NCBI RefSeq assembly: GCF_024054035.1
Contig: NZ_JAMXQU010000002.1
Location: 310,001-374,000, forward strand
Length of the DNA: 64,000 nucleotides
Origin: Asaia lannensis NBRC 102526
GTDB taxonomy: Bacteria; Pseudomonadota; Alphaproteobacteria; Acetobacterales; Acetobacteraceae
Direction of reading: 5' to 3'
Position 1 is the stretch's first letter, and the number at the start of each line of letters is the position of its first letter. This document shows positions 1 to 64,000 of the stretch, piece by piece. The translations under genes and the position numbers were made by a program. Below the pieces are notes generated by a model, which was not told the origin of the DNA, ran no database searches, and saw only the letters and a list, made by a program, of their open reading frames with translations.

Positions 1-1
1 C

Positions 2-772
2 CTGTACGACATTGATCTGGCCCAGTTCGGCATCAATGCTCCTGTCACGCCGTTCGTCGGTGTCGGTGCAGGTTACCTGTGGCAGCATTACAACCCGATC
101 ACCACGGCTTACAGCAACGGCGCTGTGAACCGCGTTGGCGGCACGCAGGGTGGCTTCGCCTATCAGGGCATCGTCGGTGCAGCTTACGACATTCCGGGTG
201 TTCCGGGTCTCGCGCTCACCACCGAATACCGCATGATCGGCCAGACGTTCTCGGACGGCGCATACCGCTCCACCTCCTGGAACAGCAGCGGCCTGCATAA
301 GGGTCATGTGAACTTCGATCAGCGCTTCAACCACCAGTTCATCCTGGGTCTGCGCTATGCGTTCGATACGGCTCCCCCGCCGCCGCCGCCGGTTGCAGTC
401 GTTGCTCCGCCTGCAGTTCAGCCTGCCCGCACCTACCTGGTGTTCTTCGATTGGGACAAGTCGAACCTGACGGGCCGCGCTCGTGAGATCGTTGCCCAGG
501 CAGCTCAGGCTTCCACGCACGTCCAGACGACGCGCATCGAAGTCAACGGCTACACCGACAACTCTGCTGCTCACCCCGGTGCACGCGGCCAGAAGTACAA
601 CATGGGCCTTTCGGTCCGTCGCGCACAGTCGGTCAAGGCTGAGCTGATCCGTGACGGCGTTCCTGCCGCTGCGATCGACATCCACGGCTATGGCGAGCAG
701 CATCCGCTGGTCCCGACGGGTCCGAACACCCGTGAGCCGCAGAACCGTCGCGTCGAAATCATCCTTCGCTGA
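2..772 (+). CDS. OmpA family outer membrane protein, 5' partial
   Basis: The reading frame is open from the window edge, so the N-terminus lies outside; 256 residues remain. The first part has alternating aromatic/polar beta-barrel character and the Gly/Tyr-rich strands seen in OmpA-type porins. A proline hinge (about residue 123, PPPPPP then VAPP) leads into a C-terminal OmpA/MotB peptidoglycan-binding domain with the usual features: YLVFFDWDKSNL at its start, an NGYTDN segment, and NRRVEIILR at the end. By family knowledge the barrel sits in the outer membrane and the C-terminal domain binds diaminopimelate of peptidoglycan. A strong terminator follows directly. The identity is clear at family level; a specific role is not. 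Confidence 0.9.
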   Translation: MYDIDLAQFGINAPVTPFVGVGAGYLWQHYNPITTAYSNGAVNRVGGTQGGFAYQGIVGAAYDIPGVPGLALTTEYRMIGQTFSDGAYRSTSWNSSGLHKGHVNFDQRFNHQFILGLRYAFDTAPPPPPPVAVVAPPAVQPARTYLVFFDWDKSNLTGRAREIVAQAAQASTHVQTTRIEVNGYTDNSAAHPGARGQKYNMGLSVRRAQSVKAELIRDGVPAAAIDIHGYGEQHPLVPTGPNTREPQNRRVEIILR

Positions 773-821
773 TTTCGGCCTGAGAAAGAGGCCTCTTGGG
801 AGGTCTCTTGATCGGTTCCAG

Positions 822-862
822 AAAAAAGGCCTCCGGCATTCGTGCCGGAGGCCTTTTTCTTT
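822..862 (+). terminator. Rho-independent terminator after the OmpA gene
   Basis: A run of A residues, the stem AGGCCTCCGGCA, a short TTCG loop and its complement followed by TTTTT lie 50 bases after the OmpA stop codon. The flanking A and T tracts make it bidirectional in principle, but only the plus-strand gene ends here. Confidence 0.9.
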
Positions 863-954
863 GCCTGCCTCTTGTATTGACGATCCATGGATTACACGTA
901 TGTAATGTATGACAGATGATACTCTCCCGACATCGGGCTTCAAGGAGGTTGGTT

Positions 955-1098
955 ATGGCTCAGACATATCATATCGACCGTTCGGACCGCATCGGCTTCA
1001 CGCCCTCGGATCGTTCCGACGGAAATATCTTCCTTATGCTGGGTGCGATCGTGGGCGGTCTCTTTGCCATTGGGGCCATTGCCCTGCTGACGCTCTGA
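955..1098 (+). CDS. small single-span membrane protein, unknown function
   Basis: This 47-residue protein starts at the ATG preceded by a near-perfect AAGGAGG (941-947, spacing 7), which is why I prefer it to the upstream ATG at 916. The first 24 residues are polar with Asp/Arg pairs (HIDRSDR, PSDRSDG). Residues about 25-47 form one hydrophobic Gly/Ala-rich segment that ends the protein. It has its own strong terminator. A good Shine-Dalgarno, a clean hydrophobic tail and a terminator support a real gene. I do not recognise the family; a tail-anchored inner membrane peptide is the simplest reading. Confidence 0.65.
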   Translation: MAQTYHIDRSDRIGFTPSDRSDGNIFLMLGAIVGGLFAIGAIALLTL

Positions 1099-1127
1099 AC
1101 GAAGCAGTTCAATTCTACTGACCTTAC

Positions 1128-1158
1128 AAAAAAGCCCCGGCATGCCGGGTTTTTTTTG
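1128..1158 (+). terminator. Rho-independent terminator after the small membrane protein
   Basis: An A6 tract, the CCCGGCATGCCGGG hairpin and a T8 tract follow 30 bases after the stop codon. The symmetric A/T flanks would also serve minus-strand transcription arriving from prfC. Confidence 0.9.
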
Positions 1159-1224
1159 CTTGCCTTCGTCACATCGAAGACAAGGCAACGGCAATACGGT
1201 CATGAGACCGCAAGGCGCTGACGA

Positions 1225-2787
1225 TCAGCCAATCAGACCGATCTGCTTGATGTCGTGAAAAGCCAGATCGGGGTTCATTTCGACCATGCGGCGCATCATG
1301 AAGTTCGAGCTTGCCAGAAAAACCGGATCGCCATCGAGATCGTCCGCCATGGCCGAGCGATTGGCCATCGAGAATGCCTCGATCTTTGCACGCTCACCGG
1401 TTACCCAGCGTGCAATGGTGTAAGGCGTCGATTCAAACCCGATAGCCACGCCGTATTCACCCTGAAGTCGGGACTGTAGCACGTCGAGCTGAAGCGTTCC
1501 GACAACACCGACAATGGGGGGCAGGCCGTCCTGAGGGCGGAATAGCTGTACCACGCCCTCCTCGGCCAACTCGACCAGGGCCTGACGCAGCTTCTTGGCC
1601 TTCATGGCATCGTCCAGACGGACGCGGCGCAGGATTTCGGGCGCGAAATGAGGTACGCCAGTAAAGCGAAGTTCTTCACTTTCGGAAAGTGTATCGCCGA
1701 TACGCAATGTGCCGTGATTGGGCAGCCCCACTACGTCCCCGGCAAACGCTTCTTCCGCCAACTGACGATCGCGCGCAAAAAAGAACTGCGGCGTGTGAAG
1801 CGCGAACTGCTTGCCGGTACGCACATGCTTCAGGCGCATACCGCGCGTCAGGCGCCCTGAGCAGACGCGTGCAAATGCCATGCGGTCGCGATGGTTCGGA
1901 TCCATATTGGCCTGAATCTTGAAGATCAGCGCCGTGACCTGTTCCTCATCCGCCCTGACCTCACGCGTTTCACTCGGCTGGGCGCGCGGCTCGGGGCCGT
2001 AAGCCACGAGCGCATCCAGCAGATCGGTCACACCGATCTCTTTCATGGCGCTACCGAAGAACACAGGCGTCAGGTGCCCGGCATCGAAAGACTCACGATC
2101 GAAAAGCGGCAGTGCCGCCTCGACGAGTTCGAGCTCCTCGGACAGCGCAACCATGCGGGAATCCGACTGCGGCAGTCCGGCAGCATCGCCCCTGATTTCG
2201 CGTGTACGCATATCGTACGTTCCGGCAAAATGAGCCGCGCGACCGATCGGCCAGGTAGCGGGAGACGTGTCCAGCGCAAGCGTCGAGGCGATTTCGTCGA
2301 GCAGCCCGAAGCAGTCCTGCGCCTCGCGGTCCATCTTGTTGATAAACGTCACAATCGGGATATCGCGCAGGCGACAGATCTCGAACAGCTTGCGCGTACG
2401 ATCTTCGATACCCTTGGCTGCATCGATCACCATCACCGCACAATCGACAGCCGTGAGCGTCCGATAGGTATCCTCGGAGAAGTCCTCATGGCCCGGTGTG
2501 TCGAGCAGATTGAAAACGCAGCCGCCATATTCGAACGTCATGACGGATGTCACGACCGAGATGCCGCGATCGCGCTCGATGCCCATCCAGTCGGATTTGG
2601 TACGACGGCGCTCACCTTTGGCCCGCACGTTGCCTGCAAGCTGAATGGCACCGCCAGCGCGCAGGATACGCTCAGTCAGGGTCGTCTTACCGGCGTCCGG
2701 ATGGGAAATAATGGCAAACGTCCGGCGTCGGCGGATCTCGCTGGCAAGACCGGTGGCGGAAACGGGGGCGGACGCGGCTTCGGACAT
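1225..2787 (-). CDS. prfC: peptide chain release factor 3
   Basis: This 520-residue translational GTPase removes RF1/RF2 from the ribosome after termination. The G motifs are visible: HPDAGKTT at 29-36 (G1), DTPGHEDF at 96-103 (G3) and NKMD at 150-153 (G4). The C-terminal half has the elongation-factor-like domain II and the RF3 C-terminal domain, and the length fits the family (about 520-530). It lies just downstream of rpsD on the same strand, with an inverted repeat between them. EF-G is excluded by the length and by the RF3-type sequence after G4 (NKMDREAQDCFGLLDEI). Confidence 0.95.
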   Translation of the reverse strand: MSEAASAPVSATGLASEIRRRRTFAIISHPDAGKTTLTERILRAGGAIQLAGNVRAKGERRRTKSDWMGIERDRGISVVTSVMTFEYGGCVFNLLDTPGHEDFSEDTYRTLTAVDCAVMVIDAAKGIEDRTRKLFEICRLRDIPIVTFINKMDREAQDCFGLLDEIASTLALDTSPATWPIGRAAHFAGTYDMRTREIRGDAAGLPQSDSRMVALSEELELVEAALPLFDRESFDAGHLTPVFFGSAMKEIGVTDLLDALVAYGPEPRAQPSETREVRADEEQVTALIFKIQANMDPNHRDRMAFARVCSGRLTRGMRLKHVRTGKQFALHTPQFFFARDRQLAEEAFAGDVVGLPNHGTLRIGDTLSESEELRFTGVPHFAPEILRRVRLDDAMKAKKLRQALVELAEEGVVQLFRPQDGLPPIVGVVGTLQLDVLQSRLQGEYGVAIGFESTPYTIARWVTGERAKIEAFSMANRSAMADDLDGDPVFLASSNFMMRRMVEMNPDLAFHDIKQIGLIG

Positions 2788-2827
2788 CGGGAAGACCTTC
2801 GCTTGAATTCAGGGACCAGAAATGACG

Positions 2828-2860
2828 AATGCCGGACCAGGGTGACCCCGATCCGGCATT
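2828..2860 (-). terminator. inverted repeat between rpsD and prfC
   Basis: AATGCCGGA and TCCGGCATT form a perfect 9-bp stem around a 15-base loop, 31 bases past the rpsD stop codon. On the minus strand it is followed only by TCGTCATTTC, so it is a weak or partial terminator; some readthrough into prfC is likely. Confidence 0.5.
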
Positions 2861-2891
2861 GGCCGAAAAACACCCGGTAGAGACGGGTCTT

Positions 2892-3509
2892 TTAGCGCGA
2901 GTAGAACTCGACCACGAGGTTCGGTTCCATCTGCACGGGGTACGGCACATCGGACAGACGCGGGCTGCGAACGAACTTGCCCTTCATCTGGCGATGATCG
3001 ACCTCGATGTATTCCGGCACGTCACGCTCGGCGGACTGTGCGGCATCGAGAACGACAGCAAGCTGCTTGGACTTCTCACGCACTTCGATGACGTCACCGT
3101 CACGAACGAGGTAGGAAGGAATGTTCACCTTGCGGCCGTTGACCGTCACGTGACCGTGGCTGACGAACTGACGAGCAGCGAACGGGGTAATCGCGAACTT
3201 GAGGCGGTAGATCACCGCATCCAGGCGACGCTCCAGCAGGTCGATCAGGTTCTCTGACGTATCGCCCTTACGACGGACGGCTTCGTCATAGTACTTGCGG
3301 AACTGCTTCTCGCTGATGTTGCCGTAATAGCCCTTGAGCTTCTGCTTGGCCATCAGCTGGATCGAGAAGTCGGAGGGCTTCTGCTTGCGGCGCTGGCCAT
3401 GCTGACCGGGTCCGTATTCCCGCTTGTTGACCGGCGACTTGGCGCGGCCCCACAGGTTTACGCCCAGACGGCGATTGATTTTGTACTTGCTCTCTTGGCG
3501 CTTGCTCAT
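2892..3509 (-). CDS. rpsD: 30S ribosomal protein S4
   Basis: S4 nucleates assembly of the 5' domain of 16S rRNA and often represses its own translation. I start it at [16 protein letters not shown] because this matches the alphaproteobacterial S4 N-terminus and gives 205 residues, the usual length; the frame stays open another 56 codons upstream, but that stretch has no S4 character. The conserved GPGQHGQRR segment and the central S4 RNA-binding domain ([12 protein letters not shown] followed by [14 protein letters not shown]) are present. The gene is monocistronic or joined to prfC, as is common in alphaproteobacteria. Confidence 0.96.
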
Positions 3510-3844
3510 ATGCAAGGACTCGCTTCGACTTCGGGCTGTCCTGACGCTGCGCGACAGCCGCATGTTGCGCCGGTAGGCCTTTCCCCGAATTGAGAAAGAC
3601 GGGCGCATCCCTCGAACCGATGTCACGGGATGCAGAACCCGATATGACAACGGCCGGCATGTCCACGTTCCCGGCAATAGCGGCGGCTCGTATAGGACCC
3701 CCCTTCTCCTGTCAATCGAAATCCCGTCGGGGGATCACCGGCGCGGGAGCGGGAGCGGGCAAAAACGCGTGTATGGGGAACGTCCCGTGTTGTGATGCGT
3801 CTGCATGACATGTCATTATATTCGACGTTCATGGAGCTGTAATC

Positions 3845-4315
3845 ATGGCTATTTTCAAGTTCAATCGCGCCGCCGGGCGCAAACTCAACGATCAGGCCGA
3901 AGTCACGGCAATCAATCCGGCAGGTGCGCCTGCTCCCAAAGCCCCCCATGAAAACCTGATCAAACGGGCGTTCAAGAGCTACGGCATGTCCCAGCTCGCG
4001 GTTTCGCACATCACCGTGCGCGATACCACGATTGCCGTGAAGGGCAAGGCAGGGAGCGGGGCCGAACGCGACGCCATCATTCTTGCTGCTGGCAATATCG
4101 CAGGCATCGATACGGTTCATGCCGATATCGCCGTTCCGGAGGGAACACCTGCCCCGGTCTTTCATCAGGTGTCACCGGGGGAAGATCTTCATGCCATCGC
4201 CGAAAAGACCGATGCCGACGTAACGGCTGCCGATCTGCACAAGGCGAATGAAGCCGAACTCGCCCATCATGACGGCGTGTATCCCGGTCAGACGATCCGT
4301 ATCCCGGAAGCCTGA
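3845..4315 (+). CDS. BON and LysM domain protein, Kbp/YgaU-like
   Basis: This 156-residue protein has the architecture of E. coli Kbp (YgaU): a short N-terminal segment (MAIFKFNRAAGRKLND), a BON domain over about residues 40-100 (VSHITVRDTTIAVKGKAG, then ILAAGNIAGIDTVHADI) and a C-terminal LysM domain (HQVSPGEDLHAIAEK ending YPGQTIRIPEA). No signal peptide is visible, as in Kbp. In E. coli, Kbp binds potassium and changes conformation; by homology a cytoplasmic K+-sensing or osmotic role is likely but unproven here. A GGAG lies 9 bases before the ATG. It converges on the MATE pump gene. Confidence 0.85.
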   Translation: MAIFKFNRAAGRKLNDQAEVTAINPAGAPAPKAPHENLIKRAFKSYGMSQLAVSHITVRDTTIAVKGKAGSGAERDAIILAAGNIAGIDTVHADIAVPEGTPAPVFHQVSPGEDLHAIAEKTDADVTAADLHKANEAELAHHDGVYPGQTIRIPEA

Positions 4316-4348
4316 GCCGTCATGACTCCCGCTGCCTGCAGGACGCAT

Positions 4349-5776
4349 TCAGGCAGTCTCTGCAAGCGCGGGCACCGGCAAGGTATTCCCTTCACGCAGT
4401 TTCCGACGCATCGTAAAAACGAGGCGTATCGAGAGTAGTACCGCAAGGATCCCGAGCCCCGTTGCCAGGCCGATCCATAGCCCCGCTGCACCGTATCCCC
4501 CGTGGAAAGCCAGCCAGTCCCCACCGAAAATGGAGATGGGCACATAAGTAGCGATCATCAGGACCATGGGCATGAACGTGTCGTGACATCCGCGCAGCGC
4601 GCCTGAACAGACACATTGTACTCCATCGAGTATCTGGAAAATCCCGGCAATTTTGAGCAGCGTTACAGCCAGAGGAATCACCTCGGCGGCATCATGGCTG
4701 TGAACATCGATATAGAATGCGGCGATATGCTCGGGAAAGAACAGCAGGATTGCTGCCGTAAAACTCGTCCAGACCAGAACGAGCGCCATGGCGCCCAAGG
4801 TGGAGCGTAACGCTGCCACAGGCGACCCTGCACCCAGCCAGTAAGCCACGCGTATGTTGACGGCCTGCGACAAGGCCAGACTGATCATGAAAGCCGTACT
4901 GGTAACGCTCAGGGCAATCTGATGAGCCGCAGAAGAGACCGCTCCCAGAGCACCTGCATGAAGACCGGTCATCTGAAAGGCCAGAATTTCAGCGCCTGTC
5001 GCGCCCATCATGGGCAGCCCAAGCCTGAGCATTTCACGTATCGCTGCCCCGTTCGGGCGTGTCAGACGCAAATGCGGCCTCAGATGGGCTTGGCGTCTTG
5101 CAAGCAGCACGAGCAGAAACGCAACGGACCAGCCCGTTACGATCGTGGCGCATGCCGATCCCCACAGACCCATTTTCGGTAGACCGAAACGGCCATGGAT
5201 GAGCCCGGCATTCAGAAAGCCGTTCATTACGGCCATGCCAGGCATGGTCCAGAGCAACAGACGTTCGCTGCCGAACGCAGGCAGGATGATACGCAACAGC
5301 CCGATGATGACGAGATTGGGCAAGAGCGCCCAGAGCAGCAGATGCATGAAGCGGCTGCCCTGATGCACGATCACCGAGGGCTCGTTGAAGAACAGAAGCA
5401 ATGATCCGGCTGGCAGGAGAATGGCCAGCACAGGCAAACAGAGAAGCAGGGCTAGCAGAACGCCTGACGTCACGATGCCTGACATATCGTCCAGCGCATT
5501 CTGCGAGGCAAAGGCCCGCCCACGCGCCCGAGCGATCAGGATGCTCGCACCGCCCAAGGCGGACTGGAACGTGATGAAAGTGCAGAAAAACAGATTGGTC
5601 GTCATGCCGCCCACAGCGAGCGCCGTAGCCCCCAGACTGCCCAGCAGAACCGTATCGGTCACGTTCATGGCCATCTCGCTCAGCTGCGAAAAACTGAGCG
5701 GTGCAGCAATGCGCAGTAGCGCACGAAAATGATCCCCCCAGCGCGGGAGGGCCGATGTGGCAGGCGTTTGTGTCAT
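4349..5776 (-). CDS. MATE family efflux transporter
   Basis: This inner membrane antiporter of the multidrug and toxic compound extrusion family has 475 residues when started at MTQTPATSALPRW; the frame is open 28 codons further upstream, but that stretch is Cys/Arg-rich and unlike the family. About twelve hydrophobic segments are visible. The N-terminal family signature region (LSFSQLSEMAMNVTDTVLLG) and its mirror in the second half (LGLPMMGATGAEILAFQMTG) show the two six-helix repeats. MATE pumps exchange cationic or organic substrates for H+ or Na+; the substrate cannot be told from sequence. The gene is divergent from cysS, with 96 bases between the starts. Confidence 0.92.
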   Translation of the reverse strand: MTQTPATSALPRWGDHFRALLRIAAPLSFSQLSEMAMNVTDTVLLGSLGATALAVGGMTTNLFFCTFITFQSALGGASILIARARGRAFASQNALDDMSGIVTSGVLLALLLCLPVLAILLPAGSLLLFFNEPSVIVHQGSRFMHLLLWALLPNLVIIGLLRIILPAFGSERLLLWTMPGMAVMNGFLNAGLIHGRFGLPKMGLWGSACATIVTGWSVAFLLVLLARRQAHLRPHLRLTRPNGAAIREMLRLGLPMMGATGAEILAFQMTGLHAGALGAVSSAAHQIALSVTSTAFMISLALSQAVNIRVAYWLGAGSPVAALRSTLGAMALVLVWTSFTAAILLFFPEHIAAFYIDVHSHDAAEVIPLAVTLLKIAGIFQILDGVQCVCSGALRGCHDTFMPMVLMIATYVPISIFGGDWLAFHGGYGAAGLWIGLATGLGILAVLLSIRLVFTMRRKLREGNTLPVPALAETA

Positions 5777-5872
5777 GACAGCCTGCTTACAGCAGTGCCG
5801 GGGGAAAACCAGCACGCAAAGCCGTAAATTAGAGTTGCACGAAGCGCGGGGCTGACGCATCTACTCTGTCTT

Positions 5873-7228
5873 ATGGCCACCCCTCCCTATTCCCTGTCCC
5901 TTCATGACAGCCAGACAAGGCAGAAGCAGGTTTTCACACCGCTGGATCCTGCCAATGTGCGTGTCTATTACTGTGGACCCACGGTTTATGACGCCGTGCA
6001 TATCGGCAATCTGCGCGCAATGCTCAGCGCCGACATTCTCGTGCGCCTTCTGCGCGCCGTTTTTCCGCGCGTGACCTTCGTACGCAATATCACCGATGTC
6101 GATGACAAGATCACGACCCGTGCGCGGGAGAACGGTGAAGGTATAGAGGCCCTGACAGCACGCACGACAGAGGCCTTTCACGAGGATGTCGCGGCGCTCG
6201 GCATCCTCCCCCCCGATATCGAGCCACGCGCCACGCATCATATCGACGATATGCTGGCCATGATCGCCCAGCTTATCGCCAATGGTCACGCCTACGAGGC
6301 GGAGGGCCATGTCCTGTTCGCCGTGGATCGCTGCGCCAGCTATGGCAGCCTGTCGGGACGCACGCCGGACGACCTTCTGGCAGGTGCGCGGGTCGAGATT
6401 GCGCCCTACAAGCGTCACCCCGGCGACTTCGTCCTGTGGAAGCCCTCGACACCTGAGCAGCCGGGATGGGACAGCCCCTATGGGCGCGGCCGCCCGGGCT
6501 GGCATATCGAATGCTCTGCCATGTCGCGTCGCTATCTTGGAGAGAGCTTCGACATCCATGGCGGCGGCGACGATCTGCTGTTCCCCCATCATGAGAACGA
6601 GCGGGCACAATCCCTGTGCTGCAATCCCGGCAGCAGTTTTGCACGCTACTGGCTGCATAATGCGATGCTGCTGTCGAATGGCGAGAAAATGTCCAAATCC
6701 CTGGGCAATTTCTTCACCATACGCGAAGTGCTGACCCGTGCGCCCGCCGAAGCTCTGCGCCTGCTGATGCTCGGCACGCATTACCGTTCCGTGCTCGACT
6801 TCACATGGGACAAGCTGGACGAATCAAAGCGCACGCTCGACCGCTTTTATCGCGCCCTGGAAAAGACGCCCGCAGAGTCGGCTGGAACGGTCACGCCGGC
6901 TTTCATGCAGGCCCTGTGCGATGACATGAACACACCGCTGGCCATTTCCTGCCTCCATCCGCTGGCAGATGCGGCACTCGCAGGCGATGCTGAGGCCGCT
7001 GCCTCTCTGAAGGCCTGCGCCAACATGATCGGCCTGCTTGGCCTTTCACCCGACGAATGGTTCCGCGCGGGTTCGGACGATGAAGCGATCGATGCGCTCA
7101 TCATCCAGCGTGCAGAAGCCAAGAAAACACGCAATTTCGCTCTCGCAGACTCAATACGTGCCCAGCTCGCCGAGCAGGGGATCATTCTTGAAGACACGGC
7201 TCAGGGCACGACATGGAGGCGCGCATGA
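5873..7228 (+). CDS. cysS: cysteinyl-tRNA synthetase
   Basis: This 451-residue class I aminoacyl-tRNA synthetase charges tRNA-Cys. The CGPTVYD zinc-site segment is at 34-40, the HIGH-type motif reads HIGN at 43-46, and KMSKS at about 272-276 lies in EKMSKSLGN. The zinc/HHE-type segment HHENERAQS and the C-terminal helical anticodon-binding region (ending EQGIILEDTAQGTTWRR) are present. The length fits the family. The stop codon overlaps the ATG of the downstream methyltransferase (ATGA), so the two are translationally coupled. Confidence 0.97.
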   Translation: MATPPYSLSLHDSQTRQKQVFTPLDPANVRVYYCGPTVYDAVHIGNLRAMLSADILVRLLRAVFPRVTFVRNITDVDDKITTRARENGEGIEALTARTTEAFHEDVAALGILPPDIEPRATHHIDDMLAMIAQLIANGHAYEAEGHVLFAVDRCASYGSLSGRTPDDLLAGARVEIAPYKRHPGDFVLWKPSTPEQPGWDSPYGRGRPGWHIECSAMSRRYLGESFDIHGGGDDLLFPHHENERAQSLCCNPGSSFARYWLHNAMLLSNGEKMSKSLGNFFTIREVLTRAPAEALRLLMLGTHYRSVLDFTWDKLDESKRTLDRFYRALEKTPAESAGTVTPAFMQALCDDMNTPLAISCLHPLADAALAGDAEAAASLKACANMIGLLGLSPDEWFRAGSDDEAIDALIIQRAEAKKTRNFALADSIRAQLAEQGIILEDTAQGTTWRRA

Positions 7229-8004
7229 CAGGTCGCGATGGTGGGGCCGATATCGGACCGATCGGGGAATTCAGCCCAGTCGTCATTCTGGTTCGCCCCC
7301 AGCTTGCCGAGAATGTCGGCACAACGGCGCGCGCCATGGCCAATGGTGGACTGTTTCATCTGCGTCTTGTCGCCCCACGGGACGGCTGGCCGCAGGAACG
7401 GGCCTGGTATGCCTCCTCCGGTGCAGACCGCATTCTCGATGCGGCGCAGGTTTTCGATACCGTCGACGAGGCCGTTGCCGACCTCCACCACGTCATGGCG
7501 ACCTGCCCGCGCCCCCGGCATATCGTCAAGACGGTCATGACAGCGCGTGGTGCGGCCTCCGAGCTGCGCGCGATCGCCGATCGCGGTCTGCGTGCCGGAT
7601 TGCTGTTCGGCCCCGAGCGTGCCGGGCTCGATAACGAGGATATGGCGCGTGCCGATATTCTCATACGCTATCCGCTCAATCCGGATTTCATGTCGCTCAA
7701 TCTGGCGCAGGCCGTTCTGATCATGGCGTATGAATGGTGGATGGCCTGTGAAACCACACCACCCCGCACATTGATGACCAATGAGACCCATGTCGCGACA
7801 AAAGGCGAACTCGAGAATTTCCTCGGTCATCTGACACGCGATCTCGACGAATGCGGATTTCTGCGCAACGAGCAAAAGCGGCCCGGCATGGTGCGTAACC
7901 TGCGTCATCTGTTCCAGCGCGGGGAAGTGACCGAACAGGAACTGCGCACCATGCATGGCGTGGTAACAGAACTGTCCAACGGGCGTCGCGCCCGCCAGAA
8001 ATAG
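7225..8004 (+). CDS. TrmJ-like tRNA 2'-O-methyltransferase (SpoU/SPOUT family)
   Basis: This 259-residue SAM-dependent 2'-O-ribose methyltransferase begins at the ATG of an ATGA overlap with cysS, with GGAGG 5 bases upstream; the ATG at 7213 is a longer alternative. SPOUT motif 1 is ENVGTTARAM near the N-terminus, motif 2 is LLFGPERAGLDNED, and motif 3 is PLNPDFMSLNLAQAV, all in the deep-trefoil-knot domain. The sequence fits TrmJ (2'-O-methylation of C32/U32 in tRNA) better than TrmL or TrmH because of the WPQERAWYASSGA segment and the long C-terminal tail. Coupling to cysS suggests joint expression of tRNA charging and modification. The exact tRNA target is inferred. Confidence 0.85.
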   Translation: MTGRDGGADIGPIGEFSPVVILVRPQLAENVGTTARAMANGGLFHLRLVAPRDGWPQERAWYASSGADRILDAAQVFDTVDEAVADLHHVMATCPRPRHIVKTVMTARGAASELRAIADRGLRAGLLFGPERAGLDNEDMARADILIRYPLNPDFMSLNLAQAVLIMAYEWWMACETTPPRTLMTNETHVATKGELENFLGHLTRDLDECGFLRNEQKRPGMVRNLRHLFQRGEVTEQELRTMHGVVTELSNGRRARQK

Positions 8005-8011
8005 GCGTCAG

Positions 8012-8395
8012 ATGTTGTTTCAGGGCATTCATCATGTGGCGATCATCGCCTCTGATTATCAGAAATCACGCGCTTTCTATACCGAGACGCTGGGGCTGAA
8101 GATCATACGTGAAGTCTGGCGCGCCCAGCGCCAGTCGTGGAAATGCGACATCGCAGCGGGTAACACCCAGATCGAGCTGTTCTCTTTTCCGACCCCGCCA
8201 TCCCGTCCGAGCCATCCCGAGGCAGCGGGCCTGCGTCACCTCGCTTTCGAAGTGCAGGACATGCAAAAAGCGGTCGAGCATCTGACCGGCCATGGTGTCC
8301 CCTGCGAGCCGATCAGGACGGATCCCTATACCGGCAAGCTGTACACCTTCTTCAGCGATCCCGACGGACTGCCGCTCGAACTCTATCAGAGCTGA
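8012..8395 (+). CDS. VOC family protein, YaeR/GloA2-like
   Basis: This 127-residue vicinal oxygen chelate protein starts 7 bases after the methyltransferase and probably shares its mRNA. Two beta-alpha-beta-beta-beta modules are visible: IHHVAIIASDYQKSRAFYTE with the metal-ligand His, then GLRHLAFEVQDMQKAVEHL, and a C-terminal DPDGLPLELYQS supplying the Glu ligand. These match the YaeR (putative glyoxalase I-like metalloenzyme) subgroup. The reaction is unknown for most members; glyoxalase I activity should not be assumed. Confidence 0.82.
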   Translation: MLFQGIHHVAIIASDYQKSRAFYTETLGLKIIREVWRAQRQSWKCDIAAGNTQIELFSFPTPPSRPSHPEAAGLRHLAFEVQDMQKAVEHLTGHGVPCEPIRTDPYTGKLYTFFSDPDGLPLELYQS

Positions 8396-8427
8396 GGCCG
8401 CGAACTGCGCTCGCGACAGGCCTGTCT

Positions 8428-9933
8428 TCACAGGCGGGCCACCTCGCCTTCCTCTACGGCATAATAGGATGACAGAGGGGGCGCGACCTCCTCAAGCGAG
8501 CGGTTCTCCGCATCCACCCCCCAGATCCAGGCCACCACACTTGCGACGAGCATCAGGACAGCTGCGATATCGTAGCCTATGACCAGAAGCGACAGGCGCC
8601 CGGTTCCGATGAGATGACCGAAAATGACAGGGGCTGCCACACCGCCGAACAGTGTTCCGAGCGCATAGAAAACGGCAATGGCAAAGGCGCGCATTTCGAG
8701 CGGAAAGAGTTCGCTTGCCGTCAGATAGGCCGATGACGCTGCGGCGGAGGCAAAAAAGAAAATAGCGCACCATGACAGGGTCTGGGTCGACGCTGTCAGC
8801 TCATGCGCCCCCATGGCCCAGGCCACAACGAGCATCAGCACACCCGAAATGGCGTAGCTCAGCCCGATCATACGACGACGCCCCCAGGTATCGAACCAGC
8901 GCGCAAGAACCAGCGGCCCAATCAGGTTACCGATAGCCAGCGGCAGGATATACCAGCCGACCGCGCGCGGCGAAACGCCGTGGTACTGGGTAAGCACCAT
9001 GCCGTAGGTGAAAAACACGGCATTATACAGAAACGCCTGCGAGATCATGAGTACCAGCACATAGAGCGACCGCCCCCGATAACGCTGGGCCATGATCCTG
9101 ATCATTTCCATCGGGCTGAACACGCCTGCCGGGTAGATCAGGACTGTGGGCAGCTTGCGCGCCCATCCGCCTTCCGGCTCGGTGCAGTGCGATTCAACCG
9201 TGCTGACAATGGCATTCGCCTCCTCGACACGACGATGTGTCATCAGCCAGCGCGGGCTTTCGGGCACGAATGTGCGCAGAAACAGAACCGCCACGCCGAG
9301 CAGGGCGCCCAACGCAAAAGCGACGCGCCATGCCAGCCATACGGGGATGATGGCCGAATTGAGCAGCCAGACCGAGCCGATTGCGCCAAATGCCGCCCCG
9401 GCCCAGAATGTTCCATTCACCATCACATCAACGCGCCCGCGCAGACGAGCCGGAACAAGCTCGTCAATGGCAGAGTTGATTGCCGAGTACTCTCCTCCGA
9501 TCCCCATTCCGGTCAGAAAGCGGGCGACGGCAAAACTGGTGAGATTCCACGAAAATGCCGATGCACCGACGCCGACAACATAAAGAGCCAGTGTCAGAAA
9601 GAAGATCTGTTTGCGCCCCAGCTGATCCGTCATCCAGCCGAAGACGAGCGCGCCGAGCACGGCACCGGCCACATAGGCGGAAGACGCAAAACCGATCCCG
9701 TCGGGCGACAGACCGAGCGTGTCGCTGCGCTCCAGAGAGGGCGCAAGCGAGCCGATGATCGTTACCTCCAGACCGTCGAGGATCCAGGTGATACCCAGAG
9801 CCACGACGATGAGCATATGGAAACGTGACCATGGCAAACGGTCGAGACGTGCAGGAATATCGGTTGCAATCGGCTTGCCGTGGCTTTTCATACGGTCTGG
9901 TCGGCTATGCGTGTTGTTTGTCAGATTCACCAT
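8428..9933 (-). CDS. MFS transporter, sugar/aromatic-acid porter type
   Basis: This 501-residue major facilitator carrier has twelve predicted membrane segments. The cytoplasmic loop motif between helices 2 and 3 is GWMTDQLGRKQIFF. The region ITWILDGLEVTIIGSLAPSL and FLTGMGIGGEYSAINSAIDELVP resemble the NiaP/aromatic acid and metabolite-proton symporter families, and PESPRWL follows helix 6 as in sugar porters. The N-terminus to MKSHGKP (residue 15) may be untranslated, as that ATG is an alternative start. The substrate is unknown. It stands alone between the VOC gene (convergent) and the DUF4349 lipoprotein. Confidence 0.9.
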   Translation of the reverse strand: MVNLTNNTHSRPDRMKSHGKPIATDIPARLDRLPWSRFHMLIVVALGITWILDGLEVTIIGSLAPSLERSDTLGLSPDGIGFASSAYVAGAVLGALVFGWMTDQLGRKQIFFLTLALYVVGVGASAFSWNLTSFAVARFLTGMGIGGEYSAINSAIDELVPARLRGRVDVMVNGTFWAGAAFGAIGSVWLLNSAIIPVWLAWRVAFALGALLGVAVLFLRTFVPESPRWLMTHRRVEEANAIVSTVESHCTEPEGGWARKLPTVLIYPAGVFSPMEMIRIMAQRYRGRSLYVLVLMISQAFLYNAVFFTYGMVLTQYHGVSPRAVGWYILPLAIGNLIGPLVLARWFDTWGRRRMIGLSYAISGVLMLVVAWAMGAHELTASTQTLSWCAIFFFASAAASSAYLTASELFPLEMRAFAIAVFYALGTLFGGVAAPVIFGHLIGTGRLSLLVIGYDIAAVLMLVASVVAWIWGVDAENRSLEEVAPPLSSYYAVEEGEVARL

Positions 9934-10049
9934 GCAGACCTCGCACCGATTACAGAATGTTTAATCTTCGATATCGGCACTGACGTCCGAGGGCCGCAAG
10001 GGTTCGCCCCCTCACGTTTCCCTGAGCACTCCACGGCTCCGCGCGCGCT

Positions 10050-10952
10050 TCAGGAACGGGAGAACCAGCCTCTTCTGATCGCGCGGCGCACCATATAGAG
10101 CCCGAGAATAACGAGCGGCGCCCATACCAGGGCCTGGATCAGGAAGAACCAGACATCGCCCAGCGTCTCCATGAAAATCCGGGTACTCTCGTTCCATCTC
10201 TGTCGCACAGGCGCAGCGGTCGATCTGGCCCCTTCGTAGCTGACATCCACTCTCTCGGTATCGATACGCTTTGCCAGCCCGTTCTTCTCTTTCTGGGTAT
10301 CTTCAAGCGAAGACTGCACTTCGGACAGCTCTTTGGCGACCTTGATCAGATCGTCCGTGCGGCCGGCGCTCTGGGCTTCAAGTGCTTCCAGCCGGTCGCG
10401 ATAGGCTGTCATCTGGGCCAGGCGGCGGTCCACATCCATGACCTCGTTACGCAGATCGGTTTCGTCCGTCATCGCCTCACGCGTGACGATATCGCGGGTT
10501 TTCTCGCCCGGTAATGGTGCTGAGACAGCTTTTAGAAATGTTTCCACACGATCATGGGGTAAATGCACGGCAATACGGGCAAAATGCTGTGAAATACCCT
10601 GCCCCAGATCGCTTGCGTTCTCGTTCGCCGAAACGAGTTCGCACGCATCCGCCGTTGCACAAGCCGAGCGTGCCGCATCGAGATGAGCCCCGACCAGCGC
10701 ATCGGGTACGGTAAGATCGAGCCTGTGTTCATAGGCCATGAACCCCTGCCCCATCTTCTGGCTTACGGCGCGGCGAGAAAACCGAATGCTCATCGCTGCA
10801 GCGGGGGCCGGGGCTACGACAGGCATAGGGGGCGGAGGTGGCACCGCATCGTCCTGGCTTACATGGCGGTGCCTGCATCCCGGTAACAGTATCAGGGTCA
10901 ATGCGACAGCTGACAGGGAAAGCAACCGCACAACATGTCTGGCAGAATTCAT
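10050..10952 (-). CDS. DUF4349 lipoprotein
   Basis: This 300-residue protein has a lipoprotein signal (hydrophobic stretch ending LLPGC, lipidated Cys26). A Pro-rich linker leads to a DUF4349 domain with a long helical coiled-coil section (NEVMDVDRRLAQMTAYRDRLEALEAQ, then SEVQSSLEDTQKEKNGLAKRID) and a C-terminal transmembrane helix (FFLIQALVWAPLVILGLYMV) with basic residues after it. That is the standard layout of DUF4349 proteins. No function has been established for the family; the layout suggests a periplasmic envelope component anchored at both ends. Confidence 0.85.
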   Translation of the reverse strand: MNSARHVVRLLSLSAVALTLILLPGCRHRHVSQDDAVPPPPPMPVVAPAPAAAMSIRFSRRAVSQKMGQGFMAYEHRLDLTVPDALVGAHLDAARSACATADACELVSANENASDLGQGISQHFARIAVHLPHDRVETFLKAVSAPLPGEKTRDIVTREAMTDETDLRNEVMDVDRRLAQMTAYRDRLEALEAQSAGRTDDLIKVAKELSEVQSSLEDTQKEKNGLAKRIDTERVDVSYEGARSTAAPVRQRWNESTRIFMETLGDVWFFLIQALVWAPLVILGLYMVRRAIRRGWFSRS

Positions 10953-11216
10953 AATGCTCGTTATCCCTCAGGCTCGATGTCAGTAACGACATGACGCTCG
11001 GTCAGGCTGCCGGCCAAATCGGGCAGAATTCCGTATCCGATAAAACAGGCAGGCATCTGGGACGGGATAACGAAGAGCGAGTTATCCCCAGATTCGAGGA
11101 ACAACTCTGCGGATCAGGATGTGCATAAGCTGTTGATGAGCGGGGATATCAAACCGTGCCCTTCTTTGGATCGATCCAGCGCACAGGACCGGATCGACCC
11201 ACAAAGGAGCCAGACC

Positions 11217-11741
11217 CTAGATTGCGCGGGCTTCGATTTCCTTGATCAGCTCCGCCATGACGATTTCCGGCGTACCTGCACTATCCACAACGACGACATT
11301 CTCGTCCGAGCCCGGGGGCTCCAGCGTGGCAAGCTGGCTTGGCAGCAATGACGGCGGCATGAAATGCCCGAGGCGATGCTTCAGGCGTTCCGCAATAGTC
11401 AGCTCGCTTGTCTCGAGATAGACGAATGTGACTTTCAGCCCCTGACGCAGCGTATCGCGATACTTGCGCTTGAGGGCCGAACACGTCAGCACCCCTCCGG
11501 TCGCCTCATGCATGCGCAACCACTCATGGCAGATCTGGAGCCAGGGTGCGCGATCCGCATCGTCCAGCGGCGTGCCGCTATGCATCTTCTCGACATTGGC
11601 TCTGGGATGGAGATCATCCCCTTCCTGAAACGGCCAGCCGAAATGAGCCGCCAGCCCCTCGGCAACGGTCGTCTTGCCGCAGCCAGACACACCCATGACG
11701 ACAAACAGCCCGGGTGCGATCTTCTTCGTCATCTCGCTCAT
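11217..11741 (-). CDS. gntK: gluconokinase
   Basis: This 174-residue kinase phosphorylates D-gluconate to 6-phosphogluconate, which feeds directly into gnd in the same cluster. The P-loop GVSGCGKTT lies near residue 17, followed by the GntK-typical FQEGDDLHPRANVEKMHSG and a C-terminal nucleotide-base region. I start it at MSEMTKK because that ATG overlaps the rpiA stop (ATGA) and gives the usual family length; the open frame upstream lies inside rpiA. In acetic acid bacteria gluconate made in the periplasm is taken up and phosphorylated by this enzyme. Confidence 0.95.
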   Translation of the reverse strand: MSEMTKKIAPGLFVVMGVSGCGKTTVAEGLAAHFGWPFQEGDDLHPRANVEKMHSGTPLDDADRAPWLQICHEWLRMHEATGGVLTCSALKRKYRDTLRQGLKVTFVYLETSELTIAERLKHRLGHFMPPSLLPSQLATLEPPGSDENVVVVDSAGTPEIVMAELIKEIEARAI

Positions 11742-12457
11742 GCCGTCAGCCTTTGCAGTCCCGAAGCCCCGGCGACGAGAACCTCGGAAGTGATATCGAG
11801 AAACAGTCCATGATCCACCACACCGGTGATCGAGATCACCAGATCGGCAAGAGCGCGCGGATCGTCGATCTTCTCGTAATCGCAATCGATGATGATGTTG
11901 TGATTATCGGTCATGTAGAGCGATCCGTCGTCATTGCGACGGGGTATGCACGTCTTCGCGCCGGTCTTGCGCAACAGGTTCTCCACACGCTCCCAACCCC
12001 AGGGGATGATCTCCACAGGGACCGGCATATGGGTGCCGAGATCGGTCACGAGCTTGCTCTCATCCACGATCACGATGAACTTGCGCGCGGATACTGCAAC
12101 GATTTTCTCGCGCAGCAGGGCACCACCACGCCCCTTGATCAGGAAGAGCGAGCCGATCTGCACCTCGTCGGCGCCATCGATCGCAACATCGAGATAAGGA
12201 TCGTCAGCGAAATTCGTGATGGGGATATTCAGGCTCAGCGCCTGCGCCTCGCTCGCTTCCGATGTCGGAATCGCGCGAATTTTCAGCCCTTCACGACGGA
12301 CGCGCTCGCCAAGCGCGTCGATCATGAATTTTGCTGTGCTGCCCGTTCCAAGACCGACCGCCATGCCATCCTCGATATAGGAAATGGCATGGACCGCCGC
12401 CTTGCGTTTGAGTTCCGCCACGCGCGCCGCAGCGTCCTGTGCGCTGTTCTCAGCCAT
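11738..12457 (-). CDS. rpiA: ribose-5-phosphate isomerase A
   Basis: This 239-residue enzyme interconverts ribulose 5-phosphate and ribose 5-phosphate. It shows the RpiA signatures: GLGTGSTAKFMIDALGERV (phosphate loop), DGADEVQ with the catalytic acidic residues, IKGRGGALLREKIVA with the catalytic Lys, and DNHNIIIDC near the C-terminus. It overlaps pgl by 8 bases at its start and gntK by 4 at its end, so pgl-rpiA-gntK are translationally coupled. Confidence 0.97.
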   Translation of the reverse strand: MAENSAQDAAARVAELKRKAAVHAISYIEDGMAVGLGTGSTAKFMIDALGERVRREGLKIRAIPTSEASEAQALSLNIPITNFADDPYLDVAIDGADEVQIGSLFLIKGRGGALLREKIVAVSARKFIVIVDESKLVTDLGTHMPVPVEIIPWGWERVENLLRKTGAKTCIPRRNDDGSLYMTDNHNIIIDCDYEKIDDPRALADLVISITGVVDHGLFLDITSEVLVAGASGLQRLTA

Positions 12458-13199
12458 GAGCCAGATCCCCTGCCGCTGCCTTGTCTGTCAGAAAGATGAC
12501 CTCACCTTCCGACGTGATGTGAGAGGCAGGCAGCTCCGGATCGCCCGCACGGACGCGCGCCAGCATTTCCGCCTTGCCTGCTCCCTCGACCAGGAACACC
12601 ACGGCACGACTGGAATTGATTGCCGTATAAGTCAGCGACACGCGATCATGGGGTGCATTATCGGGCGTACAGGCGGCGACCCATTTCTCGCGTTCCTTCA
12701 GGATCGGCTGACGCGGGAAGAGCGATGCCGTATGCCCGTCCGGCCCCATGCCGAGCATGACCACATCGAAAAGCGGCTGACCGGGAATGAGGTGATGGCT
12801 GCCATACACATCCTGCAGGGCCGCCTGATAGAGAGCCGCATCGTGCTCGGGCGTGCCGTCGGCTGGGATGGGATGGACATTCTCCGGCGGGAGATCGACC
12901 TCATCGATCAGGATCTCGCTCGTCATGCGGTAATTGCTGTCGTCATGGGTGAAAGGCACATGCCTGTCATCACCGAAGAAGATCTGCGTGCGGCGCCAGG
13001 GAAACTGCGCAGCGTAAGCCGGCTCGGCCATGATCTTGAACAGCCGCTTGGGCGTCGAGCCGCCAGACAGCGCGATAACGAACTGACCCTCTGTCTTGGC
13101 AAGTGCCTGATCGAGAAGCCACTGTGCCATCTTGCGTGCAACGGCTTCGCCATCCTCAAGGACCACAAGACGGGCCGAGGTTACGTCATGTCCACTCAT
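12450..13199 (-). CDS. pgl: 6-phosphogluconolactonase
   Basis: This 249-residue enzyme hydrolyses 6-phosphogluconolactone, the product of zwf in the same operon. The NagB/DevB-type fold shows ALSGGSTPKRLF near the N-terminus, the FFGDDRHVPFTHDDSNYRM segment and GMGPDGHTASLFP with the catalytic His. GGAAGG stands 9 bases before the ATG. It lies 17 bases after the HAD phosphatase and overlaps rpiA. Confidence 0.96.
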   Translation of the reverse strand: MSGHDVTSARLVVLEDGEAVARKMAQWLLDQALAKTEGQFVIALSGGSTPKRLFKIMAEPAYAAQFPWRRTQIFFGDDRHVPFTHDDSNYRMTSEILIDEVDLPPENVHPIPADGTPEHDAALYQAALQDVYGSHHLIPGQPLFDVVMLGMGPDGHTASLFPRQPILKEREKWVAACTPDNAPHDRVSLTYTAINSSRAVVFLVEGAGKAEMLARVRAGDPELPASHITSEGEVIFLTDKAAAGDLAHG

Positions 13200-13216
13200 A
13201 TTCTCAATCCTTCCTG

Positions 13217-14080
13217 TCAGGCTGCGCCGGGGGCTCGTGGCAGAACGTAATGCTGCATGGCATGGGCCCAGCCATCGGCATCATTGCGTTCTGTCGTCAC
13301 ATGAGCATGTGCGCTTACCTCGGCACCGGCATTGCCCATGGCGATTCCGAGCCCGGCAATGCTGAGCATCGGCACATCATTGGACATGTCTCCGATGCAC
13401 GCAACCTCACTCATGGGAATGCCCATGCGCTCGGCAAGCGCCCTGGCGGCGAACCCTTTATTGGCATCTTTATGGGTAATATCGAGATAGTAATCCGAAG
13501 AACGGTGTACGCTCGCCTGCCCCCTGAGCATGGCCCCTATTTCCACTTCCATGCGCTGAAGCAGCGGATAGTTGCTGCTGGCTGCCATGATCTTGCCAAC
13601 CCCACCCATATAGGGGCGCAGGTCGGGCACCACGACCGGTTCGATACCGACCGCACGGCGCTCGTGCTCCACGTAATAAGCGCCGGGGTCACGGATCAGC
13701 CAGTCGTGATCGCGGAAAATCCACGTATCGACATGATGAACGGCAAGCGTGTCGCAGGCCGATATCGTGCAGGATTCCGGCAGCACAAGATTGGAGAGAA
13801 TCTCGTCATCGGGGCCGACGATCATGCCCCCGTTCAGTGCACCGAACGGTGTGTCGAGATCGAGCTCACGATGATAGCGCAGAATGCCTTCTGCCGAGCG
13901 CGAGCTCACCAGACAGAGCGCAATGCCATGCCTGCGCAGGGCATGCGCCGCTTCCAGCGTCGATTTCGCAATAGCCTTGTCAGGCCCTATCAGCGTGCCA
14001 TCGATATCCGAAACGACGAGACGAATTCTGGACGCCATGGGCGGCAGGGCATCGTGAATGGCATCCAGTTCGACGGTCAT
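13217..14080 (-). CDS. Cof-type HAD-IIB family hydrolase (sugar phosphatase candidate)
   Basis: This 287-residue haloacid dehalogenase-like phosphatase has motif I SDIDGTLI with nucleophile Asp25 and Asp27, motif II in LVSSRS, a large Cof-type C2B cap in the middle, and motifs III/IV in KGFAARALAERMG ... GDMSNDVPMLSIAG. AGGAG lies 6 bases before the ATG. It sits between zwf and pgl with short gaps, so it belongs to the pentose phosphate operon. Cof enzymes dephosphorylate sugar phosphates, FMN or PLP; a role in removing a pathway intermediate or a damaged by-product is an inference from context. Confidence 0.88.
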   Translation of the reverse strand: MTVELDAIHDALPPMASRIRLVVSDIDGTLIGPDKAIAKSTLEAAHALRRHGIALCLVSSRSAEGILRYHRELDLDTPFGALNGGMIVGPDDEILSNLVLPESCTISACDTLAVHHVDTWIFRDHDWLIRDPGAYYVEHERRAVGIEPVVVPDLRPYMGGVGKIMAASSNYPLLQRMEVEIGAMLRGQASVHRSSDYYLDITHKDANKGFAARALAERMGIPMSEVACIGDMSNDVPMLSIAGLGIAMGNAGAEVSAHAHVTTERNDADGWAHAMQHYVLPRAPGAA

Positions 14081-14110
14081 GCAATCTCCTGTCGTTTCGA
14101 AATGACGATC

Positions 14111-15658
14111 TTAGTTATTGAGGTCGAGCCAGCGACGACCCGAACGTGCCAGCAGTTCGTCGGCTTCGCGCGGGCCGTCCAGACCGCCCGGGTAGAAACA
14201 GAGCGGGGATTTGTCGGCAATATTCTGCGTGAAGGCGGGCTCGACGATGCGCCAGCCCTCTTCGATCGTATCTGCACGCTGGTAGAGCGTCTGGTCACCG
14301 ATCATGCAGTCATAGATCAGCGTTTCGTACCCCGTGCTCGGCCCTTCGCTGAACCAGTCGGAGTAGTCGAACTTCATGCGTACGCCACCGAGGCGCACCG
14401 ACGGACCGGGCACCTTGGCAGAGAACTGCATGGTCACGCCTTCGGTCGGCTGGATATGCAGCACCATGATGTTCGGTGTGAGTTTGTCCACCGGCGTATC
14501 GCGGAACAGGGCAAACGGCGCCTGCTTGAAGTGAATGGCAATCTCGGTCTTGCGACGACGCAGACGCTTGCCCGTGCGCAGATAGAAAGGCACGCCCGCC
14601 CAGCGCCAGTTGTCGATACGCAGCTTCATGGCCACATAGGTTTCGGTCTGGCTGCCCATGGCAACATCGGGCTCTTCGCGGTAACCGCGGAGGGCTTCGG
14701 CCTCGTCTCCCACGCCGAACGATCCGCTGACATACTGGCCGCGCACCACCTGCGACAGGTCGATAGGCTGGATGGCGCTCAGCACCTTGGCCTTCTCATC
14801 ACGCACGGCCTCGGCATCGAATGATGTCGGTGCTTCCATGGCGACCATGGACAGGAGCTGCATCAGATGGTTTGGCACCATGTCACGAATGGCGCCCGTG
14901 CTTTCGTAAAAGCGCCCGCGACGTTCGACACCCACGGTCTCGGCTGCCGTGATCTGCACATGATCGATGTTCTGACGGTTCCAGAGCGGCTCGAAAAACC
15001 CGTTGGAGAAACGCAGCGCCAGAATGTTCTGGACGGTTTCTTTGCCCAGATAATGGTCGATACGATAGATCTGGTTTTCATCGAGCGAGCGCAGCAGACG
15101 GGCGTTCAGCGCCTTGGCCGATTCGAGATCGGCACCGAAAGGCTTTTCGATAATCACGCGACGCGAGATGGTATCGGTCTGGTGGGCCAGCCCGGACTCG
15201 CCGAGCAGATCGACGATCGGGCCGAAAAAGCGTGCAGCCACGGCGAGGTAAAACACGGCATTACGATCGCCAAGACGCTCCTTGAGTGCCTCGAAGGTCG
15301 AAAGCTCTTCGAACGATCCGCGCAGATAGCTGATGCTCTTGGACAGGCGATCCCACACATCCTGACGAAGCTGGGTGGCGTTGGTGCCGCGCTTGCTGAC
15401 GAAGTCGTCCAGCGCACTCTTGAGCTGCTCCAGCAGCCCTTCTGTCGTCATCTCGGCCCAGTCGACCACGATGATCGAGAAATCCTCACTGAGCAGGCCC
15501 GCACAATCCAGATTGTAGATAGCCGGGACGAGCAGACGTTTGGTCAGATCACCACCACCGCCGAAAATGACCATGGAGCCCGGAGGCGCCTGGCGTACCC
15601 CACGCGTTGTCTCGTTATTGGACAATGCCGCATGTGCTGAAGCGGAAACGTCGACCAT
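14111..15658 (-). CDS. zwf: glucose-6-phosphate 1-dehydrogenase
   Basis: This enzyme oxidises glucose 6-phosphate to 6-phosphogluconolactone with NAD(P)+. The nucleotide-binding loop reads [13 protein letters not shown], where most relatives have GASGDLxKR; the active-site segment [15 protein letters not shown] and the later YLRTGKRL are intact. I start at [12 protein letters not shown] (515 residues), with AAAAGG about 8 bases before it; the frame is open 24 codons further but lacks homology. It is the first gene of the zwf-HAD-pgl-rpiA-gntK unit, which begins after the gnd terminator. Confidence 0.96.
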
Positions 15659-15749
15659 ATGCCAAACCTTTTTAGTCGATAATCGGAAAGCCGGAGTGCG
15701 AGCAGGAGCCTGGATCACTCCCGCTGGCATTCAGGCAGACAGCCTGTAG

Positions 15750-15787
15750 AAAGAAAAAGGGCCGGGACCAGATAAGGTCCCGGCCCG
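15750..15787 (-). terminator. Rho-independent terminator after gnd
   Basis: An 11-bp perfect stem (GGGCCGGGACC with GGTCCCGGCCC, 15759-15786) around a 6-base loop is followed on the minus strand by TTTTTCTTTC. It begins 7 bases after the gnd stop codon and separates gnd from zwf. Confidence 0.95.
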
Positions 15788-15792
15788 GAATG

Positions 15793-16788
15793 TCACTTCT
15801 TCTCGACGTGACCGCCGAAGCCGAAGCGCATGGCAGAGAGGATCTTCTCTGCGTAGTTGTTGCCGCTGCGCGAGCGGAAACGCGTAAACAGCGATGCCGT
15901 CATGACCGGCACCGGCACCGATTCCTCGATGGCAGCTTCGATCGTCCAGCGGCCTTCGCCGGAATCGCCAACCTCGCCTGTGAATTCGGACAGGGATTCG
16001 TTCTTGGACAGCGCATCGGCCGTCAGGTCGAGCAGCCAGGACGACACGACACTGCCGCGACGCCAGACTTCGGCGATGTCGGCCATGTTCAGGTCGAAAC
16101 GCTGGTCTTCCGGCAGAACGGTCGAGTTCTTGGACTTCATGACGTCGAAGCCTTCGGCGAAGGCCTGCATCATGCCGTATTCGATGCCGTTATGGACCAT
16201 CTTGACGAAGTGACCCGAACCGGCCGGGCCGCAATGCAGATAGCCTTCCTCGGCGCGCGGATCGAGACCTTCACGGTCACGACCGACAGTGCGCACCACA
16301 TCGCCCTTGCCCGGAGCCAGAGCCTTCAGGATCGGATCGATATGATCGGTCGAGTCCTTTGTGCCGCCATACATCATGCAATAGCCGCGCTCGAGGCCCC
16401 ACACGCCGCCGGACGTACCGACATCGATGTAATGAATGCCCTTTTCCATCAGCTCCTGGGCACGACGGACGTCATCCTTGTAGTAGCTGTTGCCACCGTC
16501 GATCACGATGTCGTCCTTGCCGAGCAGGCCGCGCAGTTCCTGCACGCAGGCTTCGGTGATTTCACCCGCCGGCAGCATGACCCATACGATCTTGCGATCT
16601 GCGGTCAGCTTGCTGACCAGATCGGCCACGGAGCTGGCTGCGGTCGCACGGCCCTTTTCGGCACGGTCGAACGTCTTGGTCACAACATCAGGCGTACGGT
16701 CGAACAGCACGACATCATGACCGTGACGGGTCAGGCGTACTGCAATGTTGCCACCCATACGGCCAAGGCCAACAATACCGATTTGCAT
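15793..16788 (-). CDS. gnd: 6-phosphogluconate dehydrogenase, short (GndA/YqeC-type) form
   Basis: This 331-residue enzyme oxidatively decarboxylates 6-phosphogluconate to ribulose 5-phosphate. The N-terminal Rossmann motif is [11 protein letters not shown]; the substrate-binding signature [19 protein letters not shown] and the [18 protein letters not shown] catalytic segment with Lys and Asn are present. Classical Gnd is about 470 residues; this is the short form known from acetic acid bacteria and some Gram-positives, which tends to prefer NAD+. An acidic-type residue after the Rossmann strand (LFDRTPD) agrees with NAD+ preference, but that is inference. Terminators flank the gene on both sides. 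Confidence 0.95.
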
Positions 16789-16833
16789 CTCTAAAACTCC
16801 TGCACAGTTTTCCTGTGCCCTCTAACTACCACG

Positions 16834-16871
16834 TCAAAAAACAATCCGCCCCGTCGGAGCGGGGCGGATTG
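16834..16871 (-). terminator. Rho-independent terminator after tal-pgi
   Basis: An 11-bp stem (CAATCCGCCCC with GGGGCGGATTG, 16842-16871) with an 8-base loop begins 9 bases after the tal-pgi stop and is followed by TTTTTT on the minus strand. Downstream gnd therefore needs its own promoter or readthrough. Confidence 0.95.
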
Positions 16872-16879
16872 CGTCAGTC

Positions 16880-19747
16880 TCAGACGGCCTTCTTGATGAC
16901 CGTCGCCAGTTCGGCGAGGCCAGCTTCAAGCGGTCCCTTGATATGCACGCGAAGGGCGCGACGTCCACGCTCGGAGAGCACATCGAAATCGCCACGCGCC
17001 TGAGCGGCCTTGACGATACCGAAAGTGAAGCGCTCACCCGGCACGGCGAGATCGGCATGATCGTCAGCCGTGATCTGCAGGAACACGCCGCTATCGGGGC
17101 CACCCTTATAGGCCTGGCCGGTCGAATGCAGGAAGCGCGGTCCGAACTCGGCTGCCGTCGCGACCTTGAGCTGGTCGCGCAGGTTCAGGCGTACGTTCTG
17201 GATCCACTCGCGTGTCTTCAGATCGCGCTCGATATAGGCCAGAACGCCCACATAGTCGCTAGCCTTCACACGGCCGAAATGCGCCTTGAGGATTGCGAGC
17301 GCATCACCATGACCCAGTGCTTTTGCATTGGCATCATCTGCAAAGAACTCGAATGCACCCGAAGTTGCAAACGGCGTTTCAGGCGGCAGCTTGCCCGTCT
17401 CGTTGAAGGCGGTCGTGAGCTTCTTGGTCTCGATCTTGCTGAACTCGACATCCGGCTGATCGAACGGGTCGATCTCCAGAACCGAGCCCGCAACGGCCGT
17501 GGCATATTCCCAGTGGAAAAACGCCTGGGCGATATCGAGCTTGTCGGCCAGATCGATCGTCACCACCGGCTCGCCAGCAGCGATCAGGGCAGCAATCGCC
17601 TTTTCCTGGTTCGGACAGGCTTCGCCCTTCAGACGCAGATAGGCGAAAACACGATCCTTGCCATAAACACCTGGCGCACCAAGCGTTTCGTCGTCGATCG
17701 GGATCAGACCCGTGCCCTTCTTGCCGGTCGATTCAGCCAGAAGCTGTTCGAGCCAGGCGCCGAGATCGTAGATCGCGGGTGAGGCAATGATCGTGACCTT
17801 GTCACGGCCGAACTTGGTAGCCGCTGCGCCGAGAATGGCACCGAGCTGCATGGCAGGATTCTGTGCCGGCGGCGTGCTGGCAGAGGATTCCTTGACCGAA
17901 CGCAGGGCGGATTCGAGGAATGCGCGAACGTTCAGACCGGCTGCGGCCGCGGGCACGAGACCGAAATTGGACAGAACGGAGAAACGCCCGCCAATCTGCT
18001 TCTCACCGTAGAAGATCTTCCAGAACCCGTCCTTCTTGGCCACATCTTCCATATGCGAACCGGGATCGGTCACGGCAACGAAATGCTTGCCGGGCGCCGA
18101 ACCGAGTGCCTTTTCGGCAGCAGCGAAGAAATAGGCCTTGAGGATATTCGGCTCCAGCGTGCCGCCCGACTTGGACGAAACGATGAAGAGCGTGTTCTTC
18201 AGATCAACGGCGTTCTCGAAGGTTTTCACCTGCTGCGGATCCGTGCTGTCGAGCACGTGCAGCTTGGGGAAACCGGCGATCTGGCCAAACGTCTCGGCAA
18301 TCACTTCCGGACCGAGGCTCGAACCGCCCATACCGAGCAGCAGCACATCGCTGAATCCCTTGGCCTTCACTTCGCTGGCGAAAGCTTCCAGCTCGGACAC
18401 ATGCGCCAGACGGTCATCGACGATATCGAGCCATTTGAGCCACTTGCCTTCGTCGCCACCCGTCCAGACGGAAGCGTCCTTGGCCCAGAGCTTGCGACCC
18501 TTGCCGGTCCTGCGCCAGTCTTCGAGAACGGCGTCGGCAGCCGCTTTCAGATCGGCCGGAAGGTCGGCCTTCTGCTCGATCAGTTTGGACCCGAGAAACG
18601 TGGCCTGCTTGTTTGCTACCGCCCCAAGCAGCTGGTCGAAAGCGTCGCAGAACGAAGCGCAGCCTTCTGTTACGAGAGTCTTGGTCACGCCATCGAGATC
18701 GAGGCCGAGCTTGGCCTGCTGATCGAGCACCTTGTATGCATCCTCGACATTCTCGGTCAGGCTGGCACGCAGCTTGCCGTGATCGCGGAAGGCATCGAAG
18801 GTTGCGGGCGGAATGGTGTTGACCGTGTCTGCACCGATCAGCTCTTCAACGTACAACACGTCGGAGAACGTCTTGTCCTTGGTGCCGGTCGAGGCCCAGA
18901 GCAGACGCTGCGGATTGGCGCCGGCGGCTGCCAGCTTCTTCCAGCGCTCGGAAGCCGTGACTTCGAGATAATGCTGATAGGCGACCTTGGCATTTGCAAT
19001 GGCAACCTTGCCACGCAGAGCCTTGAGGGCCTCGGCATCCTTGTCGCCTTCCTTCACGCGACGGTCGATGGCACCATCGATCTTGCCGTCGATACGCGAG
19101 ACGAAGAACGACGCCACGCTGGCGATCTTGCTGATGTCCTCACCCGCTGCGTGGCGGATCTCAAGGCCCTTGATGTAGGCTTCGAGAACGTTCTTGTACG
19201 CTTCGAGCGAGAAAAGCAGCGTCACGTTGACGCTGATGCCCTGGGACGTCACTTCCTGGAATGCCGGAACACCTTCAGGCGTGCCCGGAATCTTGATCAT
19301 CAGGTTTTCTTCGCCAACGGCATCCCAGAGGCGGCGCGCCTCGTCGGCCGTGCCCTTGGTATCGAAAGCGAGGTAAGGCGAGACTTCAAGGCTCACATAG
19401 CCATCCAGACCCTTGGTCTGAACGAAAACCGGATGCATGACCTTGGCGGTCGCCTTGATGTCCGTGATGGCCAGCTTTTCGTAAAGCTCGCCGGGCGAAA
19501 GGATTTCGTGAGCGAGCAGATCCTTGATCTGTGCGTCATAATCCGTGCCGTAGCCCATCGCCTTCTCGAAGATGGCGGGGTTGGAGGTGACGCCACGCAG
19601 GCCGTCTTCGTCCACCAGCTTCTTCAGGCTGCCGTCGGCAGTATAGGATCTCTGGATGAAGTCCAGCCAGGGTGACTGGCCATAATTGGAAAGATCACGC
19701 AGCGGGTTCCCGCTCGTGGCGGCACCCTGCTTCTGTTCGACGTCCAT
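16880..19747 (-). CDS. tal-pgi: bifunctional transaldolase / glucose-6-phosphate isomerase
   Basis: This 955-residue fusion has transaldolase at about 1-370 and phosphoglucose isomerase from about 400 to the end. The transaldolase half shows DGLRGVTSNPAIFEKAM and the Schiff-base Lys region RLLWASTGTKDKTFSDVLYV. The isomerase half shows LLGMGGSSLGPEV, FIVSSKSGGTLEPN and a C-terminal catalytic region. The start MDVEQKQ is chosen because AGGAG lies 6 bases upstream. Tal moves a dihydroxyacetone unit between sedoheptulose 7-phosphate and glyceraldehyde 3-phosphate to give fructose 6-phosphate, and the fused isomerase turns that into glucose 6-phosphate, so carbon can cycle back to zwf. The fusion is typical of acetic acid bacteria. 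Confidence 0.96.
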   Translation of the reverse strand: MDVEQKQGAATSGNPLRDLSNYGQSPWLDFIQRSYTADGSLKKLVDEDGLRGVTSNPAIFEKAMGYGTDYDAQIKDLLAHEILSPGELYEKLAITDIKATAKVMHPVFVQTKGLDGYVSLEVSPYLAFDTKGTADEARRLWDAVGEENLMIKIPGTPEGVPAFQEVTSQGISVNVTLLFSLEAYKNVLEAYIKGLEIRHAAGEDISKIASVASFFVSRIDGKIDGAIDRRVKEGDKDAEALKALRGKVAIANAKVAYQHYLEVTASERWKKLAAAGANPQRLLWASTGTKDKTFSDVLYVEELIGADTVNTIPPATFDAFRDHGKLRASLTENVEDAYKVLDQQAKLGLDLDGVTKTLVTEGCASFCDAFDQLLGAVANKQATFLGSKLIEQKADLPADLKAAADAVLEDWRRTGKGRKLWAKDASVWTGGDEGKWLKWLDIVDDRLAHVSELEAFASEVKAKGFSDVLLLGMGGSSLGPEVIAETFGQIAGFPKLHVLDSTDPQQVKTFENAVDLKNTLFIVSSKSGGTLEPNILKAYFFAAAEKALGSAPGKHFVAVTDPGSHMEDVAKKDGFWKIFYGEKQIGGRFSVLSNFGLVPAAAAGLNVRAFLESALRSVKESSASTPPAQNPAMQLGAILGAAATKFGRDKVTIIASPAIYDLGAWLEQLLAESTGKKGTGLIPIDDETLGAPGVYGKDRVFAYLRLKGEACPNQEKAIAALIAAGEPVVTIDLADKLDIAQAFFHWEYATAVAGSVLEIDPFDQPDVEFSKIETKKLTTAFNETGKLPPETPFATSGAFEFFADDANAKALGHGDALAILKAHFGRVKASDYVGVLAYIERDLKTREWIQNVRLNLRDQLKVATAAEFGPRFLHSTGQAYKGGPDSGVFLQITADDHADLAVPGERFTFGIVKAAQARGDFDVLSERGRRALRVHIKGPLEAGLAELATVIKKAV

Positions 19748-19904
19748 GACGTACTCCTGTCTGTCCACCTGACGGGCTCCCTGTGGACACCCGTCTCAGC
19801 TCAGGTCGGCCTTCCGACCCTGACCTCATTGAGAGGGGGCCAAAGCACGCTATGGCCCCGAAAGACCCGACCGCCGAGGCAGCGGTCAGGCCCCGGTAGT
19901 CGTC

Positions 19905-22025
19905 TTATTTGCGAGCAGCCTGCTCGCGTGCGGCGTCGTACACCTTCTCCGGCGTAAAGCCGAACTTGGTGAGGAGGCTCTTCAGCGGGGCCGAGGCACC
20001 GAAGCTGTTCATCGCAATGATCGAACCGCCGATACCGGTGTAGCGATCCCAGCCGAAAGCGGCTGCCTGCTCCACGGCCACACGTCCCTTGACGTCCGGC
20101 GGAAGCACGCTGTCCTTGTAGGCCTGGTCCTGCTCTTCGAACAGATCGAAGGACGGGAAGGACACGACACGGGCCTTGATGCCTTCTGCCGTCAGCTTCT
20201 CATAGGCGTCGACCACCAGAGACACTTCCGAACCCGAAGCCATCAGGATCACATCCGGCTTGCCTTCACAGCTTGCCAAGACATAGGCGCCCTTGGCGAG
20301 GCCCGAAGCACATGCATACTTGGTGCGATCCAGCGTCGGCAGGTTCTGACGGCTGAGAACCAGCACGGCAGGCTTGTGCGTCTGCGGGATCAGCGTGCGC
20401 CAGGCTTCAGACACTTCGTTGGCATCGGCCGGACGAATGGTCATGAGGCCAGGCGTGGCACGCAGCTGGGCCAGCTGTTCGATCGGCTGATGGGTCGGTC
20501 CATCTTCACCGACACCGATGGAGTCATGGGTGAAGATGTAGATGACCGGCAGCTCCATGAGAGCCGACAGACGGATCGGTGCCTTCATGTAATCGGAGAA
20601 GATCAGGAAGCCCGAACCGTAAGCGCGCAGACCGGCGAGCGCCATACCGTTGCAGATCGAGCCCATCGCGTGTTCGCGAATGCCGAAATGAACGTTGCGG
20701 CCGCCATAGGTGCCACCCCACTGAGGCGGCTGGAACGAACCGGCACCCTCGAAGGTGAGATTGGTCTTGGTCGAAGGCGACAGATCCGCGGAACCACCGA
20801 TCATCCACGGCAGGTTCTTGGCAACGGCGTTGATCAGCTTGCCCGAGCTTGCACGCGAAGCGACACCCTTGGGATCAGCCTCCCACTTCGGAATATCCTT
20901 GTCCCAGCCTTCCGGCAGACGACGCTCGAAGATCGCGCGCAGCTCTGCGGCTTCCTTCGGATATTCGTTGGTGTAACGGTCGAACAGCGCATGCCATTCC
21001 GCACGAGCCTTGGCGCCGCGCTTGCCGATACCTTCCTGGAAATGTTCCAGAACGCCTTCAGGCACATGGAATGCATCGGTCCAGGGCCAGTGATAGGCCT
21101 TCTTTGCACCCGCGATTTCCTCTTCACCGAGCGGCTCACCATGTGCAGAGGCTGTACCGGCCTTCTTGGGCGCACCGTAGCCGATAACCGTGTGCATGAC
21201 GATCAGGCTCGGACGGTCCTTGACCGAACGGGCTTCTTCGAGCGCCTTGCTGACAGCGGCCAGATCGTTCACATCATCGACGGTCACGACATGCCACTTA
21301 TAGGCGCGGAAACGCTCTGCCACGTTTTCGGTAAAGGCGAGATCGGTCGAGCCTTCGATCGAAATCTGGTTGGAGTCATACATCCAGATCAGGTTGCCCA
21401 GACCCAGGTGACCTGCCATCGAAGCCGCTTCGGACGAAACGCCTTCCATCATGTCACCGTCACCACAGAACACATAGGTGTGGTAGTCGAACAGATCGAA
21501 GCCGGGACGGTTGTAATGGGCAGCGAGAAACTTCTCTGCCATTGCCATACCGACCGAGTTGCCACAGCCCTGACCCAGCGGACCGGTTGTGGTCTCGACG
21601 CCGGCAGTGTGACGGAATTCCGGATGACCAGGGGTCTTGGAATTCATCTGGCGGAACTGCTTGAGGTCCTCAAGCGTCAGCGATGGGCTGTCGAGAACCT
21701 TGTCCTTCACCACGTCGCGAATGCCCGTAAGGTAGATCGTCGAATACAGCAGCATCGACGCGTGACCGACGGACAGCACAAAGCGGTCGCGGCCCGGCCA
21801 GAGCGGATCTGCCGGATCGTATTTCAGATCGTTCTGCCAAAGAGCGTACATGACGGGAGCCAGCGCCATGGCTGTTCCCGGATGGCCGGAATCGGCCTTT
21901 TCCACACCATCCATCGACAGGGTGCGGATGGTGTTGATGCTCAGCTGCGCGATGTCTGAGACACTGGCGCCGGCCGCTCCACCGGTTTCCGCGCCGAACG
22001 CGGACGGGTTGCTACAAGAACGCAT
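19905..22025 (-). CDS. tkt: transketolase
   Basis: This TPP-dependent enzyme of about 706 residues moves two-carbon units in the non-oxidative pentose phosphate branch. It shows the N-terminal GHPGTAMALAPVMYALW, the TPP/Mg motif GDGDMMEGVSSEAASMAGHLGLGNLIWMYDSN, and the pyrimidine-domain TRIREHAMG-like FGIREHAMGSICNGMAL with the catalytic Glu. A GGAGG (22037-22041) stands 10 bases before the ATG at 22025 and 7 before a TTG at 22028, so either may be used. It heads the sugar phosphate cluster, 157 bases before tal-pgi; a weak GC hairpin (about 19868-19887) lies between them. Confidence 0.97.
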   Translation of the reverse strand: MRSCSNPSAFGAETGGAAGASVSDIAQLSINTIRTLSMDGVEKADSGHPGTAMALAPVMYALWQNDLKYDPADPLWPGRDRFVLSVGHASMLLYSTIYLTGIRDVVKDKVLDSPSLTLEDLKQFRQMNSKTPGHPEFRHTAGVETTTGPLGQGCGNSVGMAMAEKFLAAHYNRPGFDLFDYHTYVFCGDGDMMEGVSSEAASMAGHLGLGNLIWMYDSNQISIEGSTDLAFTENVAERFRAYKWHVVTVDDVNDLAAVSKALEEARSVKDRPSLIVMHTVIGYGAPKKAGTASAHGEPLGEEEIAGAKKAYHWPWTDAFHVPEGVLEHFQEGIGKRGAKARAEWHALFDRYTNEYPKEAAELRAIFERRLPEGWDKDIPKWEADPKGVASRASSGKLINAVAKNLPWMIGGSADLSPSTKTNLTFEGAGSFQPPQWGGTYGGRNVHFGIREHAMGSICNGMALAGLRAYGSGFLIFSDYMKAPIRLSALMELPVIYIFTHDSIGVGEDGPTHQPIEQLAQLRATPGLMTIRPADANEVSEAWRTLIPQTHKPAVLVLSRQNLPTLDRTKYACASGLAKGAYVLASCEGKPDVILMASGSEVSLVVDAYEKLTAEGIKARVVSFPSFDLFEEQDQAYKDSVLPPDVKGRVAVEQAAAFGWDRYTGIGGSIIAMNSFGASAPLKSLLTKFGFTPEKVYDAAREQAARK

Positions 22026-22410
22026 CAAAAATCGACCTCCGAATTAACTCTCTGCGATGGAAAACCATCAGCCGGAAAGACACCAATGTTCAAGACCGGT
22101 TTCCTGCCCGAGACAACCCCGTCGGGGATCCTTTTTGTTCGGCGACCATGCAGAGTCAGCGACCACTCTCGATCTCACACGGCGTACCGTGGGGAAGTGG
22201 TTTCGTGAACACTCTAACATACGCCCTGCACGTGGCGATGTTCCGCTGGACCGCATATATTGCCTCAAATTCCCGACAGCATTGACACCAGACTGAAGCC
22301 CACCGGCCAGGCAATACATTGCGTTGCGCATAAGACGCCGATTGCCCACATTGTGCTAGGGTCAAATCAATCACGACTGCTCGACTACACGAAAATTTGC
22401 GGGGGTTGCC
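22026..22410 (+). other. divergent intergenic region between tkt and the MBL hydrolase
   Basis: Here are 385 bases with no convincing gene. It must hold the promoter for the tkt-tal-pgi unit on the minus strand and one for the MBL gene on the plus strand. Apart from the GGAGG of tkt I see no clear hairpin, repeat or strong consensus promoter. Short open frames here have no Shine-Dalgarno and low-complexity composition, so I do not call them. Confidence 0.5.
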
Positions 22411-23421
22411 GTGCAACGTTTTCCAGTTTCGGACCACTCGAATGGTCGGACCTTTCATAACCCGTCCGCTTATCGCCTCTCCCCGGCAGAACAGCCTCGC
22501 TCAGGCGATCCCGCAACCGATCCCGGCTTCAGCTCGATTCTTGCCTGGCAGACAAGCCTGCGACCGCGCTGGCCGAATGATTTTCCGGCGCGAAAAGCCG
22601 ATCCTTTACCCGCGCTCCAGCCCGGACAAATTTCAGCGAGCTTCATTAACCATTCGAGTTTCGTGCTGCGCATAGGCCGTAAAGACCAGCGTCCCCTCGT
22701 CATCCTGACGGACCCGATCCTTTCCGAACGATGCTCCCCGTTCCGTCATTTCGGTCCGAAACGGGTGATCGCACCGGGGTTCGACCTCAGCGATATTCCC
22801 AAAGTCGACCTCGTTCTGGTGTCACATTGCCATTATGACCATCTCGATCGTCCGACCCTGCGGCAGATCGCACGGCGCGATCGACCACTCTGTCTCGCGC
22901 CACTCGGTAACAGACGTCATCTGCGCGGGCTTCCCTTCTCCGCCATCGTGACCAGAGACTGGTGGGAAACGGTTCAGTTCGACGCAATAACTGTGACCGT
23001 CACGCCCGCCCTTCATGGATCGGCACGCACGCCTTTCGATACGGACCGCGCATTATGGGGCGGTTTCATGCTCGACACCGGAGCAAGACGCGTTTTCTTT
23101 GCAGGCGATACAGCGCATGGGCACCACTGGGCGGACATGGAACATCGCCTCGCGACGCCCGATCTCGCCCTTCTGCCGATCGGTGCATATGAGCCGGTCT
23201 CCCTGATGCGGGATGTGCACATGACACCGGAACAGGCCGTCGAGGCCGCAATCATCCTGAAGGCAAAGCGGGCGCTTGCCATGCATTTCGGTACGTTCCA
23301 GCTGACCGACGAAGGATACTGGGAACCGGGCGGGCGACTAGCGAATTGCCTGAACACGATCGGAAGGGGATCCGACTGGTTTACCCTCCCTCATCCCGGA
23401 GAGAGTCTCGTTATTCCCTGA
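22411..23421 (+). CDS. MBL fold metallohydrolase, NAPE-PLD/UlaG-like
   Basis: This 336-residue metallo-beta-lactamase-fold hydrolase starts at a GTG preceded by GGGGG (22401-22405, 5 bases upstream). The core metal motif HCHYDHLD is at 139-146. Further metal ligands are in TPALHGSARTPFD, VFFAGDTAHG and the late LAMHFGTFQLTDE. The segment INHSSFVLRI ... ILTDPILSERCSPFRHFGPKRVIAPGF places it in the NAPE-PLD-like subgroup. In bacteria these enzymes act on phospholipid or related phosphodiesters, but substrates are mostly unknown. No signal peptide is seen. It is upstream of the ankyrin-hisC pair, with 187 bases between. Confidence 0.85.
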   Translation: MQRFPVSDHSNGRTFHNPSAYRLSPAEQPRSGDPATDPGFSSILAWQTSLRPRWPNDFPARKADPLPALQPGQISASFINHSSFVLRIGRKDQRPLVILTDPILSERCSPFRHFGPKRVIAPGFDLSDIPKVDLVLVSHCHYDHLDRPTLRQIARRDRPLCLAPLGNRRHLRGLPFSAIVTRDWWETVQFDAITVTVTPALHGSARTPFDTDRALWGGFMLDTGARRVFFAGDTAHGHHWADMEHRLATPDLALLPIGAYEPVSLMRDVHMTPEQAVEAAIILKAKRALAMHFGTFQLTDEGYWEPGGRLANCLNTIGRGSDWFTLPHPGESLVIP

Positions 23422-23501
23422 ACGATGCCCGGGGTTCTCTTAACAATGCCTGGGTGAACGCTTCATCCTGCCCGGATGGCAGGAGCGGAAGAAACAAAGC
23501 C

Positions 23502-23612
23502 ATGAGCAACAACGCCCTCTCCAATCTGTCGTCTCGCCCGAGCCAGCCCGATACCTCGCGGAACTGCACCTTCCGGATCGGGCAGCGCTCGGCTATCATC
23601 CGTGAACCATGA
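23502..23612 (+). CDS. possible 36-residue leader ORF before the ankyrin gene
   Basis: An ATG behind GGAAGAAA (23487-23494) opens a 36-codon frame rich in Ser, Asn and Arg, whose TGA overlaps the ankyrin ATG at 23609 as ATGA. The overlap and spacing would permit translational coupling. There is no recognisable domain, and such short frames arise by chance, so this is a weak call. Confidence 0.22.
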   Translation: MSNNALSNLSSRPSQPDTSRNCTFRIGQRSAIIREP

Positions 23613-24145
23613 CAGTTTCAGGCTCTTCCATGACAGACATGATGCCAGCAGGCAGTTTCTCGCCAGAGCAGATTACAGCGCTCTTCATCGATGCTGCCCG
23701 GCTCGGCGATACGGACATGCTGATGCAGTTTCTCGATGCGGGCATGGCGGTCGATGCACAGGACAGCCGCGGCTATACCGCGCTGATCGTGGCGGCCTAT
23801 AATGGCGTCCTTCCTGCGACGGCATTGCTGCTGGAGCGCGGTGCCAATCCGGATATGCAGGACGCCAAGGGCGCGACCGCCCTGTCAGGCGTTGCATTCA
23901 AGGGGCATCTTGCGGTTGCCGAATTGCTTGTCAGTGCGGGCGCCAGTCTCGATATCCCGAGCCATCTCGGACGCACGCCGCTTATGTTCGCCGTCATGTT
24001 CGGCAGGCAGGATATGGTGCGCTTCCTGCTTTCAAAGGGTGCGGATCCCAGCCATCGCGACGCCGAGGGACTCTCGGTGTTCGAGATCGCCGACTCACAC
24101 GGCCAGAGCCATCTGTTCGATACCGATGCCGAGAGCCTGAGATGA
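23609..24145 (+). CDS. ankyrin repeat protein
   Basis: This 178-residue protein consists of about four ankyrin repeats, visible as SRGYTALIVAAYNGVLPATALLLERGANPD, AKGATALSGVAFKGHLAVAELLVSAGA and LGRTPLMFAVMFGRQDMVRFLLSKGADP types of helix-turn-helix units with the G-(Y/A/R)-TALxxA consensus. No signal peptide is obvious, so a cytoplasmic protein-interaction role is likely. The TGA overlaps the hisC ATG (ATGA), so the two are coupled. A second ATG at 23630 is an alternative start. The partner protein is unknown. Confidence 0.86.
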   Translation: MTVSGSSMTDMMPAGSFSPEQITALFIDAARLGDTDMLMQFLDAGMAVDAQDSRGYTALIVAAYNGVLPATALLLERGANPDMQDAKGATALSGVAFKGHLAVAELLVSAGASLDIPSHLGRTPLMFAVMFGRQDMVRFLLSKGADPSHRDAEGLSVFEIADSHGQSHLFDTDAESLR

Positions 24146-25209
24146 GCCGCTTCTGGAACCCGCTGGTTGCCGATCTGCACCCCTATATCCCGGGCGAGCA
24201 ACCGCATTACACGGATATCCTGAAGCTCAACACCAATGAGCTGCCTTACGGCCCGAGCCCCTCGGCACTCGCTGTCATGAAGCAGAGCTGCGACGATACG
24301 CTGCGCCTCTATCCCGACCCGACGGCACGCGATCTGCGCCACACCATCGCGACCACATACAACACGACACCGGATCGCGTTTTCGTCGGCAACGGCTCGG
24401 ATGAAGTGCTGGCCCATGCCTTTCGTGCCCTGGTTTCGCCCGAAGCGCCCATGCTGTTTGCCGATGTCAGCTATGGCTTCTATCCCGTCTATTGCGGGCT
24501 TTTCGGGCAGCCTTATGAGGAAGTTCCGCTCAACGACCGGTTCGAGATCGATATCGACGCCTATGACCGGCCCTGCGGCGGCATTGCCATTGCCAATCCG
24601 AACGCCAACACCGGCCATGCCCTTTCGCTCGATACGCTGTCGCGCCTTGCGCAACGCCATCCTGACCGGACTGTGATCATCGACGAGGCCTATGTCGATT
24701 TCGGTGCCCAGTCTGCCATTACACTGACCGAAACACACGACAACGTGCTGGTCGTGCAGACTCTTTCGAAATCCCGCGCCCTCGCGGGGCTACGCGTCGG
24801 TTATGCCATCGGTCACCCGGACCTGATCGAGGGGCTGGTGCGGGTCAAGGATAGCTTCAATTCCTATCCGTTGAGCCGCATTGCTCAGGCGGGGGCGGCA
24901 GCAGCAATTGCCGATCAGGCATGGCTGACACAGACCACCCGTCAGGTCATGGCGACACGGGCACGCTTCGTCCAGTCCATGAGCGGGTTGGGCTTTGACA
25001 TTCTGCCGTCCTGTGCCAATTTTGTTCTTGTGCATCATCCTGCGCATGACGCAGGAACGCTGCTCGCCGGGCTTCGCGAACGCCACATCATCGTGCGTCA
25101 GCTCAGTGCACCGCGCATACGCGACTGGCTGCGCATCACGATCGGTACGGATGACGAAATGAACCGGCTGATCGATGCACTGACCACTATGGGACTGACA
25201 TCGCCCTGA
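24142..25209 (+). CDS. hisC: histidinol-phosphate aminotransferase
   Basis: This 355-residue class II PLP aminotransferase acts in histidine synthesis and can also transaminate aromatic amino acids in alphaproteobacteria. It shows LNTNELPYGPSPSA near the N-terminus, VFVGNGSDEVLAHAF (PLP phosphate loop), IIDEAYVDF, and TLSKSRALAGLRVGYAIG with Schiff-base Lys210. The C-terminal IVRQLSAPRIRDWLRITIGT is typical of HisC. It is the second gene after the ankyrin gene. No other his genes are nearby. Confidence 0.94.
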   Translation: MSRFWNPLVADLHPYIPGEQPHYTDILKLNTNELPYGPSPSALAVMKQSCDDTLRLYPDPTARDLRHTIATTYNTTPDRVFVGNGSDEVLAHAFRALVSPEAPMLFADVSYGFYPVYCGLFGQPYEEVPLNDRFEIDIDAYDRPCGGIAIANPNANTGHALSLDTLSRLAQRHPDRTVIIDEAYVDFGAQSAITLTETHDNVLVVQTLSKSRALAGLRVGYAIGHPDLIEGLVRVKDSFNSYPLSRIAQAGAAAAIADQAWLTQTTRQVMATRARFVQSMSGLGFDILPSCANFVLVHHPAHDAGTLLAGLRERHIIVRQLSAPRIRDWLRITIGTDDEMNRLIDALTTMGLTSP

Positions 25210-25271
25210 AACAGGGCGCAATCGTCTCATACCATCATTATTCAGGGCTGCCGCAGCGCATTTCGCGCTGC
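25202..25271 (+). terminator. two hairpins downstream of hisC
   Basis: CGCCCTG-AAA-CAGGGCG (25202-25218) spans the hisC stop codon, and GCAGCGC-ATTTC-GCGCTGC (25253-25271) follows. Neither is followed by a T tract, so these may be 3'-end stabilisers or part of a Rho-dependent end rather than intrinsic terminators. Confidence 0.4.
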
Positions 25272-25333
25272 CTGTCCGCCTGACACATCCTTATCCCGGG
25301 TGCGCCCCGGTGTTCGAATAAAGAGATCTGACC

Positions 25334-25618
25334 ATGCGTTCCTACACAGGACAGCTTTCCGACAACCAGCCGATCAAACGTAATCTGGCGGAAAAGCAAA
25401 AGCAGCTTCGTGACCTCAAGGAAACGCTGGGTGCCATGAAGCCCCACACCTCGCCCTCGCTGAAAGAAAGCGTGCAGCGTCGTATCAGAGAGCTGGAAGT
25501 CGAGATCCGTACGGCGTCTCGTACCGACAAGCCTGCAGTGCAGGACAGAATGCCGCGCAATGAGCGCCCTCGTCGCGCGCCGCGCCGCGCGCATCACGCC
25601 GAGACATTCGGCGAATAA
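25334..25618 (+). CDS. small basic coiled-coil protein, unknown
   Basis: This 94-residue protein has a heptad-like helical first half (KRNLAEKQKQLRDLKETLGAM, then KESVQRRIRELEVEIRTA) and an Arg/Pro-rich basic tail (RPRRAPRRAHH). An AAAGAG lies 7 bases upstream of the ATG. The protein contains no signal peptide or membrane segment. I do not recognise the family. The basic tail suggests nucleic-acid contact, which is only an inference. It could be co-transcribed with the aminopeptidase 44 bases downstream. Confidence 0.6.
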   Translation: MRSYTGQLSDNQPIKRNLAEKQKQLRDLKETLGAMKPHTSPSLKESVQRRIRELEVEIRTASRTDKPAVQDRMPRNERPRRAPRRAHHAETFGE

Positions 25619-25662
25619 CGCTACAGAATTTCGTCCCTCGACGCCCCTTCGGAGGAAACGCA

Positions 25663-26904
25663 ATGTCCAATCCCACCCTGTCCTTTACCGACCGTCTTGA
25701 TAGACTGGGCGAAGTTGCCGTTCGCATCGGGCTCAATCTGCAGCCAGGTCAGGAACTTGTCGTTTCCGCACCGCTCGAGGCGGTTCCGCTTGTTCGCCGC
25801 ATTACGGAGCATGCCTATCGCGCCGGTGCCAGCCTGGTGACGACGCAATACAGCGACGACGAAACCACACTTGCCCGCTATCGCTTTGCAACCGATGACG
25901 CGCTGGACAAGAGCGCCCAATGGATGGCCGATGGCATCGCCCGGGCCTATCGCGAAGGCGCGGCCCGACTGGCCGTGACGGGAAGCAACCCGACACTGCT
26001 CAACGGGCAGGATCCTGCCCGCGTCTCGCGCGCCAGCCGCGCCGTCTCGCGTGCCAATCGTGAGGCGATGGAGATCATCACCCGCTTCGACACCAACTGG
26101 ACGATCGTCGCCTATGCCACAACGAGCTGGGCGCAGCAGGTCTTCCCGGATCTTCCCGCCGATGAGGCGCAGTCCCGCCTGTGGGACGCGATTTTTGCAT
26201 CATCCCGACTGGACGCGCCCGATCCCGTCCTCGCCTGGTCGCAGCACAATGCGGCTCTGCATGCAAAAGCGGCCATGCTCAATGCACGTCGTTTCCATGC
26301 GCTGCACTTCACCGGCCCCGGAACGGACCTCATCGTAGGGCTCGCCGATGGACATGCATGGGCCGGAGGGGCAGAGCGCACGACAAATGGCATCGAATGC
26401 AACCCGAACATACCGACCGAGGAAGTCTTCACCACGCCGCACAGCCATCGCGTGAGCGGCTATGTGTCGAGCACGAAGCCCCTGTTCCATCAGGGCACGC
26501 TGATCGATGAGATACGCGTCACCTTCGAAGGCGGTCGTATCGCCGAATTCCATGCCGGCAAGGGAGAAGACGCCCTGCGTCGTATCCTCGATACGGATGA
26601 AGGGGCAGCGCGTCTGGGCGAAGTCGCTCTCGTGCCGCATGCCTCGCCGATTTCCGACACGGGCATTCTGTTCCGCAACACGCTGTTCGATGAAAATGCA
26701 TCGAGCCATATCGCTTTGGGTCAGGCCTATACGAAGTGTCTGTTCGACACCGAAGGCGCAACGCCTGAGGCGCTCGCCGCTCGCGGCGCCAACACAAGCA
26801 TGATTCATATCGACTGGATGATCGGTTCGGACCAGATCGATCTCGACGGCCTCGATGAGGACGGCACAAGAACGCCGCTGATGCGCAAGGGAGAATGGGT
26901 CTGA
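25663..26904 (+). CDS. M29 family aminopeptidase
   Basis: This 413-residue metallo-aminopeptidase is of the thermophilic aminopeptidase T/AmpS type. Family features in order: N-terminal GLNLQPGQELVVSAPLEAVPLVRRI, the GSNPTLLNGQDPARVSRASRA segment, the metal-ligand region CNPNIPTEEVFTTPHSHRVSGYV, and the C-terminal LGEVALVPHASPISDTGILFRNTLFDENASSHIALGQAY and MIHIDWMIGS. M29 enzymes use a dinuclear metal site to release N-terminal residues in the cytoplasm. GGAGG stands 6 bases before the ATG. The TGA overlaps the start of the next gene (TGATG). Confidence 0.93.
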   Translation: MSNPTLSFTDRLDRLGEVAVRIGLNLQPGQELVVSAPLEAVPLVRRITEHAYRAGASLVTTQYSDDETTLARYRFATDDALDKSAQWMADGIARAYREGAARLAVTGSNPTLLNGQDPARVSRASRAVSRANREAMEIITRFDTNWTIVAYATTSWAQQVFPDLPADEAQSRLWDAIFASSRLDAPDPVLAWSQHNAALHAKAAMLNARRFHALHFTGPGTDLIVGLADGHAWAGGAERTTNGIECNPNIPTEEVFTTPHSHRVSGYVSSTKPLFHQGTLIDEIRVTFEGGRIAEFHAGKGEDALRRILDTDEGAARLGEVALVPHASPISDTGILFRNTLFDENASSHIALGQAYTKCLFDTEGATPEALAARGANTSMIHIDWMIGSDQIDLDGLDEDGTRTPLMRKGEWV

Positions 26905-27422
26905 TGGCACGACTGACTTTTACGGCCCTCACGGGTATCGCCCTGTTGGCGGGCGCAGCCCTCCCTGGCCTCGTATCACCCGCTCTGGCCCAGACGGCCA
27001 ACCAGGCTCAGCAAGGCGCCCCGCAGCGCAATATCCCGCCTGCCATGATGCAGGACATCGCTGCAGGGCTGCGTTACCCCCTGCCTGCGGATTTCATGCC
27101 GCGTGCAGCCGAGACGCTCAAGGCCCTGCAGGCTGCCAACATACGCCCCCCGGATTCGACGCAGCTTTCCCTTCAGGCGACGATCGCCCAGATCGCCTCC
27201 GTTCCCGGCGTGACGCAAATTCTCAGCGCGCACGGCTTCACGCCTGAGACCTTCACTATGGGCATGACCGCTTTCGGAATGACGCTGGCCGCCACCAATG
27301 GCCAGACCCTGCCCACAGGCCTTCCTGCTCCAAATCCTGCAAATGTGGCTCAGTTCCACGCGCATCCGGAACAGGTGACCGCGCTCATGCAAGCCATGGG
27401 CGCCCCACCGGGACAGAACTGA
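26904..27422 (+). CDS. secreted protein of unknown function
   Basis: This 172-residue protein begins at the ATG that overlaps the aminopeptidase stop; an in-frame TTG further upstream is less likely. It has a clear Sec signal peptide (hydrophobic core with ALPGLVSPALAQ, cleavage after Ala-Leu-Ala) followed by a Gln/Pro-rich linker and a mostly helical Ala/Pro-rich domain (MMQDIAAGLRYPLPADFM, TIAQIASVPGVTQIL). There are no cysteines in the mature part. It is probably periplasmic. The overlap implies co-expression with the M29 aminopeptidase. I do not recognise the family. Confidence 0.7.
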   Translation: MARLTFTALTGIALLAGAALPGLVSPALAQTANQAQQGAPQRNIPPAMMQDIAAGLRYPLPADFMPRAAETLKALQAANIRPPDSTQLSLQATIAQIASVPGVTQILSAHGFTPETFTMGMTAFGMTLAATNGQTLPTGLPAPNPANVAQFHAHPEQVTALMQAMGAPPGQN

Positions 27423-27528
27423 TTCTTCCGCCAACCACAGATACTGATCTGATCTGCCGCCCGAGCGCCAAAAGACCGGAGAAGCCAGGTTTCCGGGCGC
27501 GGGAAACGGGCGGCAGCTTCGAGACCTC

Positions 27529-27954
27529 ATGAAAGCCGCTCCGACAATGAAGGAATTCGCCCTCGATCCCGCAACGCTACCGGAAGCGGAAATCATTGCT
27601 CTGGCCCAGAAAGGCTTATTGCTGCGGGTCGTACGCGACACGTCCGAAAACGGCGTTCCTGCCTTCATGACGCGCGACGACTGGGACGCCATGGAAGCCC
27701 GCTATCTGCACCAGAAGGGAGCACCGGGCGATTTCTTACCCGCGGTCGAACGGGCTATACACCGCTTGCTCGGTCATGCCGCAGAAACACTCGCATCACG
27801 TCCTGCGGGCACGATAAGCGCCACGCTCAGCGCTACTACCGATCTGTTCGAGGATAACGGGCAGACCTATCTTTCATTCGTACGCGATACCACCTATCCC
27901 GTCGCGTGCGTCATTATTGGAAGACGTCCCTGGACCGGCAATAGCGCCTCCTGA
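27529..27954 (+). CDS. hypothetical protein
   Basis: This 141-residue frame starts at 27529 (MKAAPTMKEF, with a second ATG six codons on). It is a mixed alpha/beta soluble protein: DPATLPEAEIIALAQKGLLLRVVRD, then AFMTRDDWDAMEARYLHQ and a possible beta-rich C-terminus (TYLSFVRDTTYPVACVII). No strong Shine-Dalgarno is visible. Base composition and codon use match the neighbours. The function is unknown. It ends 74 bases from the end of the convergent FliJ-like gene. Confidence 0.5.
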   Translation: MKAAPTMKEFALDPATLPEAEIIALAQKGLLLRVVRDTSENGVPAFMTRDDWDAMEARYLHQKGAPGDFLPAVERAIHRLLGHAAETLASRPAGTISATLSATTDLFEDNGQTYLSFVRDTTYPVACVIIGRRPWTGNSAS

Positions 27955-28028
27955 ATACCAGACAGGCGCAGACCGCTTCCGGTCTCGTCGTCCTCAGCCC
28001 CGACAACAGCCATCCCCTTCCGGGCTTG

Positions 28029-28448
28029 TCATGACGATACGTCGTGCGACGACCCTTGCGGTCGTGGCCCCTGCTGCGCCTCTTTACCCTGTCCCGGATC
28101 TTCGCCGTCCGAGGGCCGCCCGGCCGTGACACGCGTCCCCTTGGCCGCTGCCTTGGCCTGAATGAACGCCTGATAGGCAACCGCGACGTCGATGGCGACT
28201 TCCCGCTCTGCCACACGTGCCCGCTCGATGGCAGCCCGTGCCTCGGGGAGCCAGTTGACGAATCCTTCGACGGCGCTGTCCTCATCATTCGAAGCAAGTA
28301 TGGAGCGCTCTGCAGAGACGATATCCGCCTCAGCAGAGCGGCGCTGCCGGCGCACACCAGTCTCACGCCTGAGAACCGCGGTAAGCGCCTGCGCACGATC
28401 CACCATTTCATGCCACCTCTGCAGCCTGCTGCTTCGCCTGATGCGCAT
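28029..28448 (-). CDS. coiled-coil protein, possible FliJ-like flagellar export factor
   Basis: This 139-residue frame is preceded by AGAAGGC about 8 bases from the ATG on the minus strand. It is almost wholly helical and charged: RAQALTAVLRRETGVRRQRRSAEADIVSAERS, VEGFVNWLPEARAAIERARVAEREVAIDVAVAYQAFIQAKAAAK, then a polar Gly/Gln/Arg tail. Two antiparallel amphipathic helices with an aromatic-Leu-Pro turn (VNWLP) resemble FliJ/YscO stalk proteins of Acetobacteraceae. In several Rhodospirillales ctrA lies next to fliI-fliJ, which supports the idea. No fliI is present here, so FliJ is a hypothesis, not a firm call. Confidence 0.55.
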   Translation of the reverse strand: MRIRRSSRLQRWHEMVDRAQALTAVLRRETGVRRQRRSAEADIVSAERSILASNDEDSAVEGFVNWLPEARAAIERARVAEREVAIDVAVAYQAFIQAKAAAKGTRVTAGRPSDGEDPGQGKEAQQGPRPQGSSHDVSS

Positions 28449-28893
28449 GATAATTGCCTTCTGTTAATGTCGATCAACGATCCTCTACGGATCATTAACA
28501 TTATGTCTCATGCGTGGCTGCATCGATGCCATCAGAAATTCCGAACTGAAAATCGTTCCGTTTTTCGCGAATACCGGGCGTTCGATACAACCTGTACGCG
28601 CATTATGCCTATGAGGCTCTCCATCAAAAGACAAGGCCATGCAATCGCACGTTAATCGACGTTAAATATTTTCGGCGTTAGTGTACAGAAAACAGACGAC
28701 ATCTTCTCAAGACATGGCACGTAACCTTGTCTGTAGCCAGAAACCAGATGGCTGTTTCAAAGAAATTGTAAGGTTAATACGTTAAAGACTCGTTACTTAT
28801 TGGAGGAAATCTTTCGTCGTTAAGCAAGTATTTTTCTTGCGGGCAGCAACCTTAGGTAGTAACAGATGATCATCAACCCTGGAGATCGATGAG
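28449..28893 (+). promoter_or_regulatory. AT-richer divergent control region upstream of ctrA, with several TTAA sites
   Basis: These 445 bases have no convincing gene and are richer in A/T than their neighbours. TTAA, the CtrA half-site core, occurs at 28464, 28495, 28652, 28662, 28774, 28782 and 28820. Two pairs are close (28652/28662 separated by 6 bases and 28774/28782 separated by 4), near but not equal to the canonical TTAA-N7-TTAA. A GGAG at 28881 serves ctrA. The arrangement suggests autoregulation of ctrA and control of the divergent FliJ-like gene; that is inference. Confidence 0.45.
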
Positions 28894-29643
28894 ATGCGCC
28901 TCCTTCTTGCGGAAAGCGATCAAGCTACGGCTCACGCGCTAATCAAAACCTTAAGACAGGGCGGTATTACTGTTGATCATGCTCATACAGGGCATGAGGC
29001 AATCGATATGCTGCGCCACTATGATTACGATCTTGCCCTGACGGAACTCACACTCGAAGATCTCGAAGGGTATGAAGTCATTCGGCGAGCCCGTAATACT
29101 CAAATACAAACGCCCATTATTGTTCTGAGCGGCATGAGTCGGGCGCAAGCCAAAATCAAGGCATTCCATGCGGGTGCTGACGATTACATTACCAAACCGT
29201 TCGATACGGATGAACTACTGGCTCGACTTCAGGCCGTCTTGCGCAGGTCGCGGGGCTTCAGCACTACCGTGATGACGGTGGGACCTCTTTCGCTGGACCT
29301 GAACGCAAAATCCGCCTCCGTCGATGGCAACATGGTTCAGCTTACCGGAAAGGAATACGCCATACTCGAACTGCTGGTTCTGCGGCGCGGGAACGTCCTG
29401 ACCAAGGATGCATTTCTCAACCACCTCTATGGTGGCATCGATGAGCCCGAAATGAAGATCATCGATGTCTTCATCTGCAAGCTGCGCCGCAAGCTGCAGC
29501 AGTTCGGTGCCGGCCATCTGATCGGCACCGTCTGGGGGCGTGGTTATGTTCTGCGAGACGACAGCAAGTCGCCCCTCCCCCTCAGCGCAACTGCCGAGCA
29601 GGGCCGACAACACAATCTGGGGGCATTGCAGCCCTCACTCTAG
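28894..29643 (+). CDS. ctrA: CtrA-type response regulator with Glu at the phosphoacceptor site
   Basis: This 249-residue OmpR-family regulator aligns along its whole length with CtrA: receiver domain 1-120, then a winged-helix domain containing LTGKEYAILELLVLRRGNVLTKDAFLNHLYGG, DEPEMKIIDVFICKLRRKL and IGTVWGRGYVLRD, the CtrA hallmark. In the receiver, position 51 (Asp in Caulobacter, phosphorylated through CckA-ChpT) is Glu in DYDLALTELTLED, and acidic-pocket residue Asp8 is Ser (AESD). The conserved Lys (DYITKPF) and Ser/Thr (VLSGMS) remain. The tail after the domain is Pro/Ser-rich and does not end in Ala-Ala, the ClpXP tag of Caulobacter CtrA. The 3' end overlaps convergent thiD by 9 bases. 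It is likely a master regulator of cell cycle or motility genes that acts without phosphorylation. Confidence 0.93.
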   Translation: MRLLLAESDQATAHALIKTLRQGGITVDHAHTGHEAIDMLRHYDYDLALTELTLEDLEGYEVIRRARNTQIQTPIIVLSGMSRAQAKIKAFHAGADDYITKPFDTDELLARLQAVLRRSRGFSTTVMTVGPLSLDLNAKSASVDGNMVQLTGKEYAILELLVLRRGNVLTKDAFLNHLYGGIDEPEMKIIDVFICKLRRKLQQFGAGHLIGTVWGRGYVLRDDSKSPLPLSATAEQGRQHNLGALQPSL

Positions 29644-30426
29644 GATCGGCAGATGGTTCATGGGACGGGCTTGTCCGGTCCCATAACGGGGAGCCTGTAG
29701 AATGGCCTGCCTTACATAGGAGCGTGCGCGCTGTACGGCGGGCGCGACTTCCATTCCCTGTGCCAGCGAAACCGCGATTGCACTCGCGAGTGTGCAGCCG
29801 GTTCCGTGAGTGTGCAGTGTATCGATCTTGCGGTCGCTATAGCGCGTCTCGCTGTCCCGTCCGATCAGCGTATCGACAACATCGGGCCCATGCAGATGGC
29901 CCCCCTTCGCCAGAAGCCAGTCAATCCCACGGGCGGCGCGAAGCGTCCTTCCCGCACGACTGAGATCGAATTCCGAACGAATGGTCTCACCGGTGAGAAC
30001 TTCCAGTTCCGGCAGATTCGGCGTCAGCATGAAGCAGCGCGCGTAAAGCCGCTCGAAAGCCTGCTGGCCGTCATCTGTCATCAGCCTGGCCCCGCTGGTT
30101 GCCACCATGACGGGATCGATCACACAACGCTGACCGGGATAACGTGCAAGCGTGTGATCTACGGCCTCCATGATTTCGGCATTTCCAAGCATACCTAGCT
30201 TGACCACATCGGCCCCAAAATCGTCCAGTACCGCGCGCATCTGGTCAGCAACCATACCGGGCGTCATGAACGCAACAGCTTGCACGCCGCAGCTGTTCTG
30301 CGCGGTCACCGCCGTGATGGCAGTCATGGCAAACCCACCCAGGGCCGTTACAGCCTTGATATCCGCCTGAATGCCTGCCCCACCACCGGAATCGCTCCCG
30401 GCGACAATCAGGACACGCCCTTTCAT
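29635..30426 (-). CDS. thiD: hydroxymethylpyrimidine/phosphomethylpyrimidine kinase
   Basis: This 263-residue ribokinase-fold enzyme phosphorylates HMP and HMP-P in thiamine synthesis. It shows VAGSDSGGGAGIQADIKAVTALGGFAMTAITAVTAQNS at the N-terminus, CVIDPVMVATSGARLM in the middle, and THGTGCTLASAIAVSLAQG with the anion hole and catalytic base. Its ATG overlaps the glmM stop by one base (TAATG), so it is coupled to glmM. Confidence 0.95.
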   Translation of the reverse strand: MKGRVLIVAGSDSGGGAGIQADIKAVTALGGFAMTAITAVTAQNSCGVQAVAFMTPGMVADQMRAVLDDFGADVVKLGMLGNAEIMEAVDHTLARYPGQRCVIDPVMVATSGARLMTDDGQQAFERLYARCFMLTPNLPELEVLTGETIRSEFDLSRAGRTLRAARGIDWLLAKGGHLHGPDVVDTLIGRDSETRYSDRKIDTLHTHGTGCTLASAIAVSLAQGMEVAPAVQRARSYVRQAILQAPRYGTGQARPMNHLPILE

Positions 30427-31793
30427 TATCCCGCCACCGCTTTCTGAACGGCCTCGCAGATGAGGCTGACGACACGCTCGACCAGAACAGGATCCTCCGC
30501 CTCCGCCATGACACGTATCAGGGGTTCGGTTCCGCTCTCGCGCAAGACAAGCCGACCACGATTGCCCAGCATTTCTTCGGCTTCACGTCGTGCGGCGGCA
30601 AGGGTCTCTGTCGCCAGAGGATCGCCCCCGGCATAGCGTACATTGCGCAGAAGCTGCGGATAGGGCTCGAAAATTCTCAGTATCTCGCTTGCAGGACGCC
30701 CCTCTTCGACAAGAACAGCGAGGATCTGCAACGCGGCGATAAGCCCGTCTCCGGTCGTGGCAAAATCCGACAGGATCATATGCCCGGACTGCTCACCACC
30801 GAGACGAATACCCTGCTCCCGCATTTTCTCGACGACATACCGGTCACCGACAGCTGTGCGATGAAGCGTGATCCCCCGCGTAGCCAGGGCTTTTTCCAGC
30901 CCGAGATTGGACATGATGGTCGCCACGGCATCGTTGCCGCCCAGCCGATCGTTTTTCTGCAGGAACAGGACGATCAGGCCGAGGATCTGATCGCCGTCGA
31001 CGATCTGGCCTTTCTCATCGACAATGATGACACGGTCTGCATCGCCATCGAGCGCGATACCGAGATGGGCCTTGTTGGCGAGCACGGCTTTCTGCAGGGC
31101 TTCGGGATGGGTCGACCCGCACTCTGCATTGATGTTGACCCCATTCGGCTCGCAGCCGATCTTGATCACTTCTGCGCCCAGTTCCCACAACGCCGTGGGG
31201 GCGACGCGATAGGCCGCGCCATTGGCGCAATCGAGCACGATGCGGAGGCCATCGAGCCGTGACTTCTTTGGGAAGGAAGCTTTGGCCGCCTCGATATAGC
31301 GTCCCGCAGCGTCATTGAGACGCGACGCCCGCCCCACTGATTCGGGAGGAGCCATACGCGCATTGAGATCCTCTGTCATCAGGGCTTCGATCTCTGCCTC
31401 ATCCTCATCCGAGAGCTTGAATCCGTCCGGGCCGAAGAGCTTGATCCCGTTATCGCCGAAAGGGTTGTGCGAGGCAGAAATCATCACGCCAAGATCGGCG
31501 CGCAGTGAACGGGTCAACATCGCGATGGCGGGCGTCGGCAACGGGCCGACCAGAATGACATCCATCCCGGCAGACAGAAAGCCGGAGACGAGCGCACTCT
31601 CGATCATATAGCCGGAGAGGCGCGTATCCTTTCCCAGCACCACACTGTGTCGATGGGCACCGCGGCGGAAATAGAGCCCGGCAGCCTGACCGAGGCGAAG
31701 AGCAACATCGACCGTCATGGGAAAGCTGTTGGCTTTGCCTCTTATGCCGTCAGTGCCGAACAGCTTGCGGCCTGCGTTCCGGTCTTTGCTCAT
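30426..31793 (-). CDS. glmM: phosphoglucosamine mutase
   Basis: This 455-residue enzyme makes glucosamine 1-phosphate for peptidoglycan and LPS. It has [14 protein letters not shown] at the N-terminus, the phosphoserine loop [15 protein letters not shown], the metal loop [11 protein letters not shown], the substrate loop [12 protein letters not shown], and [12 protein letters not shown] at the C-terminus. I start at MSKDRNAG, with AGGAAGG 6 bases upstream; the 18-codon extension upstream has no homology. It lies downstream of ftsH, as in many alphaproteobacteria, with a terminator between. Confidence 0.97.
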
Positions 31794-31859
31794 GATTGCC
31801 CTTCCTGTCGTTTGTCCTCGATCAGGACATCCCTGTTCTTCAAGCACAGCACGCCATAC

Positions 31860-31890
31860 GAAAAAAGGGGGCTTGCGCCCCCTCTTTTCT
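31860..31890 (-). terminator. bidirectional terminator between ftsH and glmM
   Basis: GGGGGC-TTG-CGCCCCC (about 31867-31882) is followed by TTTTTT on the minus strand and by TCTTTTCTTT on the plus strand. It lies 21 bases past the ftsH stop, so glmM-thiD probably has its own promoter in the 70 bases that follow. Confidence 0.88.
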
Positions 31891-31910
31891 TTACGTGATC
31901 CGCTTCGCGC

Positions 31911-33833
31911 TCATCCCGCCTGAGGCGAAGGATCCAGCGCTTCCGTTCCGGCAGACGGTTCCGGCTTGACGGTCGGGACCGAGGCACGACGGTTCTCGGG
32001 TGCCGCGTCATCGACCACAACACGCTCGACAGGCTCGCCACGAATGACCTTGCCAACCTCATCGCCACTCAGCGTCTCGAATTCCAGCAACGCCTTGGCC
32101 AGACGATGCAGATCATCAATATGTTCGAGAAGCAGGCGATGGGCGCGACCATAGGCCTCGTCAACCAGCTCCTTGACCTCGCGATCGATCTCACGCGCCG
32201 TCTGCTCAGAGACATTCTTGTTCTGGGTGACGGAATGTCCGAGGAAGACTTCCTGACCGTTATCGCCATAGGCGATCATGCCAAGCTTCTCGCTCATGCC
32301 CCATTCGGTCACCATGCGCCGGGCAAGATTGGTCGCCATCTTGATATCGCCCGAAGCACCCGTGCAGACATTATCCGCACCGAAGACCAGCTCCTCAGCC
32401 ACACGCCCGCCCATGGCCAGAACGAGATCGGCCTTGCACTGCGCCTTGCTCTTTGAGTAGCGGTCGCTCTCGGGGAGACTCATCACCATACCCAGAGCAC
32501 GGCCACGCGGGATAATCGTCGCCTTGTGAACAGGATCGCAGCCCGGGGTCAGGATTGCGCAGATCGCATGTCCGCCTTCGTGATAAGCCGTGTTGCGCTT
32601 CTCACTATCGCTCATCACCAGCGACCGCCTTTCAGCGCCCATCAGCACCTTGTCCTTGGCATTTTCGAACTCGAGCATGGCCACCGTACGCTTGCCCAGA
32701 CGGGCCGCAAGGAGAGCCGCCTCGTTCACAAGGTTGGCCAGATCGGCACCCGAGAAGCCTGGCGTACCCCGTGCGATAACCTTGGGATCGACATCGGAGG
32801 CCAGAGGGACCTTGCGCATATGCACACGCAGGATCTTCTCACGACCGGCCACGTCGGGGTTAGGCACCACGACCTGACGATCGAAACGTCCCGGACGCAA
32901 CAAGGCAGGATCCAGCACATCGGGACGGTTGGTCGCCGCAATCAGGATCACACCCTCATTGCTCTCAAAGCCATCCATCTCGACCAGCATCTGGTTGAGA
33001 GTCTGCTCGCGCTCATCGTTACCGCCGCCGAGACCGGCACCGCGATGACGGCCCACAGCATCGATTTCGTCGATGAATATGATGCAGGGTGCCGATTTCT
33101 TGCCCTGTTCGAACATGTCGCGCACACGGGAGGCACCGACACCGACAAACATTTCCACAAAATCCGAACCGGAGATCGTGAAGAAAGGCACATTGGCCTC
33201 GCCTGCGATGGCGCGCGCCAGAAGCGTCTTACCCGTGCCGGGAGGCCCCACGAGCAACGCACCCTTGGGAATCTTGCCCCCAAGGCGCGTGAACTTCTGG
33301 GGATCCTTCAGGAACTCGACGATTTCTTCAAGTTCCGACTTCGCCTCGTCGATGCCTGCGACATCGTCAAACGTGACGCGTCCCTGCTTTTCGGTCAGCA
33401 GGCGGGCGCGCGACTTGCCGAATCCCATGGCTCTTCCGCTGCCGGACTGCATCTGACGGAAGAACAGAATGCCAATACCGAGAAGGAAGACCATCGGCAG
33501 CCAGCTCGTCACGGCACGCAGAATGGGGCTGCCATCTGCATCGAGGGGCTTTGCAACAACTTCGATGCCCTTGCCTGTCATTCTGGGCACGAGGCCCGGA
33601 TCGACCGGCGCATAGGTTTCGAAGGAGGTGCCATCCTTGAGGGTGCCAGTGATGTTCTGGTTCTGCACGACAACGGAACGAACCTTGCCGCCATCGACAT
33701 CGGTGACGAAGTCGGAATAGGCGAGTTGCTGTGCCGCGTGCTGACCTCCCGTTGGCTGGAACGCCAGGAAGAGCAGCAACGCCAGAACGATGATGATCAC
33801 CCAGAGTGCCAGGTTACGGCCAAAATTGTTCAT
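31911..33833 (-). CDS. ftsH: ATP-dependent zinc metalloprotease FtsH
   Basis: This 640-residue membrane AAA+ protease degrades misfolded membrane proteins and regulators. Started at [11 protein letters not shown], it has TM1 at about 8-26, a periplasmic domain, TM2 at about 110-128, Walker A GPPGTGKT at 196-203, Walker [12 protein letters not shown], the SRH region, and the zinc motif HEGGH in the protease domain. The upstream extension of 25 codons is unlike the family. The C-terminal tail is Pro/Glu-rich. It follows tilS at 167 bases. Confidence 0.97.
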
Positions 33834-34000
33834 CACGGTCTCTATTGTTTCCAAATACCAGATCTGGGGCCAGGCGACGGAGAGACGACAGGCCCGGCTG
33901 CCTGCCATAGACCGGCAGCCGCTTCATTGATCGTTCTAACATAAGCATTCGGGGGGACGTTCCCACCCCCCGGCGATCAAGTTTTCAGGCTCACAGCCGT

Positions 34001-35203
34001 TTACACCCATAAAGACCGGTCGGTGAGCGTCTGCCGGGGCGAAAATTGCAGCGTGACAGGCTCATGCTCCTGCGCAATCGTCTCATTCAGCGGGGGCACG
34101 GCAATCAGTTGCGCGCCGCGCCACACACCGGGCAGTCCTGCGAGAATACGGGAAGGCAGGGCATGATGGCGAAATCTTTTCGATTCTGCGCCCAGACAGG
34201 CAATCTCCAGTTCTCCATCCCGAGGGGCGTCGGCAATACGAAAACGCCCGTCCCAGATGGTCCCGGAGTGTGCGGCACAACGTGCGCGGATCGCGCCGGC
34301 TTCGCGGGCGAGACACCAGCCCCCTTCCCGCTGACCGCGCAGCCGACCAGCAGCAAACAGCATTCCCCCAGCCAATGTACACGGCCCAGGTTTTGCGATC
34401 AGCGCTTTCAGAGCGGCAGGAGCCGGGGCATAGCCCTGACCCGAGACCATCTGCCAGAGCTGCCCCAGAAGCACGGGGTCATCCGGAAGCGCAGGCATGA
34501 CAACGAAACCGAGCGGATCGATACACAGCTGCGATAAGTCCCGGGCGCGTCTGGCACTCTGTGCAAGGCGTGCCTGCCCATGGGAGCGAACCTGCACCAG
34601 AGCCTCATAGAGGGAGAGGCCGGAGCCCAGAGCATTTCTGATCCGCACGCGCTCGAATGCCATATTCTGATTGCTCGGATCCTCGATCCATTCGAGGCCA
34701 TGAGCCGTCAGCGTTGCCCTCAGACGGGCCGGATCGGTGGAGAGCAACGGCCGGATATAACGCACTGACGGCGTTTCTCGAGCGAGTGCCATGGCGGCGA
34801 GTCCATGGGGCGTACTGCCATGCGCCCGTCTCAGGTAAAACGTCTCCGCCTGATCGCGCGCATGATGACCAAGGGCCAGATCGAGCGCACCATGTTCGGC
34901 GCAGGCTCTAGATAGAACCTCGTAGCGCGCCTGACGGGCGTTCTCCTGTAACCGCCTGGTCTTGCTGAGACCGCTCAGTGTAAGGATTCTGGCTGGAATA
35001 TCGAGTGTCGCAAGACGTTCGGCCGTCTGCCCCGCTTCGCTCGCAGAGGCCTCACGCAGACCGTGATCGACCACAAAAGCAATGACGGCGCGGCGCCAGC
35101 GGCGCAACAGGAAAGCGAGCCCAAGACTGTCTGCGCCCCCTGATACCGCAATCGCTATCGGAAAACGGGGCTCATCCGCAGGGAAAGGACCGAGCTTCCG
35201 CAT
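34001..35203 (-). CDS. tilS: tRNA(Ile)-lysidine synthase
   Basis: This protein adds lysine to C34 of the AUA-reading tRNA-Ile so that it is charged with isoleucine. The PP-loop ATPase motif SGGADSLGL and the following HHARDQAETFYLRRAHGS are clear. The start is uncertain: the frame is open to 35344, but that would overlap cpoB by 100 bases. The ATG at 35203, a little after a GGAGAGG, gives 400 residues, and the PP-loop falls at about residue 22 as in relatives. The C-terminal substrate-specificity domains are poorly conserved, which is usual. Confidence 0.9.
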   Translation of the reverse strand: MRKLGPFPADEPRFPIAIAVSGGADSLGLAFLLRRWRRAVIAFVVDHGLREASASEAGQTAERLATLDIPARILTLSGLSKTRRLQENARQARYEVLSRACAEHGALDLALGHHARDQAETFYLRRAHGSTPHGLAAMALARETPSVRYIRPLLSTDPARLRATLTAHGLEWIEDPSNQNMAFERVRIRNALGSGLSLYEALVQVRSHGQARLAQSARRARDLSQLCIDPLGFVVMPALPDDPVLLGQLWQMVSGQGYAPAPAALKALIAKPGPCTLAGGMLFAAGRLRGQREGGWCLAREAGAIRARCAAHSGTIWDGRFRIADAPRDGELEIACLGAESKRFRHHALPSRILAGLPGVWRGAQLIAVPPLNETIAQEHEPVTLQFSPRQTLTDRSLWV

Positions 35204-35244
35204 CAAAGCGGCAAATTCGTCCTCTCCAATCGGCTGATGTCCGC

Positions 35245-36093
35245 TCAGTGGCAGTTTGCCCGCCCCTTGAAGCTGGTCACAGCGGCTTTCACACGCGGCG
35301 TCGGAGTCGGGAATTCGGAGTCGAGTTTCTGAAGAGCCTGACACGCGGAATTCTTGTCTCCCAAAGCGAGCATTGAGGCCGAGACACCAAGCAGGGCCTC
35401 CTGCGCACGCGGCGATTTGGGCGAGCGATTATACGCGTCATAATAGGCGACCGCAGAGGCCTGATACTGCTTTTGCCCGGCAAGCGACTGAGCCAGCAGG
35501 AACTGCGACTCAAGCTTGCCATTGGCGGTCTTTGCCAGCTTCAAGGCCTGTTCGGCATTGCCCTGCGCCGTCGCGTAATCACGCCCCTTAAGAGCCGCCT
35601 GACCGCTTTTGAGCAGTTCGAGCGCCGTTACGGGCTTCTCGACTGGCGTTGCCGGAGACGCGGCCGCGGGTGTCGCCGTCTCATTGCCACCGGAAGACGG
35701 CGCTGCACCCCCACCGCCATTCTGCGCAGCGAACTGCATGTCGCCAATCTGCTTGGTCAGTGTCGCATTCTGTGTCTGGACCTGATTGCTCAGCTGGTCG
35801 AGCTCGCCACGCATCTCGCGATTCTCGTTTTCGAGCGTCGAGACGCGCTGAAGAAGCTGCGAGACCAGATCGCTGTTTCCGGCGCTGACAGCGGGACCGG
35901 AAGCGACGGATGAAGGCGCCGAAGCCGCATTGTTCTGCACCTGCTGCAGTTGCTGGCTCAGCTGCTGGATCTGGTTCTGCAGAGCGATTCCCTCACGGCT
36001 CGTGACCTGGGCCCGAGCCGATGAAGCCCCGAACCCCGTCAGGATCGCGACAGAAGAGAGGATGAAGAAGCGGGAAACTCGGGCACCGCGCAT
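35245..36093 (-). CDS. cpoB: Tol-Pal system protein CpoB (YbgF)
   Basis: This 282-residue periplasmic protein coordinates outer membrane constriction with septal peptidoglycan synthesis. Starting at MRGARVSRFF gives a good signal peptide ending ASSARAQ; the upstream frame is not signal-like. A trimerising coiled coil follows (QNQIQQLSQQLQQVQNN and VSTLENENREMRGELDQLSNQVQ), then a Gly/Ala/Pro linker and a C-terminal TPR domain (about 155-282, with KGRDYATAQGNAEQALKLA and SPKSPRAQEALLGVSASMLALG). It is the last gene of the tol-pal run, directly after pal. Confidence 0.94.
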   Translation of the reverse strand: MRGARVSRFFILSSVAILTGFGASSARAQVTSREGIALQNQIQQLSQQLQQVQNNAASAPSSVASGPAVSAGNSDLVSQLLQRVSTLENENREMRGELDQLSNQVQTQNATLTKQIGDMQFAAQNGGGGAAPSSGGNETATPAAASPATPVEKPVTALELLKSGQAALKGRDYATAQGNAEQALKLAKTANGKLESQFLLAQSLAGQKQYQASAVAYYDAYNRSPKSPRAQEALLGVSASMLALGDKNSACQALQKLDSEFPTPTPRVKAAVTSFKGRANCH

Positions 36094-36155
36094 GGCGCAT
36101 CCTTCAGACAGAATGTGGGGGCGTGGCATCGGGCCGCGCAAAACAGGAATAGCAT

Positions 36156-36194
36156 AAAACAAAACCGGCCGACGCATAAGCGCCGACCGGTTTT
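36156..36194 (-). terminator. hairpin with T tract between pal and cpoB
   Basis: AAAACCGG(T)CGGCGC pairs with GCGTCG(G)CCGGTTTT around a TTAT loop, and GTTTT follows on the minus strand. It sits 131 bases after the pal stop and 63 before the cpoB start, so cpoB may be transcribed partly from its own promoter. Confidence 0.75.
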
Positions 36195-36324
36195 GAGAAA
36201 CCGTATTGCCACAAGACCTTTCCATGAAGCCAGGCCTTATGGATTTACAGAGAGCCCGATACCGGGACCACGCATCCAGCGATTTACACCGCACGCGCAG
36301 CTTGTCCCGGTTCAGACGAACCGA

Positions 36325-36801
36325 TTACTTGACCGAGGTGATCGCGTTACGGTTCTGGGCCCATGCCTGCTCGTCGTCACCATCGGCCGTCGGACGATCC
36401 TTACCATAGGAAATCGTCGTGATGCGCGAAGGAGCAACGCCCTTGGCAACCAGATAGTCGCGCGCGGCATTGGCACGACGCTGGCCGAGAGCAATGTTGT
36501 ACTCTTCCGTGCCGCGGTCATCGCAGTTACCGGCGATTTCGACGCTGACCTGCGGGTAGCGGGCAAGCCATGCAGCCTGCTTGTCGAGGGTTGCCTGCGC
36601 ATCGCTGGAGAGCGTGTTGCGGTTCAGGTCGAAGAAGACGCGATCGCCGACATTGGCGACCAGATCGGCTTCGCTACCGGGCGCAGCGCCGGTTTCCTGA
36701 GCCGTTGCGCCTGCACCGGTCGATGCACCCTTGTTAGATTCATCCGAGCATGCAGCCAGAACGACTGCAAGGCCAAGCGCACCGAGAAGCTTGAAATTCA
36801 T
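36325..36801 (-). CDS. pal: peptidoglycan-associated lipoprotein
   Basis: This 158-residue outer membrane lipoprotein links the outer membrane to peptidoglycan within Tol-Pal. The lipobox LAAC places the lipidated residue at Cys18. An Ala/Gly/Thr linker leads to an OmpA-type domain with VFFDLNRNTLSSDAQATLDKQAAWL, EIAGNCDDRGTEEYNIALGQRRANAARDYL and a C-terminal strand. The ATG at 36801 is chosen; a TTG three codons upstream is possible. The gene follows tolB after a 274-base gap that contains a strong hairpin. Confidence 0.96.
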   Translation of the reverse strand: MNFKLLGALGLAVVLAACSDESNKGASTGAGATAQETGAAPGSEADLVANVGDRVFFDLNRNTLSSDAQATLDKQAAWLARYPQVSVEIAGNCDDRGTEEYNIALGQRRANAARDYLVAKGVAPSRITTISYGKDRPTADGDDEQAWAQNRNAITSVK

Positions 36802-37024
36802 TTTTGCCAACCCTGAATATAGTCCCCATCCGGGACCAGGAAGCGTGACGACAACTAATTACGAAGGTCGGAGTTCCCGTTTTGCTTGCTGGTTACCATA
36901 ACCATTGGGCCTTAGCGATCCCGACGACCAAGATCGGCCATACTCATTCCCGAGAAGAACGGTCAAGCGGGATGAGTACCATCGTGATCCAAGTCGCGTG
37001 GATTTCATGAGAAAGACAGATTTA

Positions 37025-37061
37025 GTGTCTCTGCCGCCACAAAAACGGGCAGCAGAGACAC
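37025..37061 (-). terminator. strong hairpin between tolB and pal
   Basis: On the minus strand GTGTCTCTGCTGCC pairs with GGCGGCAGAGACAC over 14 bp (one G-T pair) around a 9-base loop, starting 15 bases after the tolB stop. There is no T tract (TAAATCTG follows), so it looks like an RNA processing or stability element, or an attenuator, that sets pal apart from tolB rather than a plain terminator. Confidence 0.65.
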
Positions 37062-37075
37062 AGGTCAGAGGCGTT

Positions 37076-38488
37076 TTAGCCCTGTGACGGCGACCATGCC
37101 GGGTCGGATGCGCCGGTAGCGGTGCGAATGGGTCGTTCGTGGAAGCCCGTGATATCGATCGTCCCGATTCCGCTAGAGAATCCGGCGCCCCCCGCCCCTG
37201 CCGCCGACTGACGACAGAAAGCGATGACACGCCCGTTCGGGCAGAAAGTGGGACTTTCGACCGTGAAGCCCTCTGTCAGGATTCGCTCGCCCGTTCCGTC
37301 GGGTCCCATCACGCCCAGCGAGAAACGCCCGTTGGCGATACGCGTGAACGCGATCACATCGCCACGCGGCGACCATACGGGGGAACCATAGGTGCCGTGA
37401 CCGTAGGAAATGCGGCGCGCACCGCCACCGGAAGCACTCATGATGTAGAGCTGCGGCGATCCACCACGATCGGAGTTGAACACGATCTGGCTGCCATCCG
37501 GGCTGAAGCACGGGCTGGTATCGATCGCGCCGGAATTGGTGATCTGGTGCTTGGCGCCCGAACCGAGATCGACCACGAAGATGTCGGACCCGCCCCCGCG
37601 CGTGGCCGAGAGAACGACCTGGCTGCCATTGGGCGAGAAACGCGGCGCGAAGGAGATGCCTTCGAACTCACCAAGCATACGCTGGCTGCCCGATCCCAAA
37701 TCGAAGGTGTAAACACGCGGCCGGTTATTGGCATAGGACATGAACGCAATCTGGTCGCGCACCGGATTGAAGCGCGGCGTAAGCGTCAGCCACTGCCCCG
37801 AGGTCAGCATGTGGCTGTTGGCGCCATCCTGATCCATGACGGCCAGACGGGTGATCTGATGATGGCGAGGGCCGGTACGGGCGATATAGGCGATACGCGT
37901 ATCGAAATAGCCCTTCTCGCCCAGCATGCGCTCATAGATCACATCGGCAATCGTATGGGCGATACGACGCCAGTTCCCGGCAGAGGCCGTGTAGGCCGTT
38001 CCCTGGATCTGTTCGCCGGTCAGTACATTCCACAGACGCATTTCCACACGGGTGCTGCTGGAGCCTGCCGCGCTTCCGGTCACGACAGCGCGTGCGCCCT
38101 GCGCCTTGAGGGCTGCAAAGTCGGGCGAGCCCGAGGGGCCCGGCAGGATCGTGAACAGACCGGTGCTGTCGAGATCGGCGGACACCACGCTTGTGATCTG
38201 TTCGCCCAGTCCGGGACCGAAAGAGGGAATGGCGATGGGAATCGGCGCCGTGCGCGCCTGATCGACCGTGATTTCGGCTTCGCCCGGCGCACTCGCGGCG
38301 GCGCTCTGCGCGAAGGCACCGATCGGCGTTGCCAGCAGACCGCCAGCGGCTATGGACGCCCCGAGAACCGTGCGTCGTGAAAACAGGGAGGAAAGGCTCT
38401 GCGCCTGATCGTCGGTCAGCAGGGGCCTATCGAAACGGGACGTATCGCGTGACATGAATTCGAGTCTCTTGCGCTCTGAAAAGGTCAT
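37076..38488 (-). CDS. tolB: Tol-Pal system beta-propeller protein TolB with a twin-arginine-like signal
   Basis: This 470-residue periplasmic protein binds Pal and TolA. The N-terminus is long and polar, then FSRRTVLGASIAAGGLLATPIGAFAQ, a signal with an SRRTVL twin-arginine motif rather than a plain Sec signal. An N-terminal alpha/beta domain (about 70-200) is followed by a six-bladed PD40 propeller with repeated FSPDGSQIVFNSDRGGSPQLYIM-like blades. The start at 38488 has TGAGG 10 bases upstream; the ATG at 38455 also fits. It lies 13 bases after tolA. Confidence 0.94.
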   Translation of the reverse strand: MTFSERKRLEFMSRDTSRFDRPLLTDDQAQSLSSLFSRRTVLGASIAAGGLLATPIGAFAQSAAASAPGEAEITVDQARTAPIPIAIPSFGPGLGEQITSVVSADLDSTGLFTILPGPSGSPDFAALKAQGARAVVTGSAAGSSSTRVEMRLWNVLTGEQIQGTAYTASAGNWRRIAHTIADVIYERMLGEKGYFDTRIAYIARTGPRHHQITRLAVMDQDGANSHMLTSGQWLTLTPRFNPVRDQIAFMSYANNRPRVYTFDLGSGSQRMLGEFEGISFAPRFSPNGSQVVLSATRGGGSDIFVVDLGSGAKHQITNSGAIDTSPCFSPDGSQIVFNSDRGGSPQLYIMSASGGGARRISYGHGTYGSPVWSPRGDVIAFTRIANGRFSLGVMGPDGTGERILTEGFTVESPTFCPNGRVIAFCRQSAAGAGGAGFSSGIGTIDITGFHERPIRTATGASDPAWSPSQG

Positions 38489-38501
38489 GATCTGGAAAAC
38501 C

Positions 38502-39497
38502 TCAGGGTCTGAACACGAATTTGAGTTCGTGTGTCTTGCCCAGAAGGCTTGAGGGGATGGGGAGTTTCGAGCATGTCGGGCTCAGCACGGCATCGCGCGC
38601 ACGCTCGGCCAACGCCCGATAAGACGGGTCGGCTGCTGCCTTCGCCTGGGTATCGGGGGCAAAACGCGCCATCCTGGCCTCTCCGGTCGCATCGATCGTT
38701 ACGATCAGATGCGCGCTAAATGAGGCATAATTACGCGCTTCGGTATCCTCCGAATAACAGCGGCGCACCGAACCACCGATCGCCTTCTGCTGGGCAGAGC
38801 TGAGCGCATTGGTGATGTCGCCATTCGGCGCCCCTCCCCCGTTCGGTGCACCACCCTGCTGCGGGTTGGCACGCGCCTTGGGTGGATGCGTCTGCTTCTG
38901 GTCCGCGCGCATGGCATCGAGCGTCGCGAGCAGGGAATGCGAGTCCGCCTGCGTCTTCTTCGCCGCATTGGGTTGCGTGATGTGCGAGAACGTCGGCGTT
39001 TCAGGCAGCTTGTCCACTGGCTGCGTCTGCGGCGAAGGCGGCGCAACCTGTTTCGACGCGGATGGCGGAGACGGTTTGGGCGGTGAGGCCTTGATAGGCT
39101 CAGCCGAGTCGTCGACCATCTTCTCCGGCGTCTTCACGTCGGGCAGCGGTGGGGTCTTGCTCTCTGCCGGGGGCGGAATGGGCGGCGGCGGCGGTGCAGG
39201 CGGCGGCGGCTCTTCCACAGGCTGAGGCGTAGGCGGCGTCGGTGCCGGCGGTGCATCCGTCGGTGTGGGCGCAGGCGCCGGTGCCGGTTTGGGCGCTGGC
39301 GTGTCCGCCTTGTGCGGCGTGGCAGGAGGACCGGAATCCTCGAACGCCATTTCGATCGGCGGGGGTTCGGGGGGCTCGGGCGGCTTGCTCATGGGCAAGC
39401 GCACGAGAAGGAAGCCGATGAACAGCGCATGCGCTGCAACCGACGCTCCCAGCGCGTAGCGGAAGCGCCGGACATCGGACCGACGGGGACGCAGCAA
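38502..39497 (-). CDS. tolA: cell envelope integrity protein TolA, proline-rich
   Basis: This 331-residue inner membrane protein spans the periplasm and drives Tol-Pal with TolQR. One TM helix near the N-terminus (ALGASVAAHALFIGFLLVRL) is followed by a long Pro/Ala/Lys domain (about 40-175) that reads like a TonB linker rather than the Ala/Lys/Glu helix of E. coli TolA. A C-terminal TonB/TolA-like domain contains a SVRRCYSEDTEARNYASFSAHLIVTID strand-helix pattern. Position between tolR and tolB decides for TolA over TonB. Confidence 0.9.
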   Translation of the reverse strand: MLRPRRSDVRRFRYALGASVAAHALFIGFLLVRLPMSKPPEPPEPPPIEMAFEDSGPPATPHKADTPAPKPAPAPAPTPTDAPPAPTPPTPQPVEEPPPPAPPPPPIPPPAESKTPPLPDVKTPEKMVDDSAEPIKASPPKPSPPSASKQVAPPSPQTQPVDKLPETPTFSHITQPNAAKKTQADSHSLLATLDAMRADQKQTHPPKARANPQQGGAPNGGGAPNGDITNALSSAQQKAIGGSVRRCYSEDTEARNYASFSAHLIVTIDATGEARMARFAPDTQAKAAADPSYRALAERARDAVLSPTCSKLPIPSSLLGKTHELKFVFRP

Positions 39498-39514
39498 GGC
39501 TGCTTCTCCTCTGG

Positions 39515-39949
39515 TTACTGGCCCGCGGCGGGCTGCTGGGCGAGCAGCGCCACGTGCGTGAAGCCACCTGAGGTAATTTTCCCCATGATGTCCATCACCT
39601 GTCCGTAATTGATATGGGCATCGGCGCGGACGAAAATGCGATGCTCCTTGTCGTTCTGCGCAGCCTGCTGAAGCTGGGCCACGAGCTGATCGGCCGAAAC
39701 CGGATCATCCCCCAGATAGATGCCGCCATCGGCCTTGATCGAAACCGTGATGGGTTTCGTATCGGCATTGAGCGGGCTGGCATCGGTCTTGGGGAGATCG
39801 ACGTTCACGCCGCTCGTCATCATGGGGGCTGTCACCATGAAAATGATGAGCAGCACCAGCATGACGTCCACCAGAGGCGTAACGTTGATTTCCGACGCCG
39901 GGCGTCGCCTGCGGCCGCGCGCGGGGCCGCCCCCTGCAGACATGCCCAT
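39515..39949 (-). CDS. tolR: Tol-Pal proton channel subunit TolR (ExbD family)
   Basis: This 144-residue protein has a basic N-terminus ([33 protein letters not shown]) with one TM helix that carries the channel Asp (PLVDVMLVL), then a periplasmic domain with LPKTDASP and a KADGGIYLG strand. With TolQ it forms the proton channel that energises TolA. It starts 5 bases after tolQ and ends 17 before tolA. Confidence 0.95.
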
Positions 39950-39954
39950 GGCGC

Positions 39955-40671
39955 TTAGCTCCGCTCTTCCGACTGGCGCGACAGGATCGCGGCGAATTCG
40001 GTGCCGAAGGATTCCATGCGATCGGCAAAGTGGTCGAGGGCGGAGCTGGTGACGTTATAGGCCACATAGGCCGGTATTGCCGTCACAAGACCGATTGCCG
40101 TGGCGAAAAGAGCCTCGGAAATACCCGGGGCGACCACCGAAAGGTTGGTGTTGTGCATGGCTGCAATCGACCCGAAAGCATGCATGATGCCCCATACGGT
40201 GCCGAACAGCCCGACGAAAGGCGCGACAGGCCCGATCGTGGCAAGAGCCACTACGCGACGGCCAAGACGATCCATCTCACGCATGATCGTGATATTGATC
40301 GCGCGATCCACACGATCGCGCACACCGCCACGGGCAAGGTCGATGCCTGTAATCCGTGCAGAGCGGCGCCATTCGCCCATCGCTGCACCGAAAACGGCAG
40401 CCATGGGATGAAGCGGCTTGGCCCCATCGGTGTCGTACAGATCTTCAAGGCTGCCACCGGACCAGAAACGATCCTCGAACTCCGTTGCCTCGCGATTGAC
40501 GCGACGGATCAGGATGATCTTCTCGATGATCACGGCCCAGACGAAGGCGCTGCACAAGATCAGCCCAACCATGACCAGCTGCACCACAAAGGATGCATGC
40601 AGGAACAAGTCCAACGGTGACAAACCAGAAGCGGCGGCCCCAAGGTCAGCCGCATTTACCGCTCGATCCAA
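39955..40671 (-). CDS. tolQ: Tol-Pal proton channel subunit TolQ (ExbB family)
   Basis: This 238-residue protein has three membrane helices: [22 protein letters not shown] at about 28-50, then [23 protein letters not shown] and [24 protein letters not shown] near the C-terminal third. These are the TolQ/ExbB channel helices with their conserved small and Thr residues (GTVWG, TAIGL). With TolR it converts proton flow into movement of TolA. A cytoplasmic loop holds EFEDRFWSG and a helical domain. The gene follows ybgC at 99 bases. Confidence 0.96.
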
Positions 40672-40770
40672 AAAAACCTCCTGAGGCTTCGTTCTGCGTC
40701 ACGCCTATACAGTGCATGTCTCATGCGCGCCTATCCCGAATCGTCACGCATCATCACATGCCGCCTGTCC

Positions 40771-41184
40771 TCAGGCCGGGCTCGATAATGCTTCCAGAGA
40801 GGCACGCCATCGCGGCGGAATTCGGGCAGGCCGCCCGGAACTCTGCATGATACATGCCAGCTCGACGATCAGCGTGGCGGCATGCATGTCGCCACACGAC
40901 ACGATCTGACGCAACTGGCAACGTGCAGGCCCCGCAGAATCAATCGTTGTTGTGATCTCGGCCCAGTCATCCAGGCGCAAGGGACGATGATACTCTATCG
41001 ACAGTTTCGTTACGACAAAGACCAGACCGGACTCTTCCTGCAGGACCGAAACCGGCGTGCCGGCCATACGGAGCGCTTCCGTGCGAGCACGTTCCGCCAG
41101 AGCAAGGTAGCGGGCGTGGTACACGATCCCGCCTGCATCCGTATCCTCGTAATAGATACGAAAACCGATCTTATGGGCTTTCAT
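40771..41184 (-). CDS. ybgC: Tol-Pal-associated acyl-CoA thioesterase YbgC
   Basis: This 137-residue hotdog-fold thioesterase has the family motif [32 protein letters not shown] with the catalytic Asp in YEDTDAGG, and [11 protein letters not shown] in the core strands. YbgC hydrolyses short acyl-CoA or acyl-ACP thioesters and is linked to phospholipid metabolism. Its start overlaps the ruvB stop by 14 bases, so the two are coupled, and the tol genes follow. Confidence 0.94.
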
Positions 41185-42229
41185 CGCTTTCTTTCAGCAA
41201 ATCGAACTGTGCAGCACTCGCCGAGGCCGGTGCCGTCAGGCCCAGATGGGCCCACCCGCGCTCACCCAGCATACGGCCTCGGGACGTACGCAGGACCAAC
41301 CCCTCCTGGATCAGATAGGGCTCGATGACGTCCTCGAGCGTATCGCGCGCTTCGGCCAGAGCGGCCGCGAGGGTCTCGACACCGACAGGACCACCGTGAT
41401 GATGCTCGGCAATACGTGTGAGGTAACGTCTGTCCATCGCATCGAGCCCAACCGAATCGACTTCGAGACGATTGAGTGCCGCATCGGCCATCACGCGCGT
41501 GATGGCGCGATCATGCGGAGCACCTACGGCCGCGAAATCGCGCACGCGGCGCAGAAGACGACCGGCAATACGCGGTGTCCCGCGCGAGCGTTTGGCAATC
41601 TCCTCGGCGCCTTCCTCGGTCAGGTTCATTCCGAGCTTGGCGGCGCCGCGTGAAACGATCAGGCGGAGCTCTTCCGGGGTGTAGAACACCAGGCGCAGCG
41701 GGATACCGAAGCGGTCGCGCAGGGGCGTGGCCAGCAATCCGGCCCGTGTCGTTGCAGCAACCAGCGTGAAAGGTGCGAGGTCGATCCGGACCGAGCGTGC
41801 TGCCGGCCCCTCGCCGATGATCAGATCGAGCTGGAAATCCTCCATCGCAGGATAGAGAACTTCCTCGATTGCCGGTTGCAACCGATGGATTTCGTCGATG
41901 AACAGCACGTCATTGGGCTGAAGATTGGTCAGAATGGCAGCAAGATCACCCGCACGCTGAATGACCGGCCCGGACGTCGCACGGAACCCGACACCCAGCT
42001 CACGGGCCACGATCTGGGCAAGCGTCGTCTTGCCCAGCCCCGGCGGTCCGTGCAGCAGCACGTGATCGAGCGCCTCGCCACGGCTACGCGCCGCCTGGAT
42101 GAACACCGAGAGATTTTCCCGGCTTGTGCGCTGACCGGTAAAGTCATCCAGCGTCTGAGGGCGCAGCCCGTGATCGCTGTCCTCCATCCTGCGCCCGGGA
42201 TCGAGTGGGCCTCTATCCGTGTCACTCAT
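41171..42229 (-). CDS. ruvB: Holliday junction helicase RuvB
   Basis: This 352-residue AAA+ motor of branch migration has Walker [11 protein letters not shown], Walker B FIDEIHRL, sensor 1 AATTRAGLL and a C-terminal winged-helix ([12 protein letters not shown] ... [18 protein letters not shown]) domain. An Arg finger region follows sensor 1. It lies downstream of ruvA with 171 bases between, and is coupled to ybgC by a 14-base overlap. Confidence 0.97.
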
Positions 42230-42400
42230 TGTCGTATCCCGCTTTTTCCTGCACCGGCAGTCCGTGTGCGGACAGTAAATATGTCCCGAAATATACCGCG
42301 TTCGACCGTCCCGGATCCTGCGCTTCGGGATTCAGATTCCCCAGACCTGAAGCTGCGTAACCAGCAAAAAGGCGAATAGCCGGGTACGTCGAGAGGTGGG

Positions 42401-43009
42401 TCATCGCGCCAGATCTTTCAGCGCCAGACGGATGACCTTGTCCAGCGTTGCGCCCTCGTGTTCGACAAGAATACGGCTGAGCACAGGCCATGCCTCGGCC
42501 CGTCGAAAACCAAGGCCCGCGAGCGCCTGCAAGGCATCGTTCTCGACCGAGGCCGCCGCATGGCTCGAAACACTGCGACCGGCTGGCGTTGCACCACCTG
42601 CGGGCATTTTGCCCACCTTGCTCTTGAGTTCCGTCACGATACGCTCAGCCAGACGGGCACCGACCCCTGCGGCCCTCGTCAGCGCCGCCTTGTCGCCTGC
42701 ACTGATGGACAATAACAGATCGCCGGGCGTCGCCACGGACAGGATAGCGAGCGCAACCTTGGCACCAACGCCCTGAACCGTCGTCAGCAGACGAAACCAT
42801 TCCTGCTCGTCCGAGGTCAGAAAGCCGAAAAGCTGGATTGCATCCTCACGCACGACCGTTTCGATCAGCAGACGCGTCTTTTCCGGTGCGGCCGGGAGAT
42901 TGGCGAGCGTCCGGCTCGATGCCGATACGAGATAGCCCACCCCGTTTACATCGAGAATGCAGCGATCCGCATCCGTACTGACCACAATCCCCGTCAGAAG
43001 TCCGATCAT
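42401..43009 (-). CDS. ruvA: Holliday junction DNA-binding protein RuvA
   Basis: This 202-residue protein holds the four-way junction for RuvB. N-terminal OB fold (MIGLLTGIVVSTDADRCILDVNGVGYLV), two helix-hairpin-helix motifs (LTTVQGVGAKVALAILS and LTRAAGVGARLAERIVTEL) and a C-terminal RuvB-binding domain (ALAGLGFRRAEAWPVLSRI) are all present. It is 71 bases after ruvC. Confidence 0.96.
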   Translation of the reverse strand: MIGLLTGIVVSTDADRCILDVNGVGYLVSASSRTLANLPAAPEKTRLLIETVVREDAIQLFGFLTSDEQEWFRLLTTVQGVGAKVALAILSVATPGDLLLSISAGDKAALTRAAGVGARLAERIVTELKSKVGKMPAGGATPAGRSVSSHAAASVENDALQALAGLGFRRAEAWPVLSRILVEHEGATLDKVIRLALKDLAR

Positions 43010-43080
43010 GCCCAGTCCCTCACGCGCAGATGCGCTCTCATGATACTCGTCGGTGATACTTGCCGGTACTAACTGCCGTT

Positions 43081-43587
43081 TCAGGCCATACGCCTGCCGG
43101 AAGAGACCTGTCTTGCCGTTTCGCGATGATGGGCGTGGCAGATTGCCACCGCCAGCGCATCGGACGCATCAGCCTTGTGAATGACCGCGCCCGGCAGCAG
43201 ACGCTTGACCATCATCGTGACCTGCTCCTTCGTGGCGGAGCCAGTACCGACGACGGATTTCTTGACCATCATGGCACCGTATTCCGCAACCGGCAGGCCC
43301 TCATAAGCAGGGGTAAGCAGAGCCACACCGCGCGCATAGCCCAGCTTGAGCGTTGAAGAGCCGTTCCGGTTGACATAGGTCTCTTCAACCGCAGCCTCAG
43401 CCGGGCCGTACTCACGTATCAGTTTCTGCAGGGCGCCGTGGAGTTCGCACAAACGCAGAGGCACGGATTCCGCCCCATCAGTGGCGATGACCCCGGAGGC
43501 AACATGCTGAATCCTGTTGCCTTCAACGTCGATCAGTCCCCAGCCCATGAAACGCAGGCCAGGATCGATACCGAGAAGACGGATCAA
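43081..43587 (-). CDS. ruvC: crossover junction endodeoxyribonuclease RuvC
   Basis: This 168-residue resolvase cuts Holliday junctions. The RNase H-like fold holds catalytic acids in [14 protein letters not shown] (first Asp), AAVEETYVN (Glu) and in the C-terminal [14 protein letters not shown] (Asp pair). Its ATG overlaps the yebC stop (ATGA), so it is coupled to that gene. Confidence 0.96.
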
Positions 43588-44333
43588 GCAGCGAGAGCCT
43601 GGGCGACGTCGTCGGGAATATCGAAATTCGCATAGACCGCCTGGATATCATCATTGTCTTCCAGCACGTCGATGAGCTTGAGCACGGAGCGTGCCTTTTC
43701 CTCGTCCAGCGTCACTGTGTTCTCGGGGCGCCAGTCCAGCTTGGCAGAGCTCGGCTCGCCAAAGCGGGCTTCGAGCGCATCGCGCACTGCAAAAAGATTT
43801 TCCATCGCGCAGGTAATTTCATGACCTTCTTCGGTCATCTCGGCGTTATCCGCACCTGCCTCGATAGCTGCTTCGAGCATGTCTTCCTCAGAGGCCGCTG
43901 CAACCGGATAGGTGACCACACCCAGACGCTGGAACATGAACGAGACCGAATTGCTCTCGCCCATCGAACCGCCATGCTTCGAGAACGCCGCGCGCACTTC
44001 GCTTGCCGTGCGGTTGCGGTTATCGGTCAGCCCTTCCACGATCACGGCGACACCTGCGGGACCATAGCCCTCGTAGCGCACTTCCACGTAATCCTCGCCA
44101 CCGCCTGCACCGCTTGCCTTCTTGATGGCGCGCTCGACATTGTCCTTGGGCATATTGGCTTCACGCGCAGCAATCATGGCTGCACGAAGGCGCGGGTTCG
44201 AGGCGGGATCGGGCAGGCCGGAACGCGCTGCAACGGTGATTTCACGCAGGATCTTCGCAAACTGCTTGGCCCGCTTGGCGTCCTGCGCACCTTTGCGATG
44301 CATGATGTTCTTGAATTGCGAATGACCGGCCAT
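43584..44333 (-). CDS. YebC/PmpR family regulator or translation factor
   Basis: This 249-residue protein has the N-terminal signature [49 protein letters not shown], and [36 protein letters not shown]. The family is described as transcriptional regulators (PmpR) and, more recently, as a factor that helps ribosomes at proline stretches. The gene heads the yebC-ruvC-ruvA-ruvB order seen in many alphaproteobacteria. Which function dominates here is not known. Confidence 0.95.
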
Positions 44334-44387
44334 CAGAGCCTCCTAAACCGAAAGACTGTTCGTTTTTCCGAAATTGTTCGTTTTTCT

Positions 44388-47132
<2,745 letters not shown>

Positions 47133-47495
47133 GACTGTCCTTCTGGCGAACTGGTCCGTGAACAAACAGGACCGCGAACTGGAGGGCGGATCTTCCCGAC
47201 CCGCCCATATCCACTGCCCCGTCGCATGATGCGCCGGGAAGCGGGCTGGGCGGTGACGCGAAACATCCGCCGAAGCAGGATCGGGATCGTCCACGCGGGA
47301 AATGAGATAAGGCGCGCCCTTGCCTCGGTCAACCGAGCAGCATGGCGTTCGGCAGTGCCGAACGGACGACAATGCACGAATTCTTCATGAAGACGACACG
47401 CAAAACCGGCAATACAGCCGTAACCGGCCTTGCCGATAAGCCAAGCCTGCGCCATGCTGGCTAAAGTTCCACGAGTTTTTCGAGGTTGTTTATCC
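47133..47495. other. divergent intergenic region between secA and the parvulin gene
   Basis: These 363 bases separate the secA start (minus) from the peptidylprolyl isomerase start (plus). The secA frame remains open through much of it, but that stretch is Arg/Ser/Pro-rich and has no SecA homology. It must carry promoters in both directions. I see no strong hairpin, repeat or clear consensus site. Confidence 0.45.
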
Positions 47496-48404
47496 ATGCG
47501 GCTTACCCGCCCGGCTCTTTTCTGCGCCGCTCTCATTTCCGGCACGACTCTGGTGGCTCCGGCCTTTGCTGCCCCAGCCCCTGCCGCTCCGGCAAATGCG
47601 GCTCCGGCTGCAGCCCCGGCCGATGCCAACCCGCTGATCGCTTCGGTCAATGGCCAGAAGATCTATCTGGATGACGTCAAGCACGCGGCCGCCAGCCTGC
47701 CGCCGCAGGCCCGTCAGCTGCCGCCGAACACGCTGGTCAATATCCTGCTGAACCAGATCGTCAGCCAGAAGGCCATCCAGATCGACGCCCTCAAGGAAGG
47801 CCTCGACAAGAAGCCTGAAGTGAAGGCGCAGATGCAGGAAGCAGCGGATAACGCGCTGCAGAATGCGTATCTGCAGGAAAAGGTCGCTCCGATGGTGACG
47901 GAAGACGCCATCAAGCAGACCTATCAGGCGAATTACGCCTCCAAGAAGGGTGAGCAGGAAATCCATGCCCGCCATATTCTTGTAGCCGACGAAGCGACCG
48001 CCAAGGACATCATCAAGCAGCTCGACAAGGGCGCGAAGTTCGAGGATCTCGCCAAGAAGCTGTCGACCGACAAGGGGTCGGGCGCAAGCGGTGGCGATCT
48101 GGGCTGGTTCAAGAAAGACGATATGCTGCCGGAATTCTCCAAGGCCGCTTTCGCCATGAAGCCCGGCACGATCAGCCAGACACCGGTCAAGACCCAGTAT
48201 GGCTGGCACGTCATTCAGGTTCTGGCCTCGCGTGAGGCGCCCGTGCCGCCGCTCGATCAGGTGCATGACGAAATCCGTCAGCAGCTGATCCGCGACAATG
48301 TGCGCAAGATCGTCGACGACGCGCAGAAGAAGGTCAAGATCGTGCGTTACGATGCTCAGGGCAAGCCGATCGCCGATGCGCCAGCCACCCCGGCAAAGAA
48401 GTAA
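47496..48404 (+). CDS. periplasmic parvulin-type peptidyl-prolyl isomerase
   Basis: This 302-residue protein starts at MRLTRPALFCAAL (GAGG 10 bases upstream). A Sec signal peptide ends in PAFA, followed by an Ala/Pro linker, an N-terminal SurA-like chaperone helix region (about 50-140), and a parvulin domain (about 145-255): EIHARHILVADEATAKDIIKQLDKGAKFEDLAKKLSTD, GGDLGWFKKDDMLPEFSKAAFAMKPG and TQYGWHVIQVL. It helps fold outer membrane proteins in the periplasm. A terminator follows. Confidence 0.93.
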   Translation: MRLTRPALFCAALISGTTLVAPAFAAPAPAAPANAAPAAAPADANPLIASVNGQKIYLDDVKHAAASLPPQARQLPPNTLVNILLNQIVSQKAIQIDALKEGLDKKPEVKAQMQEAADNALQNAYLQEKVAPMVTEDAIKQTYQANYASKKGEQEIHARHILVADEATAKDIIKQLDKGAKFEDLAKKLSTDKGSGASGGDLGWFKKDDMLPEFSKAAFAMKPGTISQTPVKTQYGWHVIQVLASREAPVPPLDQVHDEIRQQLIRDNVRKIVDDAQKKVKIVRYDAQGKPIADAPATPAKK

Positions 48405-48416
48405 AAACCTGACTGG

Positions 48417-48441
48417 AGTGAGCGTCTAACGCTCACTTTTT
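48417..48441 (+). terminator. Rho-independent terminator after the parvulin gene
   Basis: AGTGAGCGT-CTA-ACGCTCACT forms a 9-bp stem 13 bases after the stop and is followed by TTTTT. Confidence 0.9.
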
Positions 48442-48543
48442 ACTCAGAATTCCGGTCTTTTCGCCCCTTCACGGGGCGAAGGGCTGGACCTGAGCTCCAA
48501 GCCGTGCATCCTCCTTCCGACGTTCCACGTTCGGAGACAGACC

Positions 48544-49779
48544 ATGGCAAAAGCCCTCCCCCTCTCCCCGCTTGCCCAGCCCCTGCCGCGCCTTGCGCCG
48601 GTAGCCGGTGTCCGGCTGGGCGCTGTCGCCGCGCAGATCCGCTACAAGGATCGCACCGACCTCATGATGATGGAATTCGTACCCGGTACAACGGCTGCTG
48701 GCGTATTCACACGCAGCAAATGCCCCGGTGCGCCCATCGACTGGAGCCGCGCTGCGCTGGCACAGGGCAAGGCACGGGCTCTTGTCGTCAATTCGGGCAA
48801 TGCCAATGTCTTCACCGGGCGTGCAGGCGTGCTTGCCACCCAGATCTCCGCAGCAGCGGCCGCACGCGTGGTGCACTGCCCTGCAACCGAGGTCTTCCTT
48901 GCTTCGACGGGCGTGATCGGCGAGCCGCTGAATGCAGAGAAGATCAGCGATGCGATGCCCGCCCTTTACGAGGCCCTTACGCCAGAAGGCTGGGAAGATG
49001 CCGCCCGCGCCATCATGACGACCGACACGTTTCCCAAGGCGGCCACACGCCAGGTCGAGCTTGTCGGCAAAACGGTGACAATTCAGGGCATTGCAAAAGG
49101 GAGCGGCATGATCGCTCCCGATATGGCAACCATGCTCGGCTTTGTCGTTACCGATGCTGCAATTTCGCAGGATGTGCTGCAGTCGCTTCTGAGTGATGGC
49201 ACCGAACGCAGCTTCAATGCGATTACAGTCGATTCCGATACATCGACTTCGGACATGGTGCTGGTTTTCGCAACCGGACAGGCCGGCAATGCGGAAATCA
49301 CCTCGGCCACCGATACGGCGCTGACCGCCTTCCGTGAAGCCTTCGACTCCCTGCTGCTTGAACTTGCACTCATGGTCGTGCGTGATGGCGAAGGCGCTAC
49401 GAAAATGTTCACCGTGCGCGTCAACGGTGCGGTTTCGGATGAGTCGGCCAAGAAGATTGCGCTTGCGGTTGGCAATTCGCCGCTGGTCAAAACCGCCATC
49501 GCCGGTGAAGACGCAAACTGGGGCCGCGTGGTCATGGCCGTTGGCAAGAGCGGCGAACCAGCCAATCGCGATACACTCTCCGTTGCCATAGGCGGCACAT
49601 GGATCGCCCGCCAGGGAACGGTTGTCGAAGGTTATGACGAGAGTCCTGTCGTGGCGCACATGAAGGGTCAGGAAATCGAGATCCAGATCGATCTCGGCCT
49701 TGCCAATGGCCATGCCCAGATCTGGAGCTGCGATCTGACCCATGGCTATATCGACATCAACGGCTCCTACAGAAGCTGA
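48544..49779 (+). CDS. argJ: bifunctional ornithine acetyltransferase / N-acetylglutamate synthase
   Basis: This 411-residue Ntn-type enzyme transfers acetyl from N-acetylornithine to glutamate and may also use acetyl-CoA, in the cyclic arginine pathway. The self-cleavage site is in KGSGMIAPDMATMLGF, with nucleophile Thr196; cleavage gives alpha and beta chains. Further ArgJ marks are LVVNSGNANVFTG, STGVIGEPL and EDANWGRVVMAVGKSG. The C-terminus ends in WSCDLTHGYIDINGSYRS, as in the family. It stands alone, without other arg genes nearby. Confidence 0.96.
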   Translation: MAKALPLSPLAQPLPRLAPVAGVRLGAVAAQIRYKDRTDLMMMEFVPGTTAAGVFTRSKCPGAPIDWSRAALAQGKARALVVNSGNANVFTGRAGVLATQISAAAAARVVHCPATEVFLASTGVIGEPLNAEKISDAMPALYEALTPEGWEDAARAIMTTDTFPKAATRQVELVGKTVTIQGIAKGSGMIAPDMATMLGFVVTDAAISQDVLQSLLSDGTERSFNAITVDSDTSTSDMVLVFATGQAGNAEITSATDTALTAFREAFDSLLLELALMVVRDGEGATKMFTVRVNGAVSDESAKKIALAVGNSPLVKTAIAGEDANWGRVVMAVGKSGEPANRDTLSVAIGGTWIARQGTVVEGYDESPVVAHMKGQEIEIQIDLGLANGHAQIWSCDLTHGYIDINGSYRS

Positions 49780-49835
49780 AGATCAGAGGCTGCCCGCGCC
49801 AGACAGACGCTCTGTCAGTCTGGCCGCTTTCCAAG

Positions 49836-49868
49836 CCGGTTATCCGCAAGGGTCGCCGGTTTTTTCTT
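49836..49868 (+). terminator. probable Rho-independent terminator after argJ
   Basis: CCGG-TT-ATCC-GCAA-GGGT-CG-CCGG forms a two-part stem with an internal mismatch and is followed by TTTTTTCTTTT, 57 bases after the argJ stop. The stem is imperfect but the T tract is strong. Confidence 0.7.
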
Positions 49869-50035
49869 TTAGGCGCCTGCTCCGCCCCCCTTCATTCGTC
49901 TCGCCGCTCCCATTCAAAACACCCTTTATCCCAGCCGATCGATCCTTGCATTGTGCTGTATCCTGATTTAGCACTGCTCTTGTCCTTTTTTGATCGCGAT
50001 AGGGCATCCTGCGTCTGGACGGATGCGTTGATTGC

Positions 50036-50068
50036 ACCCACATTGTGGGTCACGAGTCGAAGCGACTC
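50036..50068 (+). promoter_or_regulatory. two adjacent inverted repeats upstream of the NADH dehydrogenase gene
   Basis: ACCCACA-T-TGTGGGT (50036-50050) and GAGTCG-AAG-CGACTC (50054-50068) lie back to back, 75-107 bases before the NADH dehydrogenase start. The rest of the 363-base gap (49780-50142) holds the argJ terminator and no gene. Perfect short dyads at this distance suggest repressor or activator sites, or RNA hairpins in the leader; the regulator is unknown. Confidence 0.45.
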
Positions 50069-50142
50069 ACGACAAAGGTAATTATATCAGCGTTGTAGGA
50101 ATGGCCGGGCGAGAGCCCCCGCGACGCTGCGGAGGAACAGGC

Positions 50143-51378
50143 ATGGCAAATGGATTGCGCGTAGTCATCATCGGTGGCGGTGTCGCCGGGATGGAAACAG
50201 CGATGACTCTCGGTCGCAGCCGTCATCGCGATATCGAGACTACGCTGATCGACAAAGGCGCCGTGCATTACTGGAAACCCATGCTGCATGAGTTCGCAGC
50301 AGGCACCGGTGAGGAGTCGCGCGACTGTACCACCTTTGTCGAGGCGAGCCGCCGCTTCGGGTTCCGGTTCATCCAGAGTTCGCTGAGCAGCGTCGATCGT
50401 GAGAAGCATGAAATCCGCCTCGCGAACGATGAAATCGTGCCTTACGACATGCTTGTGGTCGCGCTCGGTTCACGCTCGAACGATTTCGGGATCGAAGGCG
50501 TCATGCAGAACTGCACCTTCATCGATTCCCTGCCCGATGCCAGCTCGTTCCATGAAAAATTCCGCGCGGCCTTCCGCGACGCGGTCGCCAACAACCGCAC
50601 ACTCGAGGTCGGCATTGTCGGTGGCGGTGCCACAGGCACGCAGCTGGCCGCAGAACTTTGCAGCGCAATCGACATGGCCCCCGGCTATGGCAAGGAGGCG
50701 CGGCGCAATGTGCTGCGCCTTTCCCTGATCGAAACCGGCAAGCGTATTCTGCCTGCCTTCCCCGAGCGGGTTTCGAATGACGCGCGCAAACAGCTCGAAG
50801 CTCTGGGCGTAAGCGTTCTTACCGAAGCCATGGTGACATCGGTCGACGAACAGGGCTTCCACCTCAAGGACGGGCGCGTCATACCGGCAGAGTTGCGCGT
50901 CTGGGCGGCAGGCGTGCGCGCCAGTGCGGCTACCGAACTGTTCGAAGGTCTGGAAATTGCACGCGGCGGTCAGATCGTGGTCAATCACCATATGCAGTCG
51001 ACCAGCGACACCTCGATTTTTGCCCTTGGCGATTGCGCCCGCATCAACGATGAGCCGCTTCCTGCCACCGCGCAGGTTGCCCGTCAGCAGGGCATCTATC
51101 TCGGTCGCGCCATACCGGTCATTGCGCAGGGACGCGAGCCCTCGACATTTGTTTACCGCGATCGTGGTGCGGTTGTCTCGCTGGGGGACTATAACGGATG
51201 GGGCATGGTCGGCACCTCGACAAGCTTCGGCGGTGGCTTCCTGCGCGGTCTGGCCCCAAGATGGCTGCATGATCTGATCTTCCGTCAGCATCAGATTGGT
51301 GTCATGGGTCTTGCACGCGGGACAGCTGCTTTTCTGAAAGCCCATCTGAGCCCGACCCGGCCACGACTGGACCAATAA
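50143..51378 (+). CDS. ndh: type II NADH dehydrogenase (NAD(P)/FAD-dependent oxidoreductase)
   Basis: This 411-residue flavoprotein passes electrons from NADH to quinone without pumping protons. The start MANGLRVV is chosen for GGAGGAA 8 bases upstream; the open frame before it has no homology. FAD motif VVIIGGGVAGMETAMTLG at residues 6-23, NADH motif VGIVGGGATGTQLAAEL at about 160-176, and a second FAD segment FALGDCARIND near 300 are seen. Membrane attachment would be by C-terminal amphipathic helices, as in NDH-2. Acetic acid bacteria rely on NDH-2, which fits. Other two-dinucleotide oxidoreductases cannot be fully excluded. Confidence 0.88.
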   Translation: MANGLRVVIIGGGVAGMETAMTLGRSRHRDIETTLIDKGAVHYWKPMLHEFAAGTGEESRDCTTFVEASRRFGFRFIQSSLSSVDREKHEIRLANDEIVPYDMLVVALGSRSNDFGIEGVMQNCTFIDSLPDASSFHEKFRAAFRDAVANNRTLEVGIVGGGATGTQLAAELCSAIDMAPGYGKEARRNVLRLSLIETGKRILPAFPERVSNDARKQLEALGVSVLTEAMVTSVDEQGFHLKDGRVIPAELRVWAAGVRASAATELFEGLEIARGGQIVVNHHMQSTSDTSIFALGDCARINDEPLPATAQVARQQGIYLGRAIPVIAQGREPSTFVYRDRGAVVSLGDYNGWGMVGTSTSFGGGFLRGLAPRWLHDLIFRQHQIGVMGLARGTAAFLKAHLSPTRPRLDQ

Positions 51379-51404
51379 CATCCGATCAACGGTAAGCGCG
51401 CGTC

Positions 51405-52163
51405 ATGCCTCTACAGCGGTCTCTCTCACTCCCTCCTTCCGAAGCCGAGCGCCTCGATACGCTCGTGGCGACCTTGCAGGCCGATGGGTTTGCATTCGAA
51501 CCGGGGGCGGGAATGCGCGCGTTCCTGGAATCCTTCGGCTTCGAGGACTGGGAGCATTTTGCCGAGAGCTGGAACCGGCTCGGGCTTGACCGCTACATGG
51601 CCGATGGCGGGCGTTATCGCAAAAGACGCTATGCCACCTACGCGCTTACCGGTGGGCGCATCGACCGCAAGCGTCATCAGCCGCATTATCAGAGCCGTGA
51701 CTACAATCTGCTCAATGGCGGAATAGAACGCTGGTTCGGTCCTATAGAGGATGCCATCGCCACACACCCCGTCATGCTCTCCATTCTCAATGCCGCGCAT
51801 CTCGTCGCGTTGCGTATGACACCCGCCTCGACCCAGCCCGATAGCTGGCATGCCGAGGTGCATCAGTTCCGTATCGAGGCTCAGGCTGGCAACAAGGGGC
51901 GCCCCACGCCGGAAGGCATGCATCGCGACGGGGTGGACTGGGTGTTCGTCCTGATGGTCAATCGCGAGAACGTCGCCTCGGGCGTCACGACCATTCATGA
52001 CGACCATCGCCGTGAAATCGGCTCCTTCACGCTCAAGGCGCCGCTCGATACTGCCCTTGTCGATGATCACAAGGTTTATCACGGGGTTACGCCGGTGGAA
52101 CCGATCGACCCGGCACGCCCTGCCTATCGCGATGTACTGGTCGTTACACTCCGACACGCGTAA
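51405..52163 (+). CDS. 2OG-Fe(II) dioxygenase family protein (PF10014 type)
   Basis: This 252-residue protein starts 26 bases after the NADH dehydrogenase. It has the layout of the 2OG-Fe_Oxy_2 family, which contains free-amino-acid hydroxylases such as isoleucine dioxygenase: HQFRIEAQAGNKGRPTPEGMHRDGVDWVFVLMVNRENVASG, with iron ligands His173 and Asp175, then VDDHKVYHGVTPVEP with His226 and a downstream YRDVLVVTLRH that supplies the 2-oxoglutarate Arg. The substrate is unknown. Its place in an operon with a respiratory dehydrogenase is unusual. Confidence 0.85.
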   Translation: MPLQRSLSLPPSEAERLDTLVATLQADGFAFEPGAGMRAFLESFGFEDWEHFAESWNRLGLDRYMADGGRYRKRRYATYALTGGRIDRKRHQPHYQSRDYNLLNGGIERWFGPIEDAIATHPVMLSILNAAHLVALRMTPASTQPDSWHAEVHQFRIEAQAGNKGRPTPEGMHRDGVDWVFVLMVNRENVASGVTTIHDDHRREIGSFTLKAPLDTALVDDHKVYHGVTPVEPIDPARPAYRDVLVVTLRHA

Positions 52164-52204
52164 AAGCTGCCGACCGAGATCCATGCTGCATTGAGGCAGA
52201 GGCA

Positions 52205-52759
52205 ATGAAAGACAAGGCGATGCGTTTTACCCGGATACTGACCTGTGCTGCCATCATGGGGCTTGTTGCCTCTCCAGCCACAGCCCGTACGCATCGGGCA
52301 TCGTCTGCCTCAGCCAAACCCGTAATTCTGAGTGCCTTGCCCGGAACCAATCTGGATCAGGAGGCCCGCCAGCTTAGCGCCGCCGATTTGGCCGATGCTG
52401 CAAAACACAACGACCAGCCCGTCGTGCTCGTCGCCTCTGCGCCACTCTCCTCCGACAGGAGCGATATGGCACTTTTCGTGCAGTTGCAGTCAGCCCGTCT
52501 CTGCGGATCTGCCGGATGCTCGACATCGGTTTATCTGCGACACAAGGGCGGCTGGAAGCTGGTACTCGACTCGGTAAGCGGCGCCATATCGGTGCTGCCG
52601 AGCGTGCATAACGGCATGCACGATCTGATGATCGACAAGAGCGATCGCTGGAGCTGGAACGGGACGAGCTATCAGGACGGTGTGCCTGCCTCCCCGGCGC
52701 CGAAACCCGGCAAGAGCAAGGCCGAAGACACCCCTAAGAAGAAACTTCTTCGCGGTTAG
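52205..52759 (+). CDS. secreted protein of unknown function
   Basis: This 184-residue protein has a Sec signal peptide (ILTCAAIMGLVASPATA) and starts at 52205 or at the in-frame ATG at 52220. The mature part is a soluble domain with two Cys (LCGSAGCST) likely to form a disulphide in the periplasm, followed by YLRHKGGWKLVLDSVSGAISVLPSVHNGMHDLMIDKSDRWSWNGTSY, a beta-rich segment, and a Lys/Pro tail. It is the third gene after the NADH dehydrogenase. I do not recognise the family. Confidence 0.75.
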   Translation: MKDKAMRFTRILTCAAIMGLVASPATARTHRASSASAKPVILSALPGTNLDQEARQLSAADLADAAKHNDQPVVLVASAPLSSDRSDMALFVQLQSARLCGSAGCSTSVYLRHKGGWKLVLDSVSGAISVLPSVHNGMHDLMIDKSDRWSWNGTSYQDGVPASPAPKPGKSKAEDTPKKKLLRG

Positions 52760-52780
52760 ACAACGGATCCGAGATGCGGC

Positions 52781-52854
52781 TGGAGCGGGTGAAGGGAATC
52801 GAACCCTCGTATGCAGCTTGGGAAGCTGCCGTTCTACCATTGAACTACACCCGC
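52781..52854 (-). tRNA. tRNA-Gly (anticodon CCC)
   Basis: On the minus strand the 74-base sequence begins GCGGGTGTAG and ends CACCCGCTCCA with an encoded CCA. The anticodon arm GCAGC-TTCCCAA-GCTGC gives CCC, and the T arm GAGGG-TTCGATT-CCCTT is intact. The seven-base acceptor stem is complementary. It is convergent with the secreted protein gene upstream. Confidence 0.96.
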
Positions 52855-52966
52855 ATGAGCGTCTCCTTATCCCAGTCCGCAGGGCGATGCAATCGCCCCT
52901 CACGCAGTTGACGACCGGGTCAGGCTTTGCGCATAGTCCTGCTCGTGACTGCCCCGCCCGGGGTAA

Positions 52967-53026
52967 CACCCTCGCGATTTGGAAGGCCGGATTGCGGCGA
53001 GGCTAAACAACAGCGCTAAAGAGGCC
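52967..53026 (+). ncRNA. SAM-II riboswitch (metA motif) ahead of metZ
   Basis: CCTCGC at 52969 pairs with GCGAGG ending about 53002 as P1. The loop contains the conserved GATTTG and GGATTGC; CTAAACAAC follows, and the 3' conserved GCTAAA (53015-53020) leads into GAGG. These are the invariant blocks of SAM-II aptamers, which are known upstream of metA/metZ in alphaproteobacteria and sequester the Shine-Dalgarno when S-adenosylmethionine binds. Here GAGG (53021-53024) is that Shine-Dalgarno. The assignment is by recalled consensus; no covariance search was run. Confidence 0.88.
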
Positions 53027-53105
53027 CGGGATGAGTTTTCTCACCCAGGTTTTCCACGGCCAGAATCGCACCTTTTCCTTCGGTGCATTTTGGAGTGTCT
53101 CCCCC

Positions 53106-54293
53106 ATGACCGATAACGATCTTGGTCCTTCGACCCGCCTGCTCCACCAGGATGTCAGCCGCACCGAACATGGTGAAACCAGCGAAGCCATCTTTCTGAC
53201 TTCCGGATTCGTTTACGATAACGCCGAGCAGGCCGCTGCGACCTTTACCGGCGACGTCAACCATTACCAGTATTCCCGCTTCGGTAATCCGACGACTGAT
53301 GCCCTGCAGGCCCGTCTCGCCCTTCTCGAGGGGGCCGAGGCCTGCATCGTCACAGCCAGCGGCATGGGCGCTGTGTCCTCTGCCCTGCTTTCGCACCTCA
53401 AACAGGGCGACCGGGTTGTGGCCTCGCGTGCGCTGTTCGGCTCATGCTACTGGATCGTCACCACCCTTTTGCCCCGCTACGGCATCGAGACCGTTCTGGT
53501 CGATGGCGATGACTGGGCAGGCTGGGAAGCGGCCCTTTCGCAGCCCACCGGGGCAGTGCTCATCGAGAGCCCGTCCAACCCGATGCTCGACGTACTCGAT
53601 ATCGAACGCATTGCCGATCTGGCCCACAAGGCCGGTGCGCTTCTGATGGTCGATAACGTGTTTGCCTCGCCCGTGGGACAGAAGCCTCTCGCGCTCGGCG
53701 CCGATGTGGTGCTGTATTCCTGCACCAAGCATATCGACGGTCAGGGTCGTGTACTCGGTGGAGCAGTGCTCGGGCGCAAACAGTGGATAGAGGAAGTGCT
53801 TCAGCCCTTTACCCGCAATACGGGCAATGCTCTCTCACCGTTCAATGCATGGGTTCTGCTCAAGGGACTCGAAACGCTTCCTCTGCGCGTCAATGCCATG
53901 GCAGCCAATGCCAGAGCTGTGGCGGAATTCCTCGAAAACAAGCCAGGCATTCTTCGTGTGTCCTACCCTGGCCTTGCATCGCACCCGCAGCGGGCTCTGG
54001 TGGAGAAGCAGATGAGCAATGGTGGCTCTCTGGTCGCATTCGAAGTGGCGGGCGGGCGTGAGGGCGCATTCCGTTTTCTGAATGCATTCAAACTGATCGC
54101 CATCTCCAACAATCTCGGCGATGCACGGTCTCTGGCCACCCACCCGGCGACGACCACCCATTCCAAGGTCGATGCAGCAGAACGGGCCAGACTGGGCATC
54201 ACCGATGGCGCCATTCGCCTGTCGGTCGGGCTCGAAGACGCAAAAGATCTTATCACAGATCTTGGCCGGGCCCTCGACGCCCTCAAAGCCTGA
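53106..54293 (+). CDS. metZ: O-succinylhomoserine sulfhydrylase
   Basis: This PLP enzyme makes homocysteine from O-succinylhomoserine and sulphide. GETSEAIFLTSGFVYDNAEQAAATF and SRFGNPTTDALQARLALLEGAEACIVTASGMGAVSSAL are typical, and the Schiff-base Lys lies at position 208 in YSCTKHIDGQGRVLGG. I take MTDNDLGPSTRLL as the start (395 residues, family length, GGAG 10 bases upstream). An in-frame ATG at 53031 sits 6 bases behind the riboswitch GAGG and would add 25 residues; which is used is open. Control by SAM through the riboswitch fits its role in methionine synthesis. Confidence 0.93.
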   Translation: MTDNDLGPSTRLLHQDVSRTEHGETSEAIFLTSGFVYDNAEQAAATFTGDVNHYQYSRFGNPTTDALQARLALLEGAEACIVTASGMGAVSSALLSHLKQGDRVVASRALFGSCYWIVTTLLPRYGIETVLVDGDDWAGWEAALSQPTGAVLIESPSNPMLDVLDIERIADLAHKAGALLMVDNVFASPVGQKPLALGADVVLYSCTKHIDGQGRVLGGAVLGRKQWIEEVLQPFTRNTGNALSPFNAWVLLKGLETLPLRVNAMAANARAVAEFLENKPGILRVSYPGLASHPQRALVEKQMSNGGSLVAFEVAGGREGAFRFLNAFKLIAISNNLGDARSLATHPATTTHSKVDAAERARLGITDGAIRLSVGLEDAKDLITDLGRALDALKA

Positions 54294-54329
54294 TTGCTTT
54301 AGGGTCCACCATCGGCCTACAAGGCGGGC

Positions 54330-54803
54330 ATGACGCAAAAGCCCGCCCCTCCCCGTCTTGTCGCCGACCCGGAATCCGGACTTTTCGAAGCCATGGAAGC
54401 CGCGCCACGCTACGAAGCCGTGACGCGCGACATCACGGTGTCGGTACGCACCTTCTGGCTTGAGGACCAGTCCCAGCCAGAAGACCATCATTTTGCATGG
54501 GCCTATCATATCAGGATCGAGAATGGTGGCAGCGAAACCGTGCAGCTTCTCAGCCGGTTCTGGGAAGTCACCGACGGTCGCGGCAAGACGGATCATATCC
54601 ACGGTGAGGGCGTGATCGGCGAGCAGCCGATCCTCGTTGCGCAGGAAGTCTATGAATATACCTCAGGCGTGGCCCTACCCACGCCGTGCGGCTTCATGCG
54701 TGGCACGTATCATATGATCGTTCCAGCCACCGGCGAGCGTTTCGAGGTGACGATCCCGGCGTTCAGTCTCGATAGCCCTCATCGCCTCGGCCTTGTTCAC
54801 TGA
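54330..54803 (+). CDS. apaG: ApaG domain protein
   Basis: This 157-residue protein has the single immunoglobulin-like ApaG domain: YEAVTRDITVSVRTFWLEDQSQPEDHHFAWAYHIRIENGG, LLSRFWEVTDGRGKTDHIHGEGVIGEQPIL and TPCGFMRGTYHMI. An N-terminal extension of about 25 residues precedes the domain compared with E. coli ApaG (125 residues). ApaG was linked to Co/Mg efflux and has a fibronectin/Ig fold; the biochemical role is unclear. Its 3' end overlaps the convergent diguanylate cyclase by 41 bases. Confidence 0.92.
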   Translation: MTQKPAPPRLVADPESGLFEAMEAAPRYEAVTRDITVSVRTFWLEDQSQPEDHHFAWAYHIRIENGGSETVQLLSRFWEVTDGRGKTDHIHGEGVIGEQPILVAQEVYEYTSGVALPTPCGFMRGTYHMIVPATGERFEVTIPAFSLDSPHRLGLVH

Positions 54804-57735
54804 TCACGATACGTCCGCGCCCTTCGAGCTTGGCACGGTATAGCGCCTGATCGGCCCGCTCCAGCGCCTCGATCCAGATTTCACGGGTTGGAATCGTACC
54901 CGTCAGGGTCTGGGCGATACCGGCACTGCATCCTACGGTCAGAGCACCGACCTTGGTCTCGAACGGCACGGTCGTGAGAGCGGAAAGCAGTAAATCGATA
55001 CGTATGCAGGCCTGTGCAAAATCGCCCTGCACGACGATCAGGAACTCCTCGCCGCCATAACGACCGATCAACTCGTCCTGGGTCTTGTCCCGCAGGAGGC
55101 GGCTGCCGATTTCGGCGAGTATCTCATCGCCGATCGTATGGCCGAACGTGTCGTTGATCGATTTGAAATAATCGACGTCGAACAAGGCGATGGTGAGCGC
55201 ACGATGCTGGCCCTCGAATCCGGGCTGGAGCATTTTATCGAGAAGGCGCAGCACGCTTGCTTCCACCGTGCGCCGGTTCATCAGACGGGTCAGACCGTCC
55301 TGGCGTGCCTGCTGCTCAAGAGCGTTCTGCGCGGCACGCATCTCCTCAGTGCGCTCCAGAACGAGACTTTCGAGGCGCTTTTGTCTTTTGAGCAGATAGC
55401 TGAAGCGCATCCGGTTGAAGATGTAAGGCAGCATGACCACTGCAACGACGTAGAATACGATGAGCGGCCATGCCATCCACCAAGGTCTACGCATACGAAT
55501 TTCAAGCACGATAGGCTTCGATATGATGTTCCGGTTGTCGTTGATTGCCTGAACGACAAGCTTTGTGTGGCCGGGCGGAACGAAGTTGTAGCGTATCTCA
55601 CCGGTCGTCGTTTTTACCCAGTCCTGATCCACCCCCTCAAGGCGGTATCTGAAATAGGTCGATGGCGCCAGGTCGGTATTGAGCGTGCCCAGCGTAACCG
55701 TCAACGGATCGCGCGTGAAGGGAACTGCGCGCTCAGGTAACAATGCATCGCCAAGCTTGACCCGAATAAAAACAGGATTGAGGTCCGGCTTTTCGAAGAA
55801 GTGTTCAGGGTGGACAAGATGGGCAACACCTCTGGTCGTCGTGATCCAGATCGACCCGTCCGGGTCCTGCACCAAGCCCTTCTGGTTGATGTTCGCAGAA
55901 ACCAGACCGTCGTCTTTGGTCAGGCGTATCCACTCATGACCGTCAAACACAGCCAGACCGTTTTCAGTACCGACCCAGAGATGATGATTGCGATCGTAAA
56001 GAAGGCTGAAAATGATCTGAGAGCCTGTCAGCGCCGGGCCGACAGGCATGACACGGTCGATTTCCGCGTCTTTGAGCCTGACATGAACAAGCCCAACGGG
56101 CGCGCGGACACCGCCGACCCAGAGATCGTCATGCGATGAGAAAACCATCGCGGCTGGAGAGAATTTCCCCCCATTCGGCCAGTGATCGAGTGTTTTCTTC
56201 CAGTGCCCGTCTTTTTCGCGCCGATACAGGGCATCGCCGAGAATTGCCCATGGCGTTCCGTCATCACGCAAAGCGATCGTTGTGGCCGGGCTGGTCAAAA
56301 GATTGCCGCGATCGTCCTCGACCGTCGATGGCGGGTCCGAAGAAGCCGGATCGTACTGGAAAAGACCGTAGTCGGAAGCAATCCACAACCGGTCCATCTG
56401 CACTGCCTCGGCGATATCCATCACGCGTCCGACTGTCAGTTTCCGGTCACAGAAGAATTTCCCGTCATGATCGACGCAATGCAGCAGGAAACGGTCATCC
56501 ACAGGGGCCCAGTAGCCTGAATGACGATCTCTGATGCCGAAAAAGAAATTACCGTCTTTCAGGCGCTCGCCGATCTCGTTTTTATCGAGAGGGAAGAGCC
56601 CCTGATCCGTGAAAAGCAGCTCCCTGTCCGGTCCCACCCCCTCTCCTTCACGGGGCAGAACAGACCAGACCGAGCGGATGCTCTGGGGTTCGATGTTTTC
56701 CCACACACCCCACCCGACCAGCTTGTCGAGTTCGACTGCGTCCTGCACGGTCCAGAACTGCCTGTTGCGATCGACAAAGGCGAAATACATATCCTGCTCG
56801 CGTCCTAGAGCATGGTTAGGATAGCTCCAGTAGTGACCGTTGAATGAGCGCAGGTGGCTGCCATCGAAAAATGCCGCTGCATCCGAGGTTGCCACCACAA
56901 ACGTGGGATATGTCTCAAGCGACGACTGATCGTATTCCCGCTCCAGCAGCAGCCCCGCCCAACCGCCCCTGATGACAGGAGCGATAAGAAACCGGTTTTC
57001 AATCGCGAAAAACTGCCGGTCGATATTCCCTGCCGGAGGTTCGGGAATAGAGACGATATGGGACAGGCGAAGCGCTGCCCTTCCTTCGATATCGCGCAGC
57101 ACGGTCTCGTAGCGCCTGTGGAAATAAACACGGTCGCCCATCTGGAACAGACGCATCGCCCGACCGCCCACCCGACTGTCGCGATGACAGACGAGCCTCA
57201 GCTCATCGACGATCATGCATGAATGAATACCTGCTTCATCCGTAACGATAACCGTCGATCCGTCGAGATAGACTTTCGCAATTCTGCCAATTCCCGCAGT
57301 GACGAGCATGTGGAAGGAGAGAGAGATGGGCGATCGTCTCGCACTGGGCGCCTCCGAAGACAGAAGCAAGGCACCATGACGCAGTGCCAGAATACGGCCA
57401 TCCGGTAGAAAACGAATCATGTTCACATGACCGGTCTGCCCAGGTACGGAAGGGAGGGAGACCTCGTGGAAGTTCTGTCCGGAAAAGAAATAGAGAGATC
57501 GTTGGGTGAGGACGTAGAGATAACCCTGCCTGTCCTGAGCCATGCCGAATATGTAGGAGCTATCGATGCCGTCACGTTGCGAAAATGTTCGCATCGGCAG
57601 GTCCAGATCACGCGCTGATGCGCTGTGACAAAGCGCAAGGGTAACGATCACTATAGCGAGTACAGGGCGCAGGTCGAGAAATGCCCGAACATGGTTGAGG
57701 CAACACAGCAGAAGAAAGTGCTTCTTCCCTGGCAA
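54763..57735 (-). CDS. membrane sensor diguanylate cyclase with propeller and Y_Y_Y domains
   Basis: This 990-residue protein has an N-terminal signal/TM (VLAIVIVTLALCHSASA), a large periplasmic region of two-component-regulator propeller repeats (LFTDQGLFPLDKNEIGE, GTENGLAVFDGHEWIRLTKDDGLVSANI, DPDGSIWITTTRGVAHL), a Y_Y_Y domain (YFRYRLEGVDQDWVKTTTGEIRYNFVPPGHTKL), a TM helix at about 745-768, a short coiled coil (LESLVLERTEEMRAAQNALEQQA) and a GGDEF domain with GGEEF at 894-898, so cyclase activity is likely. The inhibitory RxxD site upstream is replaced by TQDE, so product inhibition may be lost. The ligand is unknown; nearby sugar uptake hints at a carbohydrate. Confidence 0.9.
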   Translation of the reverse strand: MPGKKHFLLLCCLNHVRAFLDLRPVLAIVIVTLALCHSASARDLDLPMRTFSQRDGIDSSYIFGMAQDRQGYLYVLTQRSLYFFSGQNFHEVSLPSVPGQTGHVNMIRFLPDGRILALRHGALLLSSEAPSARRSPISLSFHMLVTAGIGRIAKVYLDGSTVIVTDEAGIHSCMIVDELRLVCHRDSRVGGRAMRLFQMGDRVYFHRRYETVLRDIEGRAALRLSHIVSIPEPPAGNIDRQFFAIENRFLIAPVIRGGWAGLLLEREYDQSSLETYPTFVVATSDAAAFFDGSHLRSFNGHYWSYPNHALGREQDMYFAFVDRNRQFWTVQDAVELDKLVGWGVWENIEPQSIRSVWSVLPREGEGVGPDRELLFTDQGLFPLDKNEIGERLKDGNFFFGIRDRHSGYWAPVDDRFLLHCVDHDGKFFCDRKLTVGRVMDIAEAVQMDRLWIASDYGLFQYDPASSDPPSTVEDDRGNLLTSPATTIALRDDGTPWAILGDALYRREKDGHWKKTLDHWPNGGKFSPAAMVFSSHDDLWVGGVRAPVGLVHVRLKDAEIDRVMPVGPALTGSQIIFSLLYDRNHHLWVGTENGLAVFDGHEWIRLTKDDGLVSANINQKGLVQDPDGSIWITTTRGVAHLVHPEHFFEKPDLNPVFIRVKLGDALLPERAVPFTRDPLTVTLGTLNTDLAPSTYFRYRLEGVDQDWVKTTTGEIRYNFVPPGHTKLVVQAINDNRNIISKPIVLEIRMRRPWWMAWPLIVFYVVAVVMLPYIFNRMRFSYLLKRQKRLESLVLERTEEMRAAQNALEQQARQDGLTRLMNRRTVEASVLRLLDKMLQPGFEGQHRALTIALFDVDYFKSINDTFGHTIGDEILAEIGSRLLRDKTQDELIGRYGGEEFLIVVQGDFAQACIRIDLLLSALTTVPFETKVGALTVGCSAGIAQTLTGTIPTREIWIEALERADQALYRAKLEGRGRIVISEQGRGDEGYRD

Positions 57736-57856
57736 ACCTGAAATGACGTCATCTCTCTTCAGAATCTTGCCCTCAGGACCGTGGCACTATTGCCTTCAGC
57801 TATTCTAGAATACCCCAAGGGCATGGTCGTTAAAAATACGCAATAGCAGAACGATT

Positions 57857-57881
57857 GCCCGACCCATTTACGTGGTCGGGC
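57857..57881 (-). terminator. hairpin after the repeat protein gene
   Basis: GCCCGACC and GGTCGGGC pair over 8 bp around a 9-base loop, 15 bases past the repeat gene stop on the minus strand. Only AATCGTTC follows, so termination may be weak. Confidence 0.55.
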
Positions 57882-57895
57882 CGTCGATAACCCGA

Positions 57896-58333
57896 TCAGC
57901 CGAAAGAGGGCGAGAAGGGGGCGAGAGCAACATGCTGGGCTCTGTTTACGACACAATCGCCATCCATTGCACAGGGATCCCAGGACTGGCCCGGCGGGGG
58001 ACGAGGACCGGCAAGAGCGATGCTATCCACATTCTTCACGACACAGTCGCCATCCATCGCGCAGGGATCCCAGGACTGGCCCGGCGGGGGACGAGGACCG
58101 GCAAGGGCGATGCTATCCACATTCTTCACGACACAATCGCCATCCATCGCGCAGGGATCCCAGGACTGGCCCGGCGGGGGACGAGGACCGGCAAGGGCAA
58201 TCGACGTCTGATCGGAAGGGATAGTTACCGACGTCGCCTGCGAAGAAGCGAAAGCTGTACCGGTAACCGTTGCGATCGAGCCAGCGATCATCATGATCGA
58301 AAAAGTATTGGATACTAAATTGCGAATAGACAT
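57896..58333 (-). CDS. secreted protein with three 30-residue Cys-containing tandem repeats
   Basis: This 145-residue protein has a signal peptide (NTFSIMMIAGSIATVTGTAFA, cleavage after Ala-Phe-Ala) and then three nearly identical 30-residue units (44-73, 74-103, 104-133). Each unit has SIALAGPRPPPGQSWDPC followed by AMDGDCVV: a triproline turn, one Trp and two Cys separated by five residues. KNVD links the units and the last ends in a hydrophobic tail. Six cysteines in a secreted protein suggest one disulphide loop per unit. No known domain is recognised. A hairpin covers the ribosome binding site. It could be a structural envelope protein, a binding protein or a multi-core peptide precursor; I cannot decide. 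Confidence 0.75.
   Translation of the reverse strand: MSIRNLVSNTFSIMMIAGSIATVTGTAFASSQATSVTIPSDQTSIALAGPRPPPGQSWDPCAMDGDCVVKNVDSIALAGPRPPPGQSWDPCAMDGDCVVKNVDSIALAGPRPPPGQSWDPCAMDGDCVVNRAQHVALAPFSPSFG
57935..58204. repeat. three tandem 90-bp coding repeats
   Basis: The block CAGGGATCCCAGGACTGGCC and its surroundings recur with a 90-base period (around 57972, 58062 and 58152), in phase with the 30-residue protein units. The copies differ at only a few bases, mostly in the first copy as written on the plus strand, which implies recent duplication or gene conversion. Confidence 0.95.
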
Positions 58334-58340
58334 GGTGACA

Positions 58341-58381
58341 ATCCATTTACAGACGCAAGCGTTATTGCTTGCGAAATGGAT
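58341..58381 (-). promoter_or_regulatory. leader hairpin over the ribosome binding site of the repeat gene
   Basis: On the minus strand ATCCATTT (58381-58374) pairs with AAATGGAT (58348-58341), with an inner stem CGCAAGC/GCTTGCG and a 6-base loop. The 3' arm contains the TGGA that lies 9 bases before the ATG at 58333 and is the only Shine-Dalgarno-like sequence there. Folding would hide it, so translation may be controlled by temperature, a protein or an RNA. Confidence 0.6.
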
Positions 58382-58806
58382 GCACCAATAAATCCCATAA
58401 GTCTCGACTAGATTGAGAATGATATAATGGAGAAGCTATAATACTTAATCATAAATAGTAATTATTTTATTTAATCAACGCTGAATATTTATCGATTATT
58501 CATATATGAGATACTTCTATAGAAGTTTTACTATTTGTAATATCATAATTATATTATTATCAGACCCTGTTACTTGCATAATTTCACGATAAATTAACCT
58601 GCTATTTTGTCCCGAAACGCCACACGACGGACCGACAGGTCGTCTCCCTACGCTTGGCGTTGACCCAATATATGGATCACAACGAATTTGGTTTGAATTA
58701 ACGTGACAAACGCTTAAAGATCACACGCACTTTGGGATTTCTCGCGTGATACCGATGATCCCTCGGCAGGCCCTGCGCCAGGTTTTCTCGACTAAGGTCT
58801 CTTCAT
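58382..58806. other. AT-rich intergenic tract with a perfect 14-bp palindrome
   Basis: The roughly 425 bases between the repeat gene and the sugar transporter are far richer in A/T than anything else in the window, above all 58400-58600. ACTTCTATAGAAGT at 58513-58526 is a perfect palindrome. No gene is visible on either strand. The tract should carry promoters for the repeat gene (minus) and the transporter (plus). Confidence 0.6.
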
Positions 58807-60210
58807 ATGAGTAACGTTTCCTCTCCCACACCAGCAGAAACCAAAATGCCTCTGGTCGGGAAAATGATGCTTGCTGCCATTCTTGCAGCTGTTGCCGGAC
58901 TGATGTTCGGTCTGGATATCGGCGTTATTTCCGGTGCGCTGGGGTTCATCGCCAAGGAGTTCCACGCCAGCGATACCGCGCAGGAGTGGATCGTCTCGTC
59001 CATGATGCTCGGCGCGGCTCTGGGCGCGCTCGCAGCTGGCCGTCTGTCCTATAGTCTGGGACGAAAGAAGGCCCTTGTCTTCAGCGCAGCCCTTTTTGTT
59101 GTCGGCGCGCTTTGTTGCGTTCTTGCCCACTCGGTCGCGGTCCTTATCATCGCCCGGGCGATTCTTGGGCTGGCCATCGGCATCGCCAGCTTCGTGGCCC
59201 CCCTCTATATTTCGGAAGTGGCGGACGACCAGCGGCGGGGTGGTCTGATTTCGGTCTATCAGCTGATGATCACGATCGGCATTCTTCTGGCCTTCATATC
59301 CGACGCCCTTTTTTCCTATTCGGGCTCATGGCGCTGGATGCTCGGAATTGTCGCGATCCCCGGTGCCGTATTCCTTGCCGGCTCGCTCTTTCTGCCTGAG
59401 AGCCCGCGCTGGCTGATGCTGCGCGGACGTGACCGCGAGGCACTCGAAACCCTTTCGACCCTTCGCCCCTCGCAGAAAGAAGCTGCGAGCGAGATCAACG
59501 ATATCTCGCAGGGCCTGCAGCAGAAGCAGCGCGGCTTCTCGCTCTTCCTCGAAAATCCGAACTTCCGCCGCTCCGTTATGCTGGGGATCGGACTTCAGAT
59601 CGTTCAGCAGCTGACCGGCATCAATGTCGTGATGTATTACGCGCCGCGCATTTTCGAAGTGGCCGGTTTCGGTCAGGACGGACAGATGTGGGGCACCGCC
59701 ATTGTCGGCCTCGTGAATATGCTGGCCACGTTCATCGCCATCAGCTTTGTCGACCGCTGGGGACGCCGCCCCATGTTGATCGCCGGTTTCGCCATCATGG
59801 CGGTCGGCATGGGCGCACTCGCTATCCTGCTCTCACTGGGACAGGAATCGAGCACGATGATGCATTATCTGTCGGTCGCGGTTCTGCTGCTGTTCATCAC
59901 AGGATTTGCCTTCTCCGCCGGTCCGCTGATCTGGGTTCTGTGCGCCGAGGTTCAGCCTCTTCAGGGACGCGATTTCGGTATCGCCTGCTCCACCTTCACC
60001 AACTGGATTGCGAACATGGCAGTGGGCGCAACCTTCCTGACCCTGCTGGGCACTCTGGGCGCGTCGCACACATTCTGGCTGTATGCTGCACTGAATGCCG
60101 TGTTCATTCTGGTCACACTCGCTTTCGTGCCGGAAACACGTGGCGTGTCGCTCGAGTCCCTCGAGCACAAGCTCAACCAGGGCATTCGTCTGCGCGATAT
60201 CGGGCGCTAA
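58807..60210 (+). CDS. MFS sugar porter (GalP/XylE/AraE type sugar:H+ symporter)
   Basis: This 467-residue inner membrane carrier has twelve TM helices and sugar porter signatures: AAVAGLMFGLDIGVISGAL in TM1, GRLSYSLGRKKAL between TM2 and TM3, PESPRWLMLRGRDREA after TM6, QIVQQLTGINVVMYYAPRIF in TM7, FVDRWGRRPMLIAGF between TM8 and TM9, and PETRGVSLESLE after TM12. Members import galactose, glucose, arabinose or xylose with protons; the substrate is not clear. A strong terminator follows. It lies behind the AT-rich tract and is divergent from the repeat gene. Confidence 0.95.
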   Translation: MSNVSSPTPAETKMPLVGKMMLAAILAAVAGLMFGLDIGVISGALGFIAKEFHASDTAQEWIVSSMMLGAALGALAAGRLSYSLGRKKALVFSAALFVVGALCCVLAHSVAVLIIARAILGLAIGIASFVAPLYISEVADDQRRGGLISVYQLMITIGILLAFISDALFSYSGSWRWMLGIVAIPGAVFLAGSLFLPESPRWLMLRGRDREALETLSTLRPSQKEAASEINDISQGLQQKQRGFSLFLENPNFRRSVMLGIGLQIVQQLTGINVVMYYAPRIFEVAGFGQDGQMWGTAIVGLVNMLATFIAISFVDRWGRRPMLIAGFAIMAVGMGALAILLSLGQESSTMMHYLSVAVLLLFITGFAFSAGPLIWVLCAEVQPLQGRDFGIACSTFTNWIANMAVGATFLTLLGTLGASHTFWLYAALNAVFILVTLAFVPETRGVSLESLEHKLNQGIRLRDIGR

Positions 60211-60254
60211 CGCTGTCGCCCACGCGATACAGACCGTCCTGCATCGTTGTCACG

Positions 60255-60285
60255 AGGCCCCGCAGATCCTGCGGGGCCTTTTTCT
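60255..60285 (+). terminator. Rho-independent terminator after the sugar porter
   Basis: AGGCCCCGCA pairs with TGCGGGGCCT around a short GATCC-type loop and is followed by TTTTTCTT, 45 bases past the porter stop and before ispDF. Confidence 0.93.
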
Positions 60286-60327
60286 TGGCTTGACGCTCGG
60301 GAGACAAATCCGCATGTCCTGAACATC

Positions 60328-61491
60328 ATGCGTATTGCTGCCATTCTCCTCGCTGCCGGTTCAGGTCGCCGCTTTGCTGATGCCAGCACGGCCCCCGTCT
60401 CCAGCCCCGCCGCCACACCGAAGCAGTATATGCTGCTCGGTGGCAAACCGGTCATTCGTCACGCGGCAGAAGCCCTGCGTGATCATGTGACCCTGATCCA
60501 GCCCGTCGGTGACGATCCCCTGCTCGTTCAGGCCCTTGATGGAATCGACACGCTTCCTCCGGTCACCGGTGGGCGCGAGCGCCAGGACAGTGTGCGTGCG
60601 GGACTCGAAGCCCTCGCCAAGCTGCCCGAGCCACCCGATCTCGTGCTCGTCCATGATGGCGCACGACCCTATGTGCCTGCCGATGTCGTACGTAACGTGC
60701 TCGACGCGCTGGCCCAACATCCGGGTGCCATCCCCGCCGTAGCCGTGGCCGATACACTCAAGCGCGGGCGGGACGGGCTGGTCGATACGACCGTATCGCG
60801 CGAATCGCTCTGGCGCGCCCAGACGCCGCAGGGGTTCCATTTCCCCCTGCTTCTCGCCCTGCATCGCACACATCAGGGCCCGGTGACCGACGACGCGGCC
60901 CTGCTGGAAGCTGCCGGTCACCCTGTCGCGCTCGTTCAGGGTGCGGAAGACAATATCAAACTGACCTTGCCGGAGGATCTCGTGCGTCTGGAACGACTGC
61001 TTGGCTCGACCCCGCTTCCTCGCACCGGCCTTGGCTATGACGTTCATGCCTTCGAGGCCGGACGTCCGCTGATCCTGTGCGGCATCACAATTCCCCATGA
61101 TCGCGGGCTCGCCGGACATTCAGACGCCGATGTCGGCATCCACACCCTGTGCGATGCCATCTACGGTGCGCTTGCAGAGGGCGATATCGGTCGGCATTTC
61201 CCGCCCACGGATAATGAGTGGAAGGACATGGACTCGGCGCGTTTCCTTATTCATGCAGGCGAGCGTATCCGCCAGCGTGGGGGAATGCTGATCAATGCTG
61301 ACGTCACGCTGATCTGCGAACGCCCGAAAATAGGCCCCCATGCACAGGCAATGCGCGAGCGTCTTGCCGCCCTGCTCCGGGTCGACGTGGATCGTATTTC
61401 TGTCAAGGCAACGACCTCGGAACGTCTCGGCTTTACGGGACGCGAGGAAGGTATCGCGGCAACAGCCGTGGCTACCGTTCTCGTTCCCTGA
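60328..61491 (+). CDS. ispDF: bifunctional IspD/IspF enzyme of the MEP isoprenoid pathway
   Basis: This 387-residue fusion has MEP cytidylyltransferase at about 1-225 and MECDP synthase at about 230-387. IspD marks are [27 protein letters not shown] and AVADTLKRG. IspF marks are [53 protein letters not shown] and the C-terminal [26 protein letters not shown] with zinc-site His and Asp residues. I start at [11 protein letters not shown]; the longer open frame runs back through the upstream terminator. IspDF fusions are common in alphaproteobacteria. Confidence 0.97.
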
Positions 61492-61516
61492 GCGAGAGGC
61501 CATTGCCACACACAAT

Positions 61517-61546
61517 AAAGGCCCGGCGTTATTGCCGGGCCTTTTC
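61517..61546 (+). terminator. Rho-independent terminator after ispDF
   Basis: AAAGGCCCGGC-GTTATT-GCCGGGCCTTTTCTG forms a stable stem 25 bases after the ispDF stop, with A and T tracts on both sides. Confidence 0.93.
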
Positions 61547-61708
61547 TGTTTTTATCCCGATCCTGCCTGGCACCGCGACTTGCCGTCCGCCCTTCTTATC
61601 GTCCCGGCATACCGGAAAATGCTCAATCGAGACTATCCGAAGCGTCGAGATCCCATGACACGGATGAGATCCCGTTCCCAACCGCCTGTGTGGCGAAAGG
61701 GATATACT

Positions 61709-61882
61709 CTACCCCTTGATGGCGCAGATAATGACGATGACAGGCGTCGCGGCAAGGAGCAGCCACACATTCTGCACGCAACGTGCCAGAAAATGGGCCG
61801 AGCGAACCTTGAAAGGAATGCGGCGGATGAGATTTGCGGCTACGGCTTGCTCATTCAGAACGGCCTGAATACGTGAAGACAT
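61709..61882 (-). CDS. small single-span membrane protein, unknown
   Basis: This 57-residue protein is preceded by AAGGATAAGG ending 1-2 bases before the ATG on the minus strand (AAGGA about 6 bases upstream). An amphipathic N-terminal half (SSRIQAVLNEQAVAANLIRRIPF, then KVRSAHFLARCVQNV) is followed by a TM helix (WLLLAATPVIVIICAI) and a short Lys-Gly end. It lies alone between ispDF (convergent) and the ATP12 gene (same strand, 131 bases upstream). No family is recognised. It is short, so the call is moderate. Confidence 0.5.
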   Translation of the reverse strand: MSSRIQAVLNEQAVAANLIRRIPFKVRSAHFLARCVQNVWLLLAATPVIVIICAIKG

Positions 61883-62013
61883 ACCTTATCCTTGCACGAG
61901 TTCATCTGATTACCCGACTTTCTTAAGTTCTGATGAACAGGATCGTCCAGTAACCAATGGTCACCGAATGTGATGACCTATGAACTCATTGCTAAAAGCC
62001 AATCATGGCCAAA

Positions 62014-62742
62014 TCATGCCTGATTTGTCTCAATCCCGTAGCAAAGTGCCAGATAACGCAAGGCCACGTCGATATCGTTACCGCTTTTCTCTATCTCGTG
62101 CATAAGGGCTTCATCCTCGCCCCATTGTGCCATCTGATGGCGTTCTTCCACGCTCGCCATGCTCAGCGCCGATACCGGATCGACCCAGCCCTCCGCGAGC
62201 CCTATCGCCAGAATCAGGCTGCCTGTGGCAGGCGCACAGATCGAGGCGCAGGTCAGCGCGGAGTCGTCCATCCGCTCCAGCGCTTTGGCAAAGACCTGTT
62301 GCAGGGATGCTGTCATGACGAGCGGCAGCAGGCTTCGGGTGACTTCGGGGCAAACGCCATGTCGCTGCGCGAACGCCTCCAGCACAGGATCGAACAGCAG
62401 ATCCTGTTCGCGTCCGAGCGATCCGGTTGCACGGTAACAAAGCAGATCGCTCTCACCGTAGGCCAGTAGCCCGCCAATGATCTGATCGCGGTCATTTCCG
62501 ATACGTTCGAGCTGAGTACCCGCCATCTGCGTCATCGGCAGGTCGGATGTCCTGAACCCTGCAGCGGGCGGAATGGCGCGCCATTCCTCTGCAATCGCTT
62601 CTGCCAGAGGCAGGGAGGTCACAACCAGAGGCGTCCCCCCCGGCAAGCGGAATGCGCGCCCGTCCAGTTCCACGGCGTAGCCCCCATCATCGACGGGGGC
62701 GACCTGGACCTCTTTCCAGAAGCGTTTGATGACCTGGCTCAA
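62014..62742 (-). CDS. ATP12 family F1-ATPase assembly chaperone
   Basis: This 242-residue protein belongs to the ATP12 family, which in mitochondria holds the F1 alpha subunit during assembly and is common in alphaproteobacteria. Features: RFWKEVQVAPVDDGGYAVELDGRAFRLPGGTPL at the N-terminus, EEWRA, the conserved PMTQMAGTQLERI, a YGESDLLCYRA segment and C-terminal SLILAIGLAEGWVDPVSALSMASVEERHQMAQWGEDEA. Its ATG overlaps the AsmA stop by 4 bases, so the two form an operon. Confidence 0.92.
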   Translation of the reverse strand: MSQVIKRFWKEVQVAPVDDGGYAVELDGRAFRLPGGTPLVVTSLPLAEAIAEEWRAIPPAAGFRTSDLPMTQMAGTQLERIGNDRDQIIGGLLAYGESDLLCYRATGSLGREQDLLFDPVLEAFAQRHGVCPEVTRSLLPLVMTASLQQVFAKALERMDDSALTCASICAPATGSLILAIGLAEGWVDPVSALSMASVEERHQMAQWGEDEALMHEIEKSGNDIDVALRYLALCYGIETNQA

Positions 62743-64000
62743 TGCAGTATTCCCAGACCGTGAAGCAGTTCAGAAGCCTGCGAGTGCTTTTTGGGCGCTG
62801 CTGCGGCCTCTCCGGGTATACCTTCCCGGGAAGCGGCGAGGATATCGGGACATGTATCGGGGGCACTTCCCCCTATCGTTACCTCGAAGCGCCCACCTGC
62901 GCTTGCTTCCTGATGCGCCTGGGGAGAATCGACGGTGCCGGTCACAAGAACCGGAGTCGATGCCCCCGTACCGCCAAAACCGATGCGCGGCAGAAGATGC
63001 AGATCGAGCGCGCCCTGTGCGAGCCCGTAACGCCCGTGACCGGAAAGGCTGAGTGCACCGGCTTCCATCCCGATCGTATCGAGATCGGCCTGTCCGTCAG
63101 CGAAACGGGCATGAAGCCCGAGGCAACGCACATTCAGGTCGCGATGAGACACAACGGCCCGCGCGGCGTCACCCAGATACGGACCGAGCCTGGTTGCGTC
63201 GATCGATCCACCGACCATCGAAAGGCCGAGCGTGCCCGCCAGGCTCTCGCGCAGCGCGGCGCGCGTGTCTCCACGGGCTTCGATCTGTCCCACAAGCATG
63301 ACCGGACCACGAAACAGATCGGGAATTGAAAGCAGGTTCTGTGCCAGCGTCGCAGGAACGAGCAAAGGCGAGAATGTTACCTTGACCAGAGCCGGGTCGA
63401 GTGTGCTGTCGTAAAGACCGTGACCGGCAAGGGTCAGGCCATTGCCTTCGCCCTTGATCGACTCGATGGTCACCTTACCCGCATCGACACCGATATGGCC
63501 CGATACCTGCGTATAGTCGGCACCGTTGAAGCGCAGCGTGTCGGCCGAAAGGTCGATCGCGCCGTGCCCGTTTCGCACAAATCGATGCAGATCGTTCAAC
63601 AGATAAGACGGCTGCGTCACTTCACTCTTGCGATCGACCGACGACGACGCGGCTGACGAATTCTTGTCCGTCTGGGGAGCACTCGTATGGGTGAGAGCGG
63701 CAATCGGTGACGCGACGCCGGCTGTTGGCGCAGCCGCACCGGCTTCTGCCTTCGGAGCCGAAACTGGACCGCGCCACAGACCGCTGAGCGCATCCAGATC
63801 CAGCCGGTCGAAATGAAGCCTGCCGTCGACAGATGAAAGAAGGGGGGCGGCTGCTTTTGCCTCGACCGATCCGGCAGCCTCGTGACTAGCGAACGTCATG
63901 CCACTGATCTGCACTGTGCCGGATGCATCGCGCTCAACATGCCCCTTGAGCGTGACATCGTGCAGGGCGGCCTGCAGGACCGACACGGTCTGAGCCTGCC
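62739..64000 (-). CDS. AsmA family protein, N-terminus outside the window
   Basis: The minus-strand frame is open to the window edge, giving at least 420 residues of C-terminal sequence. It shows AsmA-like repeats of amphipathic beta strands: GAIDLSADTLRFNGADYTQVSGHIGVDAGKVTIESIKGEGNG, LAGTLGLSMVGGSIDATRLG, GALSLSGHGRYGLAQGALDLHLLPRIGFGG, and a DSP/TGTVDSPQ near the end. AsmA-like proteins form long periplasmic grooves that are thought to move phospholipids to the outer membrane. A Ser/Ala-rich insert lies in the middle. It overlaps the ATP12 gene downstream by 4 bases. Confidence 0.85.
   Translation of the reverse strand, partial: QAQTVSVLQAALHDVTLKGHVERDASGTVQISGMTFASHEAAGSVEAKAAAPLLSSVDGRLHFDRLDLDALSGLWRGPVSAPKAEAGAAAPTAGVASPIAALTHTSAPQTDKNSSAASSSVDRKSEVTQPSYLLNDLHRFVRNGHGAIDLSADTLRFNGADYTQVSGHIGVDAGKVTIESIKGEGNGLTLAGHGLYDSTLDPALVKVTFSPLLVPATLAQNLLSIPDLFRGPVMLVGQIEARGDTRAALRESLAGTLGLSMVGGSIDATRLGPYLGDAARAVVSHRDLNVRCLGLHARFADGQADLDTIGMEAGALSLSGHGRYGLAQGALDLHLLPRIGFGGTGASTPVLVTGTVDSPQAHQEASAGGRFEVTIGGSAPDTCPDILAASREGIPGEAAAAPKKHSQASELLHGLGILH

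Follow-up and report, generated by a model that had tools for sequence, protein, structure and literature searches.

A secreted tandem-repeat peptide gene adjoins a propeller-sensor diguanylate cyclase in Asaia and relatives: a candidate peptide signal and receptor pair

The window, a 64 000-nucleotide stretch of the Asaia lannensis genome, contains at 57896-58333 on the minus strand an ORF with an ATG start that encodes a secreted repeat-peptide precursor of 145 aa. By eye, the hydrophobic N-terminal stretch, which ends AFA-S, resembles a Sec signal peptide, as the initial annotation had proposed; this putative signal peptide spans residues 1-29 (..TAFA-SSQ, with an AxA motif; 58247-58333, minus strand), and the same layout is seen across the nine Asaia orthologues. 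Three tandem units follow on the same strand: unit 1 (SIALAGPRPPPGQSWDPCAMDGDCVVKNVD; 58115-58204), unit 2 with identical amino acids (58025-58114) and unit 3 (SIALAGPRPPPGQSWDPCAMDGDCVV; 57947-58024). Each carries the core GPRPPPGQSWDPCAMDGDCVV, with five residues between its two Cys. TRF places the array at 57948-58198 with a period of 90 bp, 2.8 copies, 96% matches and a score of 474, compared with 50 for the next best array within the window and a maximum of 82 across 400 kb of the same genome. The coordinates, the near-identical unit and the Cys spacing first given for this gene are correct. The unit length of 30 residues applies to units 1 and 2; unit 3 diverges past CVV, with NRAQ... 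in place of the KNVD... linker and a differing C-terminal tail.

No Pfam or NCBIfam family matched the precursor above cut-off. Weaker matches (Ezh2-like CXC and others) lie in the repeats or in low-complexity stretches and were rejected. The claim that no described family has this unit holds for Pfam, NCBIfam and the open PMC literature searched. When species genomes of bacteria and archaea (84,980 in all) were scanned with a degenerate DNA pattern encoding GPRPxxGxxxDPCxxxGxC, six contigs matched, all from Asaia (A. platycodi, A. siamensis, Asaia sp. W19, A. krungthepensis, A. bogorensis GD-01 and A. prunellae). No viral contig contained the Asaia unit, and a viral origin was rejected. Weak matches to the unit across the family (E 4e-4 to 0.1) were put down to chance, as they fall in G+C-rich frames with internal stops and partial coverage.

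The peptide gene occupies the same genomic place in all nine Asaia genomes searched. It has 3 (in the window), 4, 5 and 6 units in four genomes and a single unit in the other five; the unit search and copy-number comparison suggested as a check in the initial annotation thus return a unit confined to Asaia. As five species manage with one unit, the unit, and not its repetition, is the functional, conserved part. Ten of its residues (G P R P G D P C G C) are invariant among the nine genomes; conservation is poor in the spacer and the signal peptide. The units are near-identical inside a genome and different between species; that is, they have been homogenised by concerted evolution. When units were compared within each of 12 arrays, the changes were synonymous only in 51 codon columns and altered the amino acid in 33, where a ratio of ~25:75 would be expected for random changes, and the repeats are thus under purifying selection. 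Because the frame is kept in all nine Asaia genomes and the changes between units are mostly synonymous, 57896-58333 is coding. Non-repeated homologues of known function had been named as evidence that would count against the repeat-peptide reading; non-repeated homologues do exist, and none has a known function.

The key context, absent from the initial annotation, is the adjacent gene. In all nine Asaia genomes the peptide gene immediately precedes, with the same orientation, a gene for a diguanylate cyclase (DGC), our proposed receptor (990 aa in the window; 54763-57735, minus strand). Its Reg_prop repeats, Y_Y_Y domain and membrane helix follow one another in the order of an HTCS-type sensor. 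The GGDEF catalytic domain (54814-55305, minus strand; Pfam PF00990, E 2.6e-28) carries the GG(D/E)EF signature of DGCs in the form GGEEF. From ~residue 46 to 690 (55666-57600, minus strand) we predict a periplasmic beta-propeller sensor, on the basis of similarity to the Bacteroides HTCS sensors BT4663/BT3049 by both sequence (profile E 1.2e-50) and fold (Foldseek E 3.8e-22; PDB 4a2l, 4a2m, 3v9f); the structural model is of moderate quality (mean pLDDT 64.5) with low TM-scores, and of the two lines of evidence the sequence match carries more weight. In one Asaia genome (G202, L065 5173-8027) a break at residue 479/480 leaves the DGC in two frames, with the neighbouring peptide gene intact; this reflects either a mutation or a draft error.

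The sensor is hypervariable within Asaia, with a mean identity of 52% that falls to 23-36% in residues 91-270, whereas the GGDEF domain of the same protein reaches 75%, and CysMet, MFS, ispDF and apaG reach 85-91%. The peptide unit stands at 57%. Peptide and sensor therefore diverge fast relative to most of their neighbours, although the neighbouring ATP12 gene is also fast (68%). A mirror-tree test of co-evolution within Asaia was non-specific: unit divergence correlates with that of the sensor at r=0.61 and with that of the unrelated neighbour ATP12 at r=0.64.

The gene order in all nine Asaia genomes is CysMet - apaG - DGC(<-) - peptide(<-) - sugar porter(->) - ispDF - ATP12. Just 5' of the peptide start codon is a leader hairpin, CGCAAGC-AATAA-CGCTTGCG with an outer stem (58340-58384, minus strand). 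Similar forms of its inner part, CAAGC-AATAA-GCTTG, are found in 9/9 Asaia leaders, where the CAAGC/GCTTG-type stem shows weak covariation; the outer stem may mask the ribosome-binding site of the peptide gene. Rfam returned no leader or riboswitch match to this leader at E<=1. We found no consensus terminator on the coding strand between peptide gene and DGC, which makes their co-transcription plausible. Between the peptide stop and the DGC start there is a motif, T(4-5)AACGAC (window 57827-57837, minus strand), in 9/9 Asaia genomes, with one variant (TTTCTAACGAC), set in intergenic DNA that otherwise differs among the nine. The motif may serve the DGC as a promoter or as a regulator site.

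Short secreted ORFs recur just upstream of homologous propeller DGCs across the Acetobacteraceae, often with tandem units unrelated to that of Asaia: LRQWPAPNATR (12 times), DPNIFHHWP (7), DPSSRHEWP (7), IRVGNEHRNF (3) and IRHPSET (4). The precursors range from 44 to 206 aa, and single-unit forms extend ~40 aa past the signal peptide. Two further genera keep the whole Asaia gene order, one with a 76-aa secreted ORF with two Cys (G008; ..PYNPGEAPTGNPHACTWGFDPRCGSIV) and one with three units of AIRVGNEHRNFRIGTAPVTAPVQLA that have no Cys (G022). Other genomic contexts hold 12 copies of VASLRQWPAPNATR (G025) or 4 units of the IRHPSET type (G009). The remaining arrays comprise IRHPGGT-type units on the Kozakia baliensis plasmid pKB16680_2, 7-8 copies of LDPAISHHWAS (G181), 7 of EIDPNIFHHWPTT (G056), 4 of DPKIFHHWP plus 3 of ALHHWP on Lichenicola cladoniae plasmids (G256), 4 of VAYRHGWPQEEIK (G037), 7 of DPSSRHEWPT (G224), 3 of IFHHWPH (G049), 2 of VVHHF (G128) and at least 7 of INAVSNASVINPNTLKDRPT in an ORF whose start lies beyond the contig end (G071). 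Single-unit short secreted ORFs lie upstream in G001 and G132 and at the second copies of G025 and G181. Most of these equivalent peptides lack Cys, and the disulphide-looped protein considered in the initial annotation does not extend to them as a general rule. Pfam matches of the repeats from other genera (actin-like 7A, stannin) cover 12-22 residues, barely pass the cut-off and were judged spurious. A shared cleavage-site consensus was likewise rejected; [VIL]A precedes many cores (IALA-GPRP, VAEI-DPNIFHHW, VA-SLRQWP), a weak pattern in alanine-rich sequence.

On a tree of the DGCs, related receptors go with related peptides. The FHHWP, SHHWA and RHEWP cores group together, RHGWP and LRQWP belong to sister receptors, the IRHP, ILHP and GVPH types form another group, and the two-Cys peptides are those of Asaia and its sister G008. 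This congruence is compatible with cognate pairing and would be equally expected from co-inheritance of linked genes. Two Lichenicola cladoniae plasmids (L121, L122) carry peptide-DGC pairs that are 97% identical, and so the pair can duplicate together. Insertion sequences interrupt the DGC on the Kozakia baliensis plasmid (L123 1940-6611), where the peptide gene beside it is intact, and also the second DGC copy of G022 (L088 6564-10271). The RefSeq annotation of Lichenicola cladoniae does not recognise the pair: the DGC (WP_172443539.1) is a 'ligand-binding sensor domain-containing diguanylate cyclase' and the upstream peptide gene (WP_171835754.1) a 'hypothetical protein'.

As a control on the linkage, we compared propeller DGCs with other GGDEF genes in nine genomes (G000, G009, G022, G025, G037, G056, G181, G224 and G256), counting upstream arrays with a TRF score >=150. 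Such an array was present at 10/14 propeller DGCs (one IS-broken copy of G022 being left out of the 14) and at 0/40 other GGDEF genes, where the highest score was 104. Nine of the ten arrays are independent, the two Lichenicola plasmid copies being near-identical; the hypergeometric p, calculated by hand, is ~4e-8, or ~2e-7 with one of those copies removed. In 16 long loci and 400 kb of the window's own genome, only seven arrays scored >400, and each of these lies in the ORF that immediately precedes a propeller DGC. The pair recurs in different contexts, plasmids included (L061/L086/L087, L089, L090, L091, L092, L123, L121/L122 and L125), which have no gene in common besides the DGC, except for transposases and, in L092 and L123, peptide genes that are related to each other. 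Neither in Asaia nor in the other contexts compared is a dedicated exporter or protease gene fixed beside the pair.

The pairing has limits. Nine propeller DGC loci of one genus (g43; L097, L099-L103, L105, L107 and L114) have no upstream peptide ORF, through either loss or a peptide encoded elsewhere, and among the loci examined several divergent DGC homologues also lack one; the sensor can therefore work without a linked peptide. On one divergent branch (L116, L118), a large secreted S53-type (sedolisin) peptidase-like protein lies directly upstream in place of the small peptide (L116 423-2339). Propeller DGCs outside the Acetobacteraceae (G588, Niveispirillum) have no such peptide, and the phylum sample gave a strong DGC match outside the family in one genome only. 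From these negatives, the pairing belongs to a single family, and within it to some members only.

We favour, with a probability of roughly 0.55, a model in which peptides cut from the precursor serve as cognate ligand for the adjacent propeller DGC and thereby set c-di-GMP and attached or motile behaviour. The precursor would be exported by Sec, and the repeated core, GPRPPxGxxxDPCxxxGxCV in Asaia, would be freed in the form of short peptides, either within the periplasm or beyond the cell. Those that leave the cell could act between cells. Binding to the variable propeller face of the DGC would alter c-di-GMP synthesis, by activation or inhibition, and the c-di-GMP level would then determine whether cells are attached or motile. 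Repeat number would represent ligand gene dosage, with more ligand molecules per precursor, and the rapid joint divergence of peptide and sensor would give lineage-specific recognition. The idea of a precursor cut into equal peptides was the better of the two put forward in the initial annotation: the copy number of 1-6, the single-unit orthologues, the homogenisation within species and the unrelated repeats in the same slot of relatives all agree with it, whilst the cutting itself is what we infer from them. A point against a peptide ligand is that the sensor's best known relatives have fragments of polysaccharides, and not peptides, as ligands.

The same pairing might arise if the precursor stayed uncut, as a repetitive accessory protein of the periplasm that binds the propeller as a regulator or inhibitor, with one site per repeat and no cell-to-cell signalling. 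Sec export alone would place it in the compartment of the sensor, the lack of a fixed exporter or protease gene fits, and single-unit forms are short enough to act whole. However, a unit number that varies from 1 to 12 and a sequence replaced wholesale between genera would more usually be expected of peptides that are released than of a partner with a defined structure, and we consider this reading unlikely, albeit the strongest of the rivals. Less likely again is a protein of the surface or matrix, or one otherwise in contact with the environment, such as a polysaccharide binder or an adhesin; the DGC would either sense the state of this protein indirectly or simply share its regulation. HTCS-type propellers classically sense polysaccharides, matrix is under c-di-GMP control and tandem repeats are frequent among surface proteins; against this, the proteins are small, down to the single-unit forms, and match no credible anchoring or carbohydrate-binding Pfam family. 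We give little credence to antimicrobial peptides of the bacteriocin type, linked to the DGC through co-regulation only. Fast diversification, restriction to genera and the two Cys of each Asaia unit are bacteriocin-like, but the peptide gene has no fixed neighbour for immunity, transport or modification, the DGC is the sole partner kept across unrelated contexts, and its sensor is itself hypervariable. Finally, it is scarcely credible that the repeats expanded by chance or selfishly in a small exported ORF that the cell could do without. The commonness of tandem duplication and the poorly conserved spacer and signal peptide could be cited for this; against it stand the empty control set, the synonymous bias between units, and a gene kept in every Asaia genome with ten invariant unit residues.

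The favoured peptide-ligand model has parallels in known systems. The Gram-positive peptide pheromone systems of the agr/AIP and ComC-ComD type likewise have a small exported precursor gene adjoining a membrane-sensor gene, and in them peptide and sensor domain diverge quickly together, in a lineage-specific way. The Asaia system differs in its Gram-negative host, in a c-di-GMP output in place of a phosphorelay, in having no dedicated processing or export gene that we could find, and in a precursor that is often tandem-repeated and whose ligand role is putative. Repeat-type pheromone and hormone precursors of eukaryotes, such as yeast alpha-factor, also have a signal peptide followed by near-identical copies of a short peptide, the number varying by species; here the system is bacterial, has no Kex2-like dibasic sites between units and has a DGC, not a GPCR, as proposed receptor. 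The DGC sensor is homologous to those of HTCS in its Reg_prop blades and Y_Y_Y domain, but its output is GGDEF and not the histidine kinase/response regulator chain that defines HTCS. Known HTCS ligands are polysaccharide fragments, and we know of no linked peptide gene for these sensors. Multi-core RiPP precursors also hold repeated core peptides inside one precursor (PMC13003496, PMC12048977). The Asaia gene has a Sec-type signal peptide instead of a RiPP leader, and its conserved flanks (CysMet, apaG, MFS, ispDF and ATP12) include no modification enzyme.

The open PMC literature (subscription papers and preprints lying outside it) yielded no account of a propeller DGC that has a secreted repeat peptide as its partner. 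The principle of action would resemble that of peptide pheromones, whilst we can name no known system with such parts and such direct coupling to c-di-GMP. Comparative sequence analysis thus suggests an undescribed pair of peptide signal and receptor in Gram-negative bacteria. More tentatively, and at slightly short of even odds, it may stand for an undescribed Gram-negative class of signalling, in which secreted, lineage-specific tandem-repeat peptides are private ligands of one-component propeller DGCs and a pheromone directly controls c-di-GMP. To our knowledge, gene-encoded peptide signals are rare among Gram-negative bacteria, and the extracytoplasmic ligands of most sensor DGCs are unknown. 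Here, a linked gene for the candidate ligand means that synthetic peptides offer a direct test of what the DGC senses. Asaia, a symbiont of mosquitoes, has been studied for paratransgenesis (PMC8156966). The hosts of the pair are acetic acid bacteria and their relatives, among them cellulose makers and associates of insects, plants and lichens, in which attachment and biofilm formation matter.
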